Below, in pieces: positions 1-64,000 of a stretch of DNA of 64,000 nucleotides. Below the pieces are notes generated by a model. The model saw only the letters and a list, made by a program, of their open reading frames with translations. It was not told the origin of the DNA and did no database searches. This DNA is from Acidaminococcus intestini DSM 21505 (GTDB lineage: Bacteria; Bacillota; Negativicutes; Acidaminococcales; Acidaminococcaceae). A program made the position numbers and the translations under genes. Location: assembly GCF_000425045.1 (NCBI RefSeq), contig NZ_AULA01000005.1, positions 1 through 64,000 on the forward strand, written 5' to 3'. Numbering within the stretch: position 1 is the stretch's first letter; each line of letters opens with the position of its first letter.

Positions 1-78
1 TACAAGGTTGATAGGCAGGATGTGTAAGCACAGCAATGTGTTAAGCTGACCTGTACTAATATGTCGAGGGCTTGACTT
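1..78 (+). rRNA. 23S ribosomal RNA, 3' end (partial)
   Basis: The first bases match the conserved 3' end of bacterial 23S rRNA: the GGTTGATAGGC...TGTGTAAGC segment followed by the CTGTACTAATA motif and the closing strand of the terminal helix. The gene enters from outside the window and the exact 3' end is approximate. It is followed by a 5S gene, so this is the tail of an rRNA operon. Confidence 0.93.
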
Positions 79-162
79 AAGGGCCAAGTTTTCATCGAAG
101 TCCGAAAAGGACAAGGAAGTCTCTTCATGAAGTTTTGAGGGCTCATGCCTTCAACAACATAA

Positions 163-279
163 TCCGGTGACGATAGCTAAGGGGTTCCACCTGTTCCCAT
201 GCCGAACACAGCAGTTAAGCCCTTAAACGCCGAAAGTACTCGACTGGAAACGGTCCGGGAGGATAGGAAGTTGCCGGTT
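163..279 (+). rRNA. 5S ribosomal RNA
   Basis: The sequence contains the hallmark 5S core CCCATGCCGAACACAGCAGT and a GAAAGTACTCG segment. The ends (TCCGGTGA... and ...GTTGCCGG) can pair to form helix I. The length of about 117 nt is normal. It lies about 85 nt after the 23S end and is followed at once by an intrinsic terminator, the usual end of an rRNA operon. Ends are accurate to a few bases. Confidence 0.95.
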
Positions 280-285
280 GGATTG

Positions 286-320
286 ACACCTCACTTGCTT
301 TAGGCAGTGAGGTGTTTTTC
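286..320 (+). terminator. Intrinsic terminator of the rRNA operon
   Basis: A perfect 10-bp inverted repeat (ACACCTCACT / AGTGAGGTGT) with a 10-nt loop is followed by a T-rich run. It sits directly after the 5S gene. Confidence 0.88.
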
Positions 321-329
321 TTATGTCTG

Positions 330-1056
330 ATCTTAAGAGCTTGGACTAAGCCAATCATGTGAAAACGATCTTCCACGATGCGCGCCTTGGGGAAGATTGT
401 TTTTATGACTGAACGGAACTGCATAGACATGTCCATTGTGACAAATTCTACTTTTCGTTGTTCACTCATTGGGAATTGATAGAAATACTGGAGCAGAGCC
501 GGTGTGGTTCGTGCCGGAAGAATGTCCATTATCCGCTTGTTTTCAGAGTCAGTGATGATGACTTGGTACTTCTGACCGGCAGCATTTCCTTTAAATTCAT
601 CGATGGAAAGCACGCGGGGAAGGTGACTGGGACGAGGAATATGGACTTCATTAAAGACACGAATGACCTGGCTGGTGCTGACATGGCATCGTCTGGCCAC
701 TTCTTGGAAAGAAAGGTGTTGACGCAGCTCCTGGAGCATGACTTGTTGAAGCGAGGAAGAGGTTTGGAAATACGGAGAGGCAAAGGGGCTCTACTCGTTA
801 ACTGTGTGACCACAGCTGCATCTATAGCGCCTCTAGCGATACGGGAGATGCAACTCTTGATGAGAAGTGGGGAATGTTTGATGAGGCGCGTATAGCAGCC
901 CTTTACGCGTCTTGTAGCGGCCTTACAATGAGGGCAGATGTGTTCTTGAGGCGGCAGCTGAACCGCTAAAACCAAGGCTGATTCCGTTTCCTTTAAATTT
1001 TGAATCCATTCCTCTTTAATTCCTGTTAATTTTTCGATATAATCTAGAGAAGGCAT
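330..1056 (-). pseudogene. Decayed ISL3-family transposase
   Basis: This is the remains of an insertion-sequence transposase. The N-terminal part starts MPSLDYIEKLTGI and carries the CPHC zinc-finger half and the RVKGCYTRLIKHS stretch typical of ISL3 transposases. The following part (RRYRCSCGHTVNE, then QHLSFQEVARRCHVSTSQVI and LSIDEFKG) is in another frame. That second frame has TAG stops at about 833-835 and 791-793, so at least one frameshift and one nonsense change are needed to explain it. Similarity stops after VEDRFHMIGLVQAL, just before the rRNA terminator, so the catalytic C-terminal half is missing. It cannot make a working transposase. The fragment lies tail to tail against the rRNA operon. 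Confidence 0.85.
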
Positions 1057-1135
1057 ATGTATTCAACTCACTTTCTTTATTGTTTGATCACTTTAATTGT
1101 AGAGGATTTGAGTGCATATGCCTATTTTTTTATTG

Positions 1136-1201
1136 AAAAAAAGTAGGCGCTGAGAGGACACGCACCCAGGCGGTCACGTTAGCGCCCCAAAATAAATTAT
1201 A
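1136..1201 (-). ncRNA. Candidate small hairpin RNA (promoter-like box plus terminator)
   Basis: Read on the minus strand there is a perfect TATAAT box, then about seven bases later GGGGCGCT begins a stem closed by AGCGCC (GGCGCT and AGCGCC on the plus strand at 1146-1151 and 1181-1186). A run of seven T follows. This would give a transcript of about 53 nt ending in an intrinsic terminator. No convincing -35 box is seen. It could instead be only a terminator, or an outer end of the adjacent decayed insertion sequence. I do not recognise an RNA family. Confidence 0.3.
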
Positions 1202-1283
1202 GAACTGTTTTTTATATGACGGTAGGAGCAATACCTTTATTGGGTATAAAGATTTCTGCTGCCGGTTGGGAAAATAAGGGACT

Positions 1284-1334
1284 AAAAAATAGCTGAGAAG
1301 AAATGAGATTTACAATTCTTCTCAGCTATTTTTT
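1284..1334. terminator. Bidirectional intrinsic terminator after ilvN
   Basis: The segment AAAAAATAGCTGAGAAGAA pairs with TTCTTCTCAGCTATTTTTT across a short loop, giving a long stem flanked by A and T runs. It begins five bases beyond the ilvN stop codon and would end the ilvC-ilvB-ilvN transcript. Confidence 0.88.
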
Positions 1335-1338
1335 GCGC

Positions 1339-1839
1339 TTAACAGTTCTTTAAGGGAATAAGTCCTCTTGAAAGGGAAATCTGCCCGGTACGGGCAATTT
1401 CCAGGATCTCATATTGGCAGAGCATAATCAAGGTGGCTTCCACATGATCTTCTCGGCCTGTAATGCGAAAGACCAGGGATTCCGGCTGGACGTCAACAAT
1501 CTTGGCATGAAAGAGTTCTGCCAGGTTGGAAAGTTCGCAGCGAATGGTTGGCGTGGGGCACTTAACCTTTACCATGGCCAGCTCGTAACTCACATAAGGG
1601 GCTTCATCAAGGTTAACGACTTTGATGACATCGATGAGTTTTGCCAGCTGGTTGATGGCCTGGTCCAGTTCGGCCTTATTTTCCACGGTGACGACGATGT
1701 TGATGCGTGTCACGTCCGGCTCTTCCGTATAGCCAGCATTGATGCACTCAATGTTGATGGCGCGGCGGCTGATGAGGCCGGCAACATGGGTCAAGACACC
1801 GGGTTTATTGTCGCAGAGGATGGCTAAATGCTGTCTCAT
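1339..1839 (-). CDS. ilvN: Acetolactate synthase small (regulatory) subunit
   Basis: Regulatory subunit of acetohydroxyacid synthase, the first common enzyme of valine, leucine and isoleucine synthesis. The protein (about 166 aa, usual for IlvN/IlvH) begins MRQHLAILCDNKPGVLTHVAG, a typical ACT domain that binds valine for feedback control. A second domain follows from about residue 75. I chose the internal ATG because it overlaps the ilvB stop in an ATGA arrangement; an upstream in-frame ATG would extend it by 7 residues. It is the last gene of the ilvC-ilvB-ilvN unit and is followed by a strong terminator. Confidence 0.94.
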   Translation of the reverse strand: MRQHLAILCDNKPGVLTHVAGLISRRAINIECINAGYTEEPDVTRINIVVTVENKAELDQAINQLAKLIDVIKVVNLDEAPYVSYELAMVKVKCPTPTIRCELSNLAELFHAKIVDVQPESLVFRITGREDHVEATLIMLCQYEILEIARTGQISLSRGLIPLKNC

Positions 1840-3554
1840 TGAGGAGCACCTTCTTTCCATTCTGGATCGGTAAGGATCATTTCGTCAAGGCGCCTGCCGC
1901 CGGGAACCATGGGGTAGACTTTTTGTTCCGACGGAATGATCACCTTAAGCAGGGCGGGACCCGGTGTTTCAAAAAGCTGGTCCAGCCCCTGTTTAAGGTC
2001 GTCAGGGGAAGCGGCTGTAAAACTTGGTACATCCATGGCGCGGGCGACCTTTGCCATATCAGGAAAATCATTGATGACGGATGCCGCCTGTCTTCCGCCG
2101 TAGAAGAGGCGCTGCCACTGGTTGACCATACCCAGGACCCCGTTTTGGAGAACAATGACTTTGACTTCGACCGCATAGCGATGAAGGGTGGAAAATTCCT
2201 GGCAGTTCATGAGAATGCTGCCATCTCCCGTAAAGAGGACAACCTTGCATTTGGGGCAGCCCACCTTGGCTCCCAGAGCTGCCGGAAGGCCATACCCCAT
2301 GGTTCCCAAACCGCCGGAAGTAATGAAGCGGCGGGGGGCTGCAAGAGGAAAGAACTGGGCGGCCCACATCTGGTGCTGCCCCACATCGGTTACGATGACT
2401 GTATCCTCATCGGTATAGGTTTTGGCAGCGTTAAAGAGTGCTTCTGGTGTAATGACGCCTTTTTGGGGCACTGAGGCAAAGGGATGCTGTCTTTTGTTGA
2501 GAAGTACCTTCTCGCGCCAGGATCCATATTGGGCTTGGAGGGACTTTTCGTCAAGGGCTTTGATCTTTTTGATAAAAAGGGGAAGGGACCAGCGCAGGTC
2601 TCCATTGACGCTGATATCGGCATGGACAATCTTGTTGATTTCGACTTTATCGATATCGAAATGAACAATCTTGGCGTTGGGGGCAAAGTTTTCCACGTCA
2701 CCAGTGACGCGGTCATCAAAGCGTGCCCCGAAGCTAAGGAGCAGGTCACAGTCGGTAATGCCCATGTTGGACGCATAGGATCCGTGCATACCGGCCAGAC
2801 CCAGTTGGAGGTCCCAACTGTCGGGGATGGCCCCTTTGCCCATGAGGGTTGTGACGACAGGAACACCAAGGGATTTTACAAGCGTACGAAGCAAGGACGC
2901 CGTTTCACTGAGAATCAGGCCGCCCCCCGTGAGGATGAGGGGCTTCCTAGCTTCTTTGAGGGCTTCGACGGCTTCATCGATGTCTTTTTCGTCGCCCTTG
3001 ATGCTGCCCTTATAGCCGCGGAGGCGGACCGAATCAGGGTAGGAGAAGTCAAGCTCGGCATCAAAGACATCTTTGGCAATATCGACAAGGACCGGACCGG
3101 GCCGTCCCGTGGAAGCAATGTAAAAAGCTTCCTTGATGACACGGGGCAGTTCCTTGACGTTTTTTACAAGATAGTTGTGTTTGGTAATGGGGGTCGTAAT
3201 ACCCGAAATATCCGCTTCCTGAAAGGAGTCACGGCCGATGAGGGTGGTGGCGACCTGACCGCTGATGACAACCAGGGGAATGGAATCCATGGCCGCTGTA
3301 GCAATGCCTGTTACCATATTGCAGACACCTGGTCCGGAGGTGGCAAAGGCAACTCCGGTATGTCCCGTTGCCCGGGCGTAGCCGTCTGCCGCATGGACAG
3401 CTCCCTGTTCATGACCGGTAAGGACATGGGTAATGTCCGATTGATCCAGTTCGTTATAGAGCGTTAGGACAGAACCGCCGGGGTAGCCGAAGACCACCTG
3501 AACCTGTTCTTTTTTGAGGCACTCAATGAGGGCCCGTGCACCAATCATCTTCAT
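1836..3554 (-). CDS. ilvB: Acetolactate synthase large (catalytic) subunit
   Basis: Thiamine-diphosphate enzyme that condenses pyruvate with pyruvate or 2-oxobutyrate. The 572-aa length is normal. The N-terminal half has the FGYPGGSVLTLY segment and the catalytic glutamate context TGHEQGAVHAADGYARATG. The C-terminal ThDP-binding region holds GDGSILMNCQEF. The central RFDDRVTG stretch is typical of acetolactate synthases rather than pyruvate oxidases. A good ribosome site (AAAGGAG) precedes the start. It lies 33 nt after ilvC and overlaps ilvN by 4 nt, indicating translational coupling of the two subunits. Confidence 0.96.
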   Translation of the reverse strand: MKMIGARALIECLKKEQVQVVFGYPGGSVLTLYNELDQSDITHVLTGHEQGAVHAADGYARATGHTGVAFATSGPGVCNMVTGIATAAMDSIPLVVISGQVATTLIGRDSFQEADISGITTPITKHNYLVKNVKELPRVIKEAFYIASTGRPGPVLVDIAKDVFDAELDFSYPDSVRLRGYKGSIKGDEKDIDEAVEALKEARKPLILTGGGLILSETASLLRTLVKSLGVPVVTTLMGKGAIPDSWDLQLGLAGMHGSYASNMGITDCDLLLSFGARFDDRVTGDVENFAPNAKIVHFDIDKVEINKIVHADISVNGDLRWSLPLFIKKIKALDEKSLQAQYGSWREKVLLNKRQHPFASVPQKGVITPEALFNAAKTYTDEDTVIVTDVGQHQMWAAQFFPLAAPRRFITSGGLGTMGYGLPAALGAKVGCPKCKVVLFTGDGSILMNCQEFSTLHRYAVEVKVIVLQNGVLGMVNQWQRLFYGGRQAASVINDFPDMAKVARAMDVPSFTAASPDDLKQGLDQLFETPGPALLKVIIPSEQKVYPMVPGGRRLDEMILTDPEWKEGAPQ

Positions 3555-3587
3555 GATGGTCTCCTTTTCTCTCCCGTTGGGGGCTTA

Positions 3588-4930
<1,343 letters not shown>

Positions 4931-4967
4931 GATTTTTTGTTATGGACTTGTTAAAAAGTATGAATGC

Positions 4968-4996
4968 ATTGTAGCGAAAAAATGGCAATGCGTCAA
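4968..4996 (-). promoter_or_regulatory. Promoter of the ilvC T-box transcript
   Basis: On the minus strand, TTGACG and TACAAT are separated by 17 nt, a near-consensus housekeeping promoter. Transcription would begin about 30 nt before stem I of the T-box. Confidence 0.8.
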
Positions 4997-5062
4997 CAAA
5001 AAAATCCATCTTTCTTCTAAATGTACCATAAAATAAATTAAAGTGTAACCTTAGAAACAGGA

Positions 5063-6310
5063 TTAAATAGATTTGTCCTTTTTGAGAAAACACTGCCCTA
5101 CATACCATGTCACAAACTGATGGGCAATCCGTCCATTGCGCCCAGAATGTTCCATTTCCCAGCGCACGGCTTCGACTCGGAGTTCTTCTCGGGAAAGCGC
5201 AATCCCTTTCTTGGACAGTTCATGGGCAATGATATCAAGGTATTCTTCTTGGGACAGCTTGCCATAATGAAGGATGAGTCCAAAACGGTCTGAAAGGGAG
5301 ATGGACTCGTTCGTGTGGTCGTCGCGGTAGACATCATCTGCATCATCCTTCCGGTCCTTCCAGGTTTCTTTGATGAGATGGCGGCGGTTGCTTGTCACAT
5401 AAAGCAGGACGTTTTCCGGCTGGGACGTGACGCTGCCGTCAATGGCTGATTTGAGGATCTTGTATTCCTGTTCTCCCTCGTCAAAGGATAGGTCATCCAA
5501 AAAAAGCACAAAACGATAGTGCTTTTCTTGGCCGAGGAGGGATAGAAGACGGGGCAGGTGGTCCAGTTGGGTTCGCTCCATTTGGACAAGGCGCAGACCT
5601 TTTTCTCCAAAGCGGGAAACCATGGCTTTGACCAGGGTGGATTTTCCCGTTCCCCGGGCCCCGGTGAGCAGCACATTGTTACCTTTCTTTCCTGCTGCAA
5701 AAACGGCCGTATTGTCAAGGAGGGCTGTTTTTTGCGCCTCGTAGCCCAAAAGGTCCCTATCGTCGTAATGGGGAAAATCGGAAATACCGACAAGGAGGCC
5801 GTCTTCATCAAGGCGAAAGGCGTCAAATTCAGAAAAAAGACCGGATCCATAGCTTTCGTAGTGGGACAAAACGATTGTTGCCCCTTCGTCCGGGTCCTTG
5901 GCCGATAAGAGGGCCTGCAAAAGGGCAATTTCCCCTTTACGGGCATGGTGTATCGTGGGCTCGTAATGAGCTAGGAGCGGGGACAGGGAAAGGTCACACG
6001 GGTCCAGGAAAAGATAGGGCCAGAGAATCGATAGGTCATGCTGGAGGGCCTTTTTGAGAGAGGGTCCTGTCTGCTGCCCTTTTTCCAGAAAGCGGGACAG
6101 GGGAAGGCTGGCGCCTCCCAAAAGGTGGACGAGATAAGTGGCCGGAAGGCGGCCCCAAAGCCCTAAGGTCTCGGCTTTTTCCACAAGCTGGGCACTTAAG
6201 GAAGGGGCTGCCTTACCGCTTTGAGCAGCTTTGGAAAGCGCTGCTATGATAGGATCTGTCAAAAGACCGTGAAAGGCCAGGAGTGCTTCCAGGGGTGGTA
6301 GGTTCAGCAT
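5063..6310 (-). CDS. DUF815-family AAA ATP-binding protein
   Basis: A 415-aa predicted ATPase of the DUF815 type, whose cellular role is not established. The C-terminal half carries the P-loop (LLTGARGTGKST, about residues 210-220), an acidic Walker B-like FLDDLSFD, and the family's ending with GRNGRIAHQFVTWY. The N-terminal roughly 160 residues are leucine-rich without recognisable motifs. A good ribosome site precedes the chosen ATG. The gene sits between the two ilv units on the same strand but has no T-box of its own; its start is just downstream of the terminator that ends the ilvD unit. No functional link to branched-chain synthesis can be inferred. Confidence 0.8.
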   Translation of the reverse strand: MLNLPPLEALLAFHGLLTDPIIAALSKAAQSGKAAPSLSAQLVEKAETLGLWGRLPATYLVHLLGGASLPLSRFLEKGQQTGPSLKKALQHDLSILWPYLFLDPCDLSLSPLLAHYEPTIHHARKGEIALLQALLSAKDPDEGATIVLSHYESYGSGLFSEFDAFRLDEDGLLVGISDFPHYDDRDLLGYEAQKTALLDNTAVFAAGKKGNNVLLTGARGTGKSTLVKAMVSRFGEKGLRLVQMERTQLDHLPRLLSLLGQEKHYRFVLFLDDLSFDEGEQEYKILKSAIDGSVTSQPENVLLYVTSNRRHLIKETWKDRKDDADDVYRDDHTNESISLSDRFGLILHYGKLSQEEYLDIIAHELSKKGIALSREELRVEAVRWEMEHSGRNGRIAHQFVTWYVGQCFLKKDKSI

Positions 6311-6330
6311 GGGATTCCTCCTTTATTATG

Positions 6331-6359
6331 AAAAAAGGAGCTGCCTAAGGCAGCTCCTT
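6331..6359 (-). terminator. Terminator of the ilvD-BASS unit
   Basis: On the minus strand, AAGGAGCTGCC pairs with GGCAGCTCCTT around a 3-nt loop and is followed by TTTTTT. It lies directly after the transporter stop codon. Confidence 0.9.
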
Positions 6360-6366
6360 GTGGGGA

Positions 6367-7371
6367 TCAGGCTTTTGCAGGAGCTGATTCCAAGACGGTC
6401 TGTTCTTTTTCGTAATCCGGGTCAAAGCGGGGATTGAGGACGTTGAGATAGAGATAGGCCAAGACGGCACCGGAAATATTGTGCCAAGCAGAAAAGACAG
6501 CACCAGGCACAGTAGCTGTCGGCATGGCGGCAAAATGGGCTTTGGCAAGCCCCACGGCAAGTCCGGAATTCTGCATGCCCACTTCGATGGAAAGGGCCAC
6601 TGCTTTTTTCCAAGGAAGTCCGACCAGTCTTGCCACAGCAAAGCCCAAGGCATAGCCCAGGCAGTTGTGCAGGATGACAACGAGGAAGATGACGCCTACA
6701 TTGGCTAGGATGGCCGCTTTACTGGCTCCGATGACACCGCCGATGATTAGGCTGATGGCAAGGGCAGAGACAGCCGGTGTATAGTCCGTTGCCGCACGGG
6801 CAAGTCTCGGCAGGAAGGTCCGGAGGGCCACGCCAAGGCAGATGGGAAGAATGACGATCTGGAGGATACTCAAAAACATGCCCACAGGATCAAAGGCAAT
6901 CTTTTCCCCAATGAGGAGATAGGTGATAAAAGGCGTCAGAATCGGTGACAGGACGGTCGATACGCTCGTCATGGTGACCGATAGGGCCAGATCCCCTTTG
7001 CTCATGAAGGTAATGACGTTGCTCGATGTGCCGCCTGGGCAGGTGCCGACCAGAACGACACCGACTGTAAGGGCCGGACTCAGGTCAAAGGCGCGGGAGA
7101 GCAGATAGGCAAGGAAAGGCATAATAAAAAACTGCGCCACAGCGCCCAAGAGGACGTCTTTTGGCCGCTTGAAGACGAGAACAAAATCCTTAAGGGACAG
7201 GGTGGTCCCCATCCCAAACATAACAACACCAAGGAGCAGGCTCAGGACAGAGACACTGCCCACTTTGCCGAGGACCCAGCGGAAAAGGCCGGGATCCATA
7301 AAGCCTAGGACAAGGAACGCAACGGCAAGGAGGCCGAAATATTTTCCAATCAAGGCACAAAAGTTTTTCAT
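6367..7371 (-). CDS. Bile acid:sodium symporter (BASS) family transporter
   Basis: A 334-aa membrane protein of the BASS fold with about ten hydrophobic segments. The signature GTCPGGTSSNVITFMSKGDLALSV corresponds to the sodium-binding crossover region, and EVGMQNSGLAVGLA to the second one. Family members carry organic anions with sodium, including bile acids, pyruvate and ketopantoate (PanS), so the family alone does not tell the substrate. The gene follows ilvD by 19 nt and ends at a terminator, so it is expressed from the isoleucine-type T-box leader. That context suggests a branched-chain 2-oxo acid or the related ketopantoate; this is inference. Confidence 0.87.
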   Translation of the reverse strand: MKNFCALIGKYFGLLAVAFLVLGFMDPGLFRWVLGKVGSVSVLSLLLGVVMFGMGTTLSLKDFVLVFKRPKDVLLGAVAQFFIMPFLAYLLSRAFDLSPALTVGVVLVGTCPGGTSSNVITFMSKGDLALSVTMTSVSTVLSPILTPFITYLLIGEKIAFDPVGMFLSILQIVILPICLGVALRTFLPRLARAATDYTPAVSALAISLIIGGVIGASKAAILANVGVIFLVVILHNCLGYALGFAVARLVGLPWKKAVALSIEVGMQNSGLAVGLAKAHFAAMPTATVPGAVFSAWHNISGAVLAYLYLNVLNPRFDPDYEKEQTVLESAPAKA

Positions 7372-7390
7372 AGGTAAGACTTCCTTTCGA

Positions 7391-9043
7391 TTATTTCATG
7401 ACAGCGCCCGTATTGGCGCTTGTAACAAGGCGGGCATAGCGGGATAGGTAACCCGTCTTGACTTTTGGTTCCGGTCTTTTCCAAGCGGCTTTTCTTCTTG
7501 CAAGTTCCGCCTCATCAACCAGCAGCTCGAGTCGGCGATTCGGAACGTCGACGAGGATCCTGTCCCCATCTTTGACAAGGGCGATGGGACCGCCTTCCAT
7601 GGCTTCCGGGGAAATGTGGCCGACGCAGGCACCGCGGCTGGCTCCGGAGAAGCGGCCGTCCGTCAGGAGAGCAACCTTGAGCCCCATACCTGTAATGACG
7701 GCTGTGGGGTTGAGCATTTCCCGCATACCCGGGCCGCCCTTCGGGCCTTCGTAGCGAATGACGACGACATGACCTTCCTTGATTTCACCGCCCGTAATGG
7801 CCTTGATGGCTGCTTCTTCCGAATCGTAGCATTTGGCTGTTCCTTCATAAGTCAGAAGCTCTTTTTCCACAGCGCTTTCCTTGATGACGCTGCCCAAAGG
7901 CGCAAGGTTTCCTTTGAGGATGGCAATACCGCCCTTATTCATGTAGGCGTTGTCAATGTCATGGATGACTTCATGGTTTTCGACGAAAGCATGGGCCAGA
8001 CGGTCCTTTAGGGGACCTGTCACGGTGAGGCAGTCCGTATGGATGAGGCCAATTTTTGTCAGTTCCTTCATGACCGCGGAAATGCCGCCTGCTTCGTCAA
8101 GGTCCTGCATATGGTAGGAACCGCCAGGGCTCATCTTCGTGATATAGCGGGCCTTGCGGCTGATTTCATCAAAAAGGTCAAGGGATAGATCGACGCCTGC
8201 TTCGTGAGCGATGGCCGGCAAGTGTAGAACCGTATTGGTTGAGCCGCCAATGGCCATGTCAACGGCAATGGCATTTTCAAAGGCTTCAAGGGTCATGATG
8301 TCGCGGGGAAGGACATTTTTCTTTACAAGATCCATGACTGCCCAGCCGGCTTTTTTTGCCAGCATGCGGCGGCGTCCGGAATAAGCGGCCGGAATGGTAC
8401 CGTTACCTGCTAGCCCCATGCCCAATACTTCGGTCAGGCTGTTCATGGTATTTGCTGTAAATAAGCCGGCGCAGGAGCCGCAGCTCGGGCAGGCTCGGAA
8501 TTCCATGGCTTCCATTTCATCGGCCGATAGTTCGCCGGCTTCAAATTTTCCGGCTGCTTCAAACATGGTGCTGACACTGATGTCGCGCCCTTTCCAGCGG
8601 CCGGCAAGCATGGGGCCGCCGCTGACGACGACAGTGGGGATGTTGAGCCGTCCGGCTGCCATGAGCATGCCCGGCACGATTTTGTCGCAGTTGGGAATCA
8701 TGACCAGTCCGTCAAAGGCATGACCATTCGCTACAGCTTCGATGGAATCGGCAATGAGTTCGCGGCTCGCGAGAGGATATTTCATGCCGTCATGGCCCAT
8801 GGCAATGCCGTCACAGATGGCGATGGCAGGAAATTCAACGGGCATGCCGCCTGCTTCGGCCACACCCATCTTCACAGCATCGGCAATTTCCCGCAGGTGC
8901 ATATGGCCGGGTACGATTTCGTTGAAGGAATTGACAACGCCAATCATGGGACGCTGCAGTTCTTCATTGGTGTAGCCCATGGCATGGAACAGGCTGCGGT
9001 GGGCAGAACGTTGGGATCCTTTTTTTGTGATATCACTTCTCAT
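7391..9043 (-). CDS. ilvD: Dihydroxy-acid dehydratase
   Basis: Iron-sulfur dehydratase giving the 2-oxo acid precursors of valine and isoleucine, and 2-oxoisovalerate for leucine and pantothenate. The 550-aa length is normal. Cluster and Mg ligands appear in [11 protein letters not shown] (about residue 120) and in [20 protein letters not shown] (about 190). The C-terminal [21 protein letters not shown] motif is characteristic. A GAGAGG ribosome site precedes the start. The gene is preceded by its own T-box leader and followed closely by the BASS transporter. The DHAD cluster is often oxygen-labile, which fits an anaerobe. Confidence 0.96.
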
Positions 9044-9092
9044 GATACAGACCTCTCTTTCATAACAATTGGAGTGCAGGGAAATCAGGGTA

Positions 9093-9335
9093 TAAAAAAA
9101 CGCCCCTCATCATGAGGGACGAAATGATTCGCGGTACCACCCTTATTCCCATCCGGATGAATGGGCACTCAACGTACTGACATACGCGTTTCCACTAACG
9201 GGGATCAATCGTCAGGACTTACTGGATTCAGTCCTGCTCCTCAGGGAGGATCTTCGTCTGCGGCCAGATTCCGGCTTTCACCAAGCGCCGGCTCTCTGTA
9301 ATCTGGTGGAACAGAGTACTTGTTCCCGTCATTGG
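9093..9335 (-). promoter_or_regulatory. T-box leader controlling ilvD and the BASS transporter
   Basis: The minus-strand leader ends with the T-box sequence AATAAGGGTGGTACCGCG, then a terminator stem (CGTCCCTCATGATGAGGGGCG) and seven T. Stem I has GGGA/TCCC at its base, an AGTA bulge, a CTG/CAG pair and the GCCGGCG...AAGCCGG apical region. The specifier loop reads ACGAAGATCCTCCC. The stretch ATCCTCCCTGA is shared with the ilvC leader, so ATC (isoleucine) is the likely specifier, not proven by this alone. It makes ilvD and the transporter respond to uncharged tRNA. Confidence 0.9.
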
Positions 9336-9365
9336 ATTTGTAACCTATTTGAGTTGACATGTGAA

Positions 9366-9394
9366 ATTCTATCCATCTATTGTGGACTTGTCAA
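9366..9394 (-). promoter_or_regulatory. Promoter of the ilvD T-box transcript
   Basis: TTGACA and TAGAAT on the minus strand are spaced by 17 nt. The predicted start lies about 25 nt before stem I of the T-box. Confidence 0.83.
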
Positions 9395-9524
9395 GCTATT
9401 TTTTAAGAAAAGGACCGCATTGTTTTAAATTGTCAGGATTGAAACAGAAACGAATCGACAAAGGGGAAGATAAAGGGATGAGACCTGTTTTTTTGAGAAT
9501 AAAAAACAAAAAGTCAGCTTTCCA

Positions 9525-9553
9525 TTGACAAATATAAACAATATAGATAAAAT
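9525..9553 (+). promoter_or_regulatory. Promoter for the membrane protein-M20 peptidase unit
   Basis: TTGACA and TAAAAT separated by 17 nt in an AT-rich stretch, with about 75 nt of leader before the first start codon. The roughly 300-nt region from the ilvD promoter to this gene holds nothing else that I can recognise. Confidence 0.75.
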
Positions 9554-9633
9554 AACTAACTATATTTAAAATCATTGTATATGTTATGGAAACAATCCTG
9601 TTGTATGTCTACTGGAAGTAGGGGGAATGGCTG

Positions 9634-10821
9634 ATGGAAATGTGGACTTCGCTTTTGATTGTCCTTGCTGTCTTTGCTTTGGGCGATGTGATTTCGATCC
9701 TTACGAAGGCGCGGATTTCGTCCTTGTTTGTCATTATGATGACCTTCCTGATCCTTTTCCTGACCCATACGATTCCTCCGGATATCGTCAAACGGGCCGG
9801 TCTGGGGACCTTGGGCCCCATTGCCATTGGCATGCTCCTTGTTAATATGGGATCCAGTGTGGATGTGAGGATGCTCAAAAGGGAGTGGCGCAGCGTAGCA
9901 GGAAGCATCATTTCCATGATCATTGCTGTCGTGAGCTGTTTGGCCATGATTCCCCTTATTGGTCGGGAAAATGCCCTTGCCTCGGCGCCCGTCATCAATG
10001 GCGGCGTGATTGCGACCAATACGATGGTAGCGGCCGCCCTTGAAAAGGGTTTGCCCTTGACCGCGGCTTTGGCCGCTTTTCTATATGCTACACAGAAATT
10101 TGTCGGTACCTTGCCGGCTTCCTATTTTGGCCTTCGAGCCGCGCGGCGTTATTTGGCTGATTTTCGCCGTGCCAAAAAAGATGACCCCACCTTTGTGTTT
10201 GCTTCCCAAAGGGCAGAAAACAATCCGCGGCGCCAAACCTTTGCTGAGCGGCATGGACGGCACTATACCGCCTATATTTGCCTTTTCATTGGAGCCTTGT
10301 GCAGCTATGTCGGTTTTTGGGGCGGTGTCTTTACCCATAAATGGGTGGGCCTGACCATTTGGTGTATGCTCTTTGGCATTGGCCTTCGGGCCTTGGGCCT
10401 TGTGCCGCCCAATTTCATGAAGAATCATGGGGCGTCGACGGGATTTTTCATGTTTGGGGTCCTTACCGTCATTGTGCCTTCCCTTGCCAAAGTGGATCTG
10501 TCCATGCTGCCCCAACTGGGATTTTTCGTGGCCTGTGTCTTTGCGCTCACGCTTTTGGGGATTGTCGTCATATTCAAGGTTCTTCCCGTATGGAAGATTG
10601 TTGGGGATAGGGACCTTGCCATCGGTATTGCTATGTGCCAGATGATTGGCTATCCTGGAACGCAGCTCATCAGTGACGAAATTGCAAAGACCGTAGGCGA
10701 GACCGATGAGGAAGTGGATTATCTTTCAACCCGCATCGGGACGGCTTATGTCATTTCAGGCTTTACATCGGTCACGATTTTTTCCATCATCGTTGCCAGT
10801 ATCATGGCTCACCTCCTATAA
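9634..10821 (+). CDS. Multi-pass membrane protein, probable transporter, function unknown
   Basis: A 395-aa hydrophobic protein with roughly ten membrane segments. A polar cytoplasmic-looking stretch (LADFRRAKKDDPTFVFASQR, about residues 170-190) divides it into two halves, as in many secondary transporters. The first half contains NGGVIATNTMVAAALEKG and the second half AMCQMIGYPGTQLISDEIAK, each with breaks in helices that could be substrate sites. I do not recognise the family with confidence. It is followed after 24 nt by an M20 peptidase gene (frameshifted), so a joint role in uptake and cleavage of a peptide or N-acyl amino acid is plausible. Confidence 0.7.
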   Translation: MEMWTSLLIVLAVFALGDVISILTKARISSLFVIMMTFLILFLTHTIPPDIVKRAGLGTLGPIAIGMLLVNMGSSVDVRMLKREWRSVAGSIISMIIAVVSCLAMIPLIGRENALASAPVINGGVIATNTMVAAALEKGLPLTAALAAFLYATQKFVGTLPASYFGLRAARRYLADFRRAKKDDPTFVFASQRAENNPRRQTFAERHGRHYTAYICLFIGALCSYVGFWGGVFTHKWVGLTIWCMLFGIGLRALGLVPPNFMKNHGASTGFFMFGVLTVIVPSLAKVDLSMLPQLGFFVACVFALTLLGIVVIFKVLPVWKIVGDRDLAIGIAMCQMIGYPGTQLISDEIAKTVGETDEEVDYLSTRIGTAYVISGFTSVTIFSIIVASIMAHLL

Positions 10822-10845
10822 TGGGGAGAGAAAGGAGAAGCGCTA

Positions 10846-11950
10846 GTGAAACCCATACTTGAAGAGTTTAGGGAACTTGTAGGCATTGACTGTGCGTCCG
10901 GAAAGGAACGGATGCTGGCTGATGTTCTAAAAAGGAAACTGGAAGCCTTGGGCTTTACCGTAAGGGAAGACGAGGCAGGCCGCACGTTTGGCGGCGATAC
11001 GGGAAACCTCATTGCCATCCTTCCTGGAACGAGGAAGGGATCCGTCCTGTTTTGCAGCCATATGGACCGGGTCAAGAACGGCCATGGCATCAAGGTTAGG
11101 GAAAAGGACGGCGTGCTGTATTCTGGAGGTGATACGATTCTCGCTGCCGACGATGTGAGCGGCATCTGTGCTATCCTGGACGGTGTACGTCGTACCTACC
11201 CTTTCTTCAGGGAATCCCCATCCGCGCATTGAAATTGCCTTCACCGTCGGTGAAGAAGCCGGCCTTTTTGGTGGTAAGGCCTTGGATCTTTCGGTTTTTC
11301 AGAGCTCCTGCTGCTTTGTCCTGGACAGTCCCGGTCTTTTGGGGCGGCTCGTCAATGGGGCCCCCGGTCATGTCCGTTTTGCCATCCACGTCAAAGGAAA
11401 ACCGGCCCATGCCGGTAATGAGCCGGAAAATGGCATCAATGCGGCCCATATTCTCTGTCACATCTTGGATACCCTGCCCGATGGGCGCGTGAATGAAGAA
11501 CTGGTGGCTAATTTCCCCATACTGGGAACGGGCAATGAGTCAACCAATGTAGTCTGTGCCGACGCCTGGGCAAAGGGGGAAGCAAGGAGCCGGAATCTTG
11601 AAGAACTTTCCCGGTACGCTGAATTTGTCAAGACCCATGCTGAAGACTGCGCTAAAAAGACGGGGGCTCTTGTAAGTGTGGAAAAAGAACTTCTTTATGA
11701 ACCCTTCCTCATTGAGGAAACGGCGCCCATCCTTCAAAAGGCCAAAAAAGCCCTGAGGCGCCTCGGCCTTACAGCCCGTGTCGAGGCTGGCGGGGGCGGC
11801 ATGGATGCCAATATCTTTAATGCCAAGGGCCTCACTAGTCTTGGCATTGCTACAGGCTACAGCAAGAACCACACCTTGGAGGAAAATCTTGATGAGCTAA
11901 GCTTTATCAAGAGCGGCCGCCTTGTGGAACTTCTTATTGAAGACAGTTAA
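10846..11950 (+). pseudogene. M20 family metallopeptidase (PepT-like), frameshifted
   Basis: Both halves of an M20 zinc peptidase are present but in different frames. The first half starts at a GTG after AAAGGAG and contains LFCSHMDRVKNG and DTILAADDVSGICAIL, the first metal ligands. The second half contains AFTVGEEAGLFGG, with the catalytic EE pair, and ends TSLGIATGYSKNHTLEE. The join is at CCC, 11199-11201: removing one C restores TYLSSGNPHPRIEI. In the given sequence the first frame ends soon after, so the protein would be truncated before the catalytic glutamates. All other regions look intact, so this is either a very recent mutation or a base-call error. Restored length would be about 367 aa, normal for the family. 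Confidence 0.85.
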
Positions 11951-12000
11951 AAAATCCCTGGCACGCAGTTTCGTGTGCCAGGGATTTTTTAACTGTCTTC
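11939..12000. terminator. Shared bidirectional terminator built from the 3' ends of two convergent genes
   Basis: A perfect 26-bp inverted repeat surrounds a 10-nt loop. Its outer parts are coding: the M20 gene ends with GAAGACAGTTAA on the plus strand and the MocR gene ends with the identical bases on the minus strand, both encoding EDS-stop. The inner part carries A6/T6 flanks and a GC-rich core, so it can terminate in both directions. Confidence 0.88.
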
Positions 12001-13341
12001 AAGGGCTTTTTTTAGGGCTTCAATACCGGGAGCAATGTCTTCTTTGGCAATTCCTGCAAAAGATAGGAGAAATTCCGGTTTTTTGCTGTCTGTGGAAGAT
12101 GTAATGGGGGTGATTTTGATGCTGTGCTGGCTTGCTTTTTCAGCAAGTGCTTGGGCGCTCATTTCATAGGAAAGGGCGATATGAAGGTCAAGGCCTGATT
12201 CAAGGCTGAGGAATGTAACTCTTTTGCCAAAGATGCGCTGTAGGGTGTCTTGGAGAAGGACGCTTTTTTCCCGATAGCGATTGCGCAGTTTTTTTACGTG
12301 TCGCGTTAAGTGGCCTTCCTCAATATAGGATGCAAGGGCCAGTTGCTCTACTGTGGACGAAGTCTGGTTGTAAAAAGGGGCTATTTTTTGAAAGCGGGGA
12401 AGAAAGCTTTCCGGCAGGACCAAATAGCTGATACGCAGGCTTGGCAGCATGGTTCGGGAAAAGGATCCGACATAGATGATGCGCTCACGATTGCCAAAAC
12501 TGTGTAGGGCTGGGACCGGATGATGGAGATAGCGGAATTCCCCATTGTAATCATCTTCGAGGAGATAGACCCGTTCAAATTGTGTTGCGACAATGAGGTT
12601 GCTTCGTTCCTTTTCCGAAAGGGCCCGCCCTTTGTAGGGGTTTGTGGGACTGACAACGAGCAGTTCCGGCCATGATTTGGAGGGAACAGCGGGGTCATAG
12701 CGATCCGTGGTCCATCCCATGAGGTGAAACATCCATTCAGCTTGGGGAAAGCCGGGAGCTTCGAAACTGACTCGTTTTTCCTCGACAGGAAGCAGAGGGA
12801 TGAGTATGGACAAAAGGGACTGGAGACCGGCGCCGACAAGGATCTGTTCCGGGCGGCAGACAACTCCCCTTGATTGGTAGCTGTAGCGGGCAAGGACTTC
12901 CCGGAGACGAGGTTCCCCTTGGGGATCGCCGTAACCTGAGAGCGTATCAGGACTGTGCAGGACACGGCTGATGGCGCGGCGCCAGAGCACGGTGTCAAAA
13001 GTGGTCGTGTCAATGTAATGGTTGGCAAAATTAAAGGAAGGACGGTGGAAAGACTCCTCCTGCAAGGGGGGCATTTCCACTGGTACTGCCGGTTTGGTGA
13101 GGGTAATGCGGAAGCCGCGGCTTGGCAGGTTCTGTACATATCCTTGATCGATGAGGATCTCATAGGCTGCTTCCACGGTTGTGCGGCTCACTTTGAGGTC
13201 TTTTGTGAGTTTGCGGATGGAAGGCAGCATGTCTCCGCCCTGCAGATGATCTTCCTGAATCTCATCCCGAAAGTAACGGGCCAGTTGTTTATAGAGGGGC
13301 TGTCCATCTTTTTTTGCCTTAAAATTAAAGGTTGTTGTCAT
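11989..13341 (-). CDS. MocR-type regulator (GntR helix-turn-helix plus aminotransferase-like domain)
   Basis: A 450-aa transcription regulator. Residues about 10-75 are a winged helix of the GntR type (PLYKQLARYFRDEI, then MLPSIRKLTKDLKVSRTTVE). Residues about 115-440 are a fold-type I aminotransferase domain, with VVSPTNPYKG and EDDYNGEFRY. The usual PLP lysine motif SFSKT reads SFSRT here (codon CGA), followed by the normal LPSLRISYLVLP. The Schiff-base lysine therefore seems replaced by arginine. Whether PLP can still act as effector is unclear. It is divergent from a secreted protein gene, a possible target. Its 3' end forms a shared terminator with the M20 gene. Confidence 0.88.
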   Translation of the reverse strand: MTTTFNFKAKKDGQPLYKQLARYFRDEIQEDHLQGGDMLPSIRKLTKDLKVSRTTVEAAYEILIDQGYVQNLPSRGFRITLTKPAVPVEMPPLQEESFHRPSFNFANHYIDTTTFDTVLWRRAISRVLHSPDTLSGYGDPQGEPRLREVLARYSYQSRGVVCRPEQILVGAGLQSLLSILIPLLPVEEKRVSFEAPGFPQAEWMFHLMGWTTDRYDPAVPSKSWPELLVVSPTNPYKGRALSEKERSNLIVATQFERVYLLEDDYNGEFRYLHHPVPALHSFGNRERIIYVGSFSRTMLPSLRISYLVLPESFLPRFQKIAPFYNQTSSTVEQLALASYIEEGHLTRHVKKLRNRYREKSVLLQDTLQRIFGKRVTFLSLESGLDLHIALSYEMSAQALAEKASQHSIKITPITSSTDSKKPEFLLSFAGIAKEDIAPGIEALKKALEDS

Positions 13342-13516
13342 GGTGTGACCTTCTTAGTTGAAATATCTCCCCTATTTTATCATATTTTGGGCTTTTTGCA
13401 GCCATCCCAGAATCGATTTTTTGGAAAGAAGGATTGAGAAAAGCCGAAAGAGTCGATATAATGAAAAGATAAAATGGCTTTATTACAGGAAAAGCGTTTG
13501 TGGGAAGGGGAACCAG

Positions 13517-14080
13517 ATGCGTAAATTTTTGGCGCTTAGCGCCTTCTTACTCTTATTGGCGGCGGGCTTTCTCCCTCAAGGGGAAGCGGCTCAGTTCTTT
13601 GCCCAGCATTATACCTTTACGGCAGAAGGCCAGTTGCAGCCCCCGCTTTCCGTAGAATTTGTCAAAGGGGATGTGCGGCCCATCAGTGCTGTCCTTGCTG
13701 GTCTTCATGATGGGGCAAAGGTCATGACCCTTGCTTATCATGAACATGGACAGATTGCCCTCTATTCTTTCCAAAAAGGGAACCAATATGTTCTTTATCG
13801 GCTTCGCTTCCGAGAGAACCAGGAGGATCTGTTGATCCTGTCCTATGGACCGCGGGGTGCGGGAAAGACGGAACTGAGGGACCTTTCCGTCATCGGTGCC
13901 GACGTGCTGGGGAACGTACGGCCGCTTCCCATTGCTGGGTTCCAGCCAGTGGCAGTCTTTAACAGCCCCCTCCAGATCCGGAAAGATGAAGCCATCCTCT
14001 TTCTTGACCGGGCCCCAAAGGTCTTGTCCCTAAAATGGGATGCACAGGCTGAGCAGTACGTGGTAAGCGGGATCCTTTGA
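13517..14080 (+). CDS. Secreted protein of unknown function
   Basis: A 187-aa protein with a clear signal peptide (MRKFLALSAFLLLLAAGFLP then GEAA, likely cleaved near residue 25). The mature part of about 160 residues is soluble, with beta-rich segments such as DGAKVMTLAYHEHGQIALYS and YVLYRLRFRENQEDLLILSY. It has no cysteine or lipobox, so it is probably periplasmic or exported. The start follows GGAAGGGGAACC, and a longer in-frame extension upstream lacks a ribosome site. I do not recognise the family. It is divergent from the MocR regulator and ends at a strong terminator. Confidence 0.7.
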   Translation: MRKFLALSAFLLLLAAGFLPQGEAAQFFAQHYTFTAEGQLQPPLSVEFVKGDVRPISAVLAGLHDGAKVMTLAYHEHGQIALYSFQKGNQYVLYRLRFRENQEDLLILSYGPRGAGKTELRDLSVIGADVLGNVRPLPIAGFQPVAVFNSPLQIRKDEAILFLDRAPKVLSLKWDAQAEQYVVSGIL

Positions 14081-14129
14081 TCTAGTTTTGATCTGTCAGT
14101 GGTCAGCAATAACATCATATGATGAAGGA

Positions 14130-14170
14130 AGGACCAGGAAAATTCCTTGATTTTCCTGGTCCTTGTTTGT
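14130..14170 (+). terminator. Intrinsic terminator upstream of the group II intron
   Basis: AGGACCAGGAAAA pairs with TTTTCCTGGTCCT around a short loop, followed by TGTTTGT. It ends the secreted-protein transcript and abuts the 5' end of the intron. Some group II introns (class C) insert just after such terminators. Confidence 0.85.
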
Positions 14171-14725
14171 ACGCCCGGCATGGGCGCATTCTTAAGGGTG
14201 AAAGTCCCTAGACTGCCTTAGTCGGGGGAAAGTCATAGCCGAACACCAAAGGAGACATCGTGAGGTGGAATCTGAAGGAAGGGGCAGGCAAATTTCTGAC
14301 CTGACAAAGAGAATCCGCATAAGGCCAATTTGAGATGGATAAGGTCGCCAAACAGATTAAAGTCCCATAGCGATTTGGAATCCCAAAGGGTAGATGCGGC
14401 AGGTGAAGGGAGAAAAAGAGTGCGTTCTTACCCGGGGAGGCCTCACGAACATGGCTGGATCCATGAAGTTGGCGGCCATGGCCCAAACAAGATTTAGCGT
14501 GAGGAGTCAGCTGAGACCATAGTACTGGATGGTCTATAGCCCGTCTAGGAAGAACCGAATTTTAGGAGATGTCAGTTAATGAAGGGAGTCAAGTGGGGAA
14601 CTAAAATCAGAAAACTTCATAGAGAAGGTTGCCCGCAAAAAGCAGCTGCCAAGCAGCAAGGATATGCGGGAACGCCTATCCCTGTAAGGACTGCCGAACA
14701 CAACGACATCATTGCAAACTTGTGA

Positions 14726-14854
14726 GCGGACAGTCTGTTGGGGCAAATCCTGACGCGGGACAACCTGAATGCCGCATACCACGGAGTAAAAGAAATAGCC
14801 CGTCATGGTTACATAACCATGACGGGCTATTACAAGCACGTTTATGAAAACTAG
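14726..14854 (+). pseudogene. Group II intron reverse transcriptase/maturase, N-terminal remnant
   Basis: The peptide ADSLLGQILTRDNLNAAYHG followed by VK matches the conserved start of intron-encoded reverse transcriptases (block RT-0, usually LL..IL...NL..AY..VK.NKG). The frame then runs 20-odd unrelated or C-terminal-like residues to a stop, so the catalytic blocks are absent. A TGA immediately upstream also cuts it off from an in-frame ATG at 14579. Confidence 0.7.
14794..14831. repeat. 18-bp inverted repeat with 2-nt centre inside the intron
   Basis: AATAGCCCGTCATGGTTA is followed by CA and its exact reverse complement. It lies where the deleted maturase gene should be and could fold into a very stable hairpin. 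Confidence 0.9.
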
Positions 14855-14940
14855 GAAACCGCCGTGTACCGAACGGTAACGGTACGCGCGGTGGTGTGAG
14901 AGGTGGGGGTTCCACTTGGAAATCCCTTTTACTCAATCGG

Positions 14941-15867
14941 TCAGCGCAGGCTTTCCTCGATATGGGCGAGGTTTTCCTTCATTCGTTCCAGATAGCCCTT
15001 TCCGTTCTCGCTGGTTTCCATGGTGTAGATGGGAACCGTTTTGGCCCCAATTTCCCGGGCTAGGGTTTCCGAGGTCTTGGGACTGACCTCAGATTCCGTA
15101 AAGATGGTCTTGATGCCTCGGGCTCGGCAGTAATCCAGGAGACGGGCCATCTGTTTGGCACTTGGTTCTCCTTCGGCAAAGACGGATTCGATACTGTCCA
15201 TATGGAGCCCAAAATCCCGGCAAAGGTAACCAAAGGCCGCATGGCCGGCAACAAAATCCTTGTGGTCAATCTTTTCAAAACGCGGCTGGTATTCCTGATA
15301 AAGGGATTGAAGCTGTTTCTTGTAGGAAGCGGCATTTTTTTTGTAGGTTTCTTTATGGACCGGATCGGCTTGGGATAGGGCATCGGCGATGTTTTGGACT
15401 TCAATTTGGGCGGCCGTCAGGCTGAGCCATGCGTGGGGATCATAGGGCCCGTGATGGTGATGCTCCTTTTCCTCAGCGCCGTGATTGTCCTCATCTTCCT
15501 CTTCCAGGGGAATGGGGGTGACGCCTTTAGAGGCCTCGACAACGATCAAATTGGGATTTCCTGATGTTTCCGCGATTTTCTGGGCCCACGGTTCCATTCC
15601 CAGACCATGGACGATGAGGAGTTTGGCATTGTGCAGGGTCTTCATCTGATCGGCTGTAGGGGAAAACCCATGGGGCTCTGTGCCTTCGGGAATCAAGGAA
15701 ACGACGTGGATGGCGTCGCCGCCCACTGCCTGCGTAAATTCCTTCATCGCATTGAAACTGACAACCACTGTGAGTTTTTCATCCGCTTTTTTTTCGGTGG
15801 GCGCACCGCCGCATCCTGAGGCCAGAAGACCGAGAATGAGAAAGGCTGCAAGAATAAATTTTTTCAT
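14941..15867 (-). CDS. znuA: Zinc ABC transporter substrate-binding lipoprotein
   Basis: Periplasmic metal-binding component of a zinc uptake system (cluster A-I binding protein). It starts MKKFILAAFLILGLL and has a lipobox LASGC at about residues 17-21. The acidic, histidine-rich loop EEEDEDNHGAEEKEHHHHG (about 125-145) is typical of zinc rather than manganese binders. Metal ligands are expected in GTEPHGFSP, DPHAWLS and AGHAAFGYL, all present. The chosen ATG has AAGGAGGTACC before it; an upstream ATG lacks a ribosome site. It is divergent from znuC and shares operator-like palindromes with it. Confidence 0.92.
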   Translation of the reverse strand: MKKFILAAFLILGLLASGCGGAPTEKKADEKLTVVVSFNAMKEFTQAVGGDAIHVVSLIPEGTEPHGFSPTADQMKTLHNAKLLIVHGLGMEPWAQKIAETSGNPNLIVVEASKGVTPIPLEEEDEDNHGAEEKEHHHHGPYDPHAWLSLTAAQIEVQNIADALSQADPVHKETYKKNAASYKKQLQSLYQEYQPRFEKIDHKDFVAGHAAFGYLCRDFGLHMDSIESVFAEGEPSAKQMARLLDYCRARGIKTIFTESEVSPKTSETLAREIGAKTVPIYTMETSENGKGYLERMKENLAHIEESLR

Positions 15868-15885
15868 GGTACCTCCTTCAATTTG

Positions 15886-15902
15886 TTGCAAATCATTTGC
15901 AA
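15886..15902. promoter_or_regulatory. Candidate Zur operator near znuA start of transcription
   Basis: The 17-bp perfect palindrome TTGCAAATCATTTGCAA lies just downstream of the znuA -10 box, where a repressor would block transcription. A Fur/Zur-family gene is the fourth gene of the adjoining operon. Confidence 0.72.
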
Positions 15903-15912
15903 TAACAAATTC

Positions 15913-15941
15913 ATTGTACCATGGTCGGATTCGTTCGTCAA
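15913..15941 (-). promoter_or_regulatory. Promoter of znuA
   Basis: TTGACG and TACAAT on the minus strand with a 17-nt spacer. The palindrome on the downstream side overlaps the expected transcription start region. Confidence 0.75.
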
Positions 15942-15944
15942 TAG

Positions 15945-15984
15945 TTGCAAATGCCTTGCATTTCTATGGGCATCCTTCTATAAT
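15945..15984 (+). promoter_or_regulatory. znuC promoter overlapped by a second Zur-like site
   Basis: The -35 box TTGCAT and -10 box TATAAT are 17 nt apart. The -35 lies inside TTGCAAATGCCTTGCATTT, an imperfect copy of the palindrome found at znuA. The two promoters are therefore probably co-repressed when zinc is plentiful. Confidence 0.7.
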
Positions 15985-16053
15985 AGGAAGACAATAAATG
16001 GGTTTCTTGGTGCTGATTGTTTTCCAAGACGCTTTTTGAGAAAGGATTGAGCC

Positions 16054-16725
16054 ATGCTTTCATTATCCCATATTGATTTTGCTTATGAAAAGGGACCCCT
16101 TCTCCTTCAGGATTTATGCATGGAAGTCCATGATGGGGACTATGTAGCGGTCGTAGGTGAAAATGGCAGCGGCAAGAGTACGCTCATTAAAATCATGCTG
16201 GGCCTCCTGCGTCCTCTTCACGGGACCCTCACTTCCACATTCCGTCAGGCGGCCTATGTCCCGCAGCCCACTGATCTTATCAATAAGCAGTTTCCCATGA
16301 CCGTGGCTGAACTGCTCCATTTTCAGGCCCGGCTCCTTAAGCTCAAGGATGTTGAGGCAGAACAGCGGGCGTTGGCACAAGTTGGCATGGGCGAATTTCG
16401 CAATCATTTGATTGGTGCCCTTTCCGGCGGGCAGTTCCAGCGTGTCCTTGTGGCCCGGGCCCTTCTTGGCAACCCGGACTTCATCATCTTGGATGAACCA
16501 TCGACGGGCATGGACTTGCGGTCCCAAGAGGCCCTATATCCCCTGATTTCGGAGCTTCATGAAAAAAAGGGGGTTACCATGATTACAGTGGAACATAATC
16601 TTCGTTATGCCGCCCACTATGCATCGACCTTCTTCCATATGGTGAGAGGCCGGGGCCATTTCTGTACGCCCGAGGAGTATCTTGCTGAATACGTAGCAGA
16701 TAATGGAGGTGGTTCCCATGTTTGA
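16054..16725 (+). CDS. znuC: Zinc ABC transporter ATP-binding protein
   Basis: ATPase of the zinc importer, 223 aa. Walker A is GENGSGKSTLIK (about residues 35-45), the ABC signature is LSGGQFQRVLVARAL (about 125-140) and Walker B is FIILDEPSTGMD. The switch histidine is in ITVEHNL. The sequence fits metal-type (MZT) importers. Its 3' end overlaps the znuB start by 8 nt. It is the first gene of znuC-znuB-zur-nitroreductase. Confidence 0.92.
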   Translation: MLSLSHIDFAYEKGPLLLQDLCMEVHDGDYVAVVGENGSGKSTLIKIMLGLLRPLHGTLTSTFRQAAYVPQPTDLINKQFPMTVAELLHFQARLLKLKDVEAEQRALAQVGMGEFRNHLIGALSGGQFQRVLVARALLGNPDFIILDEPSTGMDLRSQEALYPLISELHEKKGVTMITVEHNLRYAAHYASTFFHMVRGRGHFCTPEEYLAEYVADNGGGSHV

Positions 16726-17533
16726 ATATACCTTCATGCAGAACGCGTTCATTGTAAGCCTATTGATCTCCCTGCTTTGTCCGCTCATTGGTATTTTTCT
16801 TGTCCTGCGCCGCTATTCCATGATTGGGGATGCGTTGAGCCATGCTTCCCTTGCAGGGGTAGCCATGGGCCTTCTTTTAAAATCCACACCCATCATGGGA
16901 GCCTTCTGGATGACCTCATTTTTTGGCCTTTTGATTGAAGCCCTGCGGGAACGGTTCCGCCGCTATGCAGAGCTGACTCTCGTCATTGTCATGTCTTTTT
17001 CTGTGGGGCTTGCCATTACCCTTGTGAGTTCAGGTCTTGTCAAGGCGAATATCGATTCCTTCCTTTTTGGCAGCATCCTCACCGTTGGACGTGAGGAAGT
17101 TTATCTTGTGGGGGCTTTGACCTTTGTTTCTGTTCTCGCTGTATGGGGGCTTTATCCCCAGCTTGTCATGCTGTCCTTTGATGAAGATGGTGCCCGCATT
17201 TCCGGTGTGCCAAGGCGAGCCATCAATTATGTTTTTTCCCTGCTTGTGGCGGCCACCATTTCTGTTTCCATCCGCATCGTCGGTATCCTTGTCATCAGCT
17301 CCCTCATTGCCCTTCCCGTGGCAACCGCCCTGCAGCTGAGGCAAGGCTTCAACCGGACGCTGCTGCTTTCGGTTCTTTTTAGTTTTATCGATATCATGGG
17401 CGGTCTAGTGATTTCCTATGAACTGGGGGCAGCTCCCGGTGGAATTACGGCCATACTTTCTGTGATTTTGCTGGTTGCTGTGCTCATCTATCAGGAAATC
17501 CAGGACCATCTTCAAGGAGGTGAACGGCGGTGA
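16718..17533 (+). CDS. znuB: Zinc ABC transporter permease
   Basis: Integral membrane subunit of the zinc importer, 271 aa with about eight membrane segments. It has the family-typical GDALSHASLAGVAMG (about residues 35-50) and SSLIALPVATALQL (about 190-205). The ATG lies within the end of znuC after GGAGGTGGTTCCC. An alternative start 15 nt upstream has no ribosome site of its own. The stop overlaps the next gene's GTG start. Confidence 0.92.
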   Translation: MFEYTFMQNAFIVSLLISLLCPLIGIFLVLRRYSMIGDALSHASLAGVAMGLLLKSTPIMGAFWMTSFFGLLIEALRERFRRYAELTLVIVMSFSVGLAITLVSSGLVKANIDSFLFGSILTVGREEVYLVGALTFVSVLAVWGLYPQLVMLSFDEDGARISGVPRRAINYVFSLLVAATISVSIRIVGILVISSLIALPVATALQLRQGFNRTLLLSVLFSFIDIMGGLVISYELGAAPGGITAILSVILLVAVLIYQEIQDHLQGGERR

Positions 17534-17982
17534 ATGAATCCCTCAAGGCAGAAGACATTATCCGTCAATATGGCCTGAAATTGACCCAGCCCCGTCTTAA
17601 GGTCCTGCGTCTTCTTCTTAGCCGACAGGAAGTCCTGACGGCCGATGAAATCTATGAAGCTCTGGTAAAGGAAGGGACAAGCCTCAACTTTTCCACCGTA
17701 TATCGGACGTTGGAGACTTTTACGGATGAAAAGATTACGGAAAAGGTCCAGATGCCCCAATCGCGGAAGGCCGGGTTTCTCCTTTTTACGATGAGCCATA
17801 CCCACAACCTGATTTGTTTGGGGTGCCATAAGGTCATTCATATCCATGGCTGCCCGCTTCATGACTTTAGTGAAGACCTTGCCAAAAAGACGGATTTTGA
17901 TATCGTGGGCCATGACCTGACGCTTTATGGATATTGCACGAACTGCCAAAAAAAGAAAGGTCGTGTTCATCATGACGCGTAA
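17530..17982 (+). CDS. zur: Fur-family metalloregulator, probably Zur
   Basis: A 150-aa repressor. The N-terminal winged helix includes LKLTQPRLKVLRLLL and LTADEIYEAL, with NFSTVYRTLETF as recognition helix. The C-terminal dimerisation domain has HTHNLICLGCHKVIHI and GYCTNCQKKK, two CxxC pairs for structural zinc. Location as the third gene of a zinc-transport operon, with palindromes at both divergent promoters, supports zinc sensing rather than iron; the sequence alone does not decide. It starts at GTG overlapping the znuB stop, preceded by AAGGAGGTGAACGGCG. Confidence 0.88.
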   Translation: MNESLKAEDIIRQYGLKLTQPRLKVLRLLLSRQEVLTADEIYEALVKEGTSLNFSTVYRTLETFTDEKITEKVQMPQSRKAGFLLFTMSHTHNLICLGCHKVIHIHGCPLHDFSEDLAKKTDFDIVGHDLTLYGYCTNCQKKKGRVHHDA

Positions 17983-18556
17983 AGAGCAAGAAACCCTTTT
18001 TGAAAAATGCCGGACCTATCGGCGCTTTTTGCAGAAACCGCTTCCCGAAGGACTTCTTTCCTATTTGGTGGGAATTGCCCATAAAAGGAGCTGCGGCCGG
18101 AATGGACAGGTGCTGTCCTTTTATGCAGCGGTTTCTTCAAAGGCCCTTGCCGCTCTTTTGCCCCATCTTCATTGGGCTGCGGCCCTGCCTAAGGAAATCG
18201 GTACGCCTCAAAAAGAGGAGGAACCGGTGGCCCTCATTTTTTTGGTACGCCCCAAGGACGCTTCCCCCATCAGCTTGATCGATGCAGGCATTGCTGTTGA
18301 TTCTATGGCGTACTGTGCTATGTGTGAAGGCGTCGGGTCGGCAATCCTCGCTGCCCTTGATCGGGCAGCTATCCAGGGGATTCTGGGCCTTGAAAAGGAT
18401 CAGGAGGTCTTTCTTTGTCTTGCCCTTGGCTATCCAGCCCACAAGAGCACCGTGGTCCCTGTACCGGAAAGCGGAACCCTTGATTATTATGTGGATGAAA
18501 AAAGGAATTATTTTGTTCCCAAAAAGAACCTGTCCGATGTCATGACGGTTCTTTAG
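17972..18556 (+). CDS. Nitroreductase-family protein
   Basis: A 194-aa flavin-dependent oxidoreductase-like protein. The start MTRKEQETLFEKCRTYRRF has the RTYRRF element that binds FMN phosphate in this superfamily. The middle segment DAGIAVDSMAYCAMCEGVGS and the end LGYPAHKS fit small nitroreductase-like enzymes. The substrate is unknown. The ATG overlaps the end of zur by 11 nt, so it is part of the zinc-repressed unit; this may mean a role under zinc limitation, or simple read-through. A terminator follows. Confidence 0.8.
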   Translation: MTRKEQETLFEKCRTYRRFLQKPLPEGLLSYLVGIAHKRSCGRNGQVLSFYAAVSSKALAALLPHLHWAAALPKEIGTPQKEEEPVALIFLVRPKDASPISLIDAGIAVDSMAYCAMCEGVGSAILAALDRAAIQGILGLEKDQEVFLCLALGYPAHKSTVVPVPESGTLDYYVDEKRNYFVPKKNLSDVMTVL

Positions 18557-18572
18557 AAGGTTGGAAGCAAAA

Positions 18573-18618
18573 AAGCTGTCTCATTCATCGGATTTTTCGA
18601 TGGATAGGGACAGCCTTT
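18573..18618. terminator. Bidirectional terminator between nitroreductase and LysR genes
   Basis: AAAGCTGTCTCATTCATCGG pairs imperfectly with CGATGGATAGGGACAGCCTTT across an ATTTTT loop. It has A- and T-rich flanks and serves convergent genes. Confidence 0.72.
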
Positions 18619-18667
18619 CTGTATTTGTCGTTAAATACAGAATTTTTTATAATAATGGTGCCAAAGT

Positions 18668-19537
18668 TTACTCTTTGATGCCGAATTTTTGGTTCATGAA
18701 ATCAACAAAGAGCTTGCTGCTTTCAACTAGCTGGTAATTTTTTCGGTAATACATCCACGTGTCACGCAGGAGAGGCGTTCCCCGCTGTGTGGTCAGTGCT
18801 GTCATGGACAGCTCCGGCATTTCCTGACCGCAGCTTTTGGACAGGATGGTGACTCCTAGGCCTTGACGGACCATCTTGAGACATGTATCCATGGCATCTG
18901 TTTCAATGGTGATGCGGGGCGGCTCTTTGTAATGCGCGTACCACCAATCGTCCATGACCAGCTGCAGGGCTGGATCGGTGATATAATGGACAAAGGGCAG
19001 GTGGGGCAGTTTCTTGAGATCAATGGGATCCCTGCTGAAGACACAGAGGGGATCACGGAGCAGCCTTTTTTTGTGCTCTGACCAATTGTGTTCGCCGCGA
19101 ATGATGCAGACATGGAATCTGCCTTCGAGAAAATCCTTGTAACGGTTCGTACTAAAGCCGCTTTTGAGGGAGATGTCGATGGCAGGGTACTTTTTCTTGA
19201 ACTCGCTCAAAAGGCTTGGCATGTGGTACTTGGCAAATACGTTGGAGCAGGCGATGGAAAGGGAACCAAAGGCTTTTCCCACGGGTTTTGCAAGGGCGCT
19301 GCGGATTTTTTGATAGCGTTCATCCGCTTCGTTGACGTATTGGACCAGCATCTCCCCCTGACTGGTAAAAAGGATCCCTCGGGGCTGGCGGATGAAAAGC
19401 TGGCAGCCGAATTCTGCTTCGAGCCGTTTTAACCGGTCACTGATGGCGGGCTGGGAAATAAAGAGTTTTTTTGCCGTATGGGTAATGTTCTGTTCCTCAT
19501 AAAGGGTCTTGATAAGAAGGAAATCCTTATCATCCAT
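18668..19537 (-). CDS. LysR-family transcription regulator
   Basis: A 289-aa LysR regulator. Residues 1-60 hold the helix-turn-helix (NITHTAKKLFISQPAISDRL, then KRLEAEFGCQLFIRQPRGI). Residues about 90-289 are a periplasmic-binding-like effector domain. I chose the ATG preceded by AGGAGGTGGACC; an in-frame upstream extension of about 60 residues lacks support. It is divergent from a CitMHS-type transporter gene and is probably its regulator, with a carboxylate as likely inducer. The 228-nt intergenic region is AT-rich, but I could not place a LysR box with confidence. Confidence 0.9.
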   Translation of the reverse strand: MDDKDFLLIKTLYEEQNITHTAKKLFISQPAISDRLKRLEAEFGCQLFIRQPRGILFTSQGEMLVQYVNEADERYQKIRSALAKPVGKAFGSLSIACSNVFAKYHMPSLLSEFKKKYPAIDISLKSGFSTNRYKDFLEGRFHVCIIRGEHNWSEHKKRLLRDPLCVFSRDPIDLKKLPHLPFVHYITDPALQLVMDDWWYAHYKEPPRITIETDAMDTCLKMVRQGLGVTILSKSCGQEMPELSMTALTTQRGTPLLRDTWMYYRKNYQLVESSKLFVDFMNQKFGIKE

Positions 19538-19765
19538 GAGGGTCCACCTCCTAAGGTAGTAGATTTCATTTTCCTTTATGGAAAACCGTGTCGAAATATA
19601 GGGAAAGCTAATTTCATTATATAGCGGACCTTTCAAAAAATAAATACAGATCCTTCGTAAAAAGATAAGGAAGCCTTGCTTCTTATCAGATACAGCGAGC
19701 TGCCGTCCGTGGCTCTGCATCAGGAAGCAAGGAAGTGCTTCCTCAAAGAGAAAGGAGAATGAATT

Positions 19766-21088
19766 ATGCTGTTAGGTTTGGTTGGGTTTGCGATGATTTT
19801 TCTCGTCGTCTACCTTCTCATTTCAGGGAAGGTCAGTCCTATGGTCATCTTTGTAGCTGTGCCTTTTGTGGCAGCCCTCATCTGTGGCTTTACGCCAGCT
19901 CAGATTTTTGAATTCATGAAGAAAGGGGTTACGACGACCATGAGTACGGCCGTCCTTTTCCTCTTTTCCATCGTTTACTTCAGCATCATGAATGATGTGG
20001 GGCTGTTTGATCCTTTGGTGAATTTTCTTGTCAAACGAGCAGGAAACAACATCGTCCTTGTGACCATGGCAACGGGCATCATTGCTACGGTTGCCCATTT
20101 GGACGGAACCACGGCAGGAACCATGCTTATTACGGTTCCCGCTGTCCTGCCCATCTACAAAAAGCTTCATATCCGTCCAGTTGTGATTTGCTGCATCATT
20201 GCCGCCGCTATCAGTATCATGAACCTTGTCCCTTGGGGAGGACCGACCGCTCGTACAGCCATCGTGACAGGGCGCGACGTGAACGCCATTTGGCAGGAAC
20301 TGCTGCCGCTACAAGGTCTTGGCATTATCCTGATTCTTGCTTTTTCTGCTTACCTGGGCATGCTTGAAAAGGCGCGCGGCGCCGGCATCAACCCGACGGG
20401 CAAAGCGGCTGAACTTACAGAAGATCTTAATTCCGATGATGGCGGCCACGGAGAGACGGACAGCATGAAGCGCCCCGAACTTGTCTGGATCAATGCCCTT
20501 GTTACGGTCGGTGTCATCCTGCTTATGTGCCTGACGAAGATTCCTCTTTATGGAGCCTTCATGATTGGCCTTGCCTTTGCCCTTGCCATCAACTTTAAAG
20601 GCGCCAAGGCCCAGGCAAAAGCCGTTTCCAACCACGCGGCTGCCGCCCTGTCGACGCCGATGATCCTTTTGACGACAGGGGTCTTTATTGGCGTCCTCAA
20701 GAATACGAAGATGATGGATGCCATGGCAAACATGCTCATTGGTATTATGCCTCAGGCCATAGGGTCTCATCTGCCGATTTTCATTGGCGCCTTGTCGGGT
20801 CCCATCGGCATGATGCTGGGCACGGACTCTTTCTTCTTTGGGTTCATGCCCCTCGTCTTGGGTGTCGGTGAAAAATTTGCCGCCAGTGCTCATGACATTG
20901 CCATGGCCATGCTCATTGGCAAGGATTTTACCATCCTTGTCACGCCCCATAACGCGACGACATTCCTTCTTTGCGGTCTTGCCGGTGTCAGCATCAAAGA
21001 ACATTTGAAGTTCTGCACGCCTTATCTGTGGATCCTTAGCTGGATCACGCTGGCAGTCGCGGCCCTTATCGGAATCGTTGGCATCTGA
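19766..21088 (+). CDS. CitMHS-family transporter (citrate or related carboxylate)
   Basis: A 440-aa protein with about twelve membrane segments. It has the CitMHS-like motif AHLDGTTAGTMLITVPAVLP (about residues 110-130) and MNLVPWGGPTARTA (about 152-165), matching transporters that carry metal-citrate complexes with protons. A polar loop near residues 205-240 separates the halves. The ribosome site AAAGGAG precedes the ATG. The divergent LysR gene suggests substrate-induced expression. The exact substrate is not determined; citrate is the family's best-known one. Confidence 0.83.
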   Translation: MLLGLVGFAMIFLVVYLLISGKVSPMVIFVAVPFVAALICGFTPAQIFEFMKKGVTTTMSTAVLFLFSIVYFSIMNDVGLFDPLVNFLVKRAGNNIVLVTMATGIIATVAHLDGTTAGTMLITVPAVLPIYKKLHIRPVVICCIIAAAISIMNLVPWGGPTARTAIVTGRDVNAIWQELLPLQGLGIILILAFSAYLGMLEKARGAGINPTGKAAELTEDLNSDDGGHGETDSMKRPELVWINALVTVGVILLMCLTKIPLYGAFMIGLAFALAINFKGAKAQAKAVSNHAAAALSTPMILLTTGVFIGVLKNTKMMDAMANMLIGIMPQAIGSHLPIFIGALSGPIGMMLGTDSFFFGFMPLVLGVGEKFAASAHDIAMAMLIGKDFTILVTPHNATTFLLCGLAGVSIKEHLKFCTPYLWILSWITLAVAALIGIVGI

Positions 21089-21213
21089 CCGTGAATCTGT
21101 CAAATGCGAAAACTGGATCCGTAATCGTCAGGCAATCTTGAAAAGATGCTAAAAAATCTAGTTGGAAGTACGAGAGATTACGGCTGGTTTATCCGTGACA
21201 AATAGACTCTGCT

Positions 21214-21259
21214 ACAAATAGGCCCATCCGGTTCAATTGAATCGGATGGGCCTATTTGT
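21214..21259. repeat. 46-bp near-perfect palindrome
   Basis: The two 23-base halves (ACAAATAGGCCCATCCGGTT... and its mirror) differ from perfect inverted symmetry at one position, which would form a G-U pair in RNA. There is no T run on either side, so it is not a standard intrinsic terminator. It is about 125 nt after the CitMHS gene stop and about 65 nt beyond the 3' end of the opposing lysine-rich gene. Confidence 0.88.
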
Positions 21260-21324
21260 ATGGGGCCGATGATTTTACATCCCCTATTTTTCATTTCCTC
21301 TGACGCGGCCTGGTTTATTCCCCA

Positions 21325-21720
21325 TCAGATGCGGCCATACAGGGTGGGGCGCTTGTCAGATGCGTTATCGTTGGGGCGCTTGTTATCTTTGCTGCGGTCA
21401 TTTTGCTTGTCTTTCTTATCAAAGCGCTTGCTGTCTTTCTGGTTTTCCTTTTTGGGTGCTTTCTTCTTGTCTTTCAATGTGTCCTTGCGGCGTTCTGCTT
21501 CTTTTTTTGGAGCCTTTTTGACCTTTTTATTCGGGGTCTTTTCTTTGGCTTGCGGTGCGCGCCGATCTTCACCCTGCTGCATGGCGGCGGGACGATTGGG
21601 ATCAAAGGCAGCAGCTTCGGCTGTCTGCATCATGCCAGCACCCATGGTTACGGCCATGCCCATGACCAAGAGGGCAGCTACATTTTTGGAAACGGTTTTC
21701 TTTACTTGCATCATATCCAT
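21325..21720 (-). CDS. Lysine-rich exported protein, function unknown
   Basis: A 131-aa protein. The first 35 or so residues form a signal peptide (VAALLVMGMAVTMGAGMMQT, then AEAAA). The mature part is extremely basic and of low complexity: runs such as KTPNKKVKKAPKKEAERRK and DKKKAPKKENQKDSKRFDKK, with almost no hydrophobic residues, so it is probably disordered. It ends DKRPTLYGRI. The ribosome site TAAGGAGG supports the start. Possible roles include binding nucleic acid or anionic envelope polymers, but nothing in the sequence decides this. Confidence 0.72.
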   Translation of the reverse strand: MDMMQVKKTVSKNVAALLVMGMAVTMGAGMMQTAEAAAFDPNRPAAMQQGEDRRAPQAKEKTPNKKVKKAPKKEAERRKDTLKDKKKAPKKENQKDSKRFDKKDKQNDRSKDNKRPNDNASDKRPTLYGRI

Positions 21721-21946
21721 GATAGGGACCTCCTTATGCGGGGATGACTGTATGACTCCCCTGCTGTGCTACGAGTATAGGTACCTTACATGAAAGTCAC
21801 ATGAAAATTTGGCGTATTTTTTCTTTTTTCTTCTCAAGGAGAGCGAGGCGCTTCTTTCTTTTCCTTCTTAAATACGATACAATAATAATGAAAAAACAAT
21901 CAAAACCATTCGGAAATGATACGTCTTAGGGAAAAGGAGTCCAAGC

Positions 21947-22258
21947 ATGCTGGAATTGATGTTTACCCTGGCTTTGGGAATTATTCTGGGGCTTTCGGGC
22001 CGCATGACAAGTTCGGTCAGTCACGCCCTTGGCGTGATTACGAAGATCTGCCTTTTTATCATGATTTTTTGCCTGGCTGCCAAGATTGGCTGTGATGAAG
22101 CCGTCATCAAGGTCTTGCCCCTCATTGGGCGCAATGCCTTCTTCCTTTGTTTTGGCGGCATAGCAGGTTCTTTCTGTCTCATGGCCCTCGTCGGATGGCT
22201 TCATCGGGAAGCTTTTACTCGCCTTCTGTCAGAAGGTGAAAGGAGGCAAAACTCATGA
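21947..22258 (+). CDS. LysO-type exporter, N-terminal-half protein
   Basis: A 103-aa membrane protein with about three hydrophobic segments, matching the N-terminal part of the LysO (DUF340) family whose E. coli member exports lysine. Motifs: GLSGRMTSSVSHALGVITK and CLAAKIGCDEAVI. In E. coli the protein is a single chain; here the two halves are separate genes joined by an ATGA overlap, an arrangement I recall in other Firmicutes. AAAAGGAG precedes the ATG. It should act with the next gene product. Confidence 0.75.
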   Translation: MLELMFTLALGIILGLSGRMTSSVSHALGVITKICLFIMIFCLAAKIGCDEAVIKVLPLIGRNAFFLCFGGIAGSFCLMALVGWLHREAFTRLLSEGERRQNS

Positions 22259-22878
22259 TTGGGATCATTTTTTCTGCCCTTTTTCTCGGTTTTTTTACAG
22301 GGCGATTTTTCCTTGCGCCGATAGCCAAACCCCTTCTTGATACCATTCTCATGACGGCTCTTGCCGTCATGGTTTTTTGTGCCGGTGCTGATATTGGCAG
22401 CAGCCGTCAGATTGTACGCCGCTTTCTTACGGTTAAGACCTTGGGCCTGTCCCTTCTCGTCCTTCTGGCAACGAATGTGGGCAGTCTTGGCGGCGGGTTG
22501 ATCATGGGGTATCTTATGGGAGTGCCTTTTCGGGATGCCCTACTCGTGAGTGCTGGCATGGGATGGTACAGCCTGTCTTCCGTCCTGCTCAGTGCCGCTG
22601 TGGGTACTGAAACGGGGACGCTAGCCTTTCTTGCCAATGCCCTGCGGGAACTGCTGACCATCCTTGGTATTCCGCTTCTTGCCCGTTTCTGCCATTTACC
22701 CCTTGTCGTTGTCGGAGGCGCGACGAGCATGGATTCAACGATGCCCATCCTGCTCCAGTGTGCTGGACGCCCGGCGGCGATTTTGGGCTTTGTCAATGGA
22801 TTCCTTCTTTCTTTGGAGATTCCCCTTCTTTTTGCTTTTCTGCTCTCACCGACAGTCAGCGCTTTCCTCAATCGATAA
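22255..22878 (+). CDS. LysO-type exporter, C-terminal-half protein
   Basis: A 207-aa membrane protein with about six segments, matching the C-terminal LysO domain. The family core GMGWYSLSSVLLSAAVGTET (about residues 100-120) is present, followed by LANALRELLTILGIPLLAR and GGATSMDSTMPILL. It is translationally coupled to the preceding half. The substrate is probably a basic amino acid such as lysine by family knowledge, not shown here. Confidence 0.8.
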   Translation: MIGIIFSALFLGFFTGRFFLAPIAKPLLDTILMTALAVMVFCAGADIGSSRQIVRRFLTVKTLGLSLLVLLATNVGSLGGGLIMGYLMGVPFRDALLVSAGMGWYSLSSVLLSAAVGTETGTLAFLANALRELLTILGIPLLARFCHLPLVVVGGATSMDSTMPILLQCAGRPAAILGFVNGFLLSLEIPLLFAFLLSPTVSAFLNR

Positions 22879-22890
22879 GGAGTTTTTCAT

Positions 22891-23310
22891 ATGTATGTCA
22901 TTCCCGCTTTCTTTTTCTTGATGGAATTGATATTTCTTTTTCATTACCGTAAGATCTATTACTATCACCAATGGCTTCCTAATTTATGGCGGAAGCGGAC
23001 CCAAGGGGTTCGGCTGATCATCCTGTCGAGGGATATCATCCTCTATCTGTTTCTGTCCCTTGTCCGGATGCTGTACCTTCTTTATGCCATTTATATCGTC
23101 CTTTTTACCCCTTATTGGCAGCCGGGCTGCATGCTGCTTTTTTTAAGTGCCATGCCCCAGCTTGCCGTGGCCTTTCGCATTGACGGACTTACGGAAAAGG
23201 ACCGGACGACAGGGCTTGTTTATCCCACCCGCTTATTTCAGGCCGTCATGAGTGGATTCGTTCTTTTTATTCTTGGTCAATTTGCTTTGGGCACGACAGT
23301 GTACTTATAA
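22891..23310 (+). CDS. Small membrane protein, function unknown
   Basis: A 139-aa protein with about four hydrophobic segments (residues 1-16, 47-70, 74-92, 118-135) and basic connecting loops, e.g. WLPNLWRKRTQGVRL. It begins 12 nt after the LysO-type pair and has an AAGGAG ribosome site, so it is probably in the same transcript. No family is recognised and no catalytic motif is visible. Confidence 0.62.
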   Translation: MYVIPAFFFLMELIFLFHYRKIYYYHQWLPNLWRKRTQGVRLIILSRDIILYLFLSLVRMLYLLYAIYIVLFTPYWQPGCMLLFLSAMPQLAVAFRIDGLTEKDRTTGLVYPTRLFQAVMSGFVLFILGQFALGTTVYL

Positions 23311-23407
23311 AATGGACAAAAGTCTATAAAATAAGAACAAAATGATGATTATGTAAAGAATGATAAGATGATTTTTTTAAAAATACTATTTTTATGTATA
23401 AAATATG

Positions 23408-23435
23408 TTGACAAAAATGTGATGTTGTATATAAT
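23408..23435 (+). promoter_or_regulatory. Promoter of the liv operon
   Basis: TTGACA and TATAAT separated by 16 nt in a strongly AT-rich stretch, about 130 nt before the first start codon. The leader contains no structure that I recognise. Confidence 0.78.
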
Positions 23436-23564
23436 AGGTTATATCTTGTTTGGCCGGTCATAGACGAATAAGGGAAAAACTCACGGAGAGCGGTGGAAGA
23501 CAAGGAATCCGGCCCAGTTTCCCTCAAGGTTGCCAGCAAGGATCAAACAACGGAGGTGTTTATT

Positions 23565-24740
23565 ATGAAATCATGGAAAAAAGTGGTGGGTGCTGTGTGC
23601 ATGACCACACTGGTCGCAGCTGCCGTGGCAGGCTGCGGCAAATCGGGCGGTAAGTCAGGCGGAGGAGATACCATTAAGGTCGGCGCCCTATTCGAATTGA
23701 CCGGCAACGTTGCAAACTATGGGACATCCACCCTCAATGGGTTCAAGATGGCTGTTGATGAAGTCAATGCCAAGGGTGGTGTAAACGGTAAGAAAATCGA
23801 GGTTGTCCAAGCGGATAACAAGTCGGAGCCTTCCGAATCGGGCAATGCCGCGACAAAGCTTGTTACGCAGGATAAGGTTGTAGCGGTTGTCGGACCGGCG
23901 ACTTCCGGTTCTGTTGCAGCGGCAGAGCCAATCCTGACGGCCAATAAGACGCCTCTTATTGCACCGTGTGCAACGGCTCCCGCCATTACCCTTGGTAAGG
24001 ACGGCAAGGCCAAACCCTATGTCTTCCGTGCCTGCTTCATTGACCCGTACCAAGGCAAGATCATGGCTGAATTTGCGGCAAAGGATCTGAAGCTCAAGAA
24101 AATTGCAATCCTGAATGATTCTTCCAGTGACTATTCCAAGGGACTGGCTGAAGTCTTCGAAAAGACGTTTACGGAAAATGGCGGTCAGATTGTGGCCAAG
24201 GAAGCGTTCCTGTCCAAGGACGTTGACTTCAAAGCCGCCCTCACCAAGCTGAAAGCTGCAAACCCCGATGCCCTCTACATCCCGGGTTACTATGAAGAAG
24301 TTTCCAAGATCATCAAGCAGGCTCGTGAAGTCGGGATTACCACCCCGCTCTTAGGGTCCGATGGCTGGGATTCCCCGAAACTGGTTGAAATCGCCGGCAA
24401 GGAAAGTACGGACAAGACTTACTTCACCAGTGCCTATACTGCACAGGATAAGGATCCTGGCGTCCAGAAGTTCATCAATTCCTATAAGGAAAAATATGGC
24501 AAGGTTCCTGATGTTTTTGCCCTTCAAGGCTACAATGCCGGTCTGGTCCTCTTCCATGCACTGGAAGAAACCAAAGGTGAAGGCGGGACGAAGCTGGCGG
24601 AAGCCATTGCTAAGACCAAGGACCTCCAAGTTGCCAATGGGAAATTCTCCTATGATGAACATCATAATCCGATCACGACGGCCCTGATCCTTGAACTCAA
24701 GGACGGCGTCCAGACCCTCGTGAAGAAAATCAACGGATAA
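23565..24740 (+). CDS. livK: Branched-chain amino-acid ABC transporter binding protein
   Basis: A 391-aa lipoprotein of the LivK/Leu-binding type. The signal peptide ends with lipobox VAGC at about residue 23. The mature protein starts DTIKVGALFELTGNVANYGT and shows GVNGKKIEVVQADNKSEPS and VVAVVGPATSGSVAAA, both typical type I periplasmic-fold signatures. The ATG follows GGAGGTGTTTATT. It is followed by a strong terminator-like hairpin before the rest of the operon, so it is probably made in excess over the membrane parts. Confidence 0.92.
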   Translation: MKSWKKVVGAVCMTTLVAAAVAGCGKSGGKSGGGDTIKVGALFELTGNVANYGTSTLNGFKMAVDEVNAKGGVNGKKIEVVQADNKSEPSESGNAATKLVTQDKVVAVVGPATSGSVAAAEPILTANKTPLIAPCATAPAITLGKDGKAKPYVFRACFIDPYQGKIMAEFAAKDLKLKKIAILNDSSSDYSKGLAEVFEKTFTENGGQIVAKEAFLSKDVDFKAALTKLKAANPDALYIPGYYEEVSKIIKQAREVGITTPLLGSDGWDSPKLVEIAGKESTDKTYFTSAYTAQDKDPGVQKFINSYKEKYGKVPDVFALQGYNAGLVLFHALEETKGEGGTKLAEAIAKTKDLQVANGKFSYDEHHNPITTALILELKDGVQTLVKKING

Positions 24741-24793
24741 TCAATATATCTGACAGGGACACAAGCCGTGGGAAGCGCCCATGGAACCCCCTG

Positions 24794-24847
24794 AAAAGCG
24801 GTGTCCCGAAGCCTTAGGCACATGCAGGACTTCGGGACCCGCTTTTT
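24794..24847 (+). terminator. Terminator-like hairpin after livK
   Basis: AAAAGCGGTGTCCCGAAG pairs with CTTCGGGACCCGCTTTTT, leaving a 17-nt loop. It lies between livK and the downstream genes and probably terminates most transcripts there. Confidence 0.8.
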
Positions 24848-24906
24848 ACATAGATAGCCAATGAGTAAAGAAGCAAAGCAAAGCAAGGCTGGATAGAGGG
24901 ATTCCT

Positions 24907-26023
24907 ATGAAAGCAGGAAGGTGGCGTTACAGATGTTGGCAGTGGGACTGGTACTTACCGGTCTTACGACAGGATGTGGCTCCCAAGGGGCCAGGAACAC
25001 CATCAAATTAGGTGGGAACCTTGAAATGACAGGAGAAAGTGCCAGCTATGGGATTTCTTCCCGTAATGGGATCGAGCTTGCTCTCAAGGAACAGAACGAA
25101 AAGGGCGGCGTCCTTGATAAGAAGGTCGAGCTTGTTGTGGCCGATAACAAGTCGGAAGCAACGGAAGCCACCAATGCTATGCAGAAACTGATTCCCCAGG
25201 ACCGCGTCATTGGGGTCATTGGGCCTAATCTTTCAAGTGTGGTCATTGCATCCACCGCCGTGAGCGGGGCGGCAAAGACGGCTGATATTTCGCCCATGGG
25301 AACAAATCCACAAGTGACGGTGGATGGTTTGGGGAAGGTCAAACCCTATAATTTCCGGGCCTGCTTCATCGATCCTTTCCAAGGAACGGTCATGGCGCAC
25401 CTTGCCCTCAATACGCCTAAGGTCAAACGGGCAGCCATCATGATTGACAACTCCTCAGACTATTCAAAGGGCCTTGCCCAGTTCTTCAAGAAGCAGTTTG
25501 AAAAGGGCGGCGGTGAGGTTGTTGCTGAAGAGGTCTATCTCTAGAAGGATACGGACTTCAAGGCGACGCTGACCAAGATCCGTACCCGGCAGCCTGATTT
25601 TCTCTATATTCCTGCTATTATCAAGAAGTGGGGCTCATTGTTCGTCAGGCCCGTGAATTAGGGCTTGATATCTTGATGGGCGGCGACGGCTGGGATTCCC
25701 AGCGTCTTGCGGAAATTGCTCAAGTGGAAAACCTCAACCGCTGCTGCTTTTCCAGTCCCTATTCGGCAGAAGATACGTCTTCCATCAACCAAGCGTTCGT
25801 CGCGGCCTATCAGAAGGAATACAAGGAGCGGCCCGATGTTTTTGCGGCTCTTGCCTATGATTCGGCCAAGCTTTTTCTTAAGGCATTGGAAGAAGCGGGA
25901 AGCGCGGATCCACAGAAAGTCGCCGAAGCTTTGTCCAAGACCAAGGAGATGGCCGGTGTTTCCGGGACTAAGACCTTTGGCGCTGACCATAACCCAATCA
26001 AATCGGCGGTCATCATTGAATGA
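24907..26023 (+). pseudogene. Second LivK-like binding protein, inactivated
   Basis: A close paralog of the preceding livK product, with a lipoprotein start (LTGLTTGCGS), TIKLGGNLEMTGESASYGIS and VIGVIGPNLSSVVIA. It is interrupted by an in-frame TAG at 25542-25544, where the paralog has serine (EEVYL-stop-KDTDFKA against FLSKDVDF). A one-base deletion follows near 25614: adding one G restores IPGYYQEVGLIVRQARE. The start is also doubtful: the ATG at 24907 is out of frame with the body, and only a GTG is available in frame. Two independent lesions make a sequencing error an unlikely explanation. Confidence 0.88.
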
Positions 26024-26131
26024 AAAGAGGGGAAACAAACTTTCCGTGCGAAAGTCGATCCCTGAATGAACGTATCCATCCATAGGGCGGCAGACTTGTT
26101 CTGCCGCTGCCATTATGAAAAAAGGGAGGCC

Positions 26132-27031
26132 ATGTCTATGGAATCTGGTTTTATGCATCAACTGCTGCAGCAGCTTATCAATGGTCTGTCCCTGGGCAGT
26201 ATCTACGCACTGATTGCGCTGGGCTATACCATGATCTATGGAATCTTGAAGCTCATCAATTTTGCCCACGGTGATATCTATATGGTGGGCGCTTATATTG
26301 GGTATATTGCGACAACAGTCTTTCATCTGCCCTTTTTCCCGTCCCTTCTGATTGCGATGGCGGGGGCAGCCCTTGTCGGTATGCTCATTGAACGTGTTGC
26401 TTATCGGCCGATGCGCAATGCACCCCGCATTGCCATCCTCATTACGGCCATTGGCGTATCTTTTTTCCTTGAAAACGGCATGATCCTTCTGGCATCACCG
26501 CAGCCGCGTACGTTTTCTTCGGATTTTGCCGCGTCTGTGTACAATGTCGGGGGGCTTGTGATCAATAGCCAGCAGATCATCATCCTTGGCAGTACCATTG
26601 TCCTCATGCTGGCCCTGACGTATATTGTCAATTATACAAAAATCGGCAAGGCCATGCGTGCTGTTTCCTTTGACGCCGATGCGGCCCGCTTGATGGGCAT
26701 CAATATCGACCGCGTCATCAGCATGACTTTTGCCCTGGGTTCGGCCCTTGCTGCTGCTGGCGGCGTACTGGTTGGGATCTATTATAATTCGATTGATCCT
26801 CTCATGGGGATGGCGCCCGGCATCAAGGCTTTCGTGGCGGCTGTCCTTGGTGGGATTGGAATCATCCCCGGTGCCATGGTGGGCGGCATCATCCTAGGCA
26901 TTGTAGAAGCCCTTGTATCGGGCTTTATCTCCTCGACGTTCCGTGATGCAGCTGCCTTTGCCATCCTCATTTTGATCCTGCTTTACAAACCGCAGGGGCT
27001 CTTTGGCAAGAATATCCGTGAAAAAGTATAA
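26132..27031 (+). CDS. livH: Branched-chain amino-acid ABC transporter permease
   Basis: A 299-aa inner-membrane permease. The start MSMESGFMHQLLQQLINGLS leads into LGSIYALIALGYTMIYGI and KLINFAHGDIYMVGAY, the characteristic LivH N-terminus. The later region AFVAAVLGGIGIIPGAMVGG is the conserved cytoplasmic loop that contacts the ATPases. An AAAGGGAGG site supports the start. It is followed by livM, livG and livF, with 12-nt or overlapping junctions. Confidence 0.94.
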   Translation: MSMESGFMHQLLQQLINGLSLGSIYALIALGYTMIYGILKLINFAHGDIYMVGAYIGYIATTVFHLPFFPSLLIAMAGAALVGMLIERVAYRPMRNAPRIAILITAIGVSFFLENGMILLASPQPRTFSSDFAASVYNVGGLVINSQQIIILGSTIVLMLALTYIVNYTKIGKAMRAVSFDADAARLMGINIDRVISMTFALGSALAAAGGVLVGIYYNSIDPLMGMAPGIKAFVAAVLGGIGIIPGAMVGGIILGIVEALVSGFISSTFRDAAAFAILILILLYKPQGLFGKNIREKV

Positions 27032-27043
27032 GGAGGTGGCACG

Positions 27044-27991
27044 ATGAATGTATTTCTCAAAGCAGATCTGAAAAAACTTGGTTTTTGTGCCGCCCTTTTT
27101 GCCGTGCTCTATGTGCTTTTGGAGATGGAAATCATCGGGGCATTCTGGGAACTGAACCTCGTCCTTATCATCATCAACATCATCCTGGCGACGAGCCTTA
27201 ATATGATTAACGGCTATACGGGGCAGTTTTCCATTGGACACGCTGGATTTTTTGCGGTAGGCGCCTATATGGGAGCCATCATGACAGTCAAACTGGGTTA
27301 TGATATGCCCGTTGCCCTTATCGCAGGCACCCTTTCCGCAGGCCTGTTGGGTTTTCTTGTCGGGCTGCCGACCTTGCGTCTTAATGGGGACTATTTGGCT
27401 ATTGCGACCTTGGGTCTTGGTGAAATCATCCGCATCTGCATTCTCAACATCGAGTATGTAGGCGGCGCGTCGGGCCTTATGGGGATTCCCCGCCTGACGA
27501 CCTTTCCCCTGGCCTTTTGGATCATGATTGCAATCCTCTTTTTCATCAAAAACTTCAAGAATTCCGCCTATGGCAGGGCCTGTCTTGCCATTCGTGAAAA
27601 TGAGATTGCCGCTGATACGATGGGCATCGATACAACCTGCTACAAGGTTATGGCCTTTACGCTCGGTGCGTCTTTTGCCGGAACAGCAGGCGTGCTCTTT
27701 TCCCACTATTTCTTCATTGCCCATCCAGCGTCCTTTACTTTTATGAGAAGCTTTGACATCCTGACCATGGTGGTCCTGGGCGGCCTTGGATCCATGACGG
27801 GGTCAATTACGGGTGCCATTGTCCTGACCTTTATCTCGGCTGCCCTTTCCGATTTTCCGGAATGGCGTATGCTCATCTACTCCATCGCTATGATTGTCCT
27901 CATGCTCTATCGGCCCCAAGGCCTGTTTGGTGACAAGGAACTGTCCCTTGCGATGATCAAGCGCTTCAAGAAGGGAGGAAATAAATCATGA
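27044..27991 (+). CDS. livM: Branched-chain amino-acid ABC transporter permease
   Basis: Second permease, 315 aa. It contains NMINGYTGQFSIGHAGFFAV (about residues 53-72), GDYLAIATLGLGEIIRI and VVLGGLGSMTGSITGAIVL, all typical of LivM. It pairs with LivH to form the channel. AAGGAGGTGGCACG precedes the start, and the stop overlaps the livG ATG. Confidence 0.94.
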   Translation: MNVFLKADLKKLGFCAALFAVLYVLLEMEIIGAFWELNLVLIIINIILATSLNMINGYTGQFSIGHAGFFAVGAYMGAIMTVKLGYDMPVALIAGTLSAGLLGFLVGLPTLRLNGDYLAIATLGLGEIIRICILNIEYVGGASGLMGIPRLTTFPLAFWIMIAILFFIKNFKNSAYGRACLAIRENEIAADTMGIDTTCYKVMAFTLGASFAGTAGVLFSHYFFIAHPASFTFMRSFDILTMVVLGGLGSMTGSITGAIVLTFISAALSDFPEWRMLIYSIAMIVLMLYRPQGLFGDKELSLAMIKRFKKGGNKS

Positions 27992-28773
27992 CGGCAGAAG
28001 ATAAAAAACGCCTCCTCGATCTTGATAATGTCTCCATCGTTTTTGGCGGACTGCGTGCCGTTTCGAACCTTTCCATGCATATCGATGAACACGAACTCAT
28101 CGGTCTCATCGGACCAAACGGGGCCGGCAAGACAACGGCCTTTAACCTTATTACAGGGGTCTACGTCCCGACAGAAGGGGATATCACCTTTAATGGGGTC
28201 CGCATCAATGGCAAGAAATCCTATCAGGTCACGCAGCTGGGGATGGCCCGGACTTTCCAGAACATCCGCCTTTTTTCGGAGCTGCCCGTCATTGATAATG
28301 TGAAGATTGCCTATCATATGCATATCGGGTACAATCTTCCTGAGGCTATCTTCCGGACCCGTAAATATGTCCAGGAAGAGAATGAGGTCACGAAAAAGGC
28401 CATGGAGCTCCTTACAATCTTCCATTTGGAAGACCATGCCTATGACCTAGCAAAAAACCTTCCCTATGGGGCCCAGCGCCGCCTTGAAATTGCAAGGGCG
28501 CTTGCGACGGAACCTAAGTTGCTGCTTCTTGATGAACCGGCGGCGGGCATGAATCCGCAGGAAACGAAGGAACTCATGGAAATGATCCGCTGGCTCCGCG
28601 ACCATTTCCACTTGGCTATCCTGCTGATTGAGCATGATATGGGCCTTGTCATGGGAGTTTGCCAGCGCATCTATGTCCTGGAGTATGGACTTTGCATTGC
28701 GAGTGGAACGCCGGATGAAATCCGCCGTAACAAACGGGTCATTGAAGCTTATTTGGGCGAGGAGGTGTCATAA
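27988..28773 (+). CDS. livG: Branched-chain amino-acid ABC transporter ATPase
   Basis: A 261-aa ATPase. Walker A is GPNGAGKTTAFNL (about residues 42-54), the signature region is NLPYGAQRRLEIARALAT and Walker B is LLLLDEPAAGMNPQE. The AGMNPQE variant is the LivG hallmark. Its last base is shared with the livF ATG region (TAATG). Confidence 0.95.
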   Translation: MTAEDKKRLLDLDNVSIVFGGLRAVSNLSMHIDEHELIGLIGPNGAGKTTAFNLITGVYVPTEGDITFNGVRINGKKSYQVTQLGMARTFQNIRLFSELPVIDNVKIAYHMHIGYNLPEAIFRTRKYVQEENEVTKKAMELLTIFHLEDHAYDLAKNLPYGAQRRLEIARALATEPKLLLLDEPAAGMNPQETKELMEMIRWLRDHFHLAILLIEHDMGLVMGVCQRIYVLEYGLCIASGTPDEIRRNKRVIEAYLGEEVS

Positions 28774-29477
28774 TGCTGGAAGTCAAGGATCTGGAAGTTT
28801 ATTATGGTGCCATCCATGCCGTCAAGGGCATCAGTCTGCGTGTCGAAGATGGGCAGATTGTGACCCTCATTGGGTCAAACGGTGCTGGCAAGTCGACGAC
28901 GCTCCATACGATTTCGGGCCTCATCAAACCCCGTTCAGGCAACATCCTTTTTGATGGGACGGATATTACGGGGACGCCGGCCCATAAGATTGTCGCCTCC
29001 GGTCTCGTCCAGGTGCCGGAAGGGCGCCACGTCTTTGCCAATATGTCCGTTATGGAAAACCTCGATATGGGGGCGTATCTCCGCAAGGACAAGGACGGCA
29101 TTGAAAAAGATAAGAAGAAGGTCTTTGAGCTCTTCCCCCGCCTTTTTGAACGAAAGAACCAGCTTTCAGGGACCCTGTCCGGTGGGGAGCAGCAGATGCT
29201 TGCCATGGGACGGGCTTTGATGGAACGGCCCCGTGTCCTCTTGCTGGATGAACCGTCCATGGGCCTTGCCCCGCTTCTTGTCAAGGAAATCTTTTCCATC
29301 ATCAAGACCATCAACGAGGAAGGCACGACGGTCCTCCTCGTCGAACAAAATGCCAATATGGCCCTGTCCATTGCTGACTACGCCTACGTCCTTGAAACGG
29401 GACGCATCACCCTCAGTGGGCCGGCGGCTGATCTTTCTGCCAGTGAGGCCGTCCGCAAGGCCTACCTGGGCGGCTAA
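28773..29477 (+). CDS. livF: Branched-chain amino-acid ABC transporter ATPase
   Basis: A 234-aa ATPase. Walker A is GSNGAGKSTTLH, the signature is LSGGEQQMLAMGRAL and Walker B is VLLLDEPSMGLAP. The GLAP ending and the YGAIHAVKGISL start are typical of LivF. It completes the importer with LivK, H, M and G. Confidence 0.95.
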   Translation: MLEVKDLEVYYGAIHAVKGISLRVEDGQIVTLIGSNGAGKSTTLHTISGLIKPRSGNILFDGTDITGTPAHKIVASGLVQVPEGRHVFANMSVMENLDMGAYLRKDKDGIEKDKKKVFELFPRLFERKNQLSGTLSGGEQQMLAMGRALMERPRVLLLDEPSMGLAPLLVKEIFSIIKTINEEGTTVLLVEQNANMALSIADYAYVLETGRITLSGPAADLSASEAVRKAYLGG

Positions 29478-29489
29478 GGAGGAAATAAC

Positions 29490-30158
29490 ATGCGCATAAA
29501 AGAAATCATGACACCGACAGTGATCTCCATCCGCAGTGACCAAAGTCTTCTGGAAGTGCGGGAACTGATGCTGAGCAATAACCTGCGCCGCATCCCGGTT
29601 ACCGATAAGGAAGGACTCCTTATGGGTATCGTTACGGACGGGGATGTTTCCCGGGCTACGCCGAGCGATGCAAGTGTGCTGGACCGTTATGAGGCCAATT
29701 ACCTGTTGGGAAAACTTAAGGTCAGCGATATCATGACCAAATCCGTCTGGACAGTCCGGGAATCGGACAGCGTCGAAACCGCCGCCTACCTGCTGTACAC
29801 CCATAAAGTTGGGGCCCTGCCTGTTGTAGACGGGACGAACCATATTACGGGTATCATTTCCGATACGGATATCTTTAAGGCTTTTGTAGATATCATGGGA
29901 TATAATCAAACATCAACGAAGGTTGTTATCGATACGAAGGATAAAGTGGGTGTCATTGCCGAACTATCCCAGATCTTTACGGAAAGGGGGGTAAACATCA
30001 TCTCAATCCTCTCCCGGACGCTTGCTGGCGATGAACGGGAAGTCACAATCCGCGCTGATCTCACGCAGGCCATGGATATTGTGGAACGGATCCGCGATGC
30101 CGGCTATGATATCAAGGAAGTTTCGACCTTGAGAGTGGAGGCAGGCCATGAAGGATGA
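29490..30158 (+). CDS. Two-CBS plus ACT domain protein (AcuB-like)
   Basis: A 222-aa soluble protein. Two CBS domains are seen: MRIKEIMTPTVISIRSDQSL to about residue 60, then VSDIMTKSVWTVRESDSVE to about 130. An ACT domain follows (VIDTKDKVGVIAELSQIFTE, about 145-215). CBS pairs bind adenine nucleotides and ACT domains bind amino acids, so it probably senses energy state and a branched-chain or other amino acid. It lies 12 nt after livF with its own TAAGGAGG site, in the same transcript. The partner it controls is not visible from sequence. Confidence 0.85.
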   Translation: MRIKEIMTPTVISIRSDQSLLEVRELMLSNNLRRIPVTDKEGLLMGIVTDGDVSRATPSDASVLDRYEANYLLGKLKVSDIMTKSVWTVRESDSVETAAYLLYTHKVGALPVVDGTNHITGIISDTDIFKAFVDIMGYNQTSTKVVIDTKDKVGVIAELSQIFTERGVNIISILSRTLAGDEREVTIRADLTQAMDIVERIRDAGYDIKEVSTLRVEAGHEG

Positions 30159-30351
30159 TGTTGCGCTCCACACAGGAGATGTCGTACGAATGAAAAAGGC
30201 GCATCCCTGTGGCTCTTATGAATGGGAGATTACCCGTACGGGCATGGATATAGGCATCAAATGCCGGGGCTGTGGCCATTTTGTGATGCTGCCACGAGCC
30301 AAATTTATGAAAAGCGTCCGTGATATCCTGGTTCATCAGGAAGAATCATGA
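30148..30351 (+). CDS. DUF951 family protein
   Basis: A 67-aa protein of the small DUF951 family found widely in Firmicutes. It has LHTGDVVRMKKAHPCGSYEW, then DIGIKCRGCGHFVMLPRAKF, with the conserved HPCGS and CxxC elements that suggest metal binding. Its role is not known to me. It overlaps the end of the CBS-ACT gene by 11 nt and is followed by the operon terminator. Confidence 0.87.
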   Translation: MKDDVALHTGDVVRMKKAHPCGSYEWEITRTGMDIGIKCRGCGHFVMLPRAKFMKSVRDILVHQEES

Positions 30352-30365
30352 TAGGTAGCAAACAA

Positions 30366-30393
30366 GCCCCCGCCGCACGGTTGGGGGTTTTTG
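30366..30393 (+). terminator. Terminator of the liv operon
   Basis: CCCCCGCC pairs with GGTTGGGGG around a short loop and is followed by TTTTTG. Confidence 0.8.
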
Positions 30394-30749
30394 TGTGTTC
30401 AAAGGGCAGGAAATAAAGGCTGTGAAAAAATGAAAGATCCATTTCTTTGCCGTCTTTTTTCTTTATGTATTGAGCTGACCCATAAATACGAAATGTGTCT
30501 AAGACAACATAGCTGTTGTGCAGAAAGCAAGAGGGAGAATAGGAATGCGAATCATTCCAAGCGCCATCGTTATCTTTTAAAAGACCAGCCCCTTGCAGCA
30601 GCCAAATAAAAGCCAAGAGTCTTAACCCAAACCTGCGCTTACGTTGCAGGATAAGCAATGAGCCCCTTGCGTTAGCTAAGGCAAGGGGCTCATATTCTGC
30701 CTCAAATCGGTCTAGTTGTTGGGCTGATTTGAGGCAGCTCCGTTGACGC
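30394..30749. other. Non-coding stretch with two hairpins
   Basis: No convincing gene is seen. Two inverted repeats lie near the end of the convergent yfcC remnant: AGCCCCTTGC with GCAAGGGGCT (30661-30690) and CTGCCTCAAATC with GATTTGAGGCAG (30697-30737). The second is just beyond the yfcC stop and may act in termination, but neither has a clear T run. Confidence 0.6.
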
Positions 30750-32161
30750 TCAGTAGCCAATGACAAACCCAATGGCCACCATGATGGCCTGGACCCCGAC
30801 GAGCATGATGAACAGCGGGGTAAAGAACTTCCACCATTTCATCATGGAAACGCCGGCAATGCCGCAGGCGATGGGAAGCGTGGTTGTAGGCCACATGATG
30901 TTGGAAAGGCCGTCACCAAACTGGAAACAGAGGACGGCAAGCTGGCGGCTCATACCGAGCAGGTCTGCCAAGGGGGCCATGATTGGCATGGAAACAACGG
31001 CCTGGCCGGATCCGGAGGGGATGAGGAAATTGAGGAGGGTCTGGACAATCAGCATGGCTTCCGCAGCGGCAAGCTGAGGCAGCGCGGACAGGGGCATGAA
31101 CATGCCGTAGACGAAGGTGTCCATATATGGCCTGTCTGCATGACAATGAGGATGCCACGGGCAAAGCCGATCATCATGCAGGCTGCTGAAATGTCCCGGA
31201 AGCTTTTTTCAAGGCTGCGGGCAATCTGGTTCGGATTCCAACCGACAAGGATGGCGGAAATGAGTCCCATGATCATAAAGAGGGCGGATAGTTCCGTAAA
31301 GTACCAGCCGTAATATTTGCAGCCATAGACCAAGGCAATGACCCCAGCGAAAAAGACCAGGAGGATGAGGATATGACGGAAGGTGAAGGGATGCTTTTGC
31401 AGTTCTTCTTCCGTGATGGCAAATTCATTCTTGGTCCCGTAGACAAGGCTTTTTTGGGGATTCCTAGCTACCTTGAGCGCGTAGCGGATGGTATAAAGGG
31501 AAGCCACGGCAATCATGGCAAGGTGGGAGAGAATCCGAAAGCCCGAGCCGCTCATGATGGGAAGCTCCGCAATGGCTTGGGCCGTTCCTACGGTGAAGGG
31601 GTTCATAAAGGCACCTGCATAGCCGATGGCTGTGGCACAGGAAACGATGGCAAGGCCAACGATGGCGTCATATCCCATGGCAATGGTGATGCCTACAAAA
31701 ATTGGGATAAAGGGCAAGGCTTCTTCGGAAATTCCAACTGTCGAGGAGGCAAAGCTGATGACTGTCATGAAAAGGGGAATGATGAGGACCCGCATCCTGC
31801 CGCGGACCACGCGCAGGAGCTTGGCAACCAGCCCGTCAAAAGCACCGGAGCCAATGATGAGGCCAATGAAGCCGTAGGCAATGAAGAGAAAGAGAATGAC
31901 CGGCGCCGCGTCCTTCATGCCAAGGTAAATACACTTGAACATTTCAAAAAAACCGACCGGATGGGCTTTGACAAGGTGATAGGTACCGGCCTGGACAATC
32001 TTTTGGCCCGCACTGTTGGTGACGCGGTTAAAGTCGCCAGCCGGCAGGATCCAGGTCATGATGGCTGCAAAGACAATAATGCCAAACAGCAGGACAAAAA
32101 CATGGGGCAGGGCCCACCGGGAATTTTTCTGATCGGGGGTTTTTTCCGTTTCTTCAGACAT
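30750..32161 (-). pseudogene. YfcC-family transporter, frameshifted
   Basis: A transporter of the YfcC family (IT-type permeases for amino acids or dicarboxylates), restored length about 470 aa. The N-terminal part has WALPHVFVLLFGIIVFAAIM, WILPAGDF and STVGISEEALPFIP. The frame breaks after RGILIVMQTGHI, and the next frame resumes MDTFVYGMFMPLSALPQL and FLIPSGSGQAVVSMPIMAPL. The junction is in CCATATATGG (31121-31130); one extra base in ATAT would restore it. As written, the last three membrane segments are lost. It is 3 nt downstream of an M20 amidohydrolase, so the two form an uptake-and-hydrolysis pair. Confidence 0.83.
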
Positions 32162-32164
32162 CGG

Positions 32165-33355
32165 TCATCCTTCCTTTCCTGTAACGGATTGCTCAAATTC
32201 TTTTTGCACGGCCACACGGTATCCGGCGTCGTTAAACACGGTCAGGACCATTTCCGCGATGACGGCAGCCCCTTTGGCCATTTGATCTAAGGCGTGGGGG
32301 GTTATAGTGGCATCACGCAGGGCTGTCGAGTGGCCGGGACAGGCCTTGTCCGAAATCGAGATATAGGCATGGAGCGTCGGACAGCGGTAGCTTACATTGC
32401 CGGCATCTGTCGAGCCGCCCGGTGGCAGGGGGTCCCCAACAGGTTCCCCATAGGAGGTGAAGAGTTCCTTAATCTTTTCTTCTAAAAGAGGAACCCGCAC
32501 CATGTCGTCAAAGTCAGGCCCTGCGAGGGTAAATTCCACACTGCAGTCAAGGGCAAGGGCGGCTCCTTTGGCACAGTTTTTGACGATCTGGTCCAAGCGT
32601 TCAATTTCCCGTTTGACAGGATAGCGGAATTCAAAGCGGAGGGCGGCCCGATCAGGCACGACATTGGGGGCCTTGCCGCCTTCAGTGATGATGCCGCTGG
32701 CAATGGTAAAGGGATGGAAGGAATCCCGTCGGGCGTCTACCAGATCGAGAAATTTGCGCAGGGCAGTCAGCGCGTTGTGTCCATCCCAAGGATCGCCAGC
32801 CGCATGGGCCGTTTTCCCCGTAAAGGTGATTTCGTAGGCACGCAGGGCATTGGCCTGCGTATTGGTGCGGCTTATGCCGCCTGACGTGCTGTGCATCATG
32901 ATGGCAAGGGCATCCCCGTCAAAGACTCCTTCTTTGGCAAAGATGAGTTTGGCGCCAACGGTTTCCTCCGCCGGTGTCCCAATGACTTCGAGCGTCCCGT
33001 GAAATGCGTCTTCTGGAAGCTCACTAAGAACAATGCCTGCAAGAACCGACAGGGGACCATGCAGGTTATGCCCGCAGCCGTGACCAATGCCTGGCAGGGC
33101 ATCGTATTCGACCATGATGGAACATTTTGGACCTTCCCCTCGTTTCAGTGTGGCGCGAAAGGCCGTATCATAGCCGAGCTCTTTTTCCATAAAGGGGTAT
33201 TCAATGGTAAAGCCATAGGGGGCAAGGGCATCAACAATGGCACGGCTGGAAGCGGTTTCTTCCATGGAAATCTCCGGATGGTCATAAAAGGCGCGGACCA
33301 AGGTTTCGGCTTCTTTGCGGTGTTTGGCGACTTGTTCTATGATGATTTTGTTCAT
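32165..33355 (-). CDS. M20 family amidohydrolase/carboxypeptidase
   Basis: A 396-aa metallohydrolase of the M20D/AbgB-like group, which cleaves N-acyl amino acids or aminobenzoyl-glutamate-like amides. Metal-binding elements are GIGHGCGHNLHGPL (about residues 92-105), TPAEETVGAK with the catalytic EE (about 127-136) and MHSTSGG. The insert GKTAHAAGDPWDGHNAL is the dimerisation domain. The start has AAAGGAAAG upstream. It is first in a unit with the frameshifted YfcC-type transporter. Confidence 0.88.
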   Translation of the reverse strand: MNKIIIEQVAKHRKEAETLVRAFYDHPEISMEETASSRAIVDALAPYGFTIEYPFMEKELGYDTAFRATLKRGEGPKCSIMVEYDALPGIGHGCGHNLHGPLSVLAGIVLSELPEDAFHGTLEVIGTPAEETVGAKLIFAKEGVFDGDALAIMMHSTSGGISRTNTQANALRAYEITFTGKTAHAAGDPWDGHNALTALRKFLDLVDARRDSFHPFTIASGIITEGGKAPNVVPDRAALRFEFRYPVKREIERLDQIVKNCAKGAALALDCSVEFTLAGPDFDDMVRVPLLEEKIKELFTSYGEPVGDPLPPGGSTDAGNVSYRCPTLHAYISISDKACPGHSTALRDATITPHALDQMAKGAAVIAEMVLTVFNDAGYRVAVQKEFEQSVTGKEG

Positions 33356-33749
33356 GATAGACTTCCTTTCCTTTTAATGGCTTCAAGACCTTGTCCTGAT
33401 GCTCAGTTTTTGATACGTCCCATGATAGCACAAAGTACCTTACTAAAGTAAAAATTTCCTAAAAAAGGGTAATTCTGACAATACCTTTCTTGAAAATCGT
33501 ATCAATTGGTACAAGAAAAGCCTTTCTCTTTTAGTGGCCGATTTTTCTAAAAAAGAAAAAAATAGAAGAAAAGGGAAAAAGCTTTGTCCTTTTTATGCGG
33601 ACATTAAGGAAGGATTTTCTGCAATCCCCTTTATTTGAAGGTTTTTGAAGGATGCCGGGAGGCTCTTTTTGGGAAAAGTGGACAGTTTTGGCAAAAAGAG
33701 AAGAAAAAGAAAGAAAAATAACGATATTATTACAAATGATACGATATTA
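33356..33749. other. Long AT-rich intergenic region between amidohydrolase and pepV
   Basis: No gene is seen. The inverted repeat TTACT-AA-AGTAA (33440-33451) sits in the probable promoter region of the minus-strand amidohydrolase and may be an operator. The rest is purine-rich, with repeated GAAAAAG-type runs. Confidence 0.5.
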
Positions 33750-33778
33750 TTGACATAATTCTGAAAACTGGATACAAT
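33721..33778 (+). promoter_or_regulatory. pepV promoter with upstream direct repeats
   Basis: TTGACA (33750-33755) and TACAAT (33773-33778) are 17 nt apart, a near-consensus promoter. Two copies of ACGATATTATT start 20 nt apart (33721 and 33741), and the second runs into the -35 box, so it could be an activator or repressor site. Confidence 0.75.
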
Positions 33779-33925
33779 AGAGTCATGAAGTTTTAGAAAT
33801 CCCCTTTATGATGGGAATGAGCTTCCTTTTTTTGAAGCTTGCTGACGAATTGGGATGCAGCCTTCAGCCTGCTGTTTCTTTTCAGCCCTGTCATTTTGGA
33901 ATGGACATATAGAGGAGGAATCACG

Positions 33926-35302
33926 ATGGAACTCAAAGAATCCGTTGCTCGTCAAAAACAAGCGCTGCTCAAGACCCTGTCGGAAGCAATCAAGATCCGC
34001 AGCGTCCAGGAAGAAGCTAAACCGGGAATGCCTTTTGGTGAAGGCCCTGCCAAGTGCCTTGCTTATATGCTGAAAGTCTGCGAAGACATGGGCTTCCGTA
34101 CCAAGAACGTAGATAACTACATGGGTTGGGCCGAAATTGGCGAAGGTGATGAAATGGTGGCCATCCTTGGCCATTTGGACGTCGTTCCTGAAGGCAAAGG
34201 CTGGGATAAGGATCCCTACAGCGGTGAGGTTGATGACACGAATGTCTATGGACGCGGTGCCATGGATGATAAGGGGCCAGCCATTGCGGCGCTTTATGGC
34301 ATGAAAGCCATCGTTGATGCCGGCCTGCCCCTGAAACGCCGTATCCGTATCCTCTTTGGAACAAATGAGGAAACCGGTGCTGCCGATATGGATTATTATC
34401 TCGAAAAAGGCGGAGAGGTCCCAGTTTGCGGATTTACGCCCGATGCAGAATATCCTCTCATCAACGGGGAAAAAGGAATCGTCAATGCCGACTATACGAC
34501 GCACTTCACGCAGGATGGCGAGGTAAAGCTTGTCCGTATCCAAGGCGGTACGGCCTACAATATTGTTCCTGCCCTGTGTGAAGCGGAATTTGCTGCGCCC
34601 AGTGAAGAAGCTAAAGCGCTTGTCTCCCGCTTTAATGGGAAAGACGGAATGACCGTCGAACTCACAGAAGGCGGCTTCAAGGTTACGACCCACGGTAAGG
34701 AAGCACACGGTTCCCATCCGGAACTGGGTGAAAACGCGATTGGCAAGCTGCTCCTTGGCATCAAGGAGTTCCCTCTGTCCAAGGGCCTCCAAGAGGCGGT
34801 GACTTTCCTTGCTGACAAGATTGGGATGGATCCTTATGGTGAAAAGATTGGCATTGGTCTGGAAGATGAAGTGTCGGGCAAACTGTCCTTCAACATGGGT
34901 ATCCTGGAAGGAGATGCCGATCACCTGACCGTAAAGATCAACTATCGGTATCCTGTAACAAAGACTTATGAAGATTGTGCTCCCAAGCTGACCGAAACCT
35001 TTAAGAAGGCTGGTTTTGAACTGACCAGCGAAGAACACAAGGGTGCCCTCTACGTAGATGAAAAGACCCCTTATGTCCAAACCCTGCTCGATGTCTATCA
35101 TGAAATGACGGGTCTTACGGGCGGCGCCATGAGCATCGGCGGCGGCACCTATGCCAAGGCCATTCCTAATATCGTTGCCTTTGGACCCATTTTCCCGGGT
35201 GATACGGTTCGTGAACATCTCCCCAACGAATTCTGGGAAATTGAGATCCTCATGAAAAATGCCCAGATTTACGCCGAAGCTATGTATCGTTTGGCTAAAT
35301 AG
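33926..35302 (+). CDS. pepV: Dipeptidase PepV (M20)
   Basis: A 458-aa M20 dipeptidase that cleaves dipeptides, including beta-alanyl ones. Motifs: ILGHLDVVPEGKGWDKDPYS (metal ligand His and catalytic Asp, about residues 82-100), GRGAMDDKGP (about 112) and LFGTNEETGAADM with the catalytic EE (about 145). The C-terminal GGGTYAKAIPNIVAFGPIFP holds the last metal ligand region. AGAGGAGGAATCACG precedes the start. It has a strong promoter and its own terminator, so it is probably monocistronic and well expressed, as expected for a peptide-using fermenter. Confidence 0.93.
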   Translation: MELKESVARQKQALLKTLSEAIKIRSVQEEAKPGMPFGEGPAKCLAYMLKVCEDMGFRTKNVDNYMGWAEIGEGDEMVAILGHLDVVPEGKGWDKDPYSGEVDDTNVYGRGAMDDKGPAIAALYGMKAIVDAGLPLKRRIRILFGTNEETGAADMDYYLEKGGEVPVCGFTPDAEYPLINGEKGIVNADYTTHFTQDGEVKLVRIQGGTAYNIVPALCEAEFAAPSEEAKALVSRFNGKDGMTVELTEGGFKVTTHGKEAHGSHPELGENAIGKLLLGIKEFPLSKGLQEAVTFLADKIGMDPYGEKIGIGLEDEVSGKLSFNMGILEGDADHLTVKINYRYPVTKTYEDCAPKLTETFKKAGFELTSEEHKGALYVDEKTPYVQTLLDVYHEMTGLTGGAMSIGGGTYAKAIPNIVAFGPIFPGDTVREHLPNEFWEIEILMKNAQIYAEAMYRLAK

Positions 35303-35461
35303 GCTTGACCCTGCTTTCTTCATCCGGCACTTTGGCATTCCCTGTCTAATCGTACCCACATAGATCCCTTTCCTACGAACCTTGTCTTCAGACTGCAACT
35401 TTTTCTTACATCAAACCCCATTTGATTTTCGCTGGGGTACCGGATGATGTCTTATTCTTGC

Positions 35462-35497
35462 AAAAAAGCTGCGGAGCGTTTGCTCCGCAGCTTTTTT
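35462..35497. terminator. Bidirectional terminator between pepV and larC
   Basis: AAAAAAGCTGCGGAGC pairs perfectly with GCTCCGCAGCTTTTTT around GTTT. It ends both convergent transcripts. Confidence 0.92.
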
Positions 35498-35515
35498 GCT
35501 TTTTAGTACAAGCCG

Positions 35516-36838
35516 TTATTTTGCTGTTTGACGCGCCAGCCATAAAGCCTGCTGTACCCGTTCCCTGGCCTGCCGAAGAGAAATTCCCTCAGTTGCGGCA
35601 AGCTGTGACAGGTCCTCATATTCTGCCTTTTCTCGCGATATACCGTAGCCGGAAGCCCGTTTGATATGAATTTGCTTTCCTTCAACAGAAATAGAATAGG
35701 TGGAACGCTCCATTTCGTAGCGGGAAAAAGGATATTCCCGGACGCCCAAGGTAGAGGTGTGGGCAAAGAGGGTCCGAACAAGGGCAGCCTTGTCCGTTTC
35801 TTCACAAAGGACCGTCAGGGCAAGGGCGGGGCGGGATTTTTTCATGTAGATGGGAGTCATGTAGGCGTCAAGAGCCCCGTTTTTGCGGCATGCTTCCATG
35901 GCAAACGCAGCTTCCTCGCCTGTCATATCATCAATTTGGCAGGTAAGATGCCATAAGCTGCGGACCTTTTCCCCCGTTTCTCCCAAAAGGGTACGGAGTA
36001 CATTGGCCACGGGATAGACCTTGTGGCCGAGTCCATAGCCAATGGCTTTTGTGGTCATGACGGGAAGGGGACCAAAGTGTTGAACGAAATGCTTCAGGAT
36101 GGCTGCTCCTGTCGGTGTGCATAGTTCCCCTTGAATGGTCCCGCCGTAGATGGGAATCCCTTCGAGCAGGTAGCCCGTGGCCGGCGCCGGTACGGGAAGG
36201 ATGCCGTGGGCGCAATGGACGAAGCCAGAGCCAATGTGGATGGGAGAGGCCATGATCTTTTCAGGCGCCAGATCATGGATGAGGTAGCAGGCCGCCGCAA
36301 TATCGGCAATGGCGTCAAGGTTTCCGACTTCATGGAAATGAATCTCCGAGACTGGTTTTTGATGGGCCCGACTTTCAGCTTCGGCAAGGGCATCATAGAC
36401 AGCAAGGACATCGGCCTTGACGGAATCTGTCAAATGAAGGTCCTTTACAATGGCTTTGATATCGGACAGGTTATGATGGGAATGGTGATGGTCGTGATGC
36501 CCAGGTTCCCTGTGTTCATGATGGTGTGTATGTTCATGGTGGTGCTCGTGATGCCCTGCGTCCCCGGTTGGTACAGGGCCCGTAGGAGAAAGGCCCGCAA
36601 GGGCTTCATGGTCCAGGACATCGAGGGTCTTTTCCTCCTTGCCACCGATTAGGACACGCATCATGAGTCCGGAAATTCCGCAGTTTTCCCCTCGAAGAAG
36701 GGTATAGGTAACGTTGGGGATGCCTATGGCATTCAGGCGGGGAAGGATTTCCTCTGGATGGGGATAAAGGGAAAGGAGGGAAGCTGTGATCATATCACCG
36801 GCAGCTCCCATAGAGCAGTCAAAATAGAGCAGTTTCAT
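35516..36838 (-). CDS. larC: Nickel-pincer cofactor nickel insertase LarC
   Basis: A 440-aa protein that inserts nickel into the pyridinium cofactor used by lactate racemase-family enzymes. It starts MKLLYFDCSMGAAGDMITAS, the LarC signature. A histidine cluster at about residues 96-122 (HHEHHHEHTHHHEHREPGHH and on) is a nickel store or chaperone region. Later motifs are HFHEVGNLDAIADIAA and CTPTGAAIL. In some lactobacilli LarC needs a programmed frameshift; here it is one continuous frame. It overlaps larB by 4 nt. No larA is in the window. Confidence 0.93.
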   Translation of the reverse strand: MKLLYFDCSMGAAGDMITASLLSLYPHPEEILPRLNAIGIPNVTYTLLRGENCGISGLMMRVLIGGKEEKTLDVLDHEALAGLSPTGPVPTGDAGHHEHHHEHTHHHEHREPGHHDHHHSHHNLSDIKAIVKDLHLTDSVKADVLAVYDALAEAESRAHQKPVSEIHFHEVGNLDAIADIAAACYLIHDLAPEKIMASPIHIGSGFVHCAHGILPVPAPATGYLLEGIPIYGGTIQGELCTPTGAAILKHFVQHFGPLPVMTTKAIGYGLGHKVYPVANVLRTLLGETGEKVRSLWHLTCQIDDMTGEEAAFAMEACRKNGALDAYMTPIYMKKSRPALALTVLCEETDKAALVRTLFAHTSTLGVREYPFSRYEMERSTYSISVEGKQIHIKRASGYGISREKAEYEDLSQLAATEGISLRQARERVQQALWLARQTAK

Positions 36839-37590
36839 GAGTTTGTTCCTTTCACATGGTTGATGAGGTGGGCCTGGTAGGCGGCACCAAATCCATTGTC
36901 GATATTGACGACGGACACGCCGCTGGCACAGCTTGTCAGCATGGCACAAAGGGCCGTGACGCCCTTGAAGTTAGCTCCATAGCCAACGCTGGTGGGGACG
37001 GCAATGACGGGACAGCGGACAAGGCCGCCGACAACGCTGGCAAGCGCGCCCTCCATGCCCGCAATGGCAATGATGACGGAGGCTTCCATCAAGTCATCGA
37101 GATGGCTAAGAAGGCGGTGGAGACCAGCAACGCCCACATCCTGGATGGCTTTGACCCGGTTTCCGAGCGCGAGGGCTGTGAGGCGTGCCTCTTCAGCTAC
37201 GGCAAGGTCACTGGTTCCGGCTGAAAGGATCAGGATGGTTCCATGCCCCGTTGGCTCGGGAAAAGAACCTAGGATGCCTATGCGTCCCGTCGCTTCGTAA
37301 TGGAGGGGCAGGGTCTTTTGAATCTGTTCGGCTTTTTCTTGGGACAGGCGGGTAATGAGGACAGGACTGTCACTTTCCTTTTTGAGGACTTGGGCAATGC
37401 CTTCAATCTGCGCGGCGGTTTTTCCGGCTCCGTAGATGACTTCCGGAATCCCTTGTCGCTGGCCCCGCTGCGTATCAACTTGGGCATAGCCCAAATCGAC
37501 AAAGGGTGCCTTGCGCAGGCTGAGGGAGGCCTCTTCAATGGACAGGGTTCCTTCCTTGACTTGCTGAAGAATCTTTTCAAGGGCAGCCAT
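36835..37590 (-). CDS. larB: Nickel-pincer cofactor synthase LarB (carboxylase/hydrolase)
   Basis: A 251-aa protein related to PurE AIR carboxylases. It carboxylates nicotinic acid adenine dinucleotide and releases AMP as the first step of pincer cofactor synthesis. The C-terminal half has ILSAGTSDLAVAEEARLTA, DVGVAGLHRLL, AGMEGALASVVGGL and VPTSVGYGANF, all LarB/PurE-like. The N-terminal 90 residues form the LarB-specific domain. It is coupled on both sides, overlapping larE by 1 nt and larC by 4 nt. Confidence 0.93.
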   Translation of the reverse strand: MAALEKILQQVKEGTLSIEEASLSLRKAPFVDLGYAQVDTQRGQRQGIPEVIYGAGKTAAQIEGIAQVLKKESDSPVLITRLSQEKAEQIQKTLPLHYEATGRIGILGSFPEPTGHGTILILSAGTSDLAVAEEARLTALALGNRVKAIQDVGVAGLHRLLSHLDDLMEASVIIAIAGMEGALASVVGGLVRCPVIAVPTSVGYGANFKGVTALCAMLTSCASGVSVVNIDNGFGAAYQAHLINHVKGTNS

Positions 37591-38333
37591 CAGCGCACCT
37601 CCAAATCCAGGAAGACCCCGTCATAGCGGGTTCGGAGCACGGCAAGGATATCCTCCCTGTGCTGTAAGAGCAGCGGGATCTGAGCTTCCTTTACCTGCAG
37701 CTTGGCACAGTCAGCAAAGAGCCGGACCCGAAAATCGGAAAGCCCAAGGCCCATGAGGTAGGTCTCCGCCCATTCAGTCCGTTCCAATTTTTCTTTCGTA
37801 ATGGGTTCCCCTGTGGGAATCCGCGTGGCAAGGCAGGCATAGGAGGGCTTGTTCCAGGTGGGAAGCCCTAGGGCCCTGCTTCTTTCCCGGATCAAGGATT
37901 TGGTAAGGCCGCACAGGCGCAGGGGTGAAAGGACGTCCAGTTCTGCAAGGGCTTTCATGCCCGGCCGATCGGAAGCGTCATCGGAGGCGTTTGTGCCGTC
38001 AAGGAGAAGATTGTAGCCGTCTTTTTTGGCGGCTTTCCAAATGGTGGAAAAAACGGCTTTCTTGCAAAAATAACAGCGGTCTTTCGGATTTTGGACAACG
38101 GTTTCATTTTGCAGGACATCAATGGGAAGGAGCGTGTGAGTAATGCCAATCTTTTTTGTCAGCGCTTTGGCCCCTTCCAGCTCAAAGCGGGGGACAAAAG
38201 CGGAATCAATCGTATAGGCATGGACAGACTGGGCATACTGGGCCGCGGCTGTCACAAGATAGGTAGAGTCCACACCGCCTGAAAAGGCAATGGCAACTCG
38301 GGGATGTGCCTCAAAAAAGGCTTTGAGGTCCAT
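37590..38333 (-). CDS. larE: ATP-dependent sulfur transferase LarE
   Basis: A 247-aa PP-loop enzyme that adds sulfur to the carboxylated pyridinium in nickel-pincer cofactor synthesis. The adenylation motif IAFSGGVDSTYLV is near residue 17. DRCYFCKKAVF and PSYACLATRIPTG supply cysteines; the latter one matches the sacrificial cysteine position of the Lactobacillus enzyme. I prefer the ATG preceded by AAAGGAGT at a normal distance over the GTG 9 nt upstream. It is the first gene of larE-larB-larC. Confidence 0.92.
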   Translation of the reverse strand: MDLKAFFEAHPRVAIAFSGGVDSTYLVTAAAQYAQSVHAYTIDSAFVPRFELEGAKALTKKIGITHTLLPIDVLQNETVVQNPKDRCYFCKKAVFSTIWKAAKKDGYNLLLDGTNASDDASDRPGMKALAELDVLSPLRLCGLTKSLIRERSRALGLPTWNKPSYACLATRIPTGEPITKEKLERTEWAETYLMGLGLSDFRVRLFADCAKLQVKEAQIPLLLQHREDILAVLRTRYDGVFLDLEVR

Positions 38334-38447
38334 GGGAATCACTCCTTTTTAAGGACTTTTTTCTGTCCCCATTATATCATTGATGAGCTGGATTTCAGGA
38401 AAAAAGAAGCGTGAATTTTTTTAGACAGGCCCTCTATCAATTAATGC

Positions 38448-38499
38448 GTTAACCATAGTAAAATGCTAGGTTGACTAAAGGCTGGCGGCGCCGTAGAGT
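38448..38499 (+). promoter_or_regulatory. BirA-like operator and promoter of bioY-bioD-bioA
   Basis: GTTAACC and GGTTGAC are separated by 14 nt (38448-38475), close to the biotin-repressor consensus TGTTAACC-N14/15-GGTTAACA. The right half overlaps the -35 box TTGACT, which has a -10 TAGAGT 17 nt later. Binding of biotinyl-AMP-loaded BirA would block transcription. Confidence 0.75.
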
Positions 38500-38527
38500 A
38501 AAAAGGATTTCGAATCGAGGTGAAACC

Positions 38528-39079
38528 ATGCAAACAAGAAATCTACGTGAACTCGTCCTCTCGAGCCTCTTTGTAGCGCTTATTGCCATCGGTGCCATTA
38601 TCCGTATTCCTCTTGGCTCAACGGTCTATACCCTACAGTTTTTAGCCACCCTTCTTGCCGGCGCCTTGCTAGGCGGCCGCTTAGGGGCGCTTGCTGTCCT
38701 GACCTATACGGTGATGGGCCTTGTTGGTCTGCCAGTCTTTGCTTCAGGGGGCGGCCCCAGCTACATCCTGCAGCCGACTTTCGGCTATCTTGTGGCTTTC
38801 ATGCTTCAGGCTTATGTTGGGGGAACGTACATCCGGCGCAGCGGCCCGATTACGTTCAAAAAGCAGCTGACAGCGCATCTCATCGGCCTTGTCATTGTTT
38901 ACACCGTAGGCATCGCTTATTTTTATGCAGTGAGCCGATATTTGCTGCAAAGCACCATGACTTTCGGTGTCATGCTTTGGTACTGTGCGGTGCTGCAGAT
39001 TGTCCCCGACCTTGTCATTTGTGCCGTGGCCGCCCTTATTGGGGAGCGGGCCTACCGGATCGGTCTTTGGATCAAGTAA
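38528..39079 (+). CDS. bioY: Biotin transporter BioY
   Basis: A 183-aa S-component of the biotin ECF transporter, with about six membrane segments. Motifs: AIGAIIRIPLGSTVYTLQFL, LLGGRLGALAVLTYTVMGLV and GLPVFASGGGPSYILQPTFG, the last being the BioY signature. AGGTGAAACC precedes the start. It is first in a biotin-regulated unit with bioD and bioA, so both uptake and partial synthesis are under one operator. Confidence 0.93.
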   Translation: MQTRNLRELVLSSLFVALIAIGAIIRIPLGSTVYTLQFLATLLAGALLGGRLGALAVLTYTVMGLVGLPVFASGGGPSYILQPTFGYLVAFMLQAYVGGTYIRRSGPITFKKQLTAHLIGLVIVYTVGIAYFYAVSRYLLQSTMTFGVMLWYCAVLQIVPDLVICAVAALIGERAYRIGLWIK

Positions 39080-39104
39080 AAAAGGAAAAGAAAGAAGGAA
39101 GAAC

Positions 39105-39791
39105 ATGGGAAGAGGATTGTTTGTTACAGGTACAGGAACGGATGTGGGAAAAACTTTCGTCACAGCCCTCATGGTGAAGAAACTGAGGGAGCATGGGTAT
39201 GACGGAAGCTATTATAAAGCGGCCCTGAGCGGAGCCGAAACAGGAAAAGACGGGGGACTGATTCCCGGCGATGCCCAGTTTGTGAAAATGGCGGCCGGGC
39301 TTTCCGAAGCGGCGGGGGATCTTGTGACCTATATCTACAAAGAGGCCGTATCACCTCATCTGGCCTCCCGCTGGAATAAGGATTCCATTGACCTTACAAG
39401 GATCCAGGAAGATTACGCCCGCCATTTGGCCCGTCATGACTATCTGACTATGGAAGGCAGCGGCGGCATTATTTGCCCTCTTTCTTGGGAATCGGAAAAG
39501 CGGCTGCTGCTCGAAGATGTAATCCTTGCCTTGAAGCTCCCTTGCGTCATTGTGGCGGACGCAGGTCTTGGAACCATCAATGCGTCGGTTCTTACGGCGC
39601 GTTATCTGAAGGAACGGGGAATCCGTGCAAAAGGGTTCTTCTTTAACCATTGGGATGAGACCGATCCCATGCAGCAAGATAATTGGGCCATGACAGAGGC
39701 GCTCACGGGGCTTCCCATCCTTGCCGGCATCAAGGACGGCGATAGGGATCTTTCCTTGTCTGCAGACCGCCTTGCCGCCCTATACGAATAA
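39105..39791 (+). CDS. bioD: Dethiobiotin synthetase
   Basis: A 228-aa ATP-dependent carboxylase that closes the ureido ring of dethiobiotin. The P-loop is VTGTGTDVGKTFVTALMV (about residues 6-23), followed by KAALSGAE and EGSGGIICPL, the conserved catalytic loops. The start ATG follows AGAAGGAAGAAC. An in-frame extension further upstream lies inside bioY and is not used. Confidence 0.93.
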   Translation: MGRGLFVTGTGTDVGKTFVTALMVKKLREHGYDGSYYKAALSGAETGKDGGLIPGDAQFVKMAAGLSEAAGDLVTYIYKEAVSPHLASRWNKDSIDLTRIQEDYARHLARHDYLTMEGSGGIICPLSWESEKRLLLEDVILALKLPCVIVADAGLGTINASVLTARYLKERGIRAKGFFFNHWDETDPMQQDNWAMTEALTGLPILAGIKDGDRDLSLSADRLAALYE

Positions 39792-39806
39792 GAAAGGAGC
39801 TATTCC

Positions 39807-41147
39807 ATGAATGATTATCAGCAGCGGGATCTTGCTCATATCTGGCATCCCTGCTCCCAAATGAAAGATTATGAAAGCCTGCCGCCCCTTTTTGTGGATC
39901 ACGCAAAAGGGGCCTGGCTCTATGATGAAAAGGGGAAGGCCTATCTTGATATCATCAGTTCCTGGTGGGCCAATCTCCTGGGGCATGGCAACCCCGTCAT
40001 CAATGAACGCATCAAGGCCCAACTGGAAAAGCTCGAACATGTGATCTTTGCCGGCTGCACCCATGAAGCGGCCATTACCCTTACAGAAAGGCTCCTGCCC
40101 CTTTTGCCTAAGGGGCTGACAAAATTCCATTTCAACGATAATGGATCTTCCTCGGTTGAGGCCGCCCTCAAGATTGCCTTCCAGTATCAACTCCAGACAG
40201 GCCACGGTGAACGGACCCGCTTCATGTGCCTTTCCGATGGGTATCACGGCGAGACCATCGGGGCCCTTTCCGTAGGGAGCATGGATCAATTTGCAAGGCT
40301 CTATCAGCCCATGATGATGGATAATATCCATGTAAAGGCCCCGGACTGCTACCGCTGTCCTTTTCATAAGACGCGGGAAAACTGCCAGGGAGACTGCATC
40401 CAGTACGCGGAGGAAACCTTTGCCCAATCTGCCAAGGAAACCTGTGCCCTCATCGTGGAACCACTCCTGCAGGGCTGCGCCGGTATGCGCGTTTATCCGG
40501 CTGTGTATCTGAAAAAACTGCGGGCGCTGTGCGATGCCTATAATGTGCTTCTTATCTGTGATGAAATTGCCACGGGATTTGGCCGGACGGGAAAACTATT
40601 TGCCTGTGACCATGCAGGAATCACGCCGGATATCATGACCGTTTCCAAAGGACTTACCGGCGGTTATCTGCCTATGTCCATCACGCTCACGACGGATGCT
40701 GTCTACAATGCTTTTTATGCGGATTACAGCGAGCACAAGGCTTTTGTCCACAGCCACACGTATGCAGGAAATCCTTTGGGCTGCGCGGCGGCTCATGGCG
40801 TCTTGGATGAACTTATGGACCATGGTGTCCTCAAAAAGGCCCAAACCCTTGCCCCCTGGCTTACGGAGCAGCTTACCCAGCGCGTAGGGGAACATCCCCA
40901 TGTCGGGGAAATCCGGCATATCGGACTGATCCATGCCTTGGAACTGGTGGCGGATAAAAAGAAGAAGACGCCGTATGATCCTTCCCGCCGCATGGGCTAT
41001 GAACTTTATCAGAAAGCGCTTTCCAAGGGGCTTTTGCTGCGGCCTTTGGGAGATGTGCTCTATTTCAATCCGCCCCTTACGATTTCCCGGGAAGAGCTGA
41101 CTTTTGCCCTGGATGTCCTTGAAGACGTACTCCAAAGCCTTTCTTAA
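39807..41147 (+). CDS. bioA: Adenosylmethionine-8-amino-7-oxononanoate aminotransferase
   Basis: PLP enzyme making 7,8-diaminopelargonate, 446 aa. The start HIWHPCSQMKDYESLPPL is diagnostic of BioA. Further motifs: DIISSWWANLLGHGNP, FNDNGSSSVEAALKIAFQY, ICDEIATGFGRTGKLFACDH and the PLP lysine in TVSKGLTGGYLPMS. AGAAAGGAGC precedes the ATG. Together with BioD it allows biotin synthesis from 8-amino-7-oxononanoate; bioF and bioB are not in the window. Confidence 0.95.
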   Translation: MNDYQQRDLAHIWHPCSQMKDYESLPPLFVDHAKGAWLYDEKGKAYLDIISSWWANLLGHGNPVINERIKAQLEKLEHVIFAGCTHEAAITLTERLLPLLPKGLTKFHFNDNGSSSVEAALKIAFQYQLQTGHGERTRFMCLSDGYHGETIGALSVGSMDQFARLYQPMMMDNIHVKAPDCYRCPFHKTRENCQGDCIQYAEETFAQSAKETCALIVEPLLQGCAGMRVYPAVYLKKLRALCDAYNVLLICDEIATGFGRTGKLFACDHAGITPDIMTVSKGLTGGYLPMSITLTTDAVYNAFYADYSEHKAFVHSHTYAGNPLGCAAAHGVLDELMDHGVLKKAQTLAPWLTEQLTQRVGEHPHVGEIRHIGLIHALELVADKKKKTPYDPSRRMGYELYQKALSKGLLLRPLGDVLYFNPPLTISREELTFALDVLEDVLQSLS

Positions 41148-41153
41148 GAGGCA

Positions 41154-41182
41154 TTGCACTCTTTGGCTCAAGCTCCTATAAT
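41154..41182 (+). promoter_or_regulatory. Promoter of the M24 peptidase gene
   Basis: TTGCAC and TATAAT are spaced by 17 nt, starting a few bases after the bioA stop. Confidence 0.7.
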
Positions 41183-41219
41183 AAGGGCCGTACCCTTGTA
41201 AAAAAGGAGCTGATGGAAA

Positions 41220-42455
41220 ATGGCCATCCTTGAACATGATGCCTTTATGAGTGATGAGCTGCGTCGTGTCCCCCTAAAGGAACTGACAAACCGTCTGGAT
41301 TCTTTCCGCCGCGTTATGACAGAACGCGACCCGGCATGGAAAATGGCGGTCATTACGGATAAAATCGATATGTATTATTTTGCGGGAACCATGCAGGATG
41401 GGGCCTTCATCATCCGGCCGGAGGATGCCATCCTCTGGGTTCGGCGGAGCCTTGCCCGGGCCAAAAATGAATCTCTCCTGCCGGAATCCATGCTTCGCCG
41501 CATGCACAGTTTTCGCCAGCCAGCAGAGTTTTACGGAAAAGATATACCGTCTGTCATCTATTTGGATAACAAGCATACCAGCCTTGAATGGCTGGGATTC
41601 TTCCAGAAGTATTTTCCCATGAAGCAGCAGCGGGACCTGACCCCTGTCCTTGCGCAGCTGCGCAGCATCAAGAGTGATTATGAACTGGAACTTTTGACGC
41701 GGGCGGGACGCATCCACGAACAGGTTCTGATCCATGATGTGGCCCCCTTCCTTCACGAAGGCATCAGCGAGGCGGAACTGGCCGTCCGTCTTTATCTCAA
41801 GATGCTCCTTCTGGGAAGCCATGGTGTGGCCCGGACCAATCGACCGACCGGGGAAGATGTCATTGGGCTGGCCTCTTTTGGGAAAAGTGCCCTTGTCCGT
41901 ACGGCCTTTGACGGTCCCGGCGGCACGGGCGGAACCTGCGTGGCTGTCCAGAGCATTGGGTCGGCCTTCCGTCTCCTTAAACGGGGTCGCCTTGTCTATC
42001 TTGATATTTCCTGCGGGGTCGATGGCTACAATACGGATAAGACCGTGGTCTATTACTATGGGGACCTGAATCGGGATCCTGACCGCGAAAAGATCCTGAA
42101 GGCCTATGCCTACTGTCTGGCCCTTGAAAAGGAAACCGTTTCCCTTTTGAAGCCCGGAGCTGTTTTTGGCGATGTCTATGATACGGTCATGGCACATTTT
42201 GATCCAGCCTACGAACCGTATTTCATGAATGGCGGCCGTTTCTTGGGCCACAGCATCGGTCTTGTTATGGATGAGACCCCCGTCATCACTCACGGTGTGA
42301 AGGATATGGTCAAGGAGAACATGGTCCTTGCCGTGGAACCGAAGATTGGCCTTCCCGGTATTGGCATGGTGGGCACGGAAAATACCTATTTCATTGGGAA
42401 GGATGGGCCTATTTGCCTTACGGGCGGCCCGGTTCCCCTTGCTGTCATCAAATGA
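41220..42455 (+). CDS. M24 family aminopeptidase (Xaa-Pro type)
   Basis: A 411-aa protein with an N-terminal creatinase-like domain (residues about 15-165) and a C-terminal pita-bread metallopeptidase domain. Probable metal ligands: two Asp in YLDISCGVDGYNTDKT (about 265-280), His in FLGHSIGLVMDETP and Glu in LAVEPKIGLPGIGMVGTENT. An internal TGGTCVAVQSIGS stretch is in place of the usual substrate loop, so the exact specificity (Xaa-Pro dipeptidase, aminopeptidase or a creatinase-like hydrolase) is open. It has its own promoter. Confidence 0.85.
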   Translation: MAILEHDAFMSDELRRVPLKELTNRLDSFRRVMTERDPAWKMAVITDKIDMYYFAGTMQDGAFIIRPEDAILWVRRSLARAKNESLLPESMLRRMHSFRQPAEFYGKDIPSVIYLDNKHTSLEWLGFFQKYFPMKQQRDLTPVLAQLRSIKSDYELELLTRAGRIHEQVLIHDVAPFLHEGISEAELAVRLYLKMLLLGSHGVARTNRPTGEDVIGLASFGKSALVRTAFDGPGGTGGTCVAVQSIGSAFRLLKRGRLVYLDISCGVDGYNTDKTVVYYYGDLNRDPDREKILKAYAYCLALEKETVSLLKPGAVFGDVYDTVMAHFDPAYEPYFMNGGRFLGHSIGLVMDETPVITHGVKDMVKENMVLAVEPKIGLPGIGMVGTENTYFIGKDGPICLTGGPVPLAVIK

Positions 42456-42520
42456 ACTCGCCAAAAAGGACACTCCGTGATACAATATAGGGCATGAGTC
42501 CAACCTGAGGGGGGAGCCTT

Positions 42521-42838
42521 ATGGCAGATGAAGAAACCTATATCCTGACAAAAGAGGATTTCCAGGAACAACAGGAAGTCATCAAGAAACAGATCCTGGG
42601 CAACACAAAACTGGAAGGCCGGGAAAAACGCATGGCCCTTACCGTCCTGGACGGAATCGGTCAATCCGTCATGGCTGGCGGCGTCCGGCAGCACGGGATC
42701 ACCAAACAGATGATGAAGGTGAGCCTGCCTATCTTTGGCAAGATGAGTGAGGATAAACGCCACAATGAAAAGGAACTGAAGGTCCTTCGGGCACTGACCA
42801 TGGTGGTATATGAGGCCCTTTATGGGAAACGCCGCTGA
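42521..42838 (+). CDS. Small soluble protein encoded with mntP, function unknown
   Basis: A 105-aa hydrophilic, mostly helical protein (MADEETYILTKEDFQEQQEV, then TKLEGREKRMALTVLDGIGQ). There is no signal peptide, cysteine or membrane segment. GGGGGGAGCC provides a ribosome site. The stop overlaps the mntP ATG by one base (TGATG), so it is translated together with a manganese exporter. I do not recognise a family. Its role may be tied to metal homeostasis, but this rests only on position. Confidence 0.72.
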   Translation: MADEETYILTKEDFQEQQEVIKKQILGNTKLEGREKRMALTVLDGIGQSVMAGGVRQHGITKQMMKVSLPIFGKMSEDKRHNEKELKVLRALTMVVYEALYGKRR

Positions 42839-43392
42839 TGACAGCACTGACGATTTTTCTCATTGCTGTATCCCTGTCGATGGATGCTTTTGCAGTTTCT
42901 GTCTGCGGCGGCATGCGCCTTGCCGAGGATCGGAAATTTAGGGGCGGCCTTCAGTACGGGGCTTGGTTTGGTATCTTTCAGGCTTTGATGCCTTTTTTAG
43001 GTTATCATTTGGGCCTGTATTTTGCCGCTTGGGTAGATGCCTATGCCCACTGGATCATTTTCTTGATCCTTTCCTGGATTGGCATTGGAATGATCAAGGA
43101 GGCACATGAAGAAGTCTCCTGCAAGGTCATTACAGGACCTTTGACGATGTTGGGCCTTGCGGTTGCTACCAGCATCGATGCCTTGGGCGTCGGTGTGGGC
43201 TTTGCCTTTGAAGGGCTCGACATTGGACCTACGGTCCTTGAAATTGGGACAATCACCTTTTGTTTATCCTTTATGGGCTGTGTTTTTGGATCCTATATTG
43301 GAATGAAAGGAAAAGCCAAAGCGGAATTGATGGGCGGCCTTGTACTTGTCGGCTTAGGGATAAAGAGTCTCCTTGGCCATTACTTTTTTTGA
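42838..43392 (+). CDS. mntP: Manganese efflux pump MntP
   Basis: A 184-aa protein with six membrane segments. The motif SLSMDAFAVSVCGGM (about residues 12-26) and the repeated-half motif ATSIDALGVGVGFA (about 110-124) carry the conserved aspartates that bind the ion in MntP (DUF204). There is no yybP-ykoY riboswitch in the short upstream region, so manganese control, if any, acts elsewhere. A terminator follows. Confidence 0.91.
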   Translation: MTALTIFLIAVSLSMDAFAVSVCGGMRLAEDRKFRGGLQYGAWFGIFQALMPFLGYHLGLYFAAWVDAYAHWIIFLILSWIGIGMIKEAHEEVSCKVITGPLTMLGLAVATSIDALGVGVGFAFEGLDIGPTVLEIGTITFCLSFMGCVFGSYIGMKGKAKAELMGGLVLVGLGIKSLLGHYFF

Positions 43393-43404
43393 GAGATTGA
43401 AAAA

Positions 43405-43450
43405 CCACGATCTGGACGCTTGAGTGCGTTCAAAGATCGTGGCTTTTTTT
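43405..43450 (+). terminator. Terminator of mntP
   Basis: CCACGATCT pairs with AGATCGTGG, and an inner GGACGC/GCGTTC adds weak pairing. It is followed by CTTTTTTT. The stem overlaps the end of the convergent dinB gene. Confidence 0.87.
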
Positions 43451-44623
43451 ATAGGGGATGGGAGGGGCCCCTTTTTTGATGATGGTTTCCCCAAATCGTT
43501 TCTTCAGGGCATCCACAGCAAGGCTTCGCTGGGTATTGCGGTCGCTTTTGGAAAAGAGATTTTGCTCAGAACTTTCCTGTGGGACCAAGTGGCTCACGGT
43601 TACGCCAAGGAGCCTTACAGGATCCCGTAGGGGGTTCCTGCGGGTCAGGATCTTGACGCGTTCCATGATTTCTTCATCCAGCTGCAGGGGCAGGTCAGAG
43701 GAAAGGCTTCTCGTATGGACCTTGAAATCCTGTGTCTTCATCTTTAGCGTGACCGTATATCCGGAAAGGCCAGCACTTCGAAGACGAAAGCCCACTTCTT
43801 GGGAGAGGTTCCAAAGGATTTCCAGGATGACTGCATGATCTCGCAGGTCTTTTTCAAAGGTCAGTTCCCGGCCAAGGGATTGACGCTTTTCATCAGGAAT
43901 GACGGGACGGTTGTCAAGACCGTGGGCAAAGCGTAGGATGGTTTCCGTATTTTTCCCGAAAAGGGGGGAAAGAAAGGACGCGTCACAGGCGGCAAGGTCC
44001 CCGATGGTCCTGATGCCAAAGCGCGTTAAAAGGGAGGCGGACCTTGCTCCAATGCCGAAGATGCGGGAAATCGGAAGAGGGGCGATGCGTGAGGCTGCCT
44101 CGCTCTGCCGGATGATGACAAGACCATTGGGTTTTTTGAGGTCGCTGGCGAGTTTTGCGAGGAACTTATTGGGAGCAAGGCCAACAGATGCTGTAAGGCC
44201 CGTTTCCTTTTTGATGCGTTCCTTGATGCGGAGGCCAAGGGCGGGGATGTCACCTACAAGGCGTTCCATGCCTGTTAGGTCCAAAAAAGCCTCGTCAATG
44301 GAAAGCGGTTCCACAAGGGGAGAAAATTCATGGAAGATTTGACGGATCTTTTGGGACAGTTCCAAGTATCTTCCATAGCGGCCTTCGACAAAGATGCCCT
44401 TAGGGCACCGCTCCAGGGCTTCCTTCATGGGCATGGCCGAGTGGACACCAAAGCGCCGGGCTTCATAAGAGGCCGTGGAGACAACGCCCCTTCCGGAAAG
44501 CCCGCCGACGATGACGGGTCTGTTGCGGTATTCTGGATGATCCAGCTGCTCAACGGAGGCAAAGAATGCGTCCATATCAACGTGCATGATCCAGCGTGGT
44601 CTGTTGGAAGAAACGGGTTTCAT
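43430..44623 (-). CDS. dinB: DNA polymerase IV (Y family)
   Basis: Error-prone translesion polymerase, 397 aa. The catalytic motifs are HVDMDAFFASVEQ (about residues 14-26) and LSIDEAFLDLTG (about 113-124), with ASVGLAPNKFLAKLASDLKK in the palm. The helix-hairpin-helix region is RIFGIGARSASLLTRFGIRT. A possible clamp-binding element EQNLF is near the C-terminus. It overlaps the mnmA stop by 4 nt, so it is co-translated with a tRNA-modifying enzyme. No LexA box is visible. Confidence 0.93.
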   Translation of the reverse strand: MKPVSSNRPRWIMHVDMDAFFASVEQLDHPEYRNRPVIVGGLSGRGVVSTASYEARRFGVHSAMPMKEALERCPKGIFVEGRYGRYLELSQKIRQIFHEFSPLVEPLSIDEAFLDLTGMERLVGDIPALGLRIKERIKKETGLTASVGLAPNKFLAKLASDLKKPNGLVIIRQSEAASRIAPLPISRIFGIGARSASLLTRFGIRTIGDLAACDASFLSPLFGKNTETILRFAHGLDNRPVIPDEKRQSLGRELTFEKDLRDHAVILEILWNLSQEVGFRLRSAGLSGYTVTLKMKTQDFKVHTRSLSSDLPLQLDEEIMERVKILTRRNPLRDPVRLLGVTVSHLVPQESSEQNLFSKSDRNTQRSLAVDALKKRFGETIIKKGAPPIPYKKSHDL

Positions 44624-45693
44624 TGGAGAATCCCGCCGCCTATAACGACGTCTGTTTCATCACCAAGGCCATAGAGGACAGCGGACTGCCCTGGTGTAAT
44701 GGCGCGCTGGGGCTCGTCAAAAAGGATGGAGAAGGTATCGGATCCGGTCGGGGTGACGATGGCCGGCTGCGCTTCCTGTCGATAACGGACCTTGACAAGG
44801 CAGGCAAAAGGTGCGTCCGGGACCTTGCCGGAAATCCAGTTGGCTTCCTTTACGGCTGCATCGCGGCGGAAAAGAGTCTGTGAAGGACCTACAATGACCG
44901 CGTTTTTCTTAGGATCGATGGCTATGACATAAAGCGGTCCATCGGGTTGGGGAAGTCCCAGCTTCTTGTGCTGTCCAATGGTATAGTAGATAATGCCTTT
45001 ATGTGTGCCGATTTCCTTCCCGTCCAAGGTGAGGAAAGGACCTGGTTGGGGCTCATAGGAAAGGATGCGCTGTACGGCCTCTGTATAAGTTCCGTTGGGC
45101 ACAAAGCAAATGTCCTGGCTGTCAGGCTTGTGGGAATTGATGAAGCCGCTTTCTTCGGCAATTTCCCGGGTATGGGTCTTTTCATAGTCGCCCAAAGGAA
45201 ACTGCGTGTGGGCGAGCTGTTCCTGCGTGAGGTTATACAGGACATAGCTCTGGTCTTTTTTTGGATCTTTGGCGCGGAGCAGTTCATAGCAGCCATTGCG
45301 TTTCCGTATGCGGGCGTAATGACCGGTGACGATGGTGTCGCAGCCCAGTTCCTTTGCCCGTTCGTATAGGGCGCCAAATTTCAGGAACTTGTTGCAGTCA
45401 ATGCAGGGATTTGGTGTTTTCCCGAGGGTGTAGGAACGGGCGAAGGTTTCCATGACATCCCGACGGAATTCGTCCATGTAGTTAAAGACAAAATAAGGCA
45501 TGCCCAGACGGACAGCGACGCTGCGGGCGTCTTCCACATCCCGGATGCTGCAGCAGGTCTTGCTGCTGCAGCCGGCATCGGGGTTGTTGTAGAGCTTCAT
45601 GGTGCAGCCTACACATTCATATCCTTGATCAAGCATAAGTTTTGCGGCTACGGATGAATCAACGCCGCCGCTCATGGCGATGAGTGCTTTCAT
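44620..45693 (-). CDS. mnmA: tRNA-specific 2-thiouridylase
   Basis: A 357-aa enzyme that adds the 2-thio group to the wobble uridine of Lys, Glu and Gln tRNAs. The PP-loop is IAMSGGVDSSVAAKLM at the start. The two catalytic cysteines are in TPNPCIDCNKFLKFG (about residue 104) and SQDICFVPNGTY (about 200). The sulfur is expected to come from the nearby cysteine desulfurase. The start overlaps the stop of the proX remnant (TATGA). Confidence 0.95.
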   Translation of the reverse strand: MKALIAMSGGVDSSVAAKLMLDQGYECVGCTMKLYNNPDAGCSSKTCCSIRDVEDARSVAVRLGMPYFVFNYMDEFRRDVMETFARSYTLGKTPNPCIDCNKFLKFGALYERAKELGCDTIVTGHYARIRKRNGCYELLRAKDPKKDQSYVLYNLTQEQLAHTQFPLGDYEKTHTREIAEESGFINSHKPDSQDICFVPNGTYTEAVQRILSYEPQPGPFLTLDGKEIGTHKGIIYYTIGQHKKLGLPQPDGPLYVIAIDPKKNAVIVGPSQTLFRRDAAVKEANWISGKVPDAPFACLVKVRYRQEAQPAIVTPTGSDTFSILFDEPQRAITPGQSAVLYGLGDETDVVIGGGILQ

Positions 45694-46226
45694 AGGGATT
45701 CCTCCTTGGCATCTATAATTGACGCATCGATGATGCGGGGAATGTGACCCATAGTGGGCCAGAATCGGCTGATAAGGTCCTTTGCGGCAATCTTGAGGGA
45801 CTTATCATTACGGAAGGGATGGAAGATTAGGTCCTTTTTCGATAAGAGGATACGGGAAATGAGCAAGTGTTACGGCTTGTTTCGTATCAAAAAGCAGTTC
45901 CAAGGCCGATACAGCCCCTTTTTCACAGCAAAGGAGACGGGAAAGGGCCTTTTTATCTTTTTATCTCCAAAAGTAAGATGTCCTGCTCCAAGCGTTTCTT
46001 GAAGGGCTTTTCCTGTAAAGAACTCTCCTTCAGCAAGGAGAAACAGGAAGAACAGCTTCTTTTTGGGTGCCTCCCCAAAAAGGTCCTTTACCGCCACAGC
46101 CTTTATGGTTTCCGCAAGGGCAAGGCCTTCGTCAAGGGTCACGATGGGCGGATGAGGGAAACCCTCATAGAGAATCTTTAGCTTTTGAAGGGGACCATAG
46201 ATTTGTATTTCCTTATTGGTCAGCAT
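45690..46226 (-). pseudogene. ProX/YbaK-type prolyl-tRNA deacylase, two frameshifts
   Basis: Three consecutive frames together give a complete editing-domain protein of about 179 residues. Frame one: MLTNKEIQIYGPLQKLKILY, with FPHPPIVTLDEG and LFFLFLLAEGE to FAVKKG. Frame two: AVSALELLFDTKQAVTLAHF. Frame three: KKDLIFHPFRNDKSLKIAAK to the stop overlapping mnmA. FHPFRND matches the conserved FHPLRND of the family. The breaks lie at AAAAAGGGG and GAAAAAGG (plus-strand positions about 45914-45923 and 45833-45840), each explained by one base. The family removes wrongly attached alanine or cysteine from prolyl-tRNA. It may be decayed or a sequencing artefact at A5 runs. Confidence 0.8.
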
Positions 46227-47367
46227 GGTGCAGGTTTCGTAGGGCCGTAACGTGACCGATGACAATTTCCGCAATGGTATCGATGTCTTTTTCGTCAAGG
46301 TCTGCACCAAGACTGAACCGGATGGACGAGCGGGCCTGTTTGGCTGAAAGCCCCAAGGCAAGAAGCACATGGGAAGGTTCCGGTGAGCCGGAAGCACAGG
46401 CGGAGCCTGCCGAAACACAGATGCCGTCCATGCCCAATAGGGGCAGGAGGGCTTCTGATGGGGCGCTGTCAAAGGTAATGTTGAGCGTTCCCGGAAGGCT
46501 GGGAGAAAGGGCGCCGTTTTGCCGCACGCCTTTAAGGGCCAGCAGTTTTTTCCGCAGACGCTCTTTGAGGGACCGGATGCGAGCGCTTTCCGCAGCCTTT
46601 TCCTGCATGGCTTTTTCAAGGGCTGCGGCCATACCGACAATGGCCGGGATATTTTCTGTTCCCGCCCGTTTGCCCCGTTCCTGGGCCCCGCCTTCGATGA
46701 GGCTTTCAAGCTCGATGCCCTGCCTTGCATATAAGATTCCAACACCTTTGGGTCCATGGAACTTATGGGCTGAAAAAGACGCCATGTCAATGACCCCTTT
46801 TGTAAAATCAAGGTCCATATGGGCCGCCCCTTGTACGGCATCCGTATGAAAGAGAACGCCTTTTTCATGGCACAGGGTCCCTATGGCCTCGATGGGCTGG
46901 ATGGTGCCAATCTCGTTATTGGCCGCCATGACGCTGACGAGGGCCGTATCTGGGCGCAGGGCTTTTTTGACACTTTCGGGACTGACGAATCCATCTTTTG
47001 AAATGGGAAGCAGCGTGACCTCAAAGCCTTCTTCCTTGAGGCGCCTCAGACTGTGGAGCACGGCATGATGCTCCATGACGGTGGAAATAAGATGACGCTT
47101 TCCTTTTTGGGCGCCTATATGGGCCCCTGTAATCAAGGCCTGGTTGTCGCTTTCGCTGCCGCCGCCCGTAAAGGTGATTTCTGACGGGTGGACGGATAGG
47201 GCGCGGGCTGCCTGTTCCCGTGCCATAATAAGGGCGCGGGCCGCTTCCTGCCCCTTGGGATGCTGGCTTGAAGGATTGCCGTAAGCTTCTGTAAGATAGG
47301 GCATCATCGCCTTGAGGGCTTCGGGATAAAGGGCGGTGGTGGCCGCTTGATCCAAATAGTAGAACAT
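46213..47367 (-). CDS. Cysteine desulfurase (NifS/IscS-like)
   Basis: A 384-aa PLP enzyme that takes sulfur from cysteine for iron-sulfur clusters and tRNA thiolation. Motifs: YLDQAATTALYPEALKAM at the start, TGGGSESDNQALI, TVMEHHAVL (His for PLP stacking), SFSAHKFHGPKG (PLP lysine, about residue 200) and SAGSACASGSPEPS with the catalytic cysteine (about 320). AAGGAGTTCCATC precedes the ATG. Its place upstream of mnmA suggests it supplies sulfur to that thiouridylase, though it could also serve cluster assembly. Confidence 0.93.
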   Translation of the reverse strand: MFYYLDQAATTALYPEALKAMMPYLTEAYGNPSSQHPKGQEAARALIMAREQAARALSVHPSEITFTGGGSESDNQALITGAHIGAQKGKRHLISTVMEHHAVLHSLRRLKEEGFEVTLLPISKDGFVSPESVKKALRPDTALVSVMAANNEIGTIQPIEAIGTLCHEKGVLFHTDAVQGAAHMDLDFTKGVIDMASFSAHKFHGPKGVGILYARQGIELESLIEGGAQERGKRAGTENIPAIVGMAAALEKAMQEKAAESARIRSLKERLRKKLLALKGVRQNGALSPSLPGTLNITFDSAPSEALLPLLGMDGICVSAGSACASGSPEPSHVLLALGLSAKQARSSIRFSLGADLDEKDIDTIAEIVIGHVTALRNLHHADQ

Positions 47368-47538
47368 GATGGAACTCCTTTTTTCAGGGGAAAAACTTCC
47401 TTGAAAGGGAAGGATCCCGGTTTTTGGTTTCCTTATTATACACCAAAGTGGCTGTTCTAGGTACTGCCCCTTTGCCAAAGGGACAATCAGATGGCAAGAA
47501 ACGGCCATTTTCCTAGAAAAAATGCCGTGGAAAAGTTC

Positions 47539-47567
47539 TTGAAATGTTTCATGAAGCATGGTAAAAT
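47539..47567 (+). promoter_or_regulatory. Promoter of rpsF-ssb-rpsR
   Basis: TTGAAA and TAAAAT are spaced by 17 nt, about 80 nt before the first gene. The leader holds a small hairpin (TGCTCCC / GGGAAGCA); I could not find the CCG element of the known S6:S18 leader motif. Confidence 0.68.
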
Positions 47568-47646
47568 AGTCAAGCTGTATATATGAAAGTATATACTTCT
47601 TCTGCTCCCATCGTAGGGAAGCAAATCCAAAGGAGGAGGTGATTTC

Positions 47647-47931
47647 GTGAATAACTACGAAGTCATGTACATCGTAAAGCCGGTTGAAGAGGAAGCTTAT
47701 AGCGCTGTCGTAAAGAAATTCGACGACCTTCTGACGGCTAACGGCGCCACTATCGAAAAGACCGATAAGTGGGGCAAAAAGCACCTGGCTTATCCCATCC
47801 AGGACATCCAAGATGGCTTGTATGTATTGACCACTTTCAGTGCTGAACCTGCCGCCGTTAAGGAATTGGACCGCGTGATGAAGATTACCGACGAAATTCT
47901 GCGTCACATGATCATCCGCAAGGGCGAGTAA
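47647..47931 (+). CDS. rpsF: Ribosomal protein S6
   Basis: A 94-aa small-subunit protein that pairs with S18. The start NNYEVMYIVKPVEEEAYSAV and the middle DKWGKKHLAYPIQDIQDGLY are typical. It begins at GTG after a strong AAAGGAGGAGGTGATTTC site. It is first in the classic rpsF-ssb-rpsR operon. Confidence 0.97.
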   Translation: MNNYEVMYIVKPVEEEAYSAVVKKFDDLLTANGATIEKTDKWGKKHLAYPIQDIQDGLYVLTTFSAEPAAVKELDRVMKITDEILRHMIIRKGE

Positions 47932-47949
47932 GCAAGGAGGATTTGGTGT

Positions 47950-48390
47950 ATGAATAGGATATTTTTGTTAGGCCGGCTCGTACGCGATCCGGAAGTACGG
48001 GTAACTCCTACGGAACGTACCGTCTGCACCTTTACTCTGGCGGTGGACCGTCCCTTTACTGCGAAGAACGGCCAGCGCGAAGCGGATTTTATCAACATCG
48101 TAACTTGGAATAAAACCGCTGAATTATGTGGGAACAGCTTACTCAAGGGACAAAGGGCCCTCGTGGAAGGACGCCTGCAGATCCGTTCCTATGATGACAA
48201 GGACGGGAACCGTCATTGGGTCACGGAAGTCATCGCAGATCGGGTTGAATTCATTGAAAGAAAGGGTTCGGGTTCCCCGGCTCCTTCTTCTCAAGGCAGC
48301 ACGCCTTCCCAGAGCGGAAATGCCCAGAACCAAGGGGGCATGGAAAGCTTTGGCTCTCCCATGGGTTTTGACGAAGAAATCCCATTCTGA
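47950..48390 (+). CDS. ssb: Single-stranded DNA-binding protein
   Basis: A 146-aa protein with an OB fold ([17 protein letters not shown], then [16 protein letters not shown]) across residues 1-105. A Ser/Gln/Gly-rich linker follows, and the acidic tip DEEIPF recruits repair and replication partners. The position between S6 and S18 is conserved across bacteria. Confidence 0.97.
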
Positions 48391-48404
48391 TAGGAGGGAA
48401 ATAC

Positions 48405-48644
48405 ATGATTAACAAGCGTGACCGCGGAAACAGAAGACCGAGAAGAAAGGTCTGCTCCTTCTGCGTTGATAAAGTCGAAGAAATCGACTACAAGGATGTC
48501 GCAAAACTGCGCAAGTTCATCACCGAACGTGGCAAGATCCTGCCGCGCCGCATTACCGGTACCTGCGCAAAGCATCAGCGTCAGCTGACGATTGCTATCA
48601 AGCGCGCCAGAAACGTTGCTCTGCTGCCGTTTACGGCAGAATAA
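48405..48644 (+). CDS. rpsR: Ribosomal protein S18
   Basis: A 79-aa small-subunit protein. It has the [19 protein letters not shown] zinc-type start and [20 protein letters not shown], the universal S18 core. It ends the operon and is followed by a strong terminator. Confidence 0.97.
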
Positions 48645-48651
48645 GGAGCTT

Positions 48652-48697
48652 AAAGGGCTGTACAATGAAGCGTTGCTTCATTGTACAGCCCTTTTTT
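48652..48697 (+). terminator. Terminator of rpsF-ssb-rpsR
   Basis: AAAGGGCTGTACAATGAAGC pairs perfectly with its complement around GTT and ends in TTTTTT, giving a 20-bp stem. Confidence 0.93.
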
Positions 48698-48825
48698 CTG
48701 TGCCTATGCCTTGGCTGAAAGAAGAAAAGAGACTCCACCTTGAATTTCTTTACATAAAACCCTATACTTTGAATAGATAATTGTTGATAATATATCATTT
48801 TTTTAATTGGTGGGAGGTGGATGGG

Positions 48826-50424
48826 GTGAACTTCCTTCAACAGACATCCCTTGGCCTGTCTTTTCTTTGGCTCGTAGGGTCCTTTGCTCCGGCCCTTGCC
48901 TCAGCGGCCAAATCCGCTCCGCAGACTTTTTCTGGAGCGGCGGGGCAAAAGGATCCTTCTTGGATCGATTTGGCGACGTCTTATGGGAACCCGTACGTTC
49001 GGGATGACGTGGATGCTTCGCTATCGCAGCAACAGCTGGCTAGCTGGTGGGAACTCTTCCATGATGACACGCTGACAGAACTCATTTCTTTGGCCCTTGA
49101 GAACAACAAAGATCTTGAAGCCGCCCGTTCCCGGCTTTCTGAAGCTCGGGCCCAAGTTGGGATCGCAGAGTCTGCCCGGCTTCCCTGGATTAATCTGAAT
49201 GGGGGATGGATGCGGGGAAACGTGCCGGATCACGTGGTTGACGGGGTGCTTCCCGAAGGTCCTGTACGGGACCAGATGGGGATTGACCCGCAGGCAGACG
49301 GATCCTTTGCCGGGATTGACGCGTCGTGGGAACTAGACGTTTTTGGAAGGACGAAAGCCAAGGTGCGGGCAGCTTCCGATACCCTTCAGGCCCAAAATGC
49401 CAAACTATATGAAGTGTGGGTCAGTTTATCGGCTGAACTGGCTTTAAACTACATCACCCTGCGGACTTTGCAGGCAGAGCGGATGGTTACGGCATCCCAC
49501 ATTGCCAGTGAGGAAGAAACCTTGGAATTGCTGCAGGTTAACCGCAAGTCGGGGCTTCTTTCCGATGTGCCCCTTCAGCAGTCGGAATATACCCTCTATA
49601 GTACCCGTTCCCAATTGCCCGCCCTCGATAAGGAAATTGCCGGCACCCTTTCGCGGATTGCCCTTTTGACCGGCACTATCCCGGGCTTTCTTGACCAGAA
49701 GCTGCGGACACCTCAGCCGCTTCCCGATATTGATGCACGTCTTTATGGGGCCATTCCGGCGGACCTGTTGAGGCAGCGGCCGGATATCCATGCCGCTGAA
49801 CGCGCTTGGGCGGCTCAGATAGCCCGGACTGATGAAGCACGGGCCGCACTGAAACCTAAATTTTCCATCCTAGGGCTGCTTGGCTTTGCGACCCTTGGCG
49901 GGGGGCTTTTCTCAGCCGGCAGTCAGGGATTTTCCCTGGTTCCCCAGATTTCCTATCCTCTGTTTTATGGCGGAGCCCTCAAAAAGAATGTAGCTGTCCA
50001 AAAGGCCGCGGAAAAGGAAAAGAAAGCCCTTTATGAAAAGATGGTCCTCAAAGCAGCGGGGGAAGTCAGATCGTCCATGGCTGCCATTGCTGAAGATCAT
50101 GCTGCCGCCCTGACCCTCCAGAAAGGACGGGCCGCTTCCCATAAGGCCTATGAACTGGTCCGCCATAACTATCACAGCGGGCTGGGGACCTATCTGGATG
50201 TGCTGGATGCCCAGCGGGCCTATCTGCAGGCTGACCAGAAATATACGGTCTCTAAGGGAAAGGAACTGTCTTCCTTGATTTCCCTTTTCAAGGCCCTTGG
50301 AGGTGGTTGGGGACCGCTTGAGGAAGGAAACGGGAGCGCTGTCAAGCGTCATCAGTCGGCGCTGACAGACGGCGGACCGTATGAAGAGAAAGGAAACGAG
50401 GCTCATGAAAGAATTCATCAATAG
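48826..50424 (+). CDS. Outer-membrane efflux channel (TolC/NodT type)
   Basis: A 532-aa outer-membrane factor. An N-terminal signal sequence (LGLSFLWLVGSFAPALASAA) is present without a lipobox. The mature protein has WWELFHDDTLTELISLALEN, NKDLEAARSRLSEARAQVGI and SWELDVFGRTKAKVRAASDT, the NodT-type repeat. A second repeat has LRQRPDIHAAERAWAAQIAR. I chose GTG after GGGAGGTGGATGG; upstream TTG starts are possible. Its presence shows that the organism has an outer membrane. It precedes a fusion protein and an ABC exporter, with a 20-nt overlap to the next gene, forming a tripartite pump. Confidence 0.9.
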   Translation: MNFLQQTSLGLSFLWLVGSFAPALASAAKSAPQTFSGAAGQKDPSWIDLATSYGNPYVRDDVDASLSQQQLASWWELFHDDTLTELISLALENNKDLEAARSRLSEARAQVGIAESARLPWINLNGGWMRGNVPDHVVDGVLPEGPVRDQMGIDPQADGSFAGIDASWELDVFGRTKAKVRAASDTLQAQNAKLYEVWVSLSAELALNYITLRTLQAERMVTASHIASEEETLELLQVNRKSGLLSDVPLQQSEYTLYSTRSQLPALDKEIAGTLSRIALLTGTIPGFLDQKLRTPQPLPDIDARLYGAIPADLLRQRPDIHAAERAWAAQIARTDEARAALKPKFSILGLLGFATLGGGLFSAGSQGFSLVPQISYPLFYGGALKKNVAVQKAAEKEKKALYEKMVLKAAGEVRSSMAAIAEDHAAALTLQKGRAASHKAYELVRHNYHSGLGTYLDVLDAQRAYLQADQKYTVSKGKELSSLISLFKALGGGWGPLEEGNGSAVKRHQSALTDGGPYEEKGNEAHERIHQ

Positions 50425-51433
50425 CCTTTGGGGGAAAAAGGCCGGAAAGGCCGCTATAGGAATCCTTGCTGCCCTTTTTATCATTGGTGGCGGTGTGACC
50501 TTATATGAGCGGCATGAAGCGAAACTGGCTGCCCAGACGCTGACCCTCAATGGAAATGTCGATCTGAGGGAAGTTTCCCTTGCGTTCAAGAACAGTGACC
50601 GCATTGCTGAAATCCTGGTCGAGGAAGGGGATGCGGTCAAGAAAGACCAGGTCCTTGCCCGTCTTGATTCGGATGCGCTCCAATATAAGGTGAAAATTGC
50701 GGAAGCCCAAGTGGCAGCCCAACAGGCCGTTGTGGATAAGCTGCATAATGGGACCCGCAGGCAGGAACTTGATCAGGCTGTTGCCAAAGCCCAGGAAACA
50801 GCGGCGAATCGAGATTTTCTCCAACGTGAATATGAACGCAAGCAAGCGGCTTACGATGCGTCCCAGGGCCGCTCAATCAGTGATGAATCCCTCGATGATG
50901 TAAAAAGCAAGCTTGACGCGGCTACGGCCCGCGCCAATGAGGCCCAGGCCAATTATGAGCTTGCTCTGGCCGGTCCCCGAAAAGAGGACATTGCGTCGGG
51001 AGAAGCCAAACTGGAGAGTCTGACCCAGGAATTGAAAGAACTTCAGTATACCCTCGGTCAATATGAACTCAAGGCCCCTCAAGATGGGGTGATCCGTTCA
51101 CGGCTCCTTGAAGTGGGGGATATGGCTTCCCCGCAGAAACCGGTCTTTCGAATTTCCCTCAACACAAAAAAATGGGTCCGCGTTTATGTCAAGGAATCTG
51201 ATTTAGGAAAACTTCATGAAGGCAGTCAGGCCAGCGTCTATATCGATAGTTTCCCCAATCACGCGATTCAGGGACAAGTAGGCTATATTTCAGGAACAGC
51301 CGAATTTACGCCTAAAAATGTGGAAACAAAGGACCTGCGTTCGGCCCTTCTTTATGAAGTCCGGGTCTATGTAGAAGACCCTGATAATCTGCTTCGCATG
51401 GGAATGCCGGCTACGGTCAAAATCAAACTGTAA
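50405..51433 (+). CDS. Membrane-fusion (HlyD/YbhG-type) protein
   Basis: A 342-aa periplasmic adaptor with one N-terminal membrane anchor (AAIGILAALFIIGGGVTLYE). The lipoyl halves are VDLREVSLAFKNSDRIAEIL...VKKDQVLARLD and LKAPQDGVIRSRLLEVGDM. A long coiled coil (residues about 75-190) sits between them, followed by the beta-barrel TKKWVRVYVKESDLGKLHEG. The arrangement fits YbhG. It should bridge the outer-membrane channel and the ABC exporter that flank it. Confidence 0.9.
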   Translation: MKEFINSLWGKKAGKAAIGILAALFIIGGGVTLYERHEAKLAAQTLTLNGNVDLREVSLAFKNSDRIAEILVEEGDAVKKDQVLARLDSDALQYKVKIAEAQVAAQQAVVDKLHNGTRRQELDQAVAKAQETAANRDFLQREYERKQAAYDASQGRSISDESLDDVKSKLDAATARANEAQANYELALAGPRKEDIASGEAKLESLTQELKELQYTLGQYELKAPQDGVIRSRLLEVGDMASPQKPVFRISLNTKKWVRVYVKESDLGKLHEGSQASVYIDSFPNHAIQGQVGYISGTAEFTPKNVETKDLRSALLYEVRVYVEDPDNLLRMGMPATVKIKL

Positions 51434-51446
51434 AGGGTGAAGCGTC

Positions 51447-53195
51447 ATGGATGAGGTCATAATCCGTGCCCAAGAACTGAATAAGACGTTTTCCCTTAAA
51501 CGGGGAAAACGTGTGGAAGCCCTTAAGGATCTTGATCTTACTGTGAAAAAAGGGGAGCTGACAGCCATTATTGGTCCTGATGGAGCCGGGAAAACCACCT
51601 TTATGCGGCTTATAGCGGGATTGATGGATCCTACAAAAGGAAAGCTGTGCGTATTGGGGCTGGACAGCGTCAAAGAGGCGCAAACAATCCAGCGCCGCAT
51701 TTCCTATATGCCACAAAAATTTGGCCTTTATGAGGACCTGACCATACAGGAAAACATGGAACTTTATGCCGACCTTCATGGCGTGCCCAAAGAAAAAAGG
51801 CCGGAACGGTTTCATAAACTGCTGACCATGATGGGCTTGGAACGTTTTACCGATCGTCTTGCAGGCAATCTGTCAGGCGGAATGAAACAAAAACTTGGTC
51901 TGTCCTGCACCTTGGTTCGATCGCCGGAACTTTTGCTCCTAGATGAACCTACGGTCGGTGTCGATCCCCTCAGCCGGCGGGAATTGTGGGAAATCCTTCA
52001 GGAATTTGTCCATGAAGAAAATTTATCCGTCCTTGTCAGTACCGCTTATATGAATGAAGCGGCACTGTGTCAAAAGGTCTATGTCCTTAACAAGGGACAG
52101 CTTCTTTTTAGCGGGACTCCAGACGGTCTTGCGGAGGTTGCTAGGGGCCGCTGCTATGCCCTTGAATCCCCTAAAAAGCAGCCGACCCGTCTCCTGCAGG
52201 CCCAGCTCATCGATGACCGGGACCATGTGGTCGATGCCGTGCCCCGCGGCGGGAAGGTTCATTTTATCCTCCAGGAAGGCGTGACTGGTGTTCCTTATCT
52301 CGAAAAACGCGGGATCAAGGCAGAGCCGGTTCCTTCCACGCTGGAAGATGGCTTCATGATCCTTTTGAAAAAAGCGGAAGAAGATTCCCTTCCCCTTTCC
52401 CAAGCTGGTGGATCCCTTGATCAGGAAGCGCTGTCCAGCCCTCGGAACGTGAATATCATTGTCAAGAATCTGGTCCGCAAATTTGGGGACTTTACAGCGG
52501 TTTCCAATACTTCCTTTGAAGTCCATGAAGGGGAAATCTTTGGACTTTTGGGGCCGAACGGGGCGGGTAAGACAACGACCTTCAAGATGCTTTGCGGGCT
52601 ATTGCCAGCAACAAGCGGTTTTCTTTCTGTGGCGGGCGTCAACCTGCGGCAGGCCCGGACACAGGCAAGGGCCCATATTGGGTATGTCGCGCAGAAATTT
52701 TCGCTGTATCGCCATATGAGCGTCAAGGAAAACCTGCTCTTTTTTGGGGGTGTCTATGGACTTGGCCCTAAAAAATTGGCTCAGCGGATTGCGGCTGTTA
52801 CCCATGAATTTTACTTGTCCGATTGTCTTGACCGTAAGGCTGGTGACCTCCCGGGCGGATATAAGCAGCGGCTTTCCATGGCTTGCGCACTCCTTCATGA
52901 ACCCAAGATCCTTTTTCTCGATGAACCGACATCGGGAATCGACCCACTTACGCGGCGCAATTTTTGGCGGCAGATCACGGCCCTAGCGGCTCGAGGAACC
53001 ACCATCATCATTACGACCCATTTCATGGAAGAGGCTGAATACTGTGACCGTTTCATGATTCAGGACAATGGCCATCTATTGGCCATTGGAAGTCCTGCGG
53101 AAATCCGGCAAACCCTCCATAAGGAGGGGGCGGATATGGATGAAATCTTTATGACGATTGTTGAACAGGCGCGAAGGAAAGGAGAGAACTCGTGA
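51447..53195 (+). CDS. Tandem ATP-binding subunit of ABC exporter (YbhF-like)
   Basis: A 582-aa protein with two complete nucleotide-binding domains. First: GPDGAGKTTFMRL, LSGGMKQKLGLSCTL, LLLDEPTVGVDPL. Second (from about residue 330): GPNGAGKTTTFKML, LPGGYKQRLSMACAL, LFLDEPTSGIDPL. The second signature begins LPGG instead of LSGG, which may weaken ATP turnover at one site. The two-domain fusion matches E. coli YbhF. It overlaps the next permease gene by 4 nt. Confidence 0.92.
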   Translation: MDEVIIRAQELNKTFSLKRGKRVEALKDLDLTVKKGELTAIIGPDGAGKTTFMRLIAGLMDPTKGKLCVLGLDSVKEAQTIQRRISYMPQKFGLYEDLTIQENMELYADLHGVPKEKRPERFHKLLTMMGLERFTDRLAGNLSGGMKQKLGLSCTLVRSPELLLLDEPTVGVDPLSRRELWEILQEFVHEENLSVLVSTAYMNEAALCQKVYVLNKGQLLFSGTPDGLAEVARGRCYALESPKKQPTRLLQAQLIDDRDHVVDAVPRGGKVHFILQEGVTGVPYLEKRGIKAEPVPSTLEDGFMILLKKAEEDSLPLSQAGGSLDQEALSSPRNVNIIVKNLVRKFGDFTAVSNTSFEVHEGEIFGLLGPNGAGKTTTFKMLCGLLPATSGFLSVAGVNLRQARTQARAHIGYVAQKFSLYRHMSVKENLLFFGGVYGLGPKKLAQRIAAVTHEFYLSDCLDRKAGDLPGGYKQRLSMACALLHEPKILFLDEPTSGIDPLTRRNFWRQITALAARGTTIIITTHFMEEAEYCDRFMIQDNGHLLAIGSPAEIRQTLHKEGADMDEIFMTIVEQARRKGENS

Positions 53196-54304
53196 TGAAT
53201 GGATTCCTGCGGCGGATGGGTGCTTTGATCAAAAAAGAGTTTCTCCAGCTCTCCCGCGATTCCAGTTCCCTTTTGCTGGGGATTGTCCTTCCCATTGCGT
53301 TGATCCTGATTATCGGGTATGGCATTTCCCTTGATATCCGGGATATTTCCACGGCAGTTGTTTTGAAAGATCCTTCTCCTAAAGCCCAGGATGCGGTGAG
53401 TTTCCTGAATGGATCCCGCTATTTTTCTCCTACTTACGTCACCTCTTTCAAGGAAGCCGAAGCCCTCTTGCTCGATCGAAAGGCCAGTGTCATTATCGAT
53501 ATTCCGCCGGATTTCACATCCAGGCTTTCTCAGGGCCGGGCAAAAATCTTTGTCGCTCTCGATGGGGTGGAAACAGCCACGGCCATGACGACCCAGACCT
53601 ATATTGAAAGCGGGATAGCTTCTTTTTTGAGGCGGCAGAAGGGAGTGGCAGGATCGGCACAGGTCGTCCTTGAGCCCCGCATGTGGTTCAATGATGCCAA
53701 TTCCAGTACCTGGTTTTTCCTGCCAGGGCTGATTATGCTGATAGTAACCCTTGTGGGCATCATGTTGACGGCTATCGTCATGGCTCGGGAGTGGGAACGG
53801 GGCACTTTTGAATCCCTTTTTGTCACGCCCGTCCGTCCTTTGGAACTGATTCTTGCCAAGATTATCCCCTATTTTTGTGTGGCTATGGTGGGGGTTTTTC
53901 TTTGTCTTTTTTTCTCGCGGTTCCTCTTTGAGGTGCCCCTTGTGGGCTCTCTTGCGATGGTAATCTTGATTTCCATGATTTATCTTATGGTTGCCCTTGG
54001 CATCGGGCTTGTCATCTCTGAAGTGACCAAGAATCAGTTCCTTGCCTGCCAGTCCTCCCTTTTGATCAGCTTCCTTCCCTGCTTTGTCCTTTCAGGGTTT
54101 ATCTTTGATTTGCGGTCCACTCCGATAGGGGTCCAGCTTATCGGTGCCATCCTTCCCTTCAGTCACTATTTGACCTGCATCCGGGCCCTTTTTCTTTCCG
54201 GCACCCATTGGGGGATTCTCCTTAAGGAGGGCGGCCTGCTGCTCTTATATGGAATCTTCTTTATTGGCGCGGCCTTTGGGATGACCAGAAAGAAGGTGGA
54301 ATGA
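53192..54304 (+). CDS. ABC-2 type permease (YbhS-like)
   Basis: A 370-aa permease with one N-terminal helix (SLLLGIVLPIALILIIGYGI), a periplasmic domain of about 130 residues and five C-terminal helices. The motif AREWERGTFESLFVTPVRPL (about residues 195-215) is the conserved cytoplasmic coupling segment of ABC-2 exporters. It pairs with the next gene product as a heterodimer. Overlaps of 4 nt on both sides show tight coupling. Confidence 0.9.
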   Translation: MMNGFLRRMGALIKKEFLQLSRDSSSLLLGIVLPIALILIIGYGISLDIRDISTAVVLKDPSPKAQDAVSFLNGSRYFSPTYVTSFKEAEALLLDRKASVIIDIPPDFTSRLSQGRAKIFVALDGVETATAMTTQTYIESGIASFLRRQKGVAGSAQVVLEPRMWFNDANSSTWFFLPGLIMLIVTLVGIMLTAIVMAREWERGTFESLFVTPVRPLELILAKIIPYFCVAMVGVFLCLFFSRFLFEVPLVGSLAMVILISMIYLMVALGIGLVISEVTKNQFLACQSSLLISFLPCFVLSGFIFDLRSTPIGVQLIGAILPFSHYLTCIRALFLSGTHWGILLKEGGLLLLYGIFFIGAAFGMTRKKVE

Positions 54305-55416
54305 TGGAAGGCATACAGCTTTATTTGGAACAGCTGGCCGTCATCTGCCGCAAGGAAATCCTGGCCATCTGGCAGGATAAGGCGACACGCCTCATCATTG
54401 TCGTGCCCTGTATCATCCTGGGTTTCCTCTTTGGCTATGCAGCCAACTACAATTTGGAGAAAGCCCCTTATGCTGTGATCGACCTAAGTCACAGCAAGGA
54501 ATCGGCTGAGCTGATTTCCCGTATTGATGGAACGGGATTTTTCCAGCGGGCTGTGACGCTTCAAAATGCCGAGGAAATCAGTGACTATATCAACAGGGGC
54601 GAGGTTGTCATGGCTGTTTCCATTCCTCCTGATTTTTCCAGGCGACTGAACCACGCTCAGGAAGCCCCCGTACAAGTTATTGCCGATGGACGCAACACGG
54701 TGATTGCTGGCCAGGTCATAGGCCATATGGGGCAGATCATCAGTCGGTACAATCAGGAAAGGAGCGGAAGCAAAAGCCCCGTGGCCTTGGAAATGCGGAC
54801 TTGGTTCAATCCCAACCAGATTACACGGTGGTTCTTTCTGCCAGGCATCATTGGACTCTTGAGTTTTTCCCAGGTCTTTCTGCTCTCGGGCCTTTCCGTC
54901 GCCCGGGAACGGGAAGAAGGAACGTTCGAGCAGATCTTGGTGGCGCCCATTTCAGAGCCCATTATCCTCATCGGCAAAGCCGTTCCACCCATGATTGTCG
55001 GCATCATCCAGTGTACGATCCTGCTTTTTATCAGTCTTTTCTGGTTCAAGGTGCCTTTTGCAGGGTCCTTTCTTGATTTTTATGCCGCGGTTTTCTTCTA
55101 TGTCCTCAGTTCTACCGGGATTGGGCTCTGCGTTTCCGCCATTTCAAAGAATATGCAGCAGGTACTCGTTTACGTCATTGTCATGATGGTGCCTATGGCC
55201 CTTCTCTCGGGAATCATTACGCCAATCCAGAATATGCCGGTCTTCCTACAGACTGTGACCTATATCGATCCCCTACGCTTTGGCCTGGAACTCATCCGGC
55301 GCATTTACTTGGAGGGGCTGCCCCTTACCAGTCTTTCCTGGAATTTATTGCCCCTGACCGTCGTCGCTATTGTGACCTTGATCCTTGCGAGCTATTTGTT
55401 CCGCCATCATACGTGA
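54301..55416 (+). CDS. ABC-2 type permease (YbhR-like)
   Basis: A 371-aa permease with the same layout as its neighbour: an N-terminal helix (LIIVVPCIILGFLFGYAANY), a periplasmic domain, AREREEGTFEQILVAPISEP as coupling segment, and five C-terminal helices. It ends the five-gene export unit. The family exports drugs and sodium or lithium in E. coli by report; the substrate here is unknown. Confidence 0.9.
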   Translation: MMEGIQLYLEQLAVICRKEILAIWQDKATRLIIVVPCIILGFLFGYAANYNLEKAPYAVIDLSHSKESAELISRIDGTGFFQRAVTLQNAEEISDYINRGEVVMAVSIPPDFSRRLNHAQEAPVQVIADGRNTVIAGQVIGHMGQIISRYNQERSGSKSPVALEMRTWFNPNQITRWFFLPGIIGLLSFSQVFLLSGLSVAREREEGTFEQILVAPISEPIILIGKAVPPMIVGIIQCTILLFISLFWFKVPFAGSFLDFYAAVFFYVLSSTGIGLCVSAISKNMQQVLVYVIVMMVPMALLSGIITPIQNMPVFLQTVTYIDPLRFGLELIRRIYLEGLPLTSLSWNLLPLTVVAIVTLILASYLFRHHT

Positions 55417-55417
55417 A

Positions 55418-55464
55418 AAAGGGGCTGTGCAGGAAGAACCAATCATTTCTTCACAGACCCTTTT
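55418..55464. terminator. Bidirectional terminator between exporter and MATE genes
   Basis: AAAGGGGCTGTG pairs with CACAGACCCTTT (one mismatch), with A- and T-rich flanks. It overlaps the stop codon of the convergent MATE gene. Confidence 0.75.
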
Positions 55465-56806
55465 ACTGTAGGTGCGGGTGATGCTTTTTGAGCAAGGACC
55501 AGCAGCCAAGGCAAAGAACAATCTGGATGAGGGTTGAGCACGGTGTTGCCAGACCAATATGGAAAAGGGACACCGGTTGGAATTGGCTCAGGAGATAGGA
55601 AAGGGGAACGCGAACCCCAAAGGATCCCAATATCCCTTGAGCCATGACAAACGAGGTGAGACCCAGCCCATTGTAAAAACCAATGAAACAGAAGAGAAAA
55701 CTTGTAAGAAAAGCATCAAAAGCGTAGGCTTTTAGGTAGTCTGCCGCCGCTGCCATAACGGATGGGGAAGAGGTAAACAGGCCGGCCAGGATGTCGCCGT
55801 GAAAAAAGGTGAAAAAGCCCATGATAAGGCCGCAGCCGCAGGAAAGGCCCATGGCACACTGAAGGCCCTTGATGGCACGGTCCATGCGGCCAGCCCCCTT
55901 GTTTTGTGCCGTAAAGGCCGCCATGGATTGCATAAAGGCAGCAGAGACCAGCATGATGAAGCCGCAGATTTTTTCTGAGACCCCTACGCCGGCCGAAGCA
56001 TTAACCCCGAGGCTGTTGGCAATGGCGAGGATGATGAGGAAGGACAGGCCGACAAAAAGATCCTGCACGGCAAGGGGGATTCCCAAGGAAAGGATCCGTT
56101 TGATTGTTTCCTTATGGAAGGTGACATGGGCCCGCGTCATTGCAAAGGGCAGGGGCCGGTTGGAGATGAGGTGATAGGAAACAAGGACGCTGATGGCTTG
56201 GGAGAGGACCGTTGCCAAGGCCGCGCCGGCGGCACCAAAAGAAAAGACGGCGACCATAAGGAGGTCAAGAACGATGTTTGACACGCAGGCAATGGCTACG
56301 GCAATAAAGGGGGTGCGGGAATCCCCCATACCGCGGAAGAGTCCGCCAATGAGGTTATAGAAGATCATGATGAGGGCGCCGCCGCCGCAGATGGATAGAT
56401 AATGGACCGTCTTCAAAAAAGCGGCTTCCGGAGCATTCATGGCGCGGCTCAAGGGGGCCGCACCCAGGGTCAATAAGAGGCTGAAGGCAATGCCGATGAG
56501 GGCAAAAAGGATCAGGGAGGCTCCTGCAATTTTGCCGCCTTCTGAAGGCTTTTTTTGACCGATCTTCTGTCCCAAAAGGACTGTCGTTCCCGTGGCAAGG
56601 GAACTGATGAGGTTCGTCACAGTCTGCATGATCTGGGATCCTGTAGCCACAGCGGAAACGTCCGTGCTGGAAGCGAACTGACCGACGATAAGAAGATCGA
56701 CGGTGCCGTACATGGCTTGGAGAAAAAGAGCAAACATGACAGGAAGGGCAAAGTGGATGAGGGCGCGGGGAACGCTGCCCGAGGTAAAATCGATTCGTGA
56801 AGACAT
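55463..56806 (-). CDS. MATE family efflux protein
   Basis: A 447-aa multidrug and toxin extrusion transporter with twelve membrane segments in two halves. The start SGSVPRALIHFALPVMFALF and MYGTVDLLIVGQFASSTDVS are typical of DinF/NorM-type bacterial MATE proteins, and the centre GLFRGMGDSRTPFIAVAIAC is the conserved loop. It exports cationic compounds in exchange for sodium or protons; the substrate here is unknown. A transcription terminator lies in its leader, so expression is probably conditional. Confidence 0.92.
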   Translation of the reverse strand: MSSRIDFTSGSVPRALIHFALPVMFALFLQAMYGTVDLLIVGQFASSTDVSAVATGSQIMQTVTNLISSLATGTTVLLGQKIGQKKPSEGGKIAGASLILFALIGIAFSLLLTLGAAPLSRAMNAPEAAFLKTVHYLSICGGGALIMIFYNLIGGLFRGMGDSRTPFIAVAIACVSNIVLDLLMVAVFSFGAAGAALATVLSQAISVLVSYHLISNRPLPFAMTRAHVTFHKETIKRILSLGIPLAVQDLFVGLSFLIILAIANSLGVNASAGVGVSEKICGFIMLVSAAFMQSMAAFTAQNKGAGRMDRAIKGLQCAMGLSCGCGLIMGFFTFFHGDILAGLFTSSPSVMAAAADYLKAYAFDAFLTSFLFCFIGFYNGLGLTSFVMAQGILGSFGVRVPLSYLLSQFQPVSLFHIGLATPCSTLIQIVLCLGCWSLLKKHHPHLQ

Positions 56807-56837
56807 GAAAAGGCTCCTTTCTGCAGAGAAAGCGGGA

Positions 56838-56892
56838 ATAAAAAACGCCGGATAAGAAAACAGGCATTTCAGCCTGTCATCTTATCCGGCGT
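56838..56892 (-). promoter_or_regulatory. Terminator (attenuator) in the MATE gene leader
   Basis: On the minus strand ACGCCGGATAAGA pairs with TCTTATCCGGCGT, with an inner ACAGGC/GCCTGT stem, followed by TTTTTTAT. It lies between the promoter and the MATE start codon. Upstream, TACGCTGTT and AACAGTACGCC can form a competing pairing that uses bases of the terminator stem. This looks like a regulated attenuator, but I do not recognise a known riboswitch. Confidence 0.78.
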
Positions 56893-56933
56893 ACTGTTTC
56901 TTTTGAACAGCGTACCCTCTGATGAGTGAATTT

Positions 56934-56962
56934 ATTATACGGGAGACCATCCTGGTTGTCAA
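56934..56962 (-). promoter_or_regulatory. Promoter of the MATE gene
   Basis: TTGACA and TATAAT on the minus strand, 17 nt apart, a consensus housekeeping promoter. It gives a leader of about 120 nt with the terminator inside it. Confidence 0.85.
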
Positions 56963-57065
56963 GGCGTTGTGCCTTTGAAATTAAAATTCTAATTAGGAAT
57001 GTTAATCATCATTAACCATCATTTTACAGAATGAAAATGGGGCAGTACAATCGAGAGGAAGAAAA

Positions 57066-57929
57066 TTACAGAATCTTGTGATAAGTCATCAAGGCTTCCA
57101 GAAAGGCCTGGACATGGGGTGCGGTTGATTCTCCATGAGAGATGAGGGCATAGGTGTGGCGCAGGAATGGGGTTCCATCTTGGAAGGTCATGGGTGCCAG
57201 GTTTCCTTGGAACTCCGTGAGACAAATCTTGGGCAGGATGGACCAGCCAAAACCTTCTTGGATGACATCGCGGCAGGCATCGATACTGCCAAGCCATAGA
57301 GCGGCGTCAGGAACGGTGAGTTTTTTTTCAAAGAACCAGCGGTCAATGCTGAACTTGGTGTCCATATCTGTTCGGTGTCCCACATAGGGTTCTTGGCAGA
57401 GGGTTTCTTCCGTGAGGGGGTGGCAGCTCACGAGGCAGAAGGGCTCTGAATCAAGGAGAATTTTCGTATCGAACCATTTGTAATCGCCGCGGACGATGGC
57501 AATATCTAGTTTGTGGTTCAATAGATCGCTGTAGAGTTTTTCACTGTGGGAATCTATGACGGTCAGATGGACGCGGGGATACGTCTGGGTAAAGCGGCGC
57601 AGGATGGTCGGAAAATGGCGGCTCATGTAGTTTAAGGAGACCCCAATGGTGATGGATCCTGTGAGCTCATCGGCCGCTGACGATACATCTTCTCGGAAGG
57701 TTTTTTCGAGAGCAAGGACCTGCTGGCACAAGGTGACAAACAGTTCTCCTTCCCGTGTAAAGCGGACCCCTTTGCGGGAACGGGTAAGCAGTTTGCAGTG
57801 GAATTCCTCTTCCCAGCCTTGGATCATCTTCGTCAGGGCCGATTGAGTTAGAAAGGCTTCTTTGGCTGTGTGGGTGATATTCCCGTTTTCGTGGAGGCGG
57901 AGAAAATAAGCGAGTTTTTTCGTATCCAT
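57066..57929 (-). CDS. LysR-family regulator of the tricarboxylate cluster
   Basis: A 287-aa LysR protein. The helix-turn-helix is at residues 1-60 (NITHTAKEAFLTQSALTKMI, then EEEFHCKLLTRSRKGVRFT). The effector domain covers about 90-285. The ATG follows AGGAATTG at a normal distance. It is divergent from the PrpF-like gene across 89 nt of AT-rich sequence that contains short dyads (e.g. TATTATATAAAG), as expected for a LysR regulator controlling its neighbour. In E. coli the similar cluster also has a LysR gene (ybhD). Confidence 0.9.
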   Translation of the reverse strand: MDTKKLAYFLRLHENGNITHTAKEAFLTQSALTKMIQGWEEEFHCKLLTRSRKGVRFTREGELFVTLCQQVLALEKTFREDVSSAADELTGSITIGVSLNYMSRHFPTILRRFTQTYPRVHLTVIDSHSEKLYSDLLNHKLDIAIVRGDYKWFDTKILLDSEPFCLVSCHPLTEETLCQEPYVGHRTDMDTKFSIDRWFFEKKLTVPDAALWLGSIDACRDVIQEGFGWSILPKICLTEFQGNLAPMTFQDGTPFLRHTYALISHGESTAPHVQAFLEALMTYHKIL

Positions 57930-58018
57930 TTTCAATTCCTTTCTGGAATGGAAATTTATTATATAAAGTCGTATAGAGAATATTGTATCACAAAGCAAGT
58001 ACCAAGGAGGCAAAAATC

Positions 58019-59140
58019 ATGGCGGTAAGAAAATTCCCCTGTGTCTATATGCGGGGCGGGACGAGCAAAGCGGTGTTCTTCCATAAAGAGGATCTTCCGG
58101 AAGAGCCCAAAGCCTGGGATGAAATTTTTTTGAAAGTCATGGGCACACCGGACGTCAAACAGATTGATGGTATGGGAGGCACTGTATCTTCGACGAGCAA
58201 GGTCGCCATTATTGCCAAATCGACAAGACTCGATGCTGACGTAGATTATACATTCTGTCAGGTTGATATTAAACAGCCAACGTTGGGCTGGAATGCCAAC
58301 TGCGGCAATATATCCTCAGCGGTAGGGCCCTATGCGATAGATGAAGGGCTTGTGGAAGCGGTCGAACCGATTACGGTTGTCAAGGTCTACAACACGAACA
58401 CGAAAAAAATCATCGAAGAACATGTCCGCGTCAAGGATGGTCACGCCGATGTCTATGGTGACGCTACCATCAAAGGGGTTCCGGGAACGGGATCCCCAAT
58501 CGATATGTACTTCATGGATCCTGCCGGTGCGGCAACGGGAAAACTCCTGCCCACGGGCAGTAAGAGGGATACCCTTGATGTGCCGGACTATGGCCCTATC
58601 GAAGTAACCATCATGGATTGCTCCAACCCAGTTGTCTTCATCCGGGCCAAGGACCTCGGCATCAAAGGGACGGAACTTATGGAACTAAACGCCAATAAGT
58701 CCGTCATGGAACATATTGAACGCGTTCGCTGCCTTGCTGCCAAGGCTTGCGGTCTTGTAGACAACTGGGAAGACGCCCGCACAAAATGCACGTCAATCCC
58801 GAAGGTTTCCATCATATCCGAACCACAGGATTATGTGAACATGGATGGGGAGACGGTCAAGAAGGAATCTATGGACCTATGTGTCCGCGGCATTTCTGTC
58901 GGCGCTCTCCATAAGGCTTATCCCATGACAGTGACGGTCTGCACGGGGGCTGCGGCACTTATTCCGGGAACTCTTGTGAACGAAATTGTAAAGCCGAAGG
59001 AAGGCCAGCATCAGTTCATGCTGGGACACGCCAGCGGTGTTACGGATGTGGATATGGAAATGGACGGTGACCGCGTCGTCAAGGGTGGCGTTCTCCGGAC
59101 AGCCCGCCGCATCATGGATGGTACGGTCTACATCCGGTAA
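58019..59140 (+). CDS. PrpF-family isomerase (aconitate isomerase-like)
   Basis: A 373-aa protein of the PrpF/diaminopimelate-epimerase fold, whose known members move the double bond of methylaconitate or aconitate. The start PCVYMRGGTSKAVFFHKEDL is diagnostic. Probable catalytic residues are Lys61 in VSSTSKVAI and Cys95 in WNANCGNISSAVG. The second half has SPIDMYFMDPAGAATGKLLP. AAGGAGGCAAAAATC precedes the ATG. As first gene before an aconitase-family hydratase and a transporter, it probably converts a trans- or methyl-aconitate into the cis form. The exact substrate is inference. Confidence 0.88.
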   Translation: MAVRKFPCVYMRGGTSKAVFFHKEDLPEEPKAWDEIFLKVMGTPDVKQIDGMGGTVSSTSKVAIIAKSTRLDADVDYTFCQVDIKQPTLGWNANCGNISSAVGPYAIDEGLVEAVEPITVVKVYNTNTKKIIEEHVRVKDGHADVYGDATIKGVPGTGSPIDMYFMDPAGAATGKLLPTGSKRDTLDVPDYGPIEVTIMDCSNPVVFIRAKDLGIKGTELMELNANKSVMEHIERVRCLAAKACGLVDNWEDARTKCTSIPKVSIISEPQDYVNMDGETVKKESMDLCVRGISVGALHKAYPMTVTVCTGAAALIPGTLVNEIVKPKEGQHQFMLGHASGVTDVDMEMDGDRVVKGGVLRTARRIMDGTVYIR

Positions 59141-59179
59141 GGATAGCTAAAAAAGATTCTTGAAAAAAGGAGAGGGAAC

Positions 59180-61453
59180 ATGATCAAGTTATACGGCGAA
59201 CCGACCTATGTCATGAGAAATAAAGTAATCCGCAGCGGGAAGGAGAAGGTTGGCACGACCCCTGAAACCGCGCGGAAGGGAACCATGACCTACAAGGTCC
59301 TGAAGGCCCACTGTCAGACGAACGATAGGGAAAACCTCAGCATCAAGTTTGATTCCATGGGGGTCTATGACAACACCTATGTTGGCATCCTGCAGACGGC
59401 CATTGCCAGCGGGCTCAAGGAATTTCCTATGCCCTGCGTCTTCACGAACTGCCACAATTGTCTGAACGCTGTCGGCGGTACGATCAACGAAGACGTTCAT
59501 AAATACGCCCTTTCGGCGTGCAAGAAATACGGAGGCATCTTTGTCCCGCCCCATGAAGCGGTCATCCATCAGTACATGCGGGAAATGATCGTGAGTGCCG
59601 GCGATATGTCCATCGTTTCCGACAGCCATACGCGGTATGGATCCCTGGGCTCTCTGTCCATTGGCGAAGGCGGGCCGGAACTTGCCAAAGCCATGCTGGG
59701 TAAGTCCTATGCCCTGAAGTACCCGAAAGTCGTTGCCGTATTCATGACAGGAATGCCGAAACCTTGGGTTGGTCCCATGGACGTTATCCTTTCCATCATC
59801 GGCGAAGTCTTCAAGAACGGTTTTGTCAAGAACTGCGTTCTCGAATTTGTTGGTCCTGGCGTTGAGAACCTGTCCATGGATTTTCGCAATGGCATCGATA
59901 CGATGACGACGGAATCGACGTGTCTGTCCTCACTGTGGACGACGGACGCAAAGACGGAAGAATACTTTGCCATCCACGGCCGTCCTGAAGATTACAAGGA
60001 AATGAAACCGGACGATGCCGCACTTTATGACAAGGTCATTGAAGTCAACCTCGATACGATTGAACCGGTCATTGCCCTTCCGTTCCATCCGAGCAATGTC
60101 TACAGCCTGAAGGAAATCATTGCCGATCCGAAGGAAGCCCTTTCCATCATCGACAAAAATGCCAAGCGCACCTTTGAAAATAACCCTAACGTCCATTGGA
60201 ACCTTGCCGGAAAGATCCATGACGACGGCAAGCTCTATGTTGACCAGGGCGTCATCGCAGGCTGCTGTTCTGGTTCTTTTGAAAACCTCTATGCCGTCGG
60301 CAAGATGGCTGAATATATGAATCACGGCGTCGGTAGCTTCAACTTCAACGTTTATCCTGCCAGTCAGCCGATCATGACAGCCCTCATGGAAGCCGGGACC
60401 ATCAAGACCCTCATGGACTACGGGGTCCGCGTAAAGAGTGCTTTTTGCGGACCTTGCTTTGGCGCCGGCGATACACCTGCCAACAACGAATTCTCCATTC
60501 GCCACACAACGCGCAACTTCCCGAACCGCGAAGGCTCTAACCCAGCCATGAACCAGTTCTCCTGTGTTGCCCTCATGGATTCCCGCAGCATTGCTGCAAC
60601 GAGCTTTAACGGCGGTAAACTGACGAGTGCGGAAGACGTATGGCAGGATATTACCTATCCAAAGTACCACTTCAACAGCCAGATCTATGAAAATACGGTC
60701 TATAACGGCTTCAAGAAAGCCGAAAAGGATGTGGAAATGGTCTATGGTCCGGATATCCGCGACTGGCCTGATATGACGGAATTGGCAGATGACCTTCTGC
60801 TTAAGGTGGCAAGCGTCATCCATGATGAAGTCACGACGACGGATGAACTCATTCCTTCCGGTGAAACGGCATCCTATCGTTCCAATCCGGAAAAAATTTC
60901 CGCATTCACCTTGATCCGTAAGGACCCGAAATACGTGGGCCGTGCCAAGACAGTCCGCGAATTTGAACGGGCTCGGCTTAAGGGTGATGAGAAAACGGCC
61001 ATGGAATACTTCTCCATCTTGGAAAAGGCCGGTATTTTCGTGCCTAAGGACCGCCTCATGAACCATACGGGCATTGGCAGCGTTCTTTATGCAAAACGGC
61101 CTGGTGACGGCAGTGCCCGTGAATATGCAGCAAGCTGCCAAAAAGTCCTAGGCGGCTTTGCCAATATCTGTATCGAATACGCAACGAAACGGTATCGCTC
61201 CAACTGTGTTAACTGGGGCATCCTGCCTTTCACCTACGGAACCGATCCTATCGACCTTCAGCCCGGTGAATACATCTACCTGTCGAACATACGCAATTCT
61301 GTGGAAAAAGGTTTGACAGAAGTGGAGGCTACGGTCATTTCTGAAGATGGGAAGACGAGAGTGATGAAGCTGAACCTTCCTGATGTGACGGAAGCAGAAA
61401 AGCAAGTCCTTCTTGCCGGTAGTCTCATCAACTTCTACAAACTGGGGAAATAA
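59180..61453 (+). CDS. Aconitase-family hydratase (YbhJ-like)
   Basis: A 757-aa iron-sulfur hydratase. Cluster cysteines appear at about residue 363 (GCCSGSFENL) and at 423 and 426 (AFCGPCFGAGDTPANNEF), in the usual aconitase spacing. The substrate and catalytic regions SDSHTRYGSLGSLSIGEGG (about 147-165) and TRNFPNREGSNPAMNQF (about 444-460) are present. The C-terminal swivel domain is from about 570. The sequence departs from AcnA/AcnB housekeeping enzymes and resembles the uncharacterised YbhJ group in length and layout. It probably hydrates an aconitate made by the PrpF-like isomerase to citrate or isocitrate, or a related compound. Confidence 0.85.
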   Translation: MIKLYGEPTYVMRNKVIRSGKEKVGTTPETARKGTMTYKVLKAHCQTNDRENLSIKFDSMGVYDNTYVGILQTAIASGLKEFPMPCVFTNCHNCLNAVGGTINEDVHKYALSACKKYGGIFVPPHEAVIHQYMREMIVSAGDMSIVSDSHTRYGSLGSLSIGEGGPELAKAMLGKSYALKYPKVVAVFMTGMPKPWVGPMDVILSIIGEVFKNGFVKNCVLEFVGPGVENLSMDFRNGIDTMTTESTCLSSLWTTDAKTEEYFAIHGRPEDYKEMKPDDAALYDKVIEVNLDTIEPVIALPFHPSNVYSLKEIIADPKEALSIIDKNAKRTFENNPNVHWNLAGKIHDDGKLYVDQGVIAGCCSGSFENLYAVGKMAEYMNHGVGSFNFNVYPASQPIMTALMEAGTIKTLMDYGVRVKSAFCGPCFGAGDTPANNEFSIRHTTRNFPNREGSNPAMNQFSCVALMDSRSIAATSFNGGKLTSAEDVWQDITYPKYHFNSQIYENTVYNGFKKAEKDVEMVYGPDIRDWPDMTELADDLLLKVASVIHDEVTTTDELIPSGETASYRSNPEKISAFTLIRKDPKYVGRAKTVREFERARLKGDEKTAMEYFSILEKAGIFVPKDRLMNHTGIGSVLYAKRPGDGSAREYAASCQKVLGGFANICIEYATKRYRSNCVNWGILPFTYGTDPIDLQPGEYIYLSNIRNSVEKGLTEVEATVISEDGKTRVMKLNLPDVTEAEKQVLLAGSLINFYKLGK

Positions 61454-61570
61454 ACCCAGCTATCAGGAAGAAACCTTAAACGCGCTATCAAGAGGAAACG
61501 AGGACAGAACAGGCCAGATAAAGGTCCTGTTTCCTCTTTCTTCATGATTTGATGGAAAAGAGGAGAACTG

Positions 61571-62815
61571 ATGCAAACCATTTCACTGCTGGTCCTGATT
61601 GTAGCCATCGCCATTGGCTTTTGGAAAAACATCAATGTAGGAATCGTATCCCTGGCCCTGGGCTTTATCTTGACGGCCGCAATGGGGATAAGCGTCAAAG
61701 TCCTTGTCGCTGGTTTTCCAACCAAGCTTTTTCTGACCCTTTTGGGAACGATGTACTTTTTTGCCCTCCTGCAGGATAACCAGACCTTGGAACTTCTTTC
61801 GAGAAAAATTATCAGTTTATTTAAAACGAGGCCCTTTCTCATGCCTGTCGTGATCTATGTGGTTTCCTACGTCATGAGTGCCGCCGGGCCGGGCGCCATT
61901 TCTGTCCAGTCCGTCATGGTCATCTTTGCTGTCAGCCTTGCAGTCCAGATGAAGGCGAACCCCATCCTTATGGCCGTCATGGCCATCTTGGGGGCTGTTG
62001 GTGGGACGGCATCCCCCATTGCCCTGACGGGAATCATCGTAAAAGACCTCACGGCTTCCCTCCATGTGCCGGGCATTGCGGTTCCTGTCTTTTACGGCGT
62101 TACGGCAGCAAACGTCTTTATTGCCGCTATCTTTTATGTGGTCTTGGGCGGTTATCGGATGACCCTTGACGCGAATCTTCAGAACGTGGGCGGTGAAGCC
62201 TTTACGCGGGAACAGAAGATCTGCCTTGCTGCCCTTGTTGTCATGGTTGTCATCTTCCGTATGGATGTAGGGTTTGTCTCTTTCTTCCTTGCGTTTCTTC
62301 TCATGCTTGTCGGAGCGGCGGACAAAAAGCGTCCTGTAAAGCTTGTTCCTTGGAATGTCCTGATTCTTATCTGCGGCATCAGCGTTCTTATGAGCGTCAT
62401 CAAAAAAGCAGGCGGGATCAAACTTTTGGCAGACCTCTTGGCCTCCCTTATGACGGAAGGCACGGCGGCCGGGCTCATTGCTGCTACGGCCGGTTTTATG
62501 AGCTGGTTCAGCTCGGCCAACGGCGTTGTCTTTCCAACCCTCATTCCGACCCTGCCTGAAATCATTGCCAAGGTAGGCGGCGAGCTACGCCTTGTCGATA
62601 TGCTTGTTAGCGTGGTCGGGGCCGCAACGGTAGCCGGCATCAGCCCTCTTTCCACAGGCGGCAGCCTCATCATGGCGACGGTAGCCCAGAACGAAGTGGC
62701 TTCGTCGGAAGATTTGTCGAAGATGTTCCTGAAACTTTTCCTCCTGTCTTTTTGTGCTGTTATGCTTGTCGTGGTCTTTTCCCTTGTAGGTGGGACCAAA
62801 CTGATTGTGTATTGA
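61571..62815 (+). CDS. IT-superfamily carboxylate transporter (MatC/SLC13-like)
   Basis: A 414-aa membrane protein with about eleven segments. The two halves carry similar re-entrant motifs: SAAGPGAISVQSVMVIFAVS and GGTASPIALTGIIVKD in the first, SWFSSANGVVFPTLIPTLPE and GISPLSTGGSLIMATVAQNE in the second. This layout is typical of the ion-transporter superfamily (di- and tricarboxylates). AGAGGAGAACTG precedes the ATG. It sits between the hydratase and lactonase genes, so it likely imports the substrate of the pathway. Confidence 0.83.
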   Translation: MQTISLLVLIVAIAIGFWKNINVGIVSLALGFILTAAMGISVKVLVAGFPTKLFLTLLGTMYFFALLQDNQTLELLSRKIISLFKTRPFLMPVVIYVVSYVMSAAGPGAISVQSVMVIFAVSLAVQMKANPILMAVMAILGAVGGTASPIALTGIIVKDLTASLHVPGIAVPVFYGVTAANVFIAAIFYVVLGGYRMTLDANLQNVGGEAFTREQKICLAALVVMVVIFRMDVGFVSFFLAFLLMLVGAADKKRPVKLVPWNVLILICGISVLMSVIKKAGGIKLLADLLASLMTEGTAAGLIAATAGFMSWFSSANGVVFPTLIPTLPEIIAKVGGELRLVDMLVSVVGAATVAGISPLSTGGSLIMATVAQNEVASSEDLSKMFLKLFLLSFCAVMLVVVFSLVGGTKLIVY

Positions 62816-62840
62816 TTTACTGCTGAAAAGGAGAATGCTC

Positions 62841-63881
62841 ATGTTTGCTTACGTTGGATCGAGAACGACAAAGGAACGCAATGCCACGGGAAAAGGAATT
62901 TCCGTTTACGAAGTACATGGTCATGACTGGAAGCTCATCCAAGTCGTGGGGGATTTGGTGAACCCTTCTTTCCAATGCTTTGACGAAACCGGGAATTTCC
63001 TCTATTCCGTCCACGGTGACTTCAGCGAAATCAGTGCTTTCAAACGGGACCGGAAGACGGGGCGCCTGACCTATCTCCATACGGCAAGTACAGAAGGAAA
63101 GAACCCGGTCCACCTGTCCATGGACCGTTGCAACAAGTGGATCTATGTGGCAAACCTTGCAACGGGCACAGTTTCTGTCATTGAACGCCGGGAAGATGGA
63201 ACGGTGGGCAGCTGTGTCAATCAATATGTCCTTCCTGGCAAAGAGAAAGACTATTTTTCTCATCCCCATCAGGTCCTTCAAGATCCGTCCCGGGAATATC
63301 TGCTTGTTTCATGCCAGGGTCGGGAACATGGCTTTGGACAGGTTGACGTTTTCAAGATCAACCACGACGGCACGCTGACCCCGACAGATCGGGTGCCCAG
63401 CCGCGAGATTGCGGAACCCCGCCATCTGACCTTTGCTGGTCCCAAGGGCTGTTGCTATGGTTCCAATGAAAAGGATTACACCGTCACGGCCTATCATTTT
63501 GACACAAAAAAAGGGACCTTATCCCCCTTCCAGATTGTGCCAACCCTGCCTGATACCTTCACTGATGATGGCTGGGCAAGCGGTATCGTGTCTGCTCCCG
63601 GCGGCCGTTTTGTCTATGTGTCGAATCGCAAGGCAGATTTGGTGAGCGTTTTTGCTGCAGACCCTGCAACGGGAAAACTTTCCCTGGTTCAGTGGATCCC
63701 TACAAAAGGCAAACAGCCCCGCTTCATCGGTATGGTACCTGATGGGTCTATGCTCGTTGCGGCCAATGAACTGGGCGCGTCTATCCGTATCTTTGATGTC
63801 GATCCCCAAACGGGCCGCCTCCATGATGGTGAACATGTCATTAAGACGCATAGTCCCGTTTGCGTGACTTTTGCCCTCTAA
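62841..63881 (+). CDS. Seven-bladed beta-propeller lactonase (Pgl/YbhE-like)
   Basis: A 346-aa protein of the lactonase family that includes E. coli 6-phosphogluconolactonase. Repeated blade motifs are visible: LYSVHGDFSEISAFKRDRKT, WIYVANLATGTVSVIERRED, LVSCQGREHGFGQVDVFKIN and FVYVSNRKADLVSVFAADPA, each followed by TG.L. The conserved SHPHQV and GWASGIV elements are present. I chose the ATG after AAAAGGAG at normal spacing. In this cluster it more probably acts on a lactone of the tricarboxylate pathway (e.g. isocitrate lactone) than on a sugar lactone; this is a hypothesis. Confidence 0.85.
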   Translation: MFAYVGSRTTKERNATGKGISVYEVHGHDWKLIQVVGDLVNPSFQCFDETGNFLYSVHGDFSEISAFKRDRKTGRLTYLHTASTEGKNPVHLSMDRCNKWIYVANLATGTVSVIERREDGTVGSCVNQYVLPGKEKDYFSHPHQVLQDPSREYLLVSCQGREHGFGQVDVFKINHDGTLTPTDRVPSREIAEPRHLTFAGPKGCCYGSNEKDYTVTAYHFDTKKGTLSPFQIVPTLPDTFTDDGWASGIVSAPGGRFVYVSNRKADLVSVFAADPATGKLSLVQWIPTKGKQPRFIGMVPDGSMLVAANELGASIRIFDVDPQTGRLHDGEHVIKTHSPVCVTFAL

Positions 63882-63967
63882 CGCAGCCGGCCTTGGGAGA
63901 AAGGCCGTTGCTTATGCCCACTGAACTGGCTGCCCGCGCAGCTTTTGATGTAAAAAGGAGAATGAAC

Positions 63968-64000
63968 ATGTTATGTCCTGTACGCCTTGTGTCCTGTGAC
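63968..64000 (+). CDS. Start of the next gene in the cluster (partial)
   Basis: AAAAAGGAGAATGAAC is followed by an ATG and eleven codons (MLCPVRLVSCD) that run off the window. The ribosome site closely copies that of the preceding lactonase gene (AAAAGGAGAATGCTC). Too short to assign; it may belong to the same transcript, as no terminator with a T run is seen in the 86-nt gap. Confidence 0.5.
   Translation, partial: MLCPVRLVSCD

What the first reader, a model, noticed from the sequence alone, without database searches (positions are those of the whole stretch)
14169..14937. Group II intron reduced to a ribozyme shell with a duplicated segment in domain V
Domain I and domain V-like sequences are present, but the reverse transcriptase is cut to its RT-0 block. 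A 6-nt tandem repeat (ACGGTAACGGTA) enlarges the tip of domain V, and an 18-bp inverted repeat fills the domain IV region. It may be a dead intron, or a non-coding one mobilised by a maturase from elsewhere. Insertion right after an intrinsic terminator resembles class C target choice.
Basis: partly seen in the sequence, partly recalled or inferred. Interest (0 to 1): 0.52.

Follow-up and report, generated by a model that had tools for sequence, protein, structure and literature searches.

The report
Dead intron keeping an antisense terminator
This is a decayed bacterial group IIC intron that lost its reverse transcriptase gene; the hairpin it keeps appears to be a built-in stop signal on the opposite DNA strand that many related introns carry, and here it may serve the neighbouring metal-transport gene.

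Summary
Window 14169-14937 derives from a group IIC (class C) intron: it matches Rfam RF02001 at 116.7 bits, sits 4 nt behind a terminator hairpin, and has lost about 1.1 kb of reverse transcriptase (RT) gene. It is most likely dead. Its 5' end is GUACG instead of GUGCG, domain V carries a private 6-nt duplication, and its substitutions break D1-D3 base pairs as often as chance (8 broken, 8.3 expected), whereas three of four intact relatives tested break far fewer. The one close full-length copy in the genome has a frameshifted RT.

The 17-bp inverted repeat is not domain IV filler. It is the end of the RT gene, and on the opposite strand it is an intrinsic-terminator-like hairpin with a T-rich tail. 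Most Bacillota IIC introns examined have such a hairpin at this place in unrelated sequences: 38 of 59 under a strict test and 50 of 59 under a relaxed one, against 2 and 11 of 59 on the sense strand and 3 and 4 of 21 in other group II introns. Codon-constrained nulls, G.U asymmetry and covariation support antisense selection. In the window it lies 109 nt past the stop of a convergent ZnuA-family gene and may now terminate it. I found no report of this; termination itself is untested.

The parts
14129..14164 (+). terminator hairpin of the upstream + strand gene, followed by GTTT; the insertion target
   Evidence: fold -26 kcal/mol for 14125-14170; -23.1 for the 36-mer
14169..14937 (+). remnant of a group IIC intron, 769 nt, 5' GTACG, 3' ACTCAAT
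   Evidence: RF02001 match; alignment with full-length relatives
14254..14426 (+). domain I region matched by Rfam group-II-D1D4-3
   Evidence: 116.7 bits
14738..14854 (+). 38-codon remnant ORF: RT N-terminus (19 codons) fused in frame to the RT C-terminus
   Evidence: tblastn 84% over residues 1-19 of the C16 RT; reading
14787..14795 (.). approximate deletion junction; about 4 nt of shared sequence (AAAG) inferred from relatives
   Evidence: comparison; inference
14794..14831 (-). antisense intrinsic-terminator-like hairpin, 17 bp, 4-nt loop, tail TCTTTTAC on the minus strand
14858..14895 (+). domain V
   Evidence: alignment A2, fold
14873..14884 (+). private tandem duplication ACGGTAACGGTA in domain V
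   Evidence: absent from 13 of 13 other copies in A2
14905..14926 (+). domain VI stem, less regular than in the intact relative L063
14941..15867 (-). convergent ZnuA-family metal-binding lipoprotein gene; stop codon 3 bases beyond the intron end
   Evidence: Pfam ZnuA 279 bits, NCBIfam

Best explanation
A group IIC retrointron inserted behind a terminator between two convergent genes. It later lost almost the whole RT gene by a short-homology internal deletion, and its ribozyme has since decayed without selection. What survives intact is an intrinsic-terminator-like hairpin on the antisense strand. This is a normal part of most Bacillota IIC introns, encoded in the last codons of the RT gene. 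In intact introns its likely job is to stop transcription that arrives from the downstream side, so that the intron RNA and RT mRNA meet no antisense RNA and a convergent neighbour regains a terminator after the insertion has moved its own about 2 kb away. In this remnant it is the best terminator-like site after the stop codon of the convergent ZnuA-family gene. Shown: the deletion, the neutral decay, and the position, strand bias and codon-independent conservation of the hairpin. Inferred: that it terminates transcription, why it was selected, and that the host now uses it.
For: Decay: window branch 8 pairs broken of 112 with 26 substitutions, 8.3 expected, P(<=obs) 0.55; C16 8 against 10.2, P 0.21; relatives L063 4 against 9.9 (P 0.005), L117 0 against 5.9 and L121 1 against 11.9 (P < 5e-5). 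Antisense hairpin with T tail at the RT end: 38 of 59 IIC at <= -15 kcal/mol with >=5 T in 8, sense 2 of 59, elsewhere in the RT genes antisense 25 of 412 windows, other group II introns 3 of 21. With >=4 T and 190 nt: 50 of 59 antisense, 11 of 59 sense, 4 of 21 others. Synonymous-codon null: antisense P<=0.01 in 21 of 45 IIC and 0 of 20 others. Strand-neutral version: 19 of 45 and 0 of 20 at P<=0.01; among the 25 at P<=0.05, 49 antisense-only G.U pairs against 12 sense-only, and >=5 T in the antisense tail of 17 but the sense tail of 0. Covariation: 16 double-change cells, 5.6 shuffled, 0 of 500. Named Bacillota plasmids 4 of 5 at <= -18 kcal/mol. Window: -28.3 kcal/mol, tail TCTTTTAC, 109-147 nt past the stop codon.
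Against: No transcription data. The window hairpin could have become perfect by palindrome-correcting mutation rather than selection. Only 16 of 49 intact IIC insertions have a convergent first downstream ORF by a crude ORF rule, close to 6 of 20 for other introns, so rescue of a convergent gene cannot be the whole reason. 15 of 45 IIC also reach P<=0.01 on the sense strand, as palindromes must. The loci are related, so counts are not independent. Control L115 also looked unconstrained in the decay test (5 against 5.6). L109, an ORF-less IIC intron with intact ends, lacks the element. The mini copy C3 kept a perfect hairpin but lost the T tail.
Confidence: 0.72

Rival explanations
1. The window copy is a living non-coding intron that splices and moves with an RT supplied in trans.
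For: Most ribozyme parts are present; a 624-nt ORF-less IIC intron with intact ends exists in another genome (L109); ORF-less bacterial introns usually sit beside related RT-bearing introns (PMC4424553, passages).
Against: GUACG 5' end; duplicated domain V tip; neutral D1-D3 decay; the only close RT gene is in two frames; the other RT is of another type; no second copy of this deletion form in 61, 380 or 63 genomes.
Confidence: 0.05
2. The hairpin is a sense-strand RNA element of domain IV (RT binding or ribozyme folding), and its antisense T tail is a by-product of A-rich coding sequence.
For: It lies just upstream of domain V; palindromes score on both strands (15 of 45 sense P<=0.01).
Against: Wobble pairs favour the antisense strand 49 to 12 in a strand-neutral choice of hairpins; T tail >=5 in 17 antisense against 0 sense; not at a constant place in 13 Pseudomonadota IIC introns with the same ribozyme plan.
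Confidence: 0.15
3. The hairpin in the window is a leftover made perfect by template-switch palindrome correction; it has no role for the ZnuA-family gene.
For: The stem changes that separate the window from its sister copies each improve complementarity, as palindrome correction would give (alignment A3); numbers are too small to show selection; the C3 mini copy also became perfect although its T tail is gone.
Against: It is the strongest terminator-like site after the gene, which otherwise has none nearby except an antisense domain V hairpin of -17.3 kcal/mol.
Confidence: 0.4
4. The antisense hairpin is a terminator-like decoy or landing site for other IIC introns, which target terminator hairpins.
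For: IIC introns insert behind terminators (PMC8919778, passages).
Against: No antisense-nested IIC insertion was noticed in the loci read, but none was systematically sought.
Confidence: 0.05

Closest known systems
Group IIC (bacterial class C) introns
   Same: D1 sequence (RF02001), domain V of the CCGCC...GGTGG type, insertion behind an intrinsic terminator, class C RT in the sister copy
   Different: RT gene deleted, GUACG 5' end, 6-nt duplication in domain V, ribozyme no longer under selection
ORF-less bacterial group II introns
   Same: RT gene lost, ribozyme domains on both sides kept
   Different: known ones are described beside a related RT that may act in trans (PMC4424553, passages); here the related RT is broken and the ribozyme decays
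Bidirectional intrinsic terminators between convergent genes
   Same: palindromic stem with a T run; serves the gene on the other strand
   Different: here the element is coded inside a retroelement's RT gene and faces against it

Membership tests
group IIC intron | class C / D1D4-3 ribozyme sequence | tested here: met
   RF02001 116.7 bits, gathering score 32
group IIC intron | insertion just behind an intrinsic terminator | tested here: met
   hairpin 14129-14164, intron from 14169
group IIC intron | 5' GUGYG | tested here: not met
   GUACG; the other 9 sequences of A1 have GUGCG
group IIC intron | 3' end AY | tested here: met
   ends AU at 14937
group IIC intron | domain V with catalytic stem and 2-nt bulge | tested here: inconclusive
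   stem kept, tip duplicated; RF00029 below threshold here and on the C16 copy
group IIC intron | class C RT/maturase | tested here: not met
   38-codon remnant, no family match
group IIC intron | ribozyme structure under selection | tested here: not met
   8 pairs broken, 8.3 expected
group IIC intron | splicing or reverse splicing | not testable with these tools
   needs RNA work
intrinsic terminator (antisense element) | stable G+C-rich stem followed by a T-rich tract | tested here: met
   17 bp, -28.3 kcal/mol, TCTTTTAC
intrinsic terminator (antisense element) | transcripts end in the T tract | not testable with these tools
   no transcriptome

The most novel reading that the evidence does not exclude
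Bacillota group IIC introns carry a conserved, position-fixed but sequence-divergent intrinsic terminator on their antisense strand, written into the last codons of the RT gene. It insulates the intron from antisense transcription and gives a convergent neighbour a new terminator, softening the cost of insertion behind shared terminators. When the intron dies this element can be kept by the host, as at the ZnuA-family gene here.
Probability: 0.55. Interest if true: 0.65.

Novelty: new variant of a known kind. Interest (0 to 1): 0.5.

Why it matters
The intron itself is ordinary debris. The hairpin points to an unnoticed part of one of the commonest bacterial retroelements: a second, outward-facing regulatory signal overprinted on the RT gene. 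It would help explain how IIC introns live between convergent genes at low cost, and why Bacillota, in which intrinsic termination prevails (PMC8919778, passages), carry so many of them. It can be tested with existing strand-specific RNA 3'-end maps.

Tried and rejected
Trans-mobilised ORF-less family: looked for further copies of the 769-nt form in 61, 380 and 63 genomes (overlapping sets). None was found; the other short forms differ in extent: L109 624 nt, L110 about 384 nt, L140 mini, L129, L111.

Apparent short copies in G137 (L107, L108) are assembly gaps (runs of N), not deletions.

Domain V duplication as an adaptation: private to one copy; an exact search of viral contigs found nothing.

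Enrichment of convergent downstream genes as the reason for the antisense element: not found (16 of 49 IIC, 6 of 20 others).

Literature: searches listed no paper on an antisense terminator in group II introns. PMC8919778 and PMC4424553 have 0 occurrences of 'antisense' (passages read). Robart 2007 and Simon 2008 are not held, so they were not read.

Rows dropped: 14 near-duplicate or broken loci (L034, L064, L113, L142, L166, L168, L169, L171, L172, L178, L181, L184, L188, L206) and L050 (printed as skipped) from the codon tests; one search left out 7 loci without a recognised domain V and 4 with short downstream sequence. IIC against non-IIC was my assignment from RT identity and domain V type; the 40 + 20 loci fetched after one search were chosen from its list, not drawn at random.

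Full report
What is there. The window carries a 769-nt remnant of a group IIC intron at 14169-14937. Rfam RF02001 (group-II-D1D4-3) matches 14254-14426 at 116.7 bits. The genome (2.28 Mb, 55 contigs) holds one close full-length copy, C16 (85% over the 5' part), and two 3' fragments, C2 and C3. Relatives with RTs about 69-75% identical to the C16 RT occur across the class; 71 of 380 class genomes match the window DNA at E <= 1e-8.

Anatomy. Aligned with C16 and intact relatives, the window intron has everything from the 5' end to the first 19 codons of the RT and everything from the last 15 or so codons to the 3' end. The missing stretch is the RT gene itself, about 1.1 kb. The junction joins AAAG to AAAG as far as relatives allow one to tell (inference). 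The fusion is in frame, leaving a 38-codon ORF without any family match. The domain V duplication ACGGTAACGGTA is private: 13 of 13 other copies in alignment A2 lack it. The three other copies of this genome share a different altered domain V (CCGCCGCGCTT...), so the window copy does not descend from them. The 5' end is GUACG; the nine other sequences of A1 have GUGCG.

Dead or alive. I took the D1-D3 structure from eight outgroup sequences (121 pairs), inferred the state of the window/C16 ancestor, and compared the number of broken pairs with random placement of the same substitutions. Window: 26 substitutions, 8 pairs broken, 8.3 expected. C16: 33, 8, 10.2. Controls L063, L117 and L121 broke 4, 0 and 1 pairs against 9.9, 5.9 and 11.9 expected. 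One control, L115, behaved like the window (5 against 5.6) and may itself be decaying. Both copies in this genome therefore look unconstrained. C16's RT is split between two frames. The genome's other group II RT (C17, 605-codon frame) belongs to an intron with a different domain V type. The dead-intron view is favoured; trans-mobilisation has no support.

Unexplained detail: window and C16 are 96% identical at 14641-14720 but 83-87% in the other segments from the 5' end to 14790. I cannot say whether this is gene conversion or constraint.

The inverted repeat. The consensus scan flagged it as a terminator on the minus strand: 17 bp, 4-nt loop, tail TCTTTTACTC. In relatives the same place, the last codons of the RT gene, gives an antisense hairpin in which many sense C.A mismatches become G.U pairs. 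In 19 of 23 copies it is followed by at least 5 T in 8 (the pattern missed two copies, one of which, L115, shows its hairpin). Scanning 20 introns of several subfamilies gave a strong antisense terminator at this place in 18; the exceptions were L051 (weak) and the ORF-less L109. Hairpin sequences differ completely between subfamilies.

Larger test. After a phylum-wide RT search (111 of 398 genomes) I fetched 40 IIC and 20 other group II loci, giving 59 IIC and 21 others with earlier loci. Antisense terminators (<= -15 kcal/mol, >=5 T in 8) lie at the RT end in 38 of 59 IIC, against 2 of 59 on the sense strand, 25 of 412 antisense windows elsewhere in the same RT genes, and 3 of 21 others. With a relaxed tail and a longer region: 50 of 59, sense 11 of 59, others 4 of 21. 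Several misses are RTs with an early stop (L142, L171, L172).

Is it more than coding chance? Shuffling synonymous codons within each gene, the antisense hairpin beats the null at P<=0.01 in 21 of 45 IIC and 0 of 20 others, and at P<=0.05 in 31 of 45 and 4 of 20. With a score that favours neither strand the figures are 19 of 45 and 0 of 20 at P<=0.01. Among the 25 IIC at P<=0.05 there are 49 G.U pairs that exist only on the antisense strand and 12 that exist only on the sense strand; tails with >=5 T are 17 antisense and 0 sense. In the window's subfamily, 20 sequences show 16 cells with changes on both sides, 5.6 in shuffles, 0 of 500 shuffles as high, and far less when slid. Related sequences inflate such shuffles, so this is supporting evidence only.

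Phylum. Among 22 named plasmid or phage records, 4 of 5 Bacillota introns reach -18 kcal/mol; the fifth is matched in two pieces, so its reading frame appears broken and the region scanned was off its true end. 2 of 2 gut phage scaffolds of unknown host also do. 3 of 13 Pseudomonadota reach -15, at scattered distances (-59, -96, -145) from the stop, and 0 of 2 Bacteroidota (first 14 also). Integron-borne IIC introns lying antisense to resistance cassettes (L227, L229, L243) have no strong element, as expected if it would silence the cassettes (inference).

At the window site. The intron ends 3 bases from the stop codon of a convergent ZnuA-family gene (279 bits). 6 of 7 genus relatives have a terminator-like hairpin within 140 nt of this gene, 4 of them starting within 35 nt. 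In the window the strongest is the intron's hairpin at +109 to +147, -28.3 kcal/mol; an antisense domain V hairpin at +48 to +83 scores -17.3. By eye, all four copies in this genome (window, C16, C2, C3) face a convergent gene, but across IIC loci only 16 of 49 do. Host use of the hairpin is plausible, not shown.

Other short copies. Deletion derivatives recur in the class: L109 (624 nt, intact ends, no RT), L110 (about 384 nt), L140 (5' end joined to mid domain V), L129 and L111, most with a few shared bases at the joint.

Comparison with print. That IIC introns insert behind terminators is well known (PMC8919778 and PMC4424553, passages read). None of nine searches listed an antisense terminator within them; two key papers were not held.

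Noticed in passing
14641-14720: 96% identity to the C16 copy against 83-87% in neighbouring segments; gene conversion or hidden constraint unknown.
   Followed up: no
L034 1555-3455: Full-length IIC intron behind the tmRNA (ssrA) terminator with an RT split between two frames; it shares with the window a TGA just upstream of the RT start that L063 lacks.
   Followed up: partly
L036 about 1835-1968: Mini derivative of about 135 nt behind the rplT terminator: first 8 nt of an intron joined by GCCC to the 3' hairpin, domain V and VI.
   Followed up: partly
L109 676-1335: ORF-less IIC intron with intact 5' end, domain V and VI; possibly a living trans-spliced or mobilised form.
   Followed up: no
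L140 736-855: IIC mini derivative in which the 5' 60 nt join the middle of domain V, behind a terminator like that of L109.
   Followed up: no
L141 1100-1155: A free-standing terminator-like palindrome in a same-family genome whose arms match the window hairpin nearly exactly, with no intron beside it.
   Followed up: no
L209, L212, L214, L215: Non-IIC group II introns with antisense hairpins near the RT end (3 of the 4 with T tails at -15 kcal/mol); perhaps a second lineage with the same device.
   Followed up: no
9112-9341 and 4692-4937: Two T-box leaders on the minus strand.
   Followed up: no
11989-13341: MocR/PdxR-type transcription factor gene on the minus strand, above the NCBIfam cut-off.
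   Followed up: no
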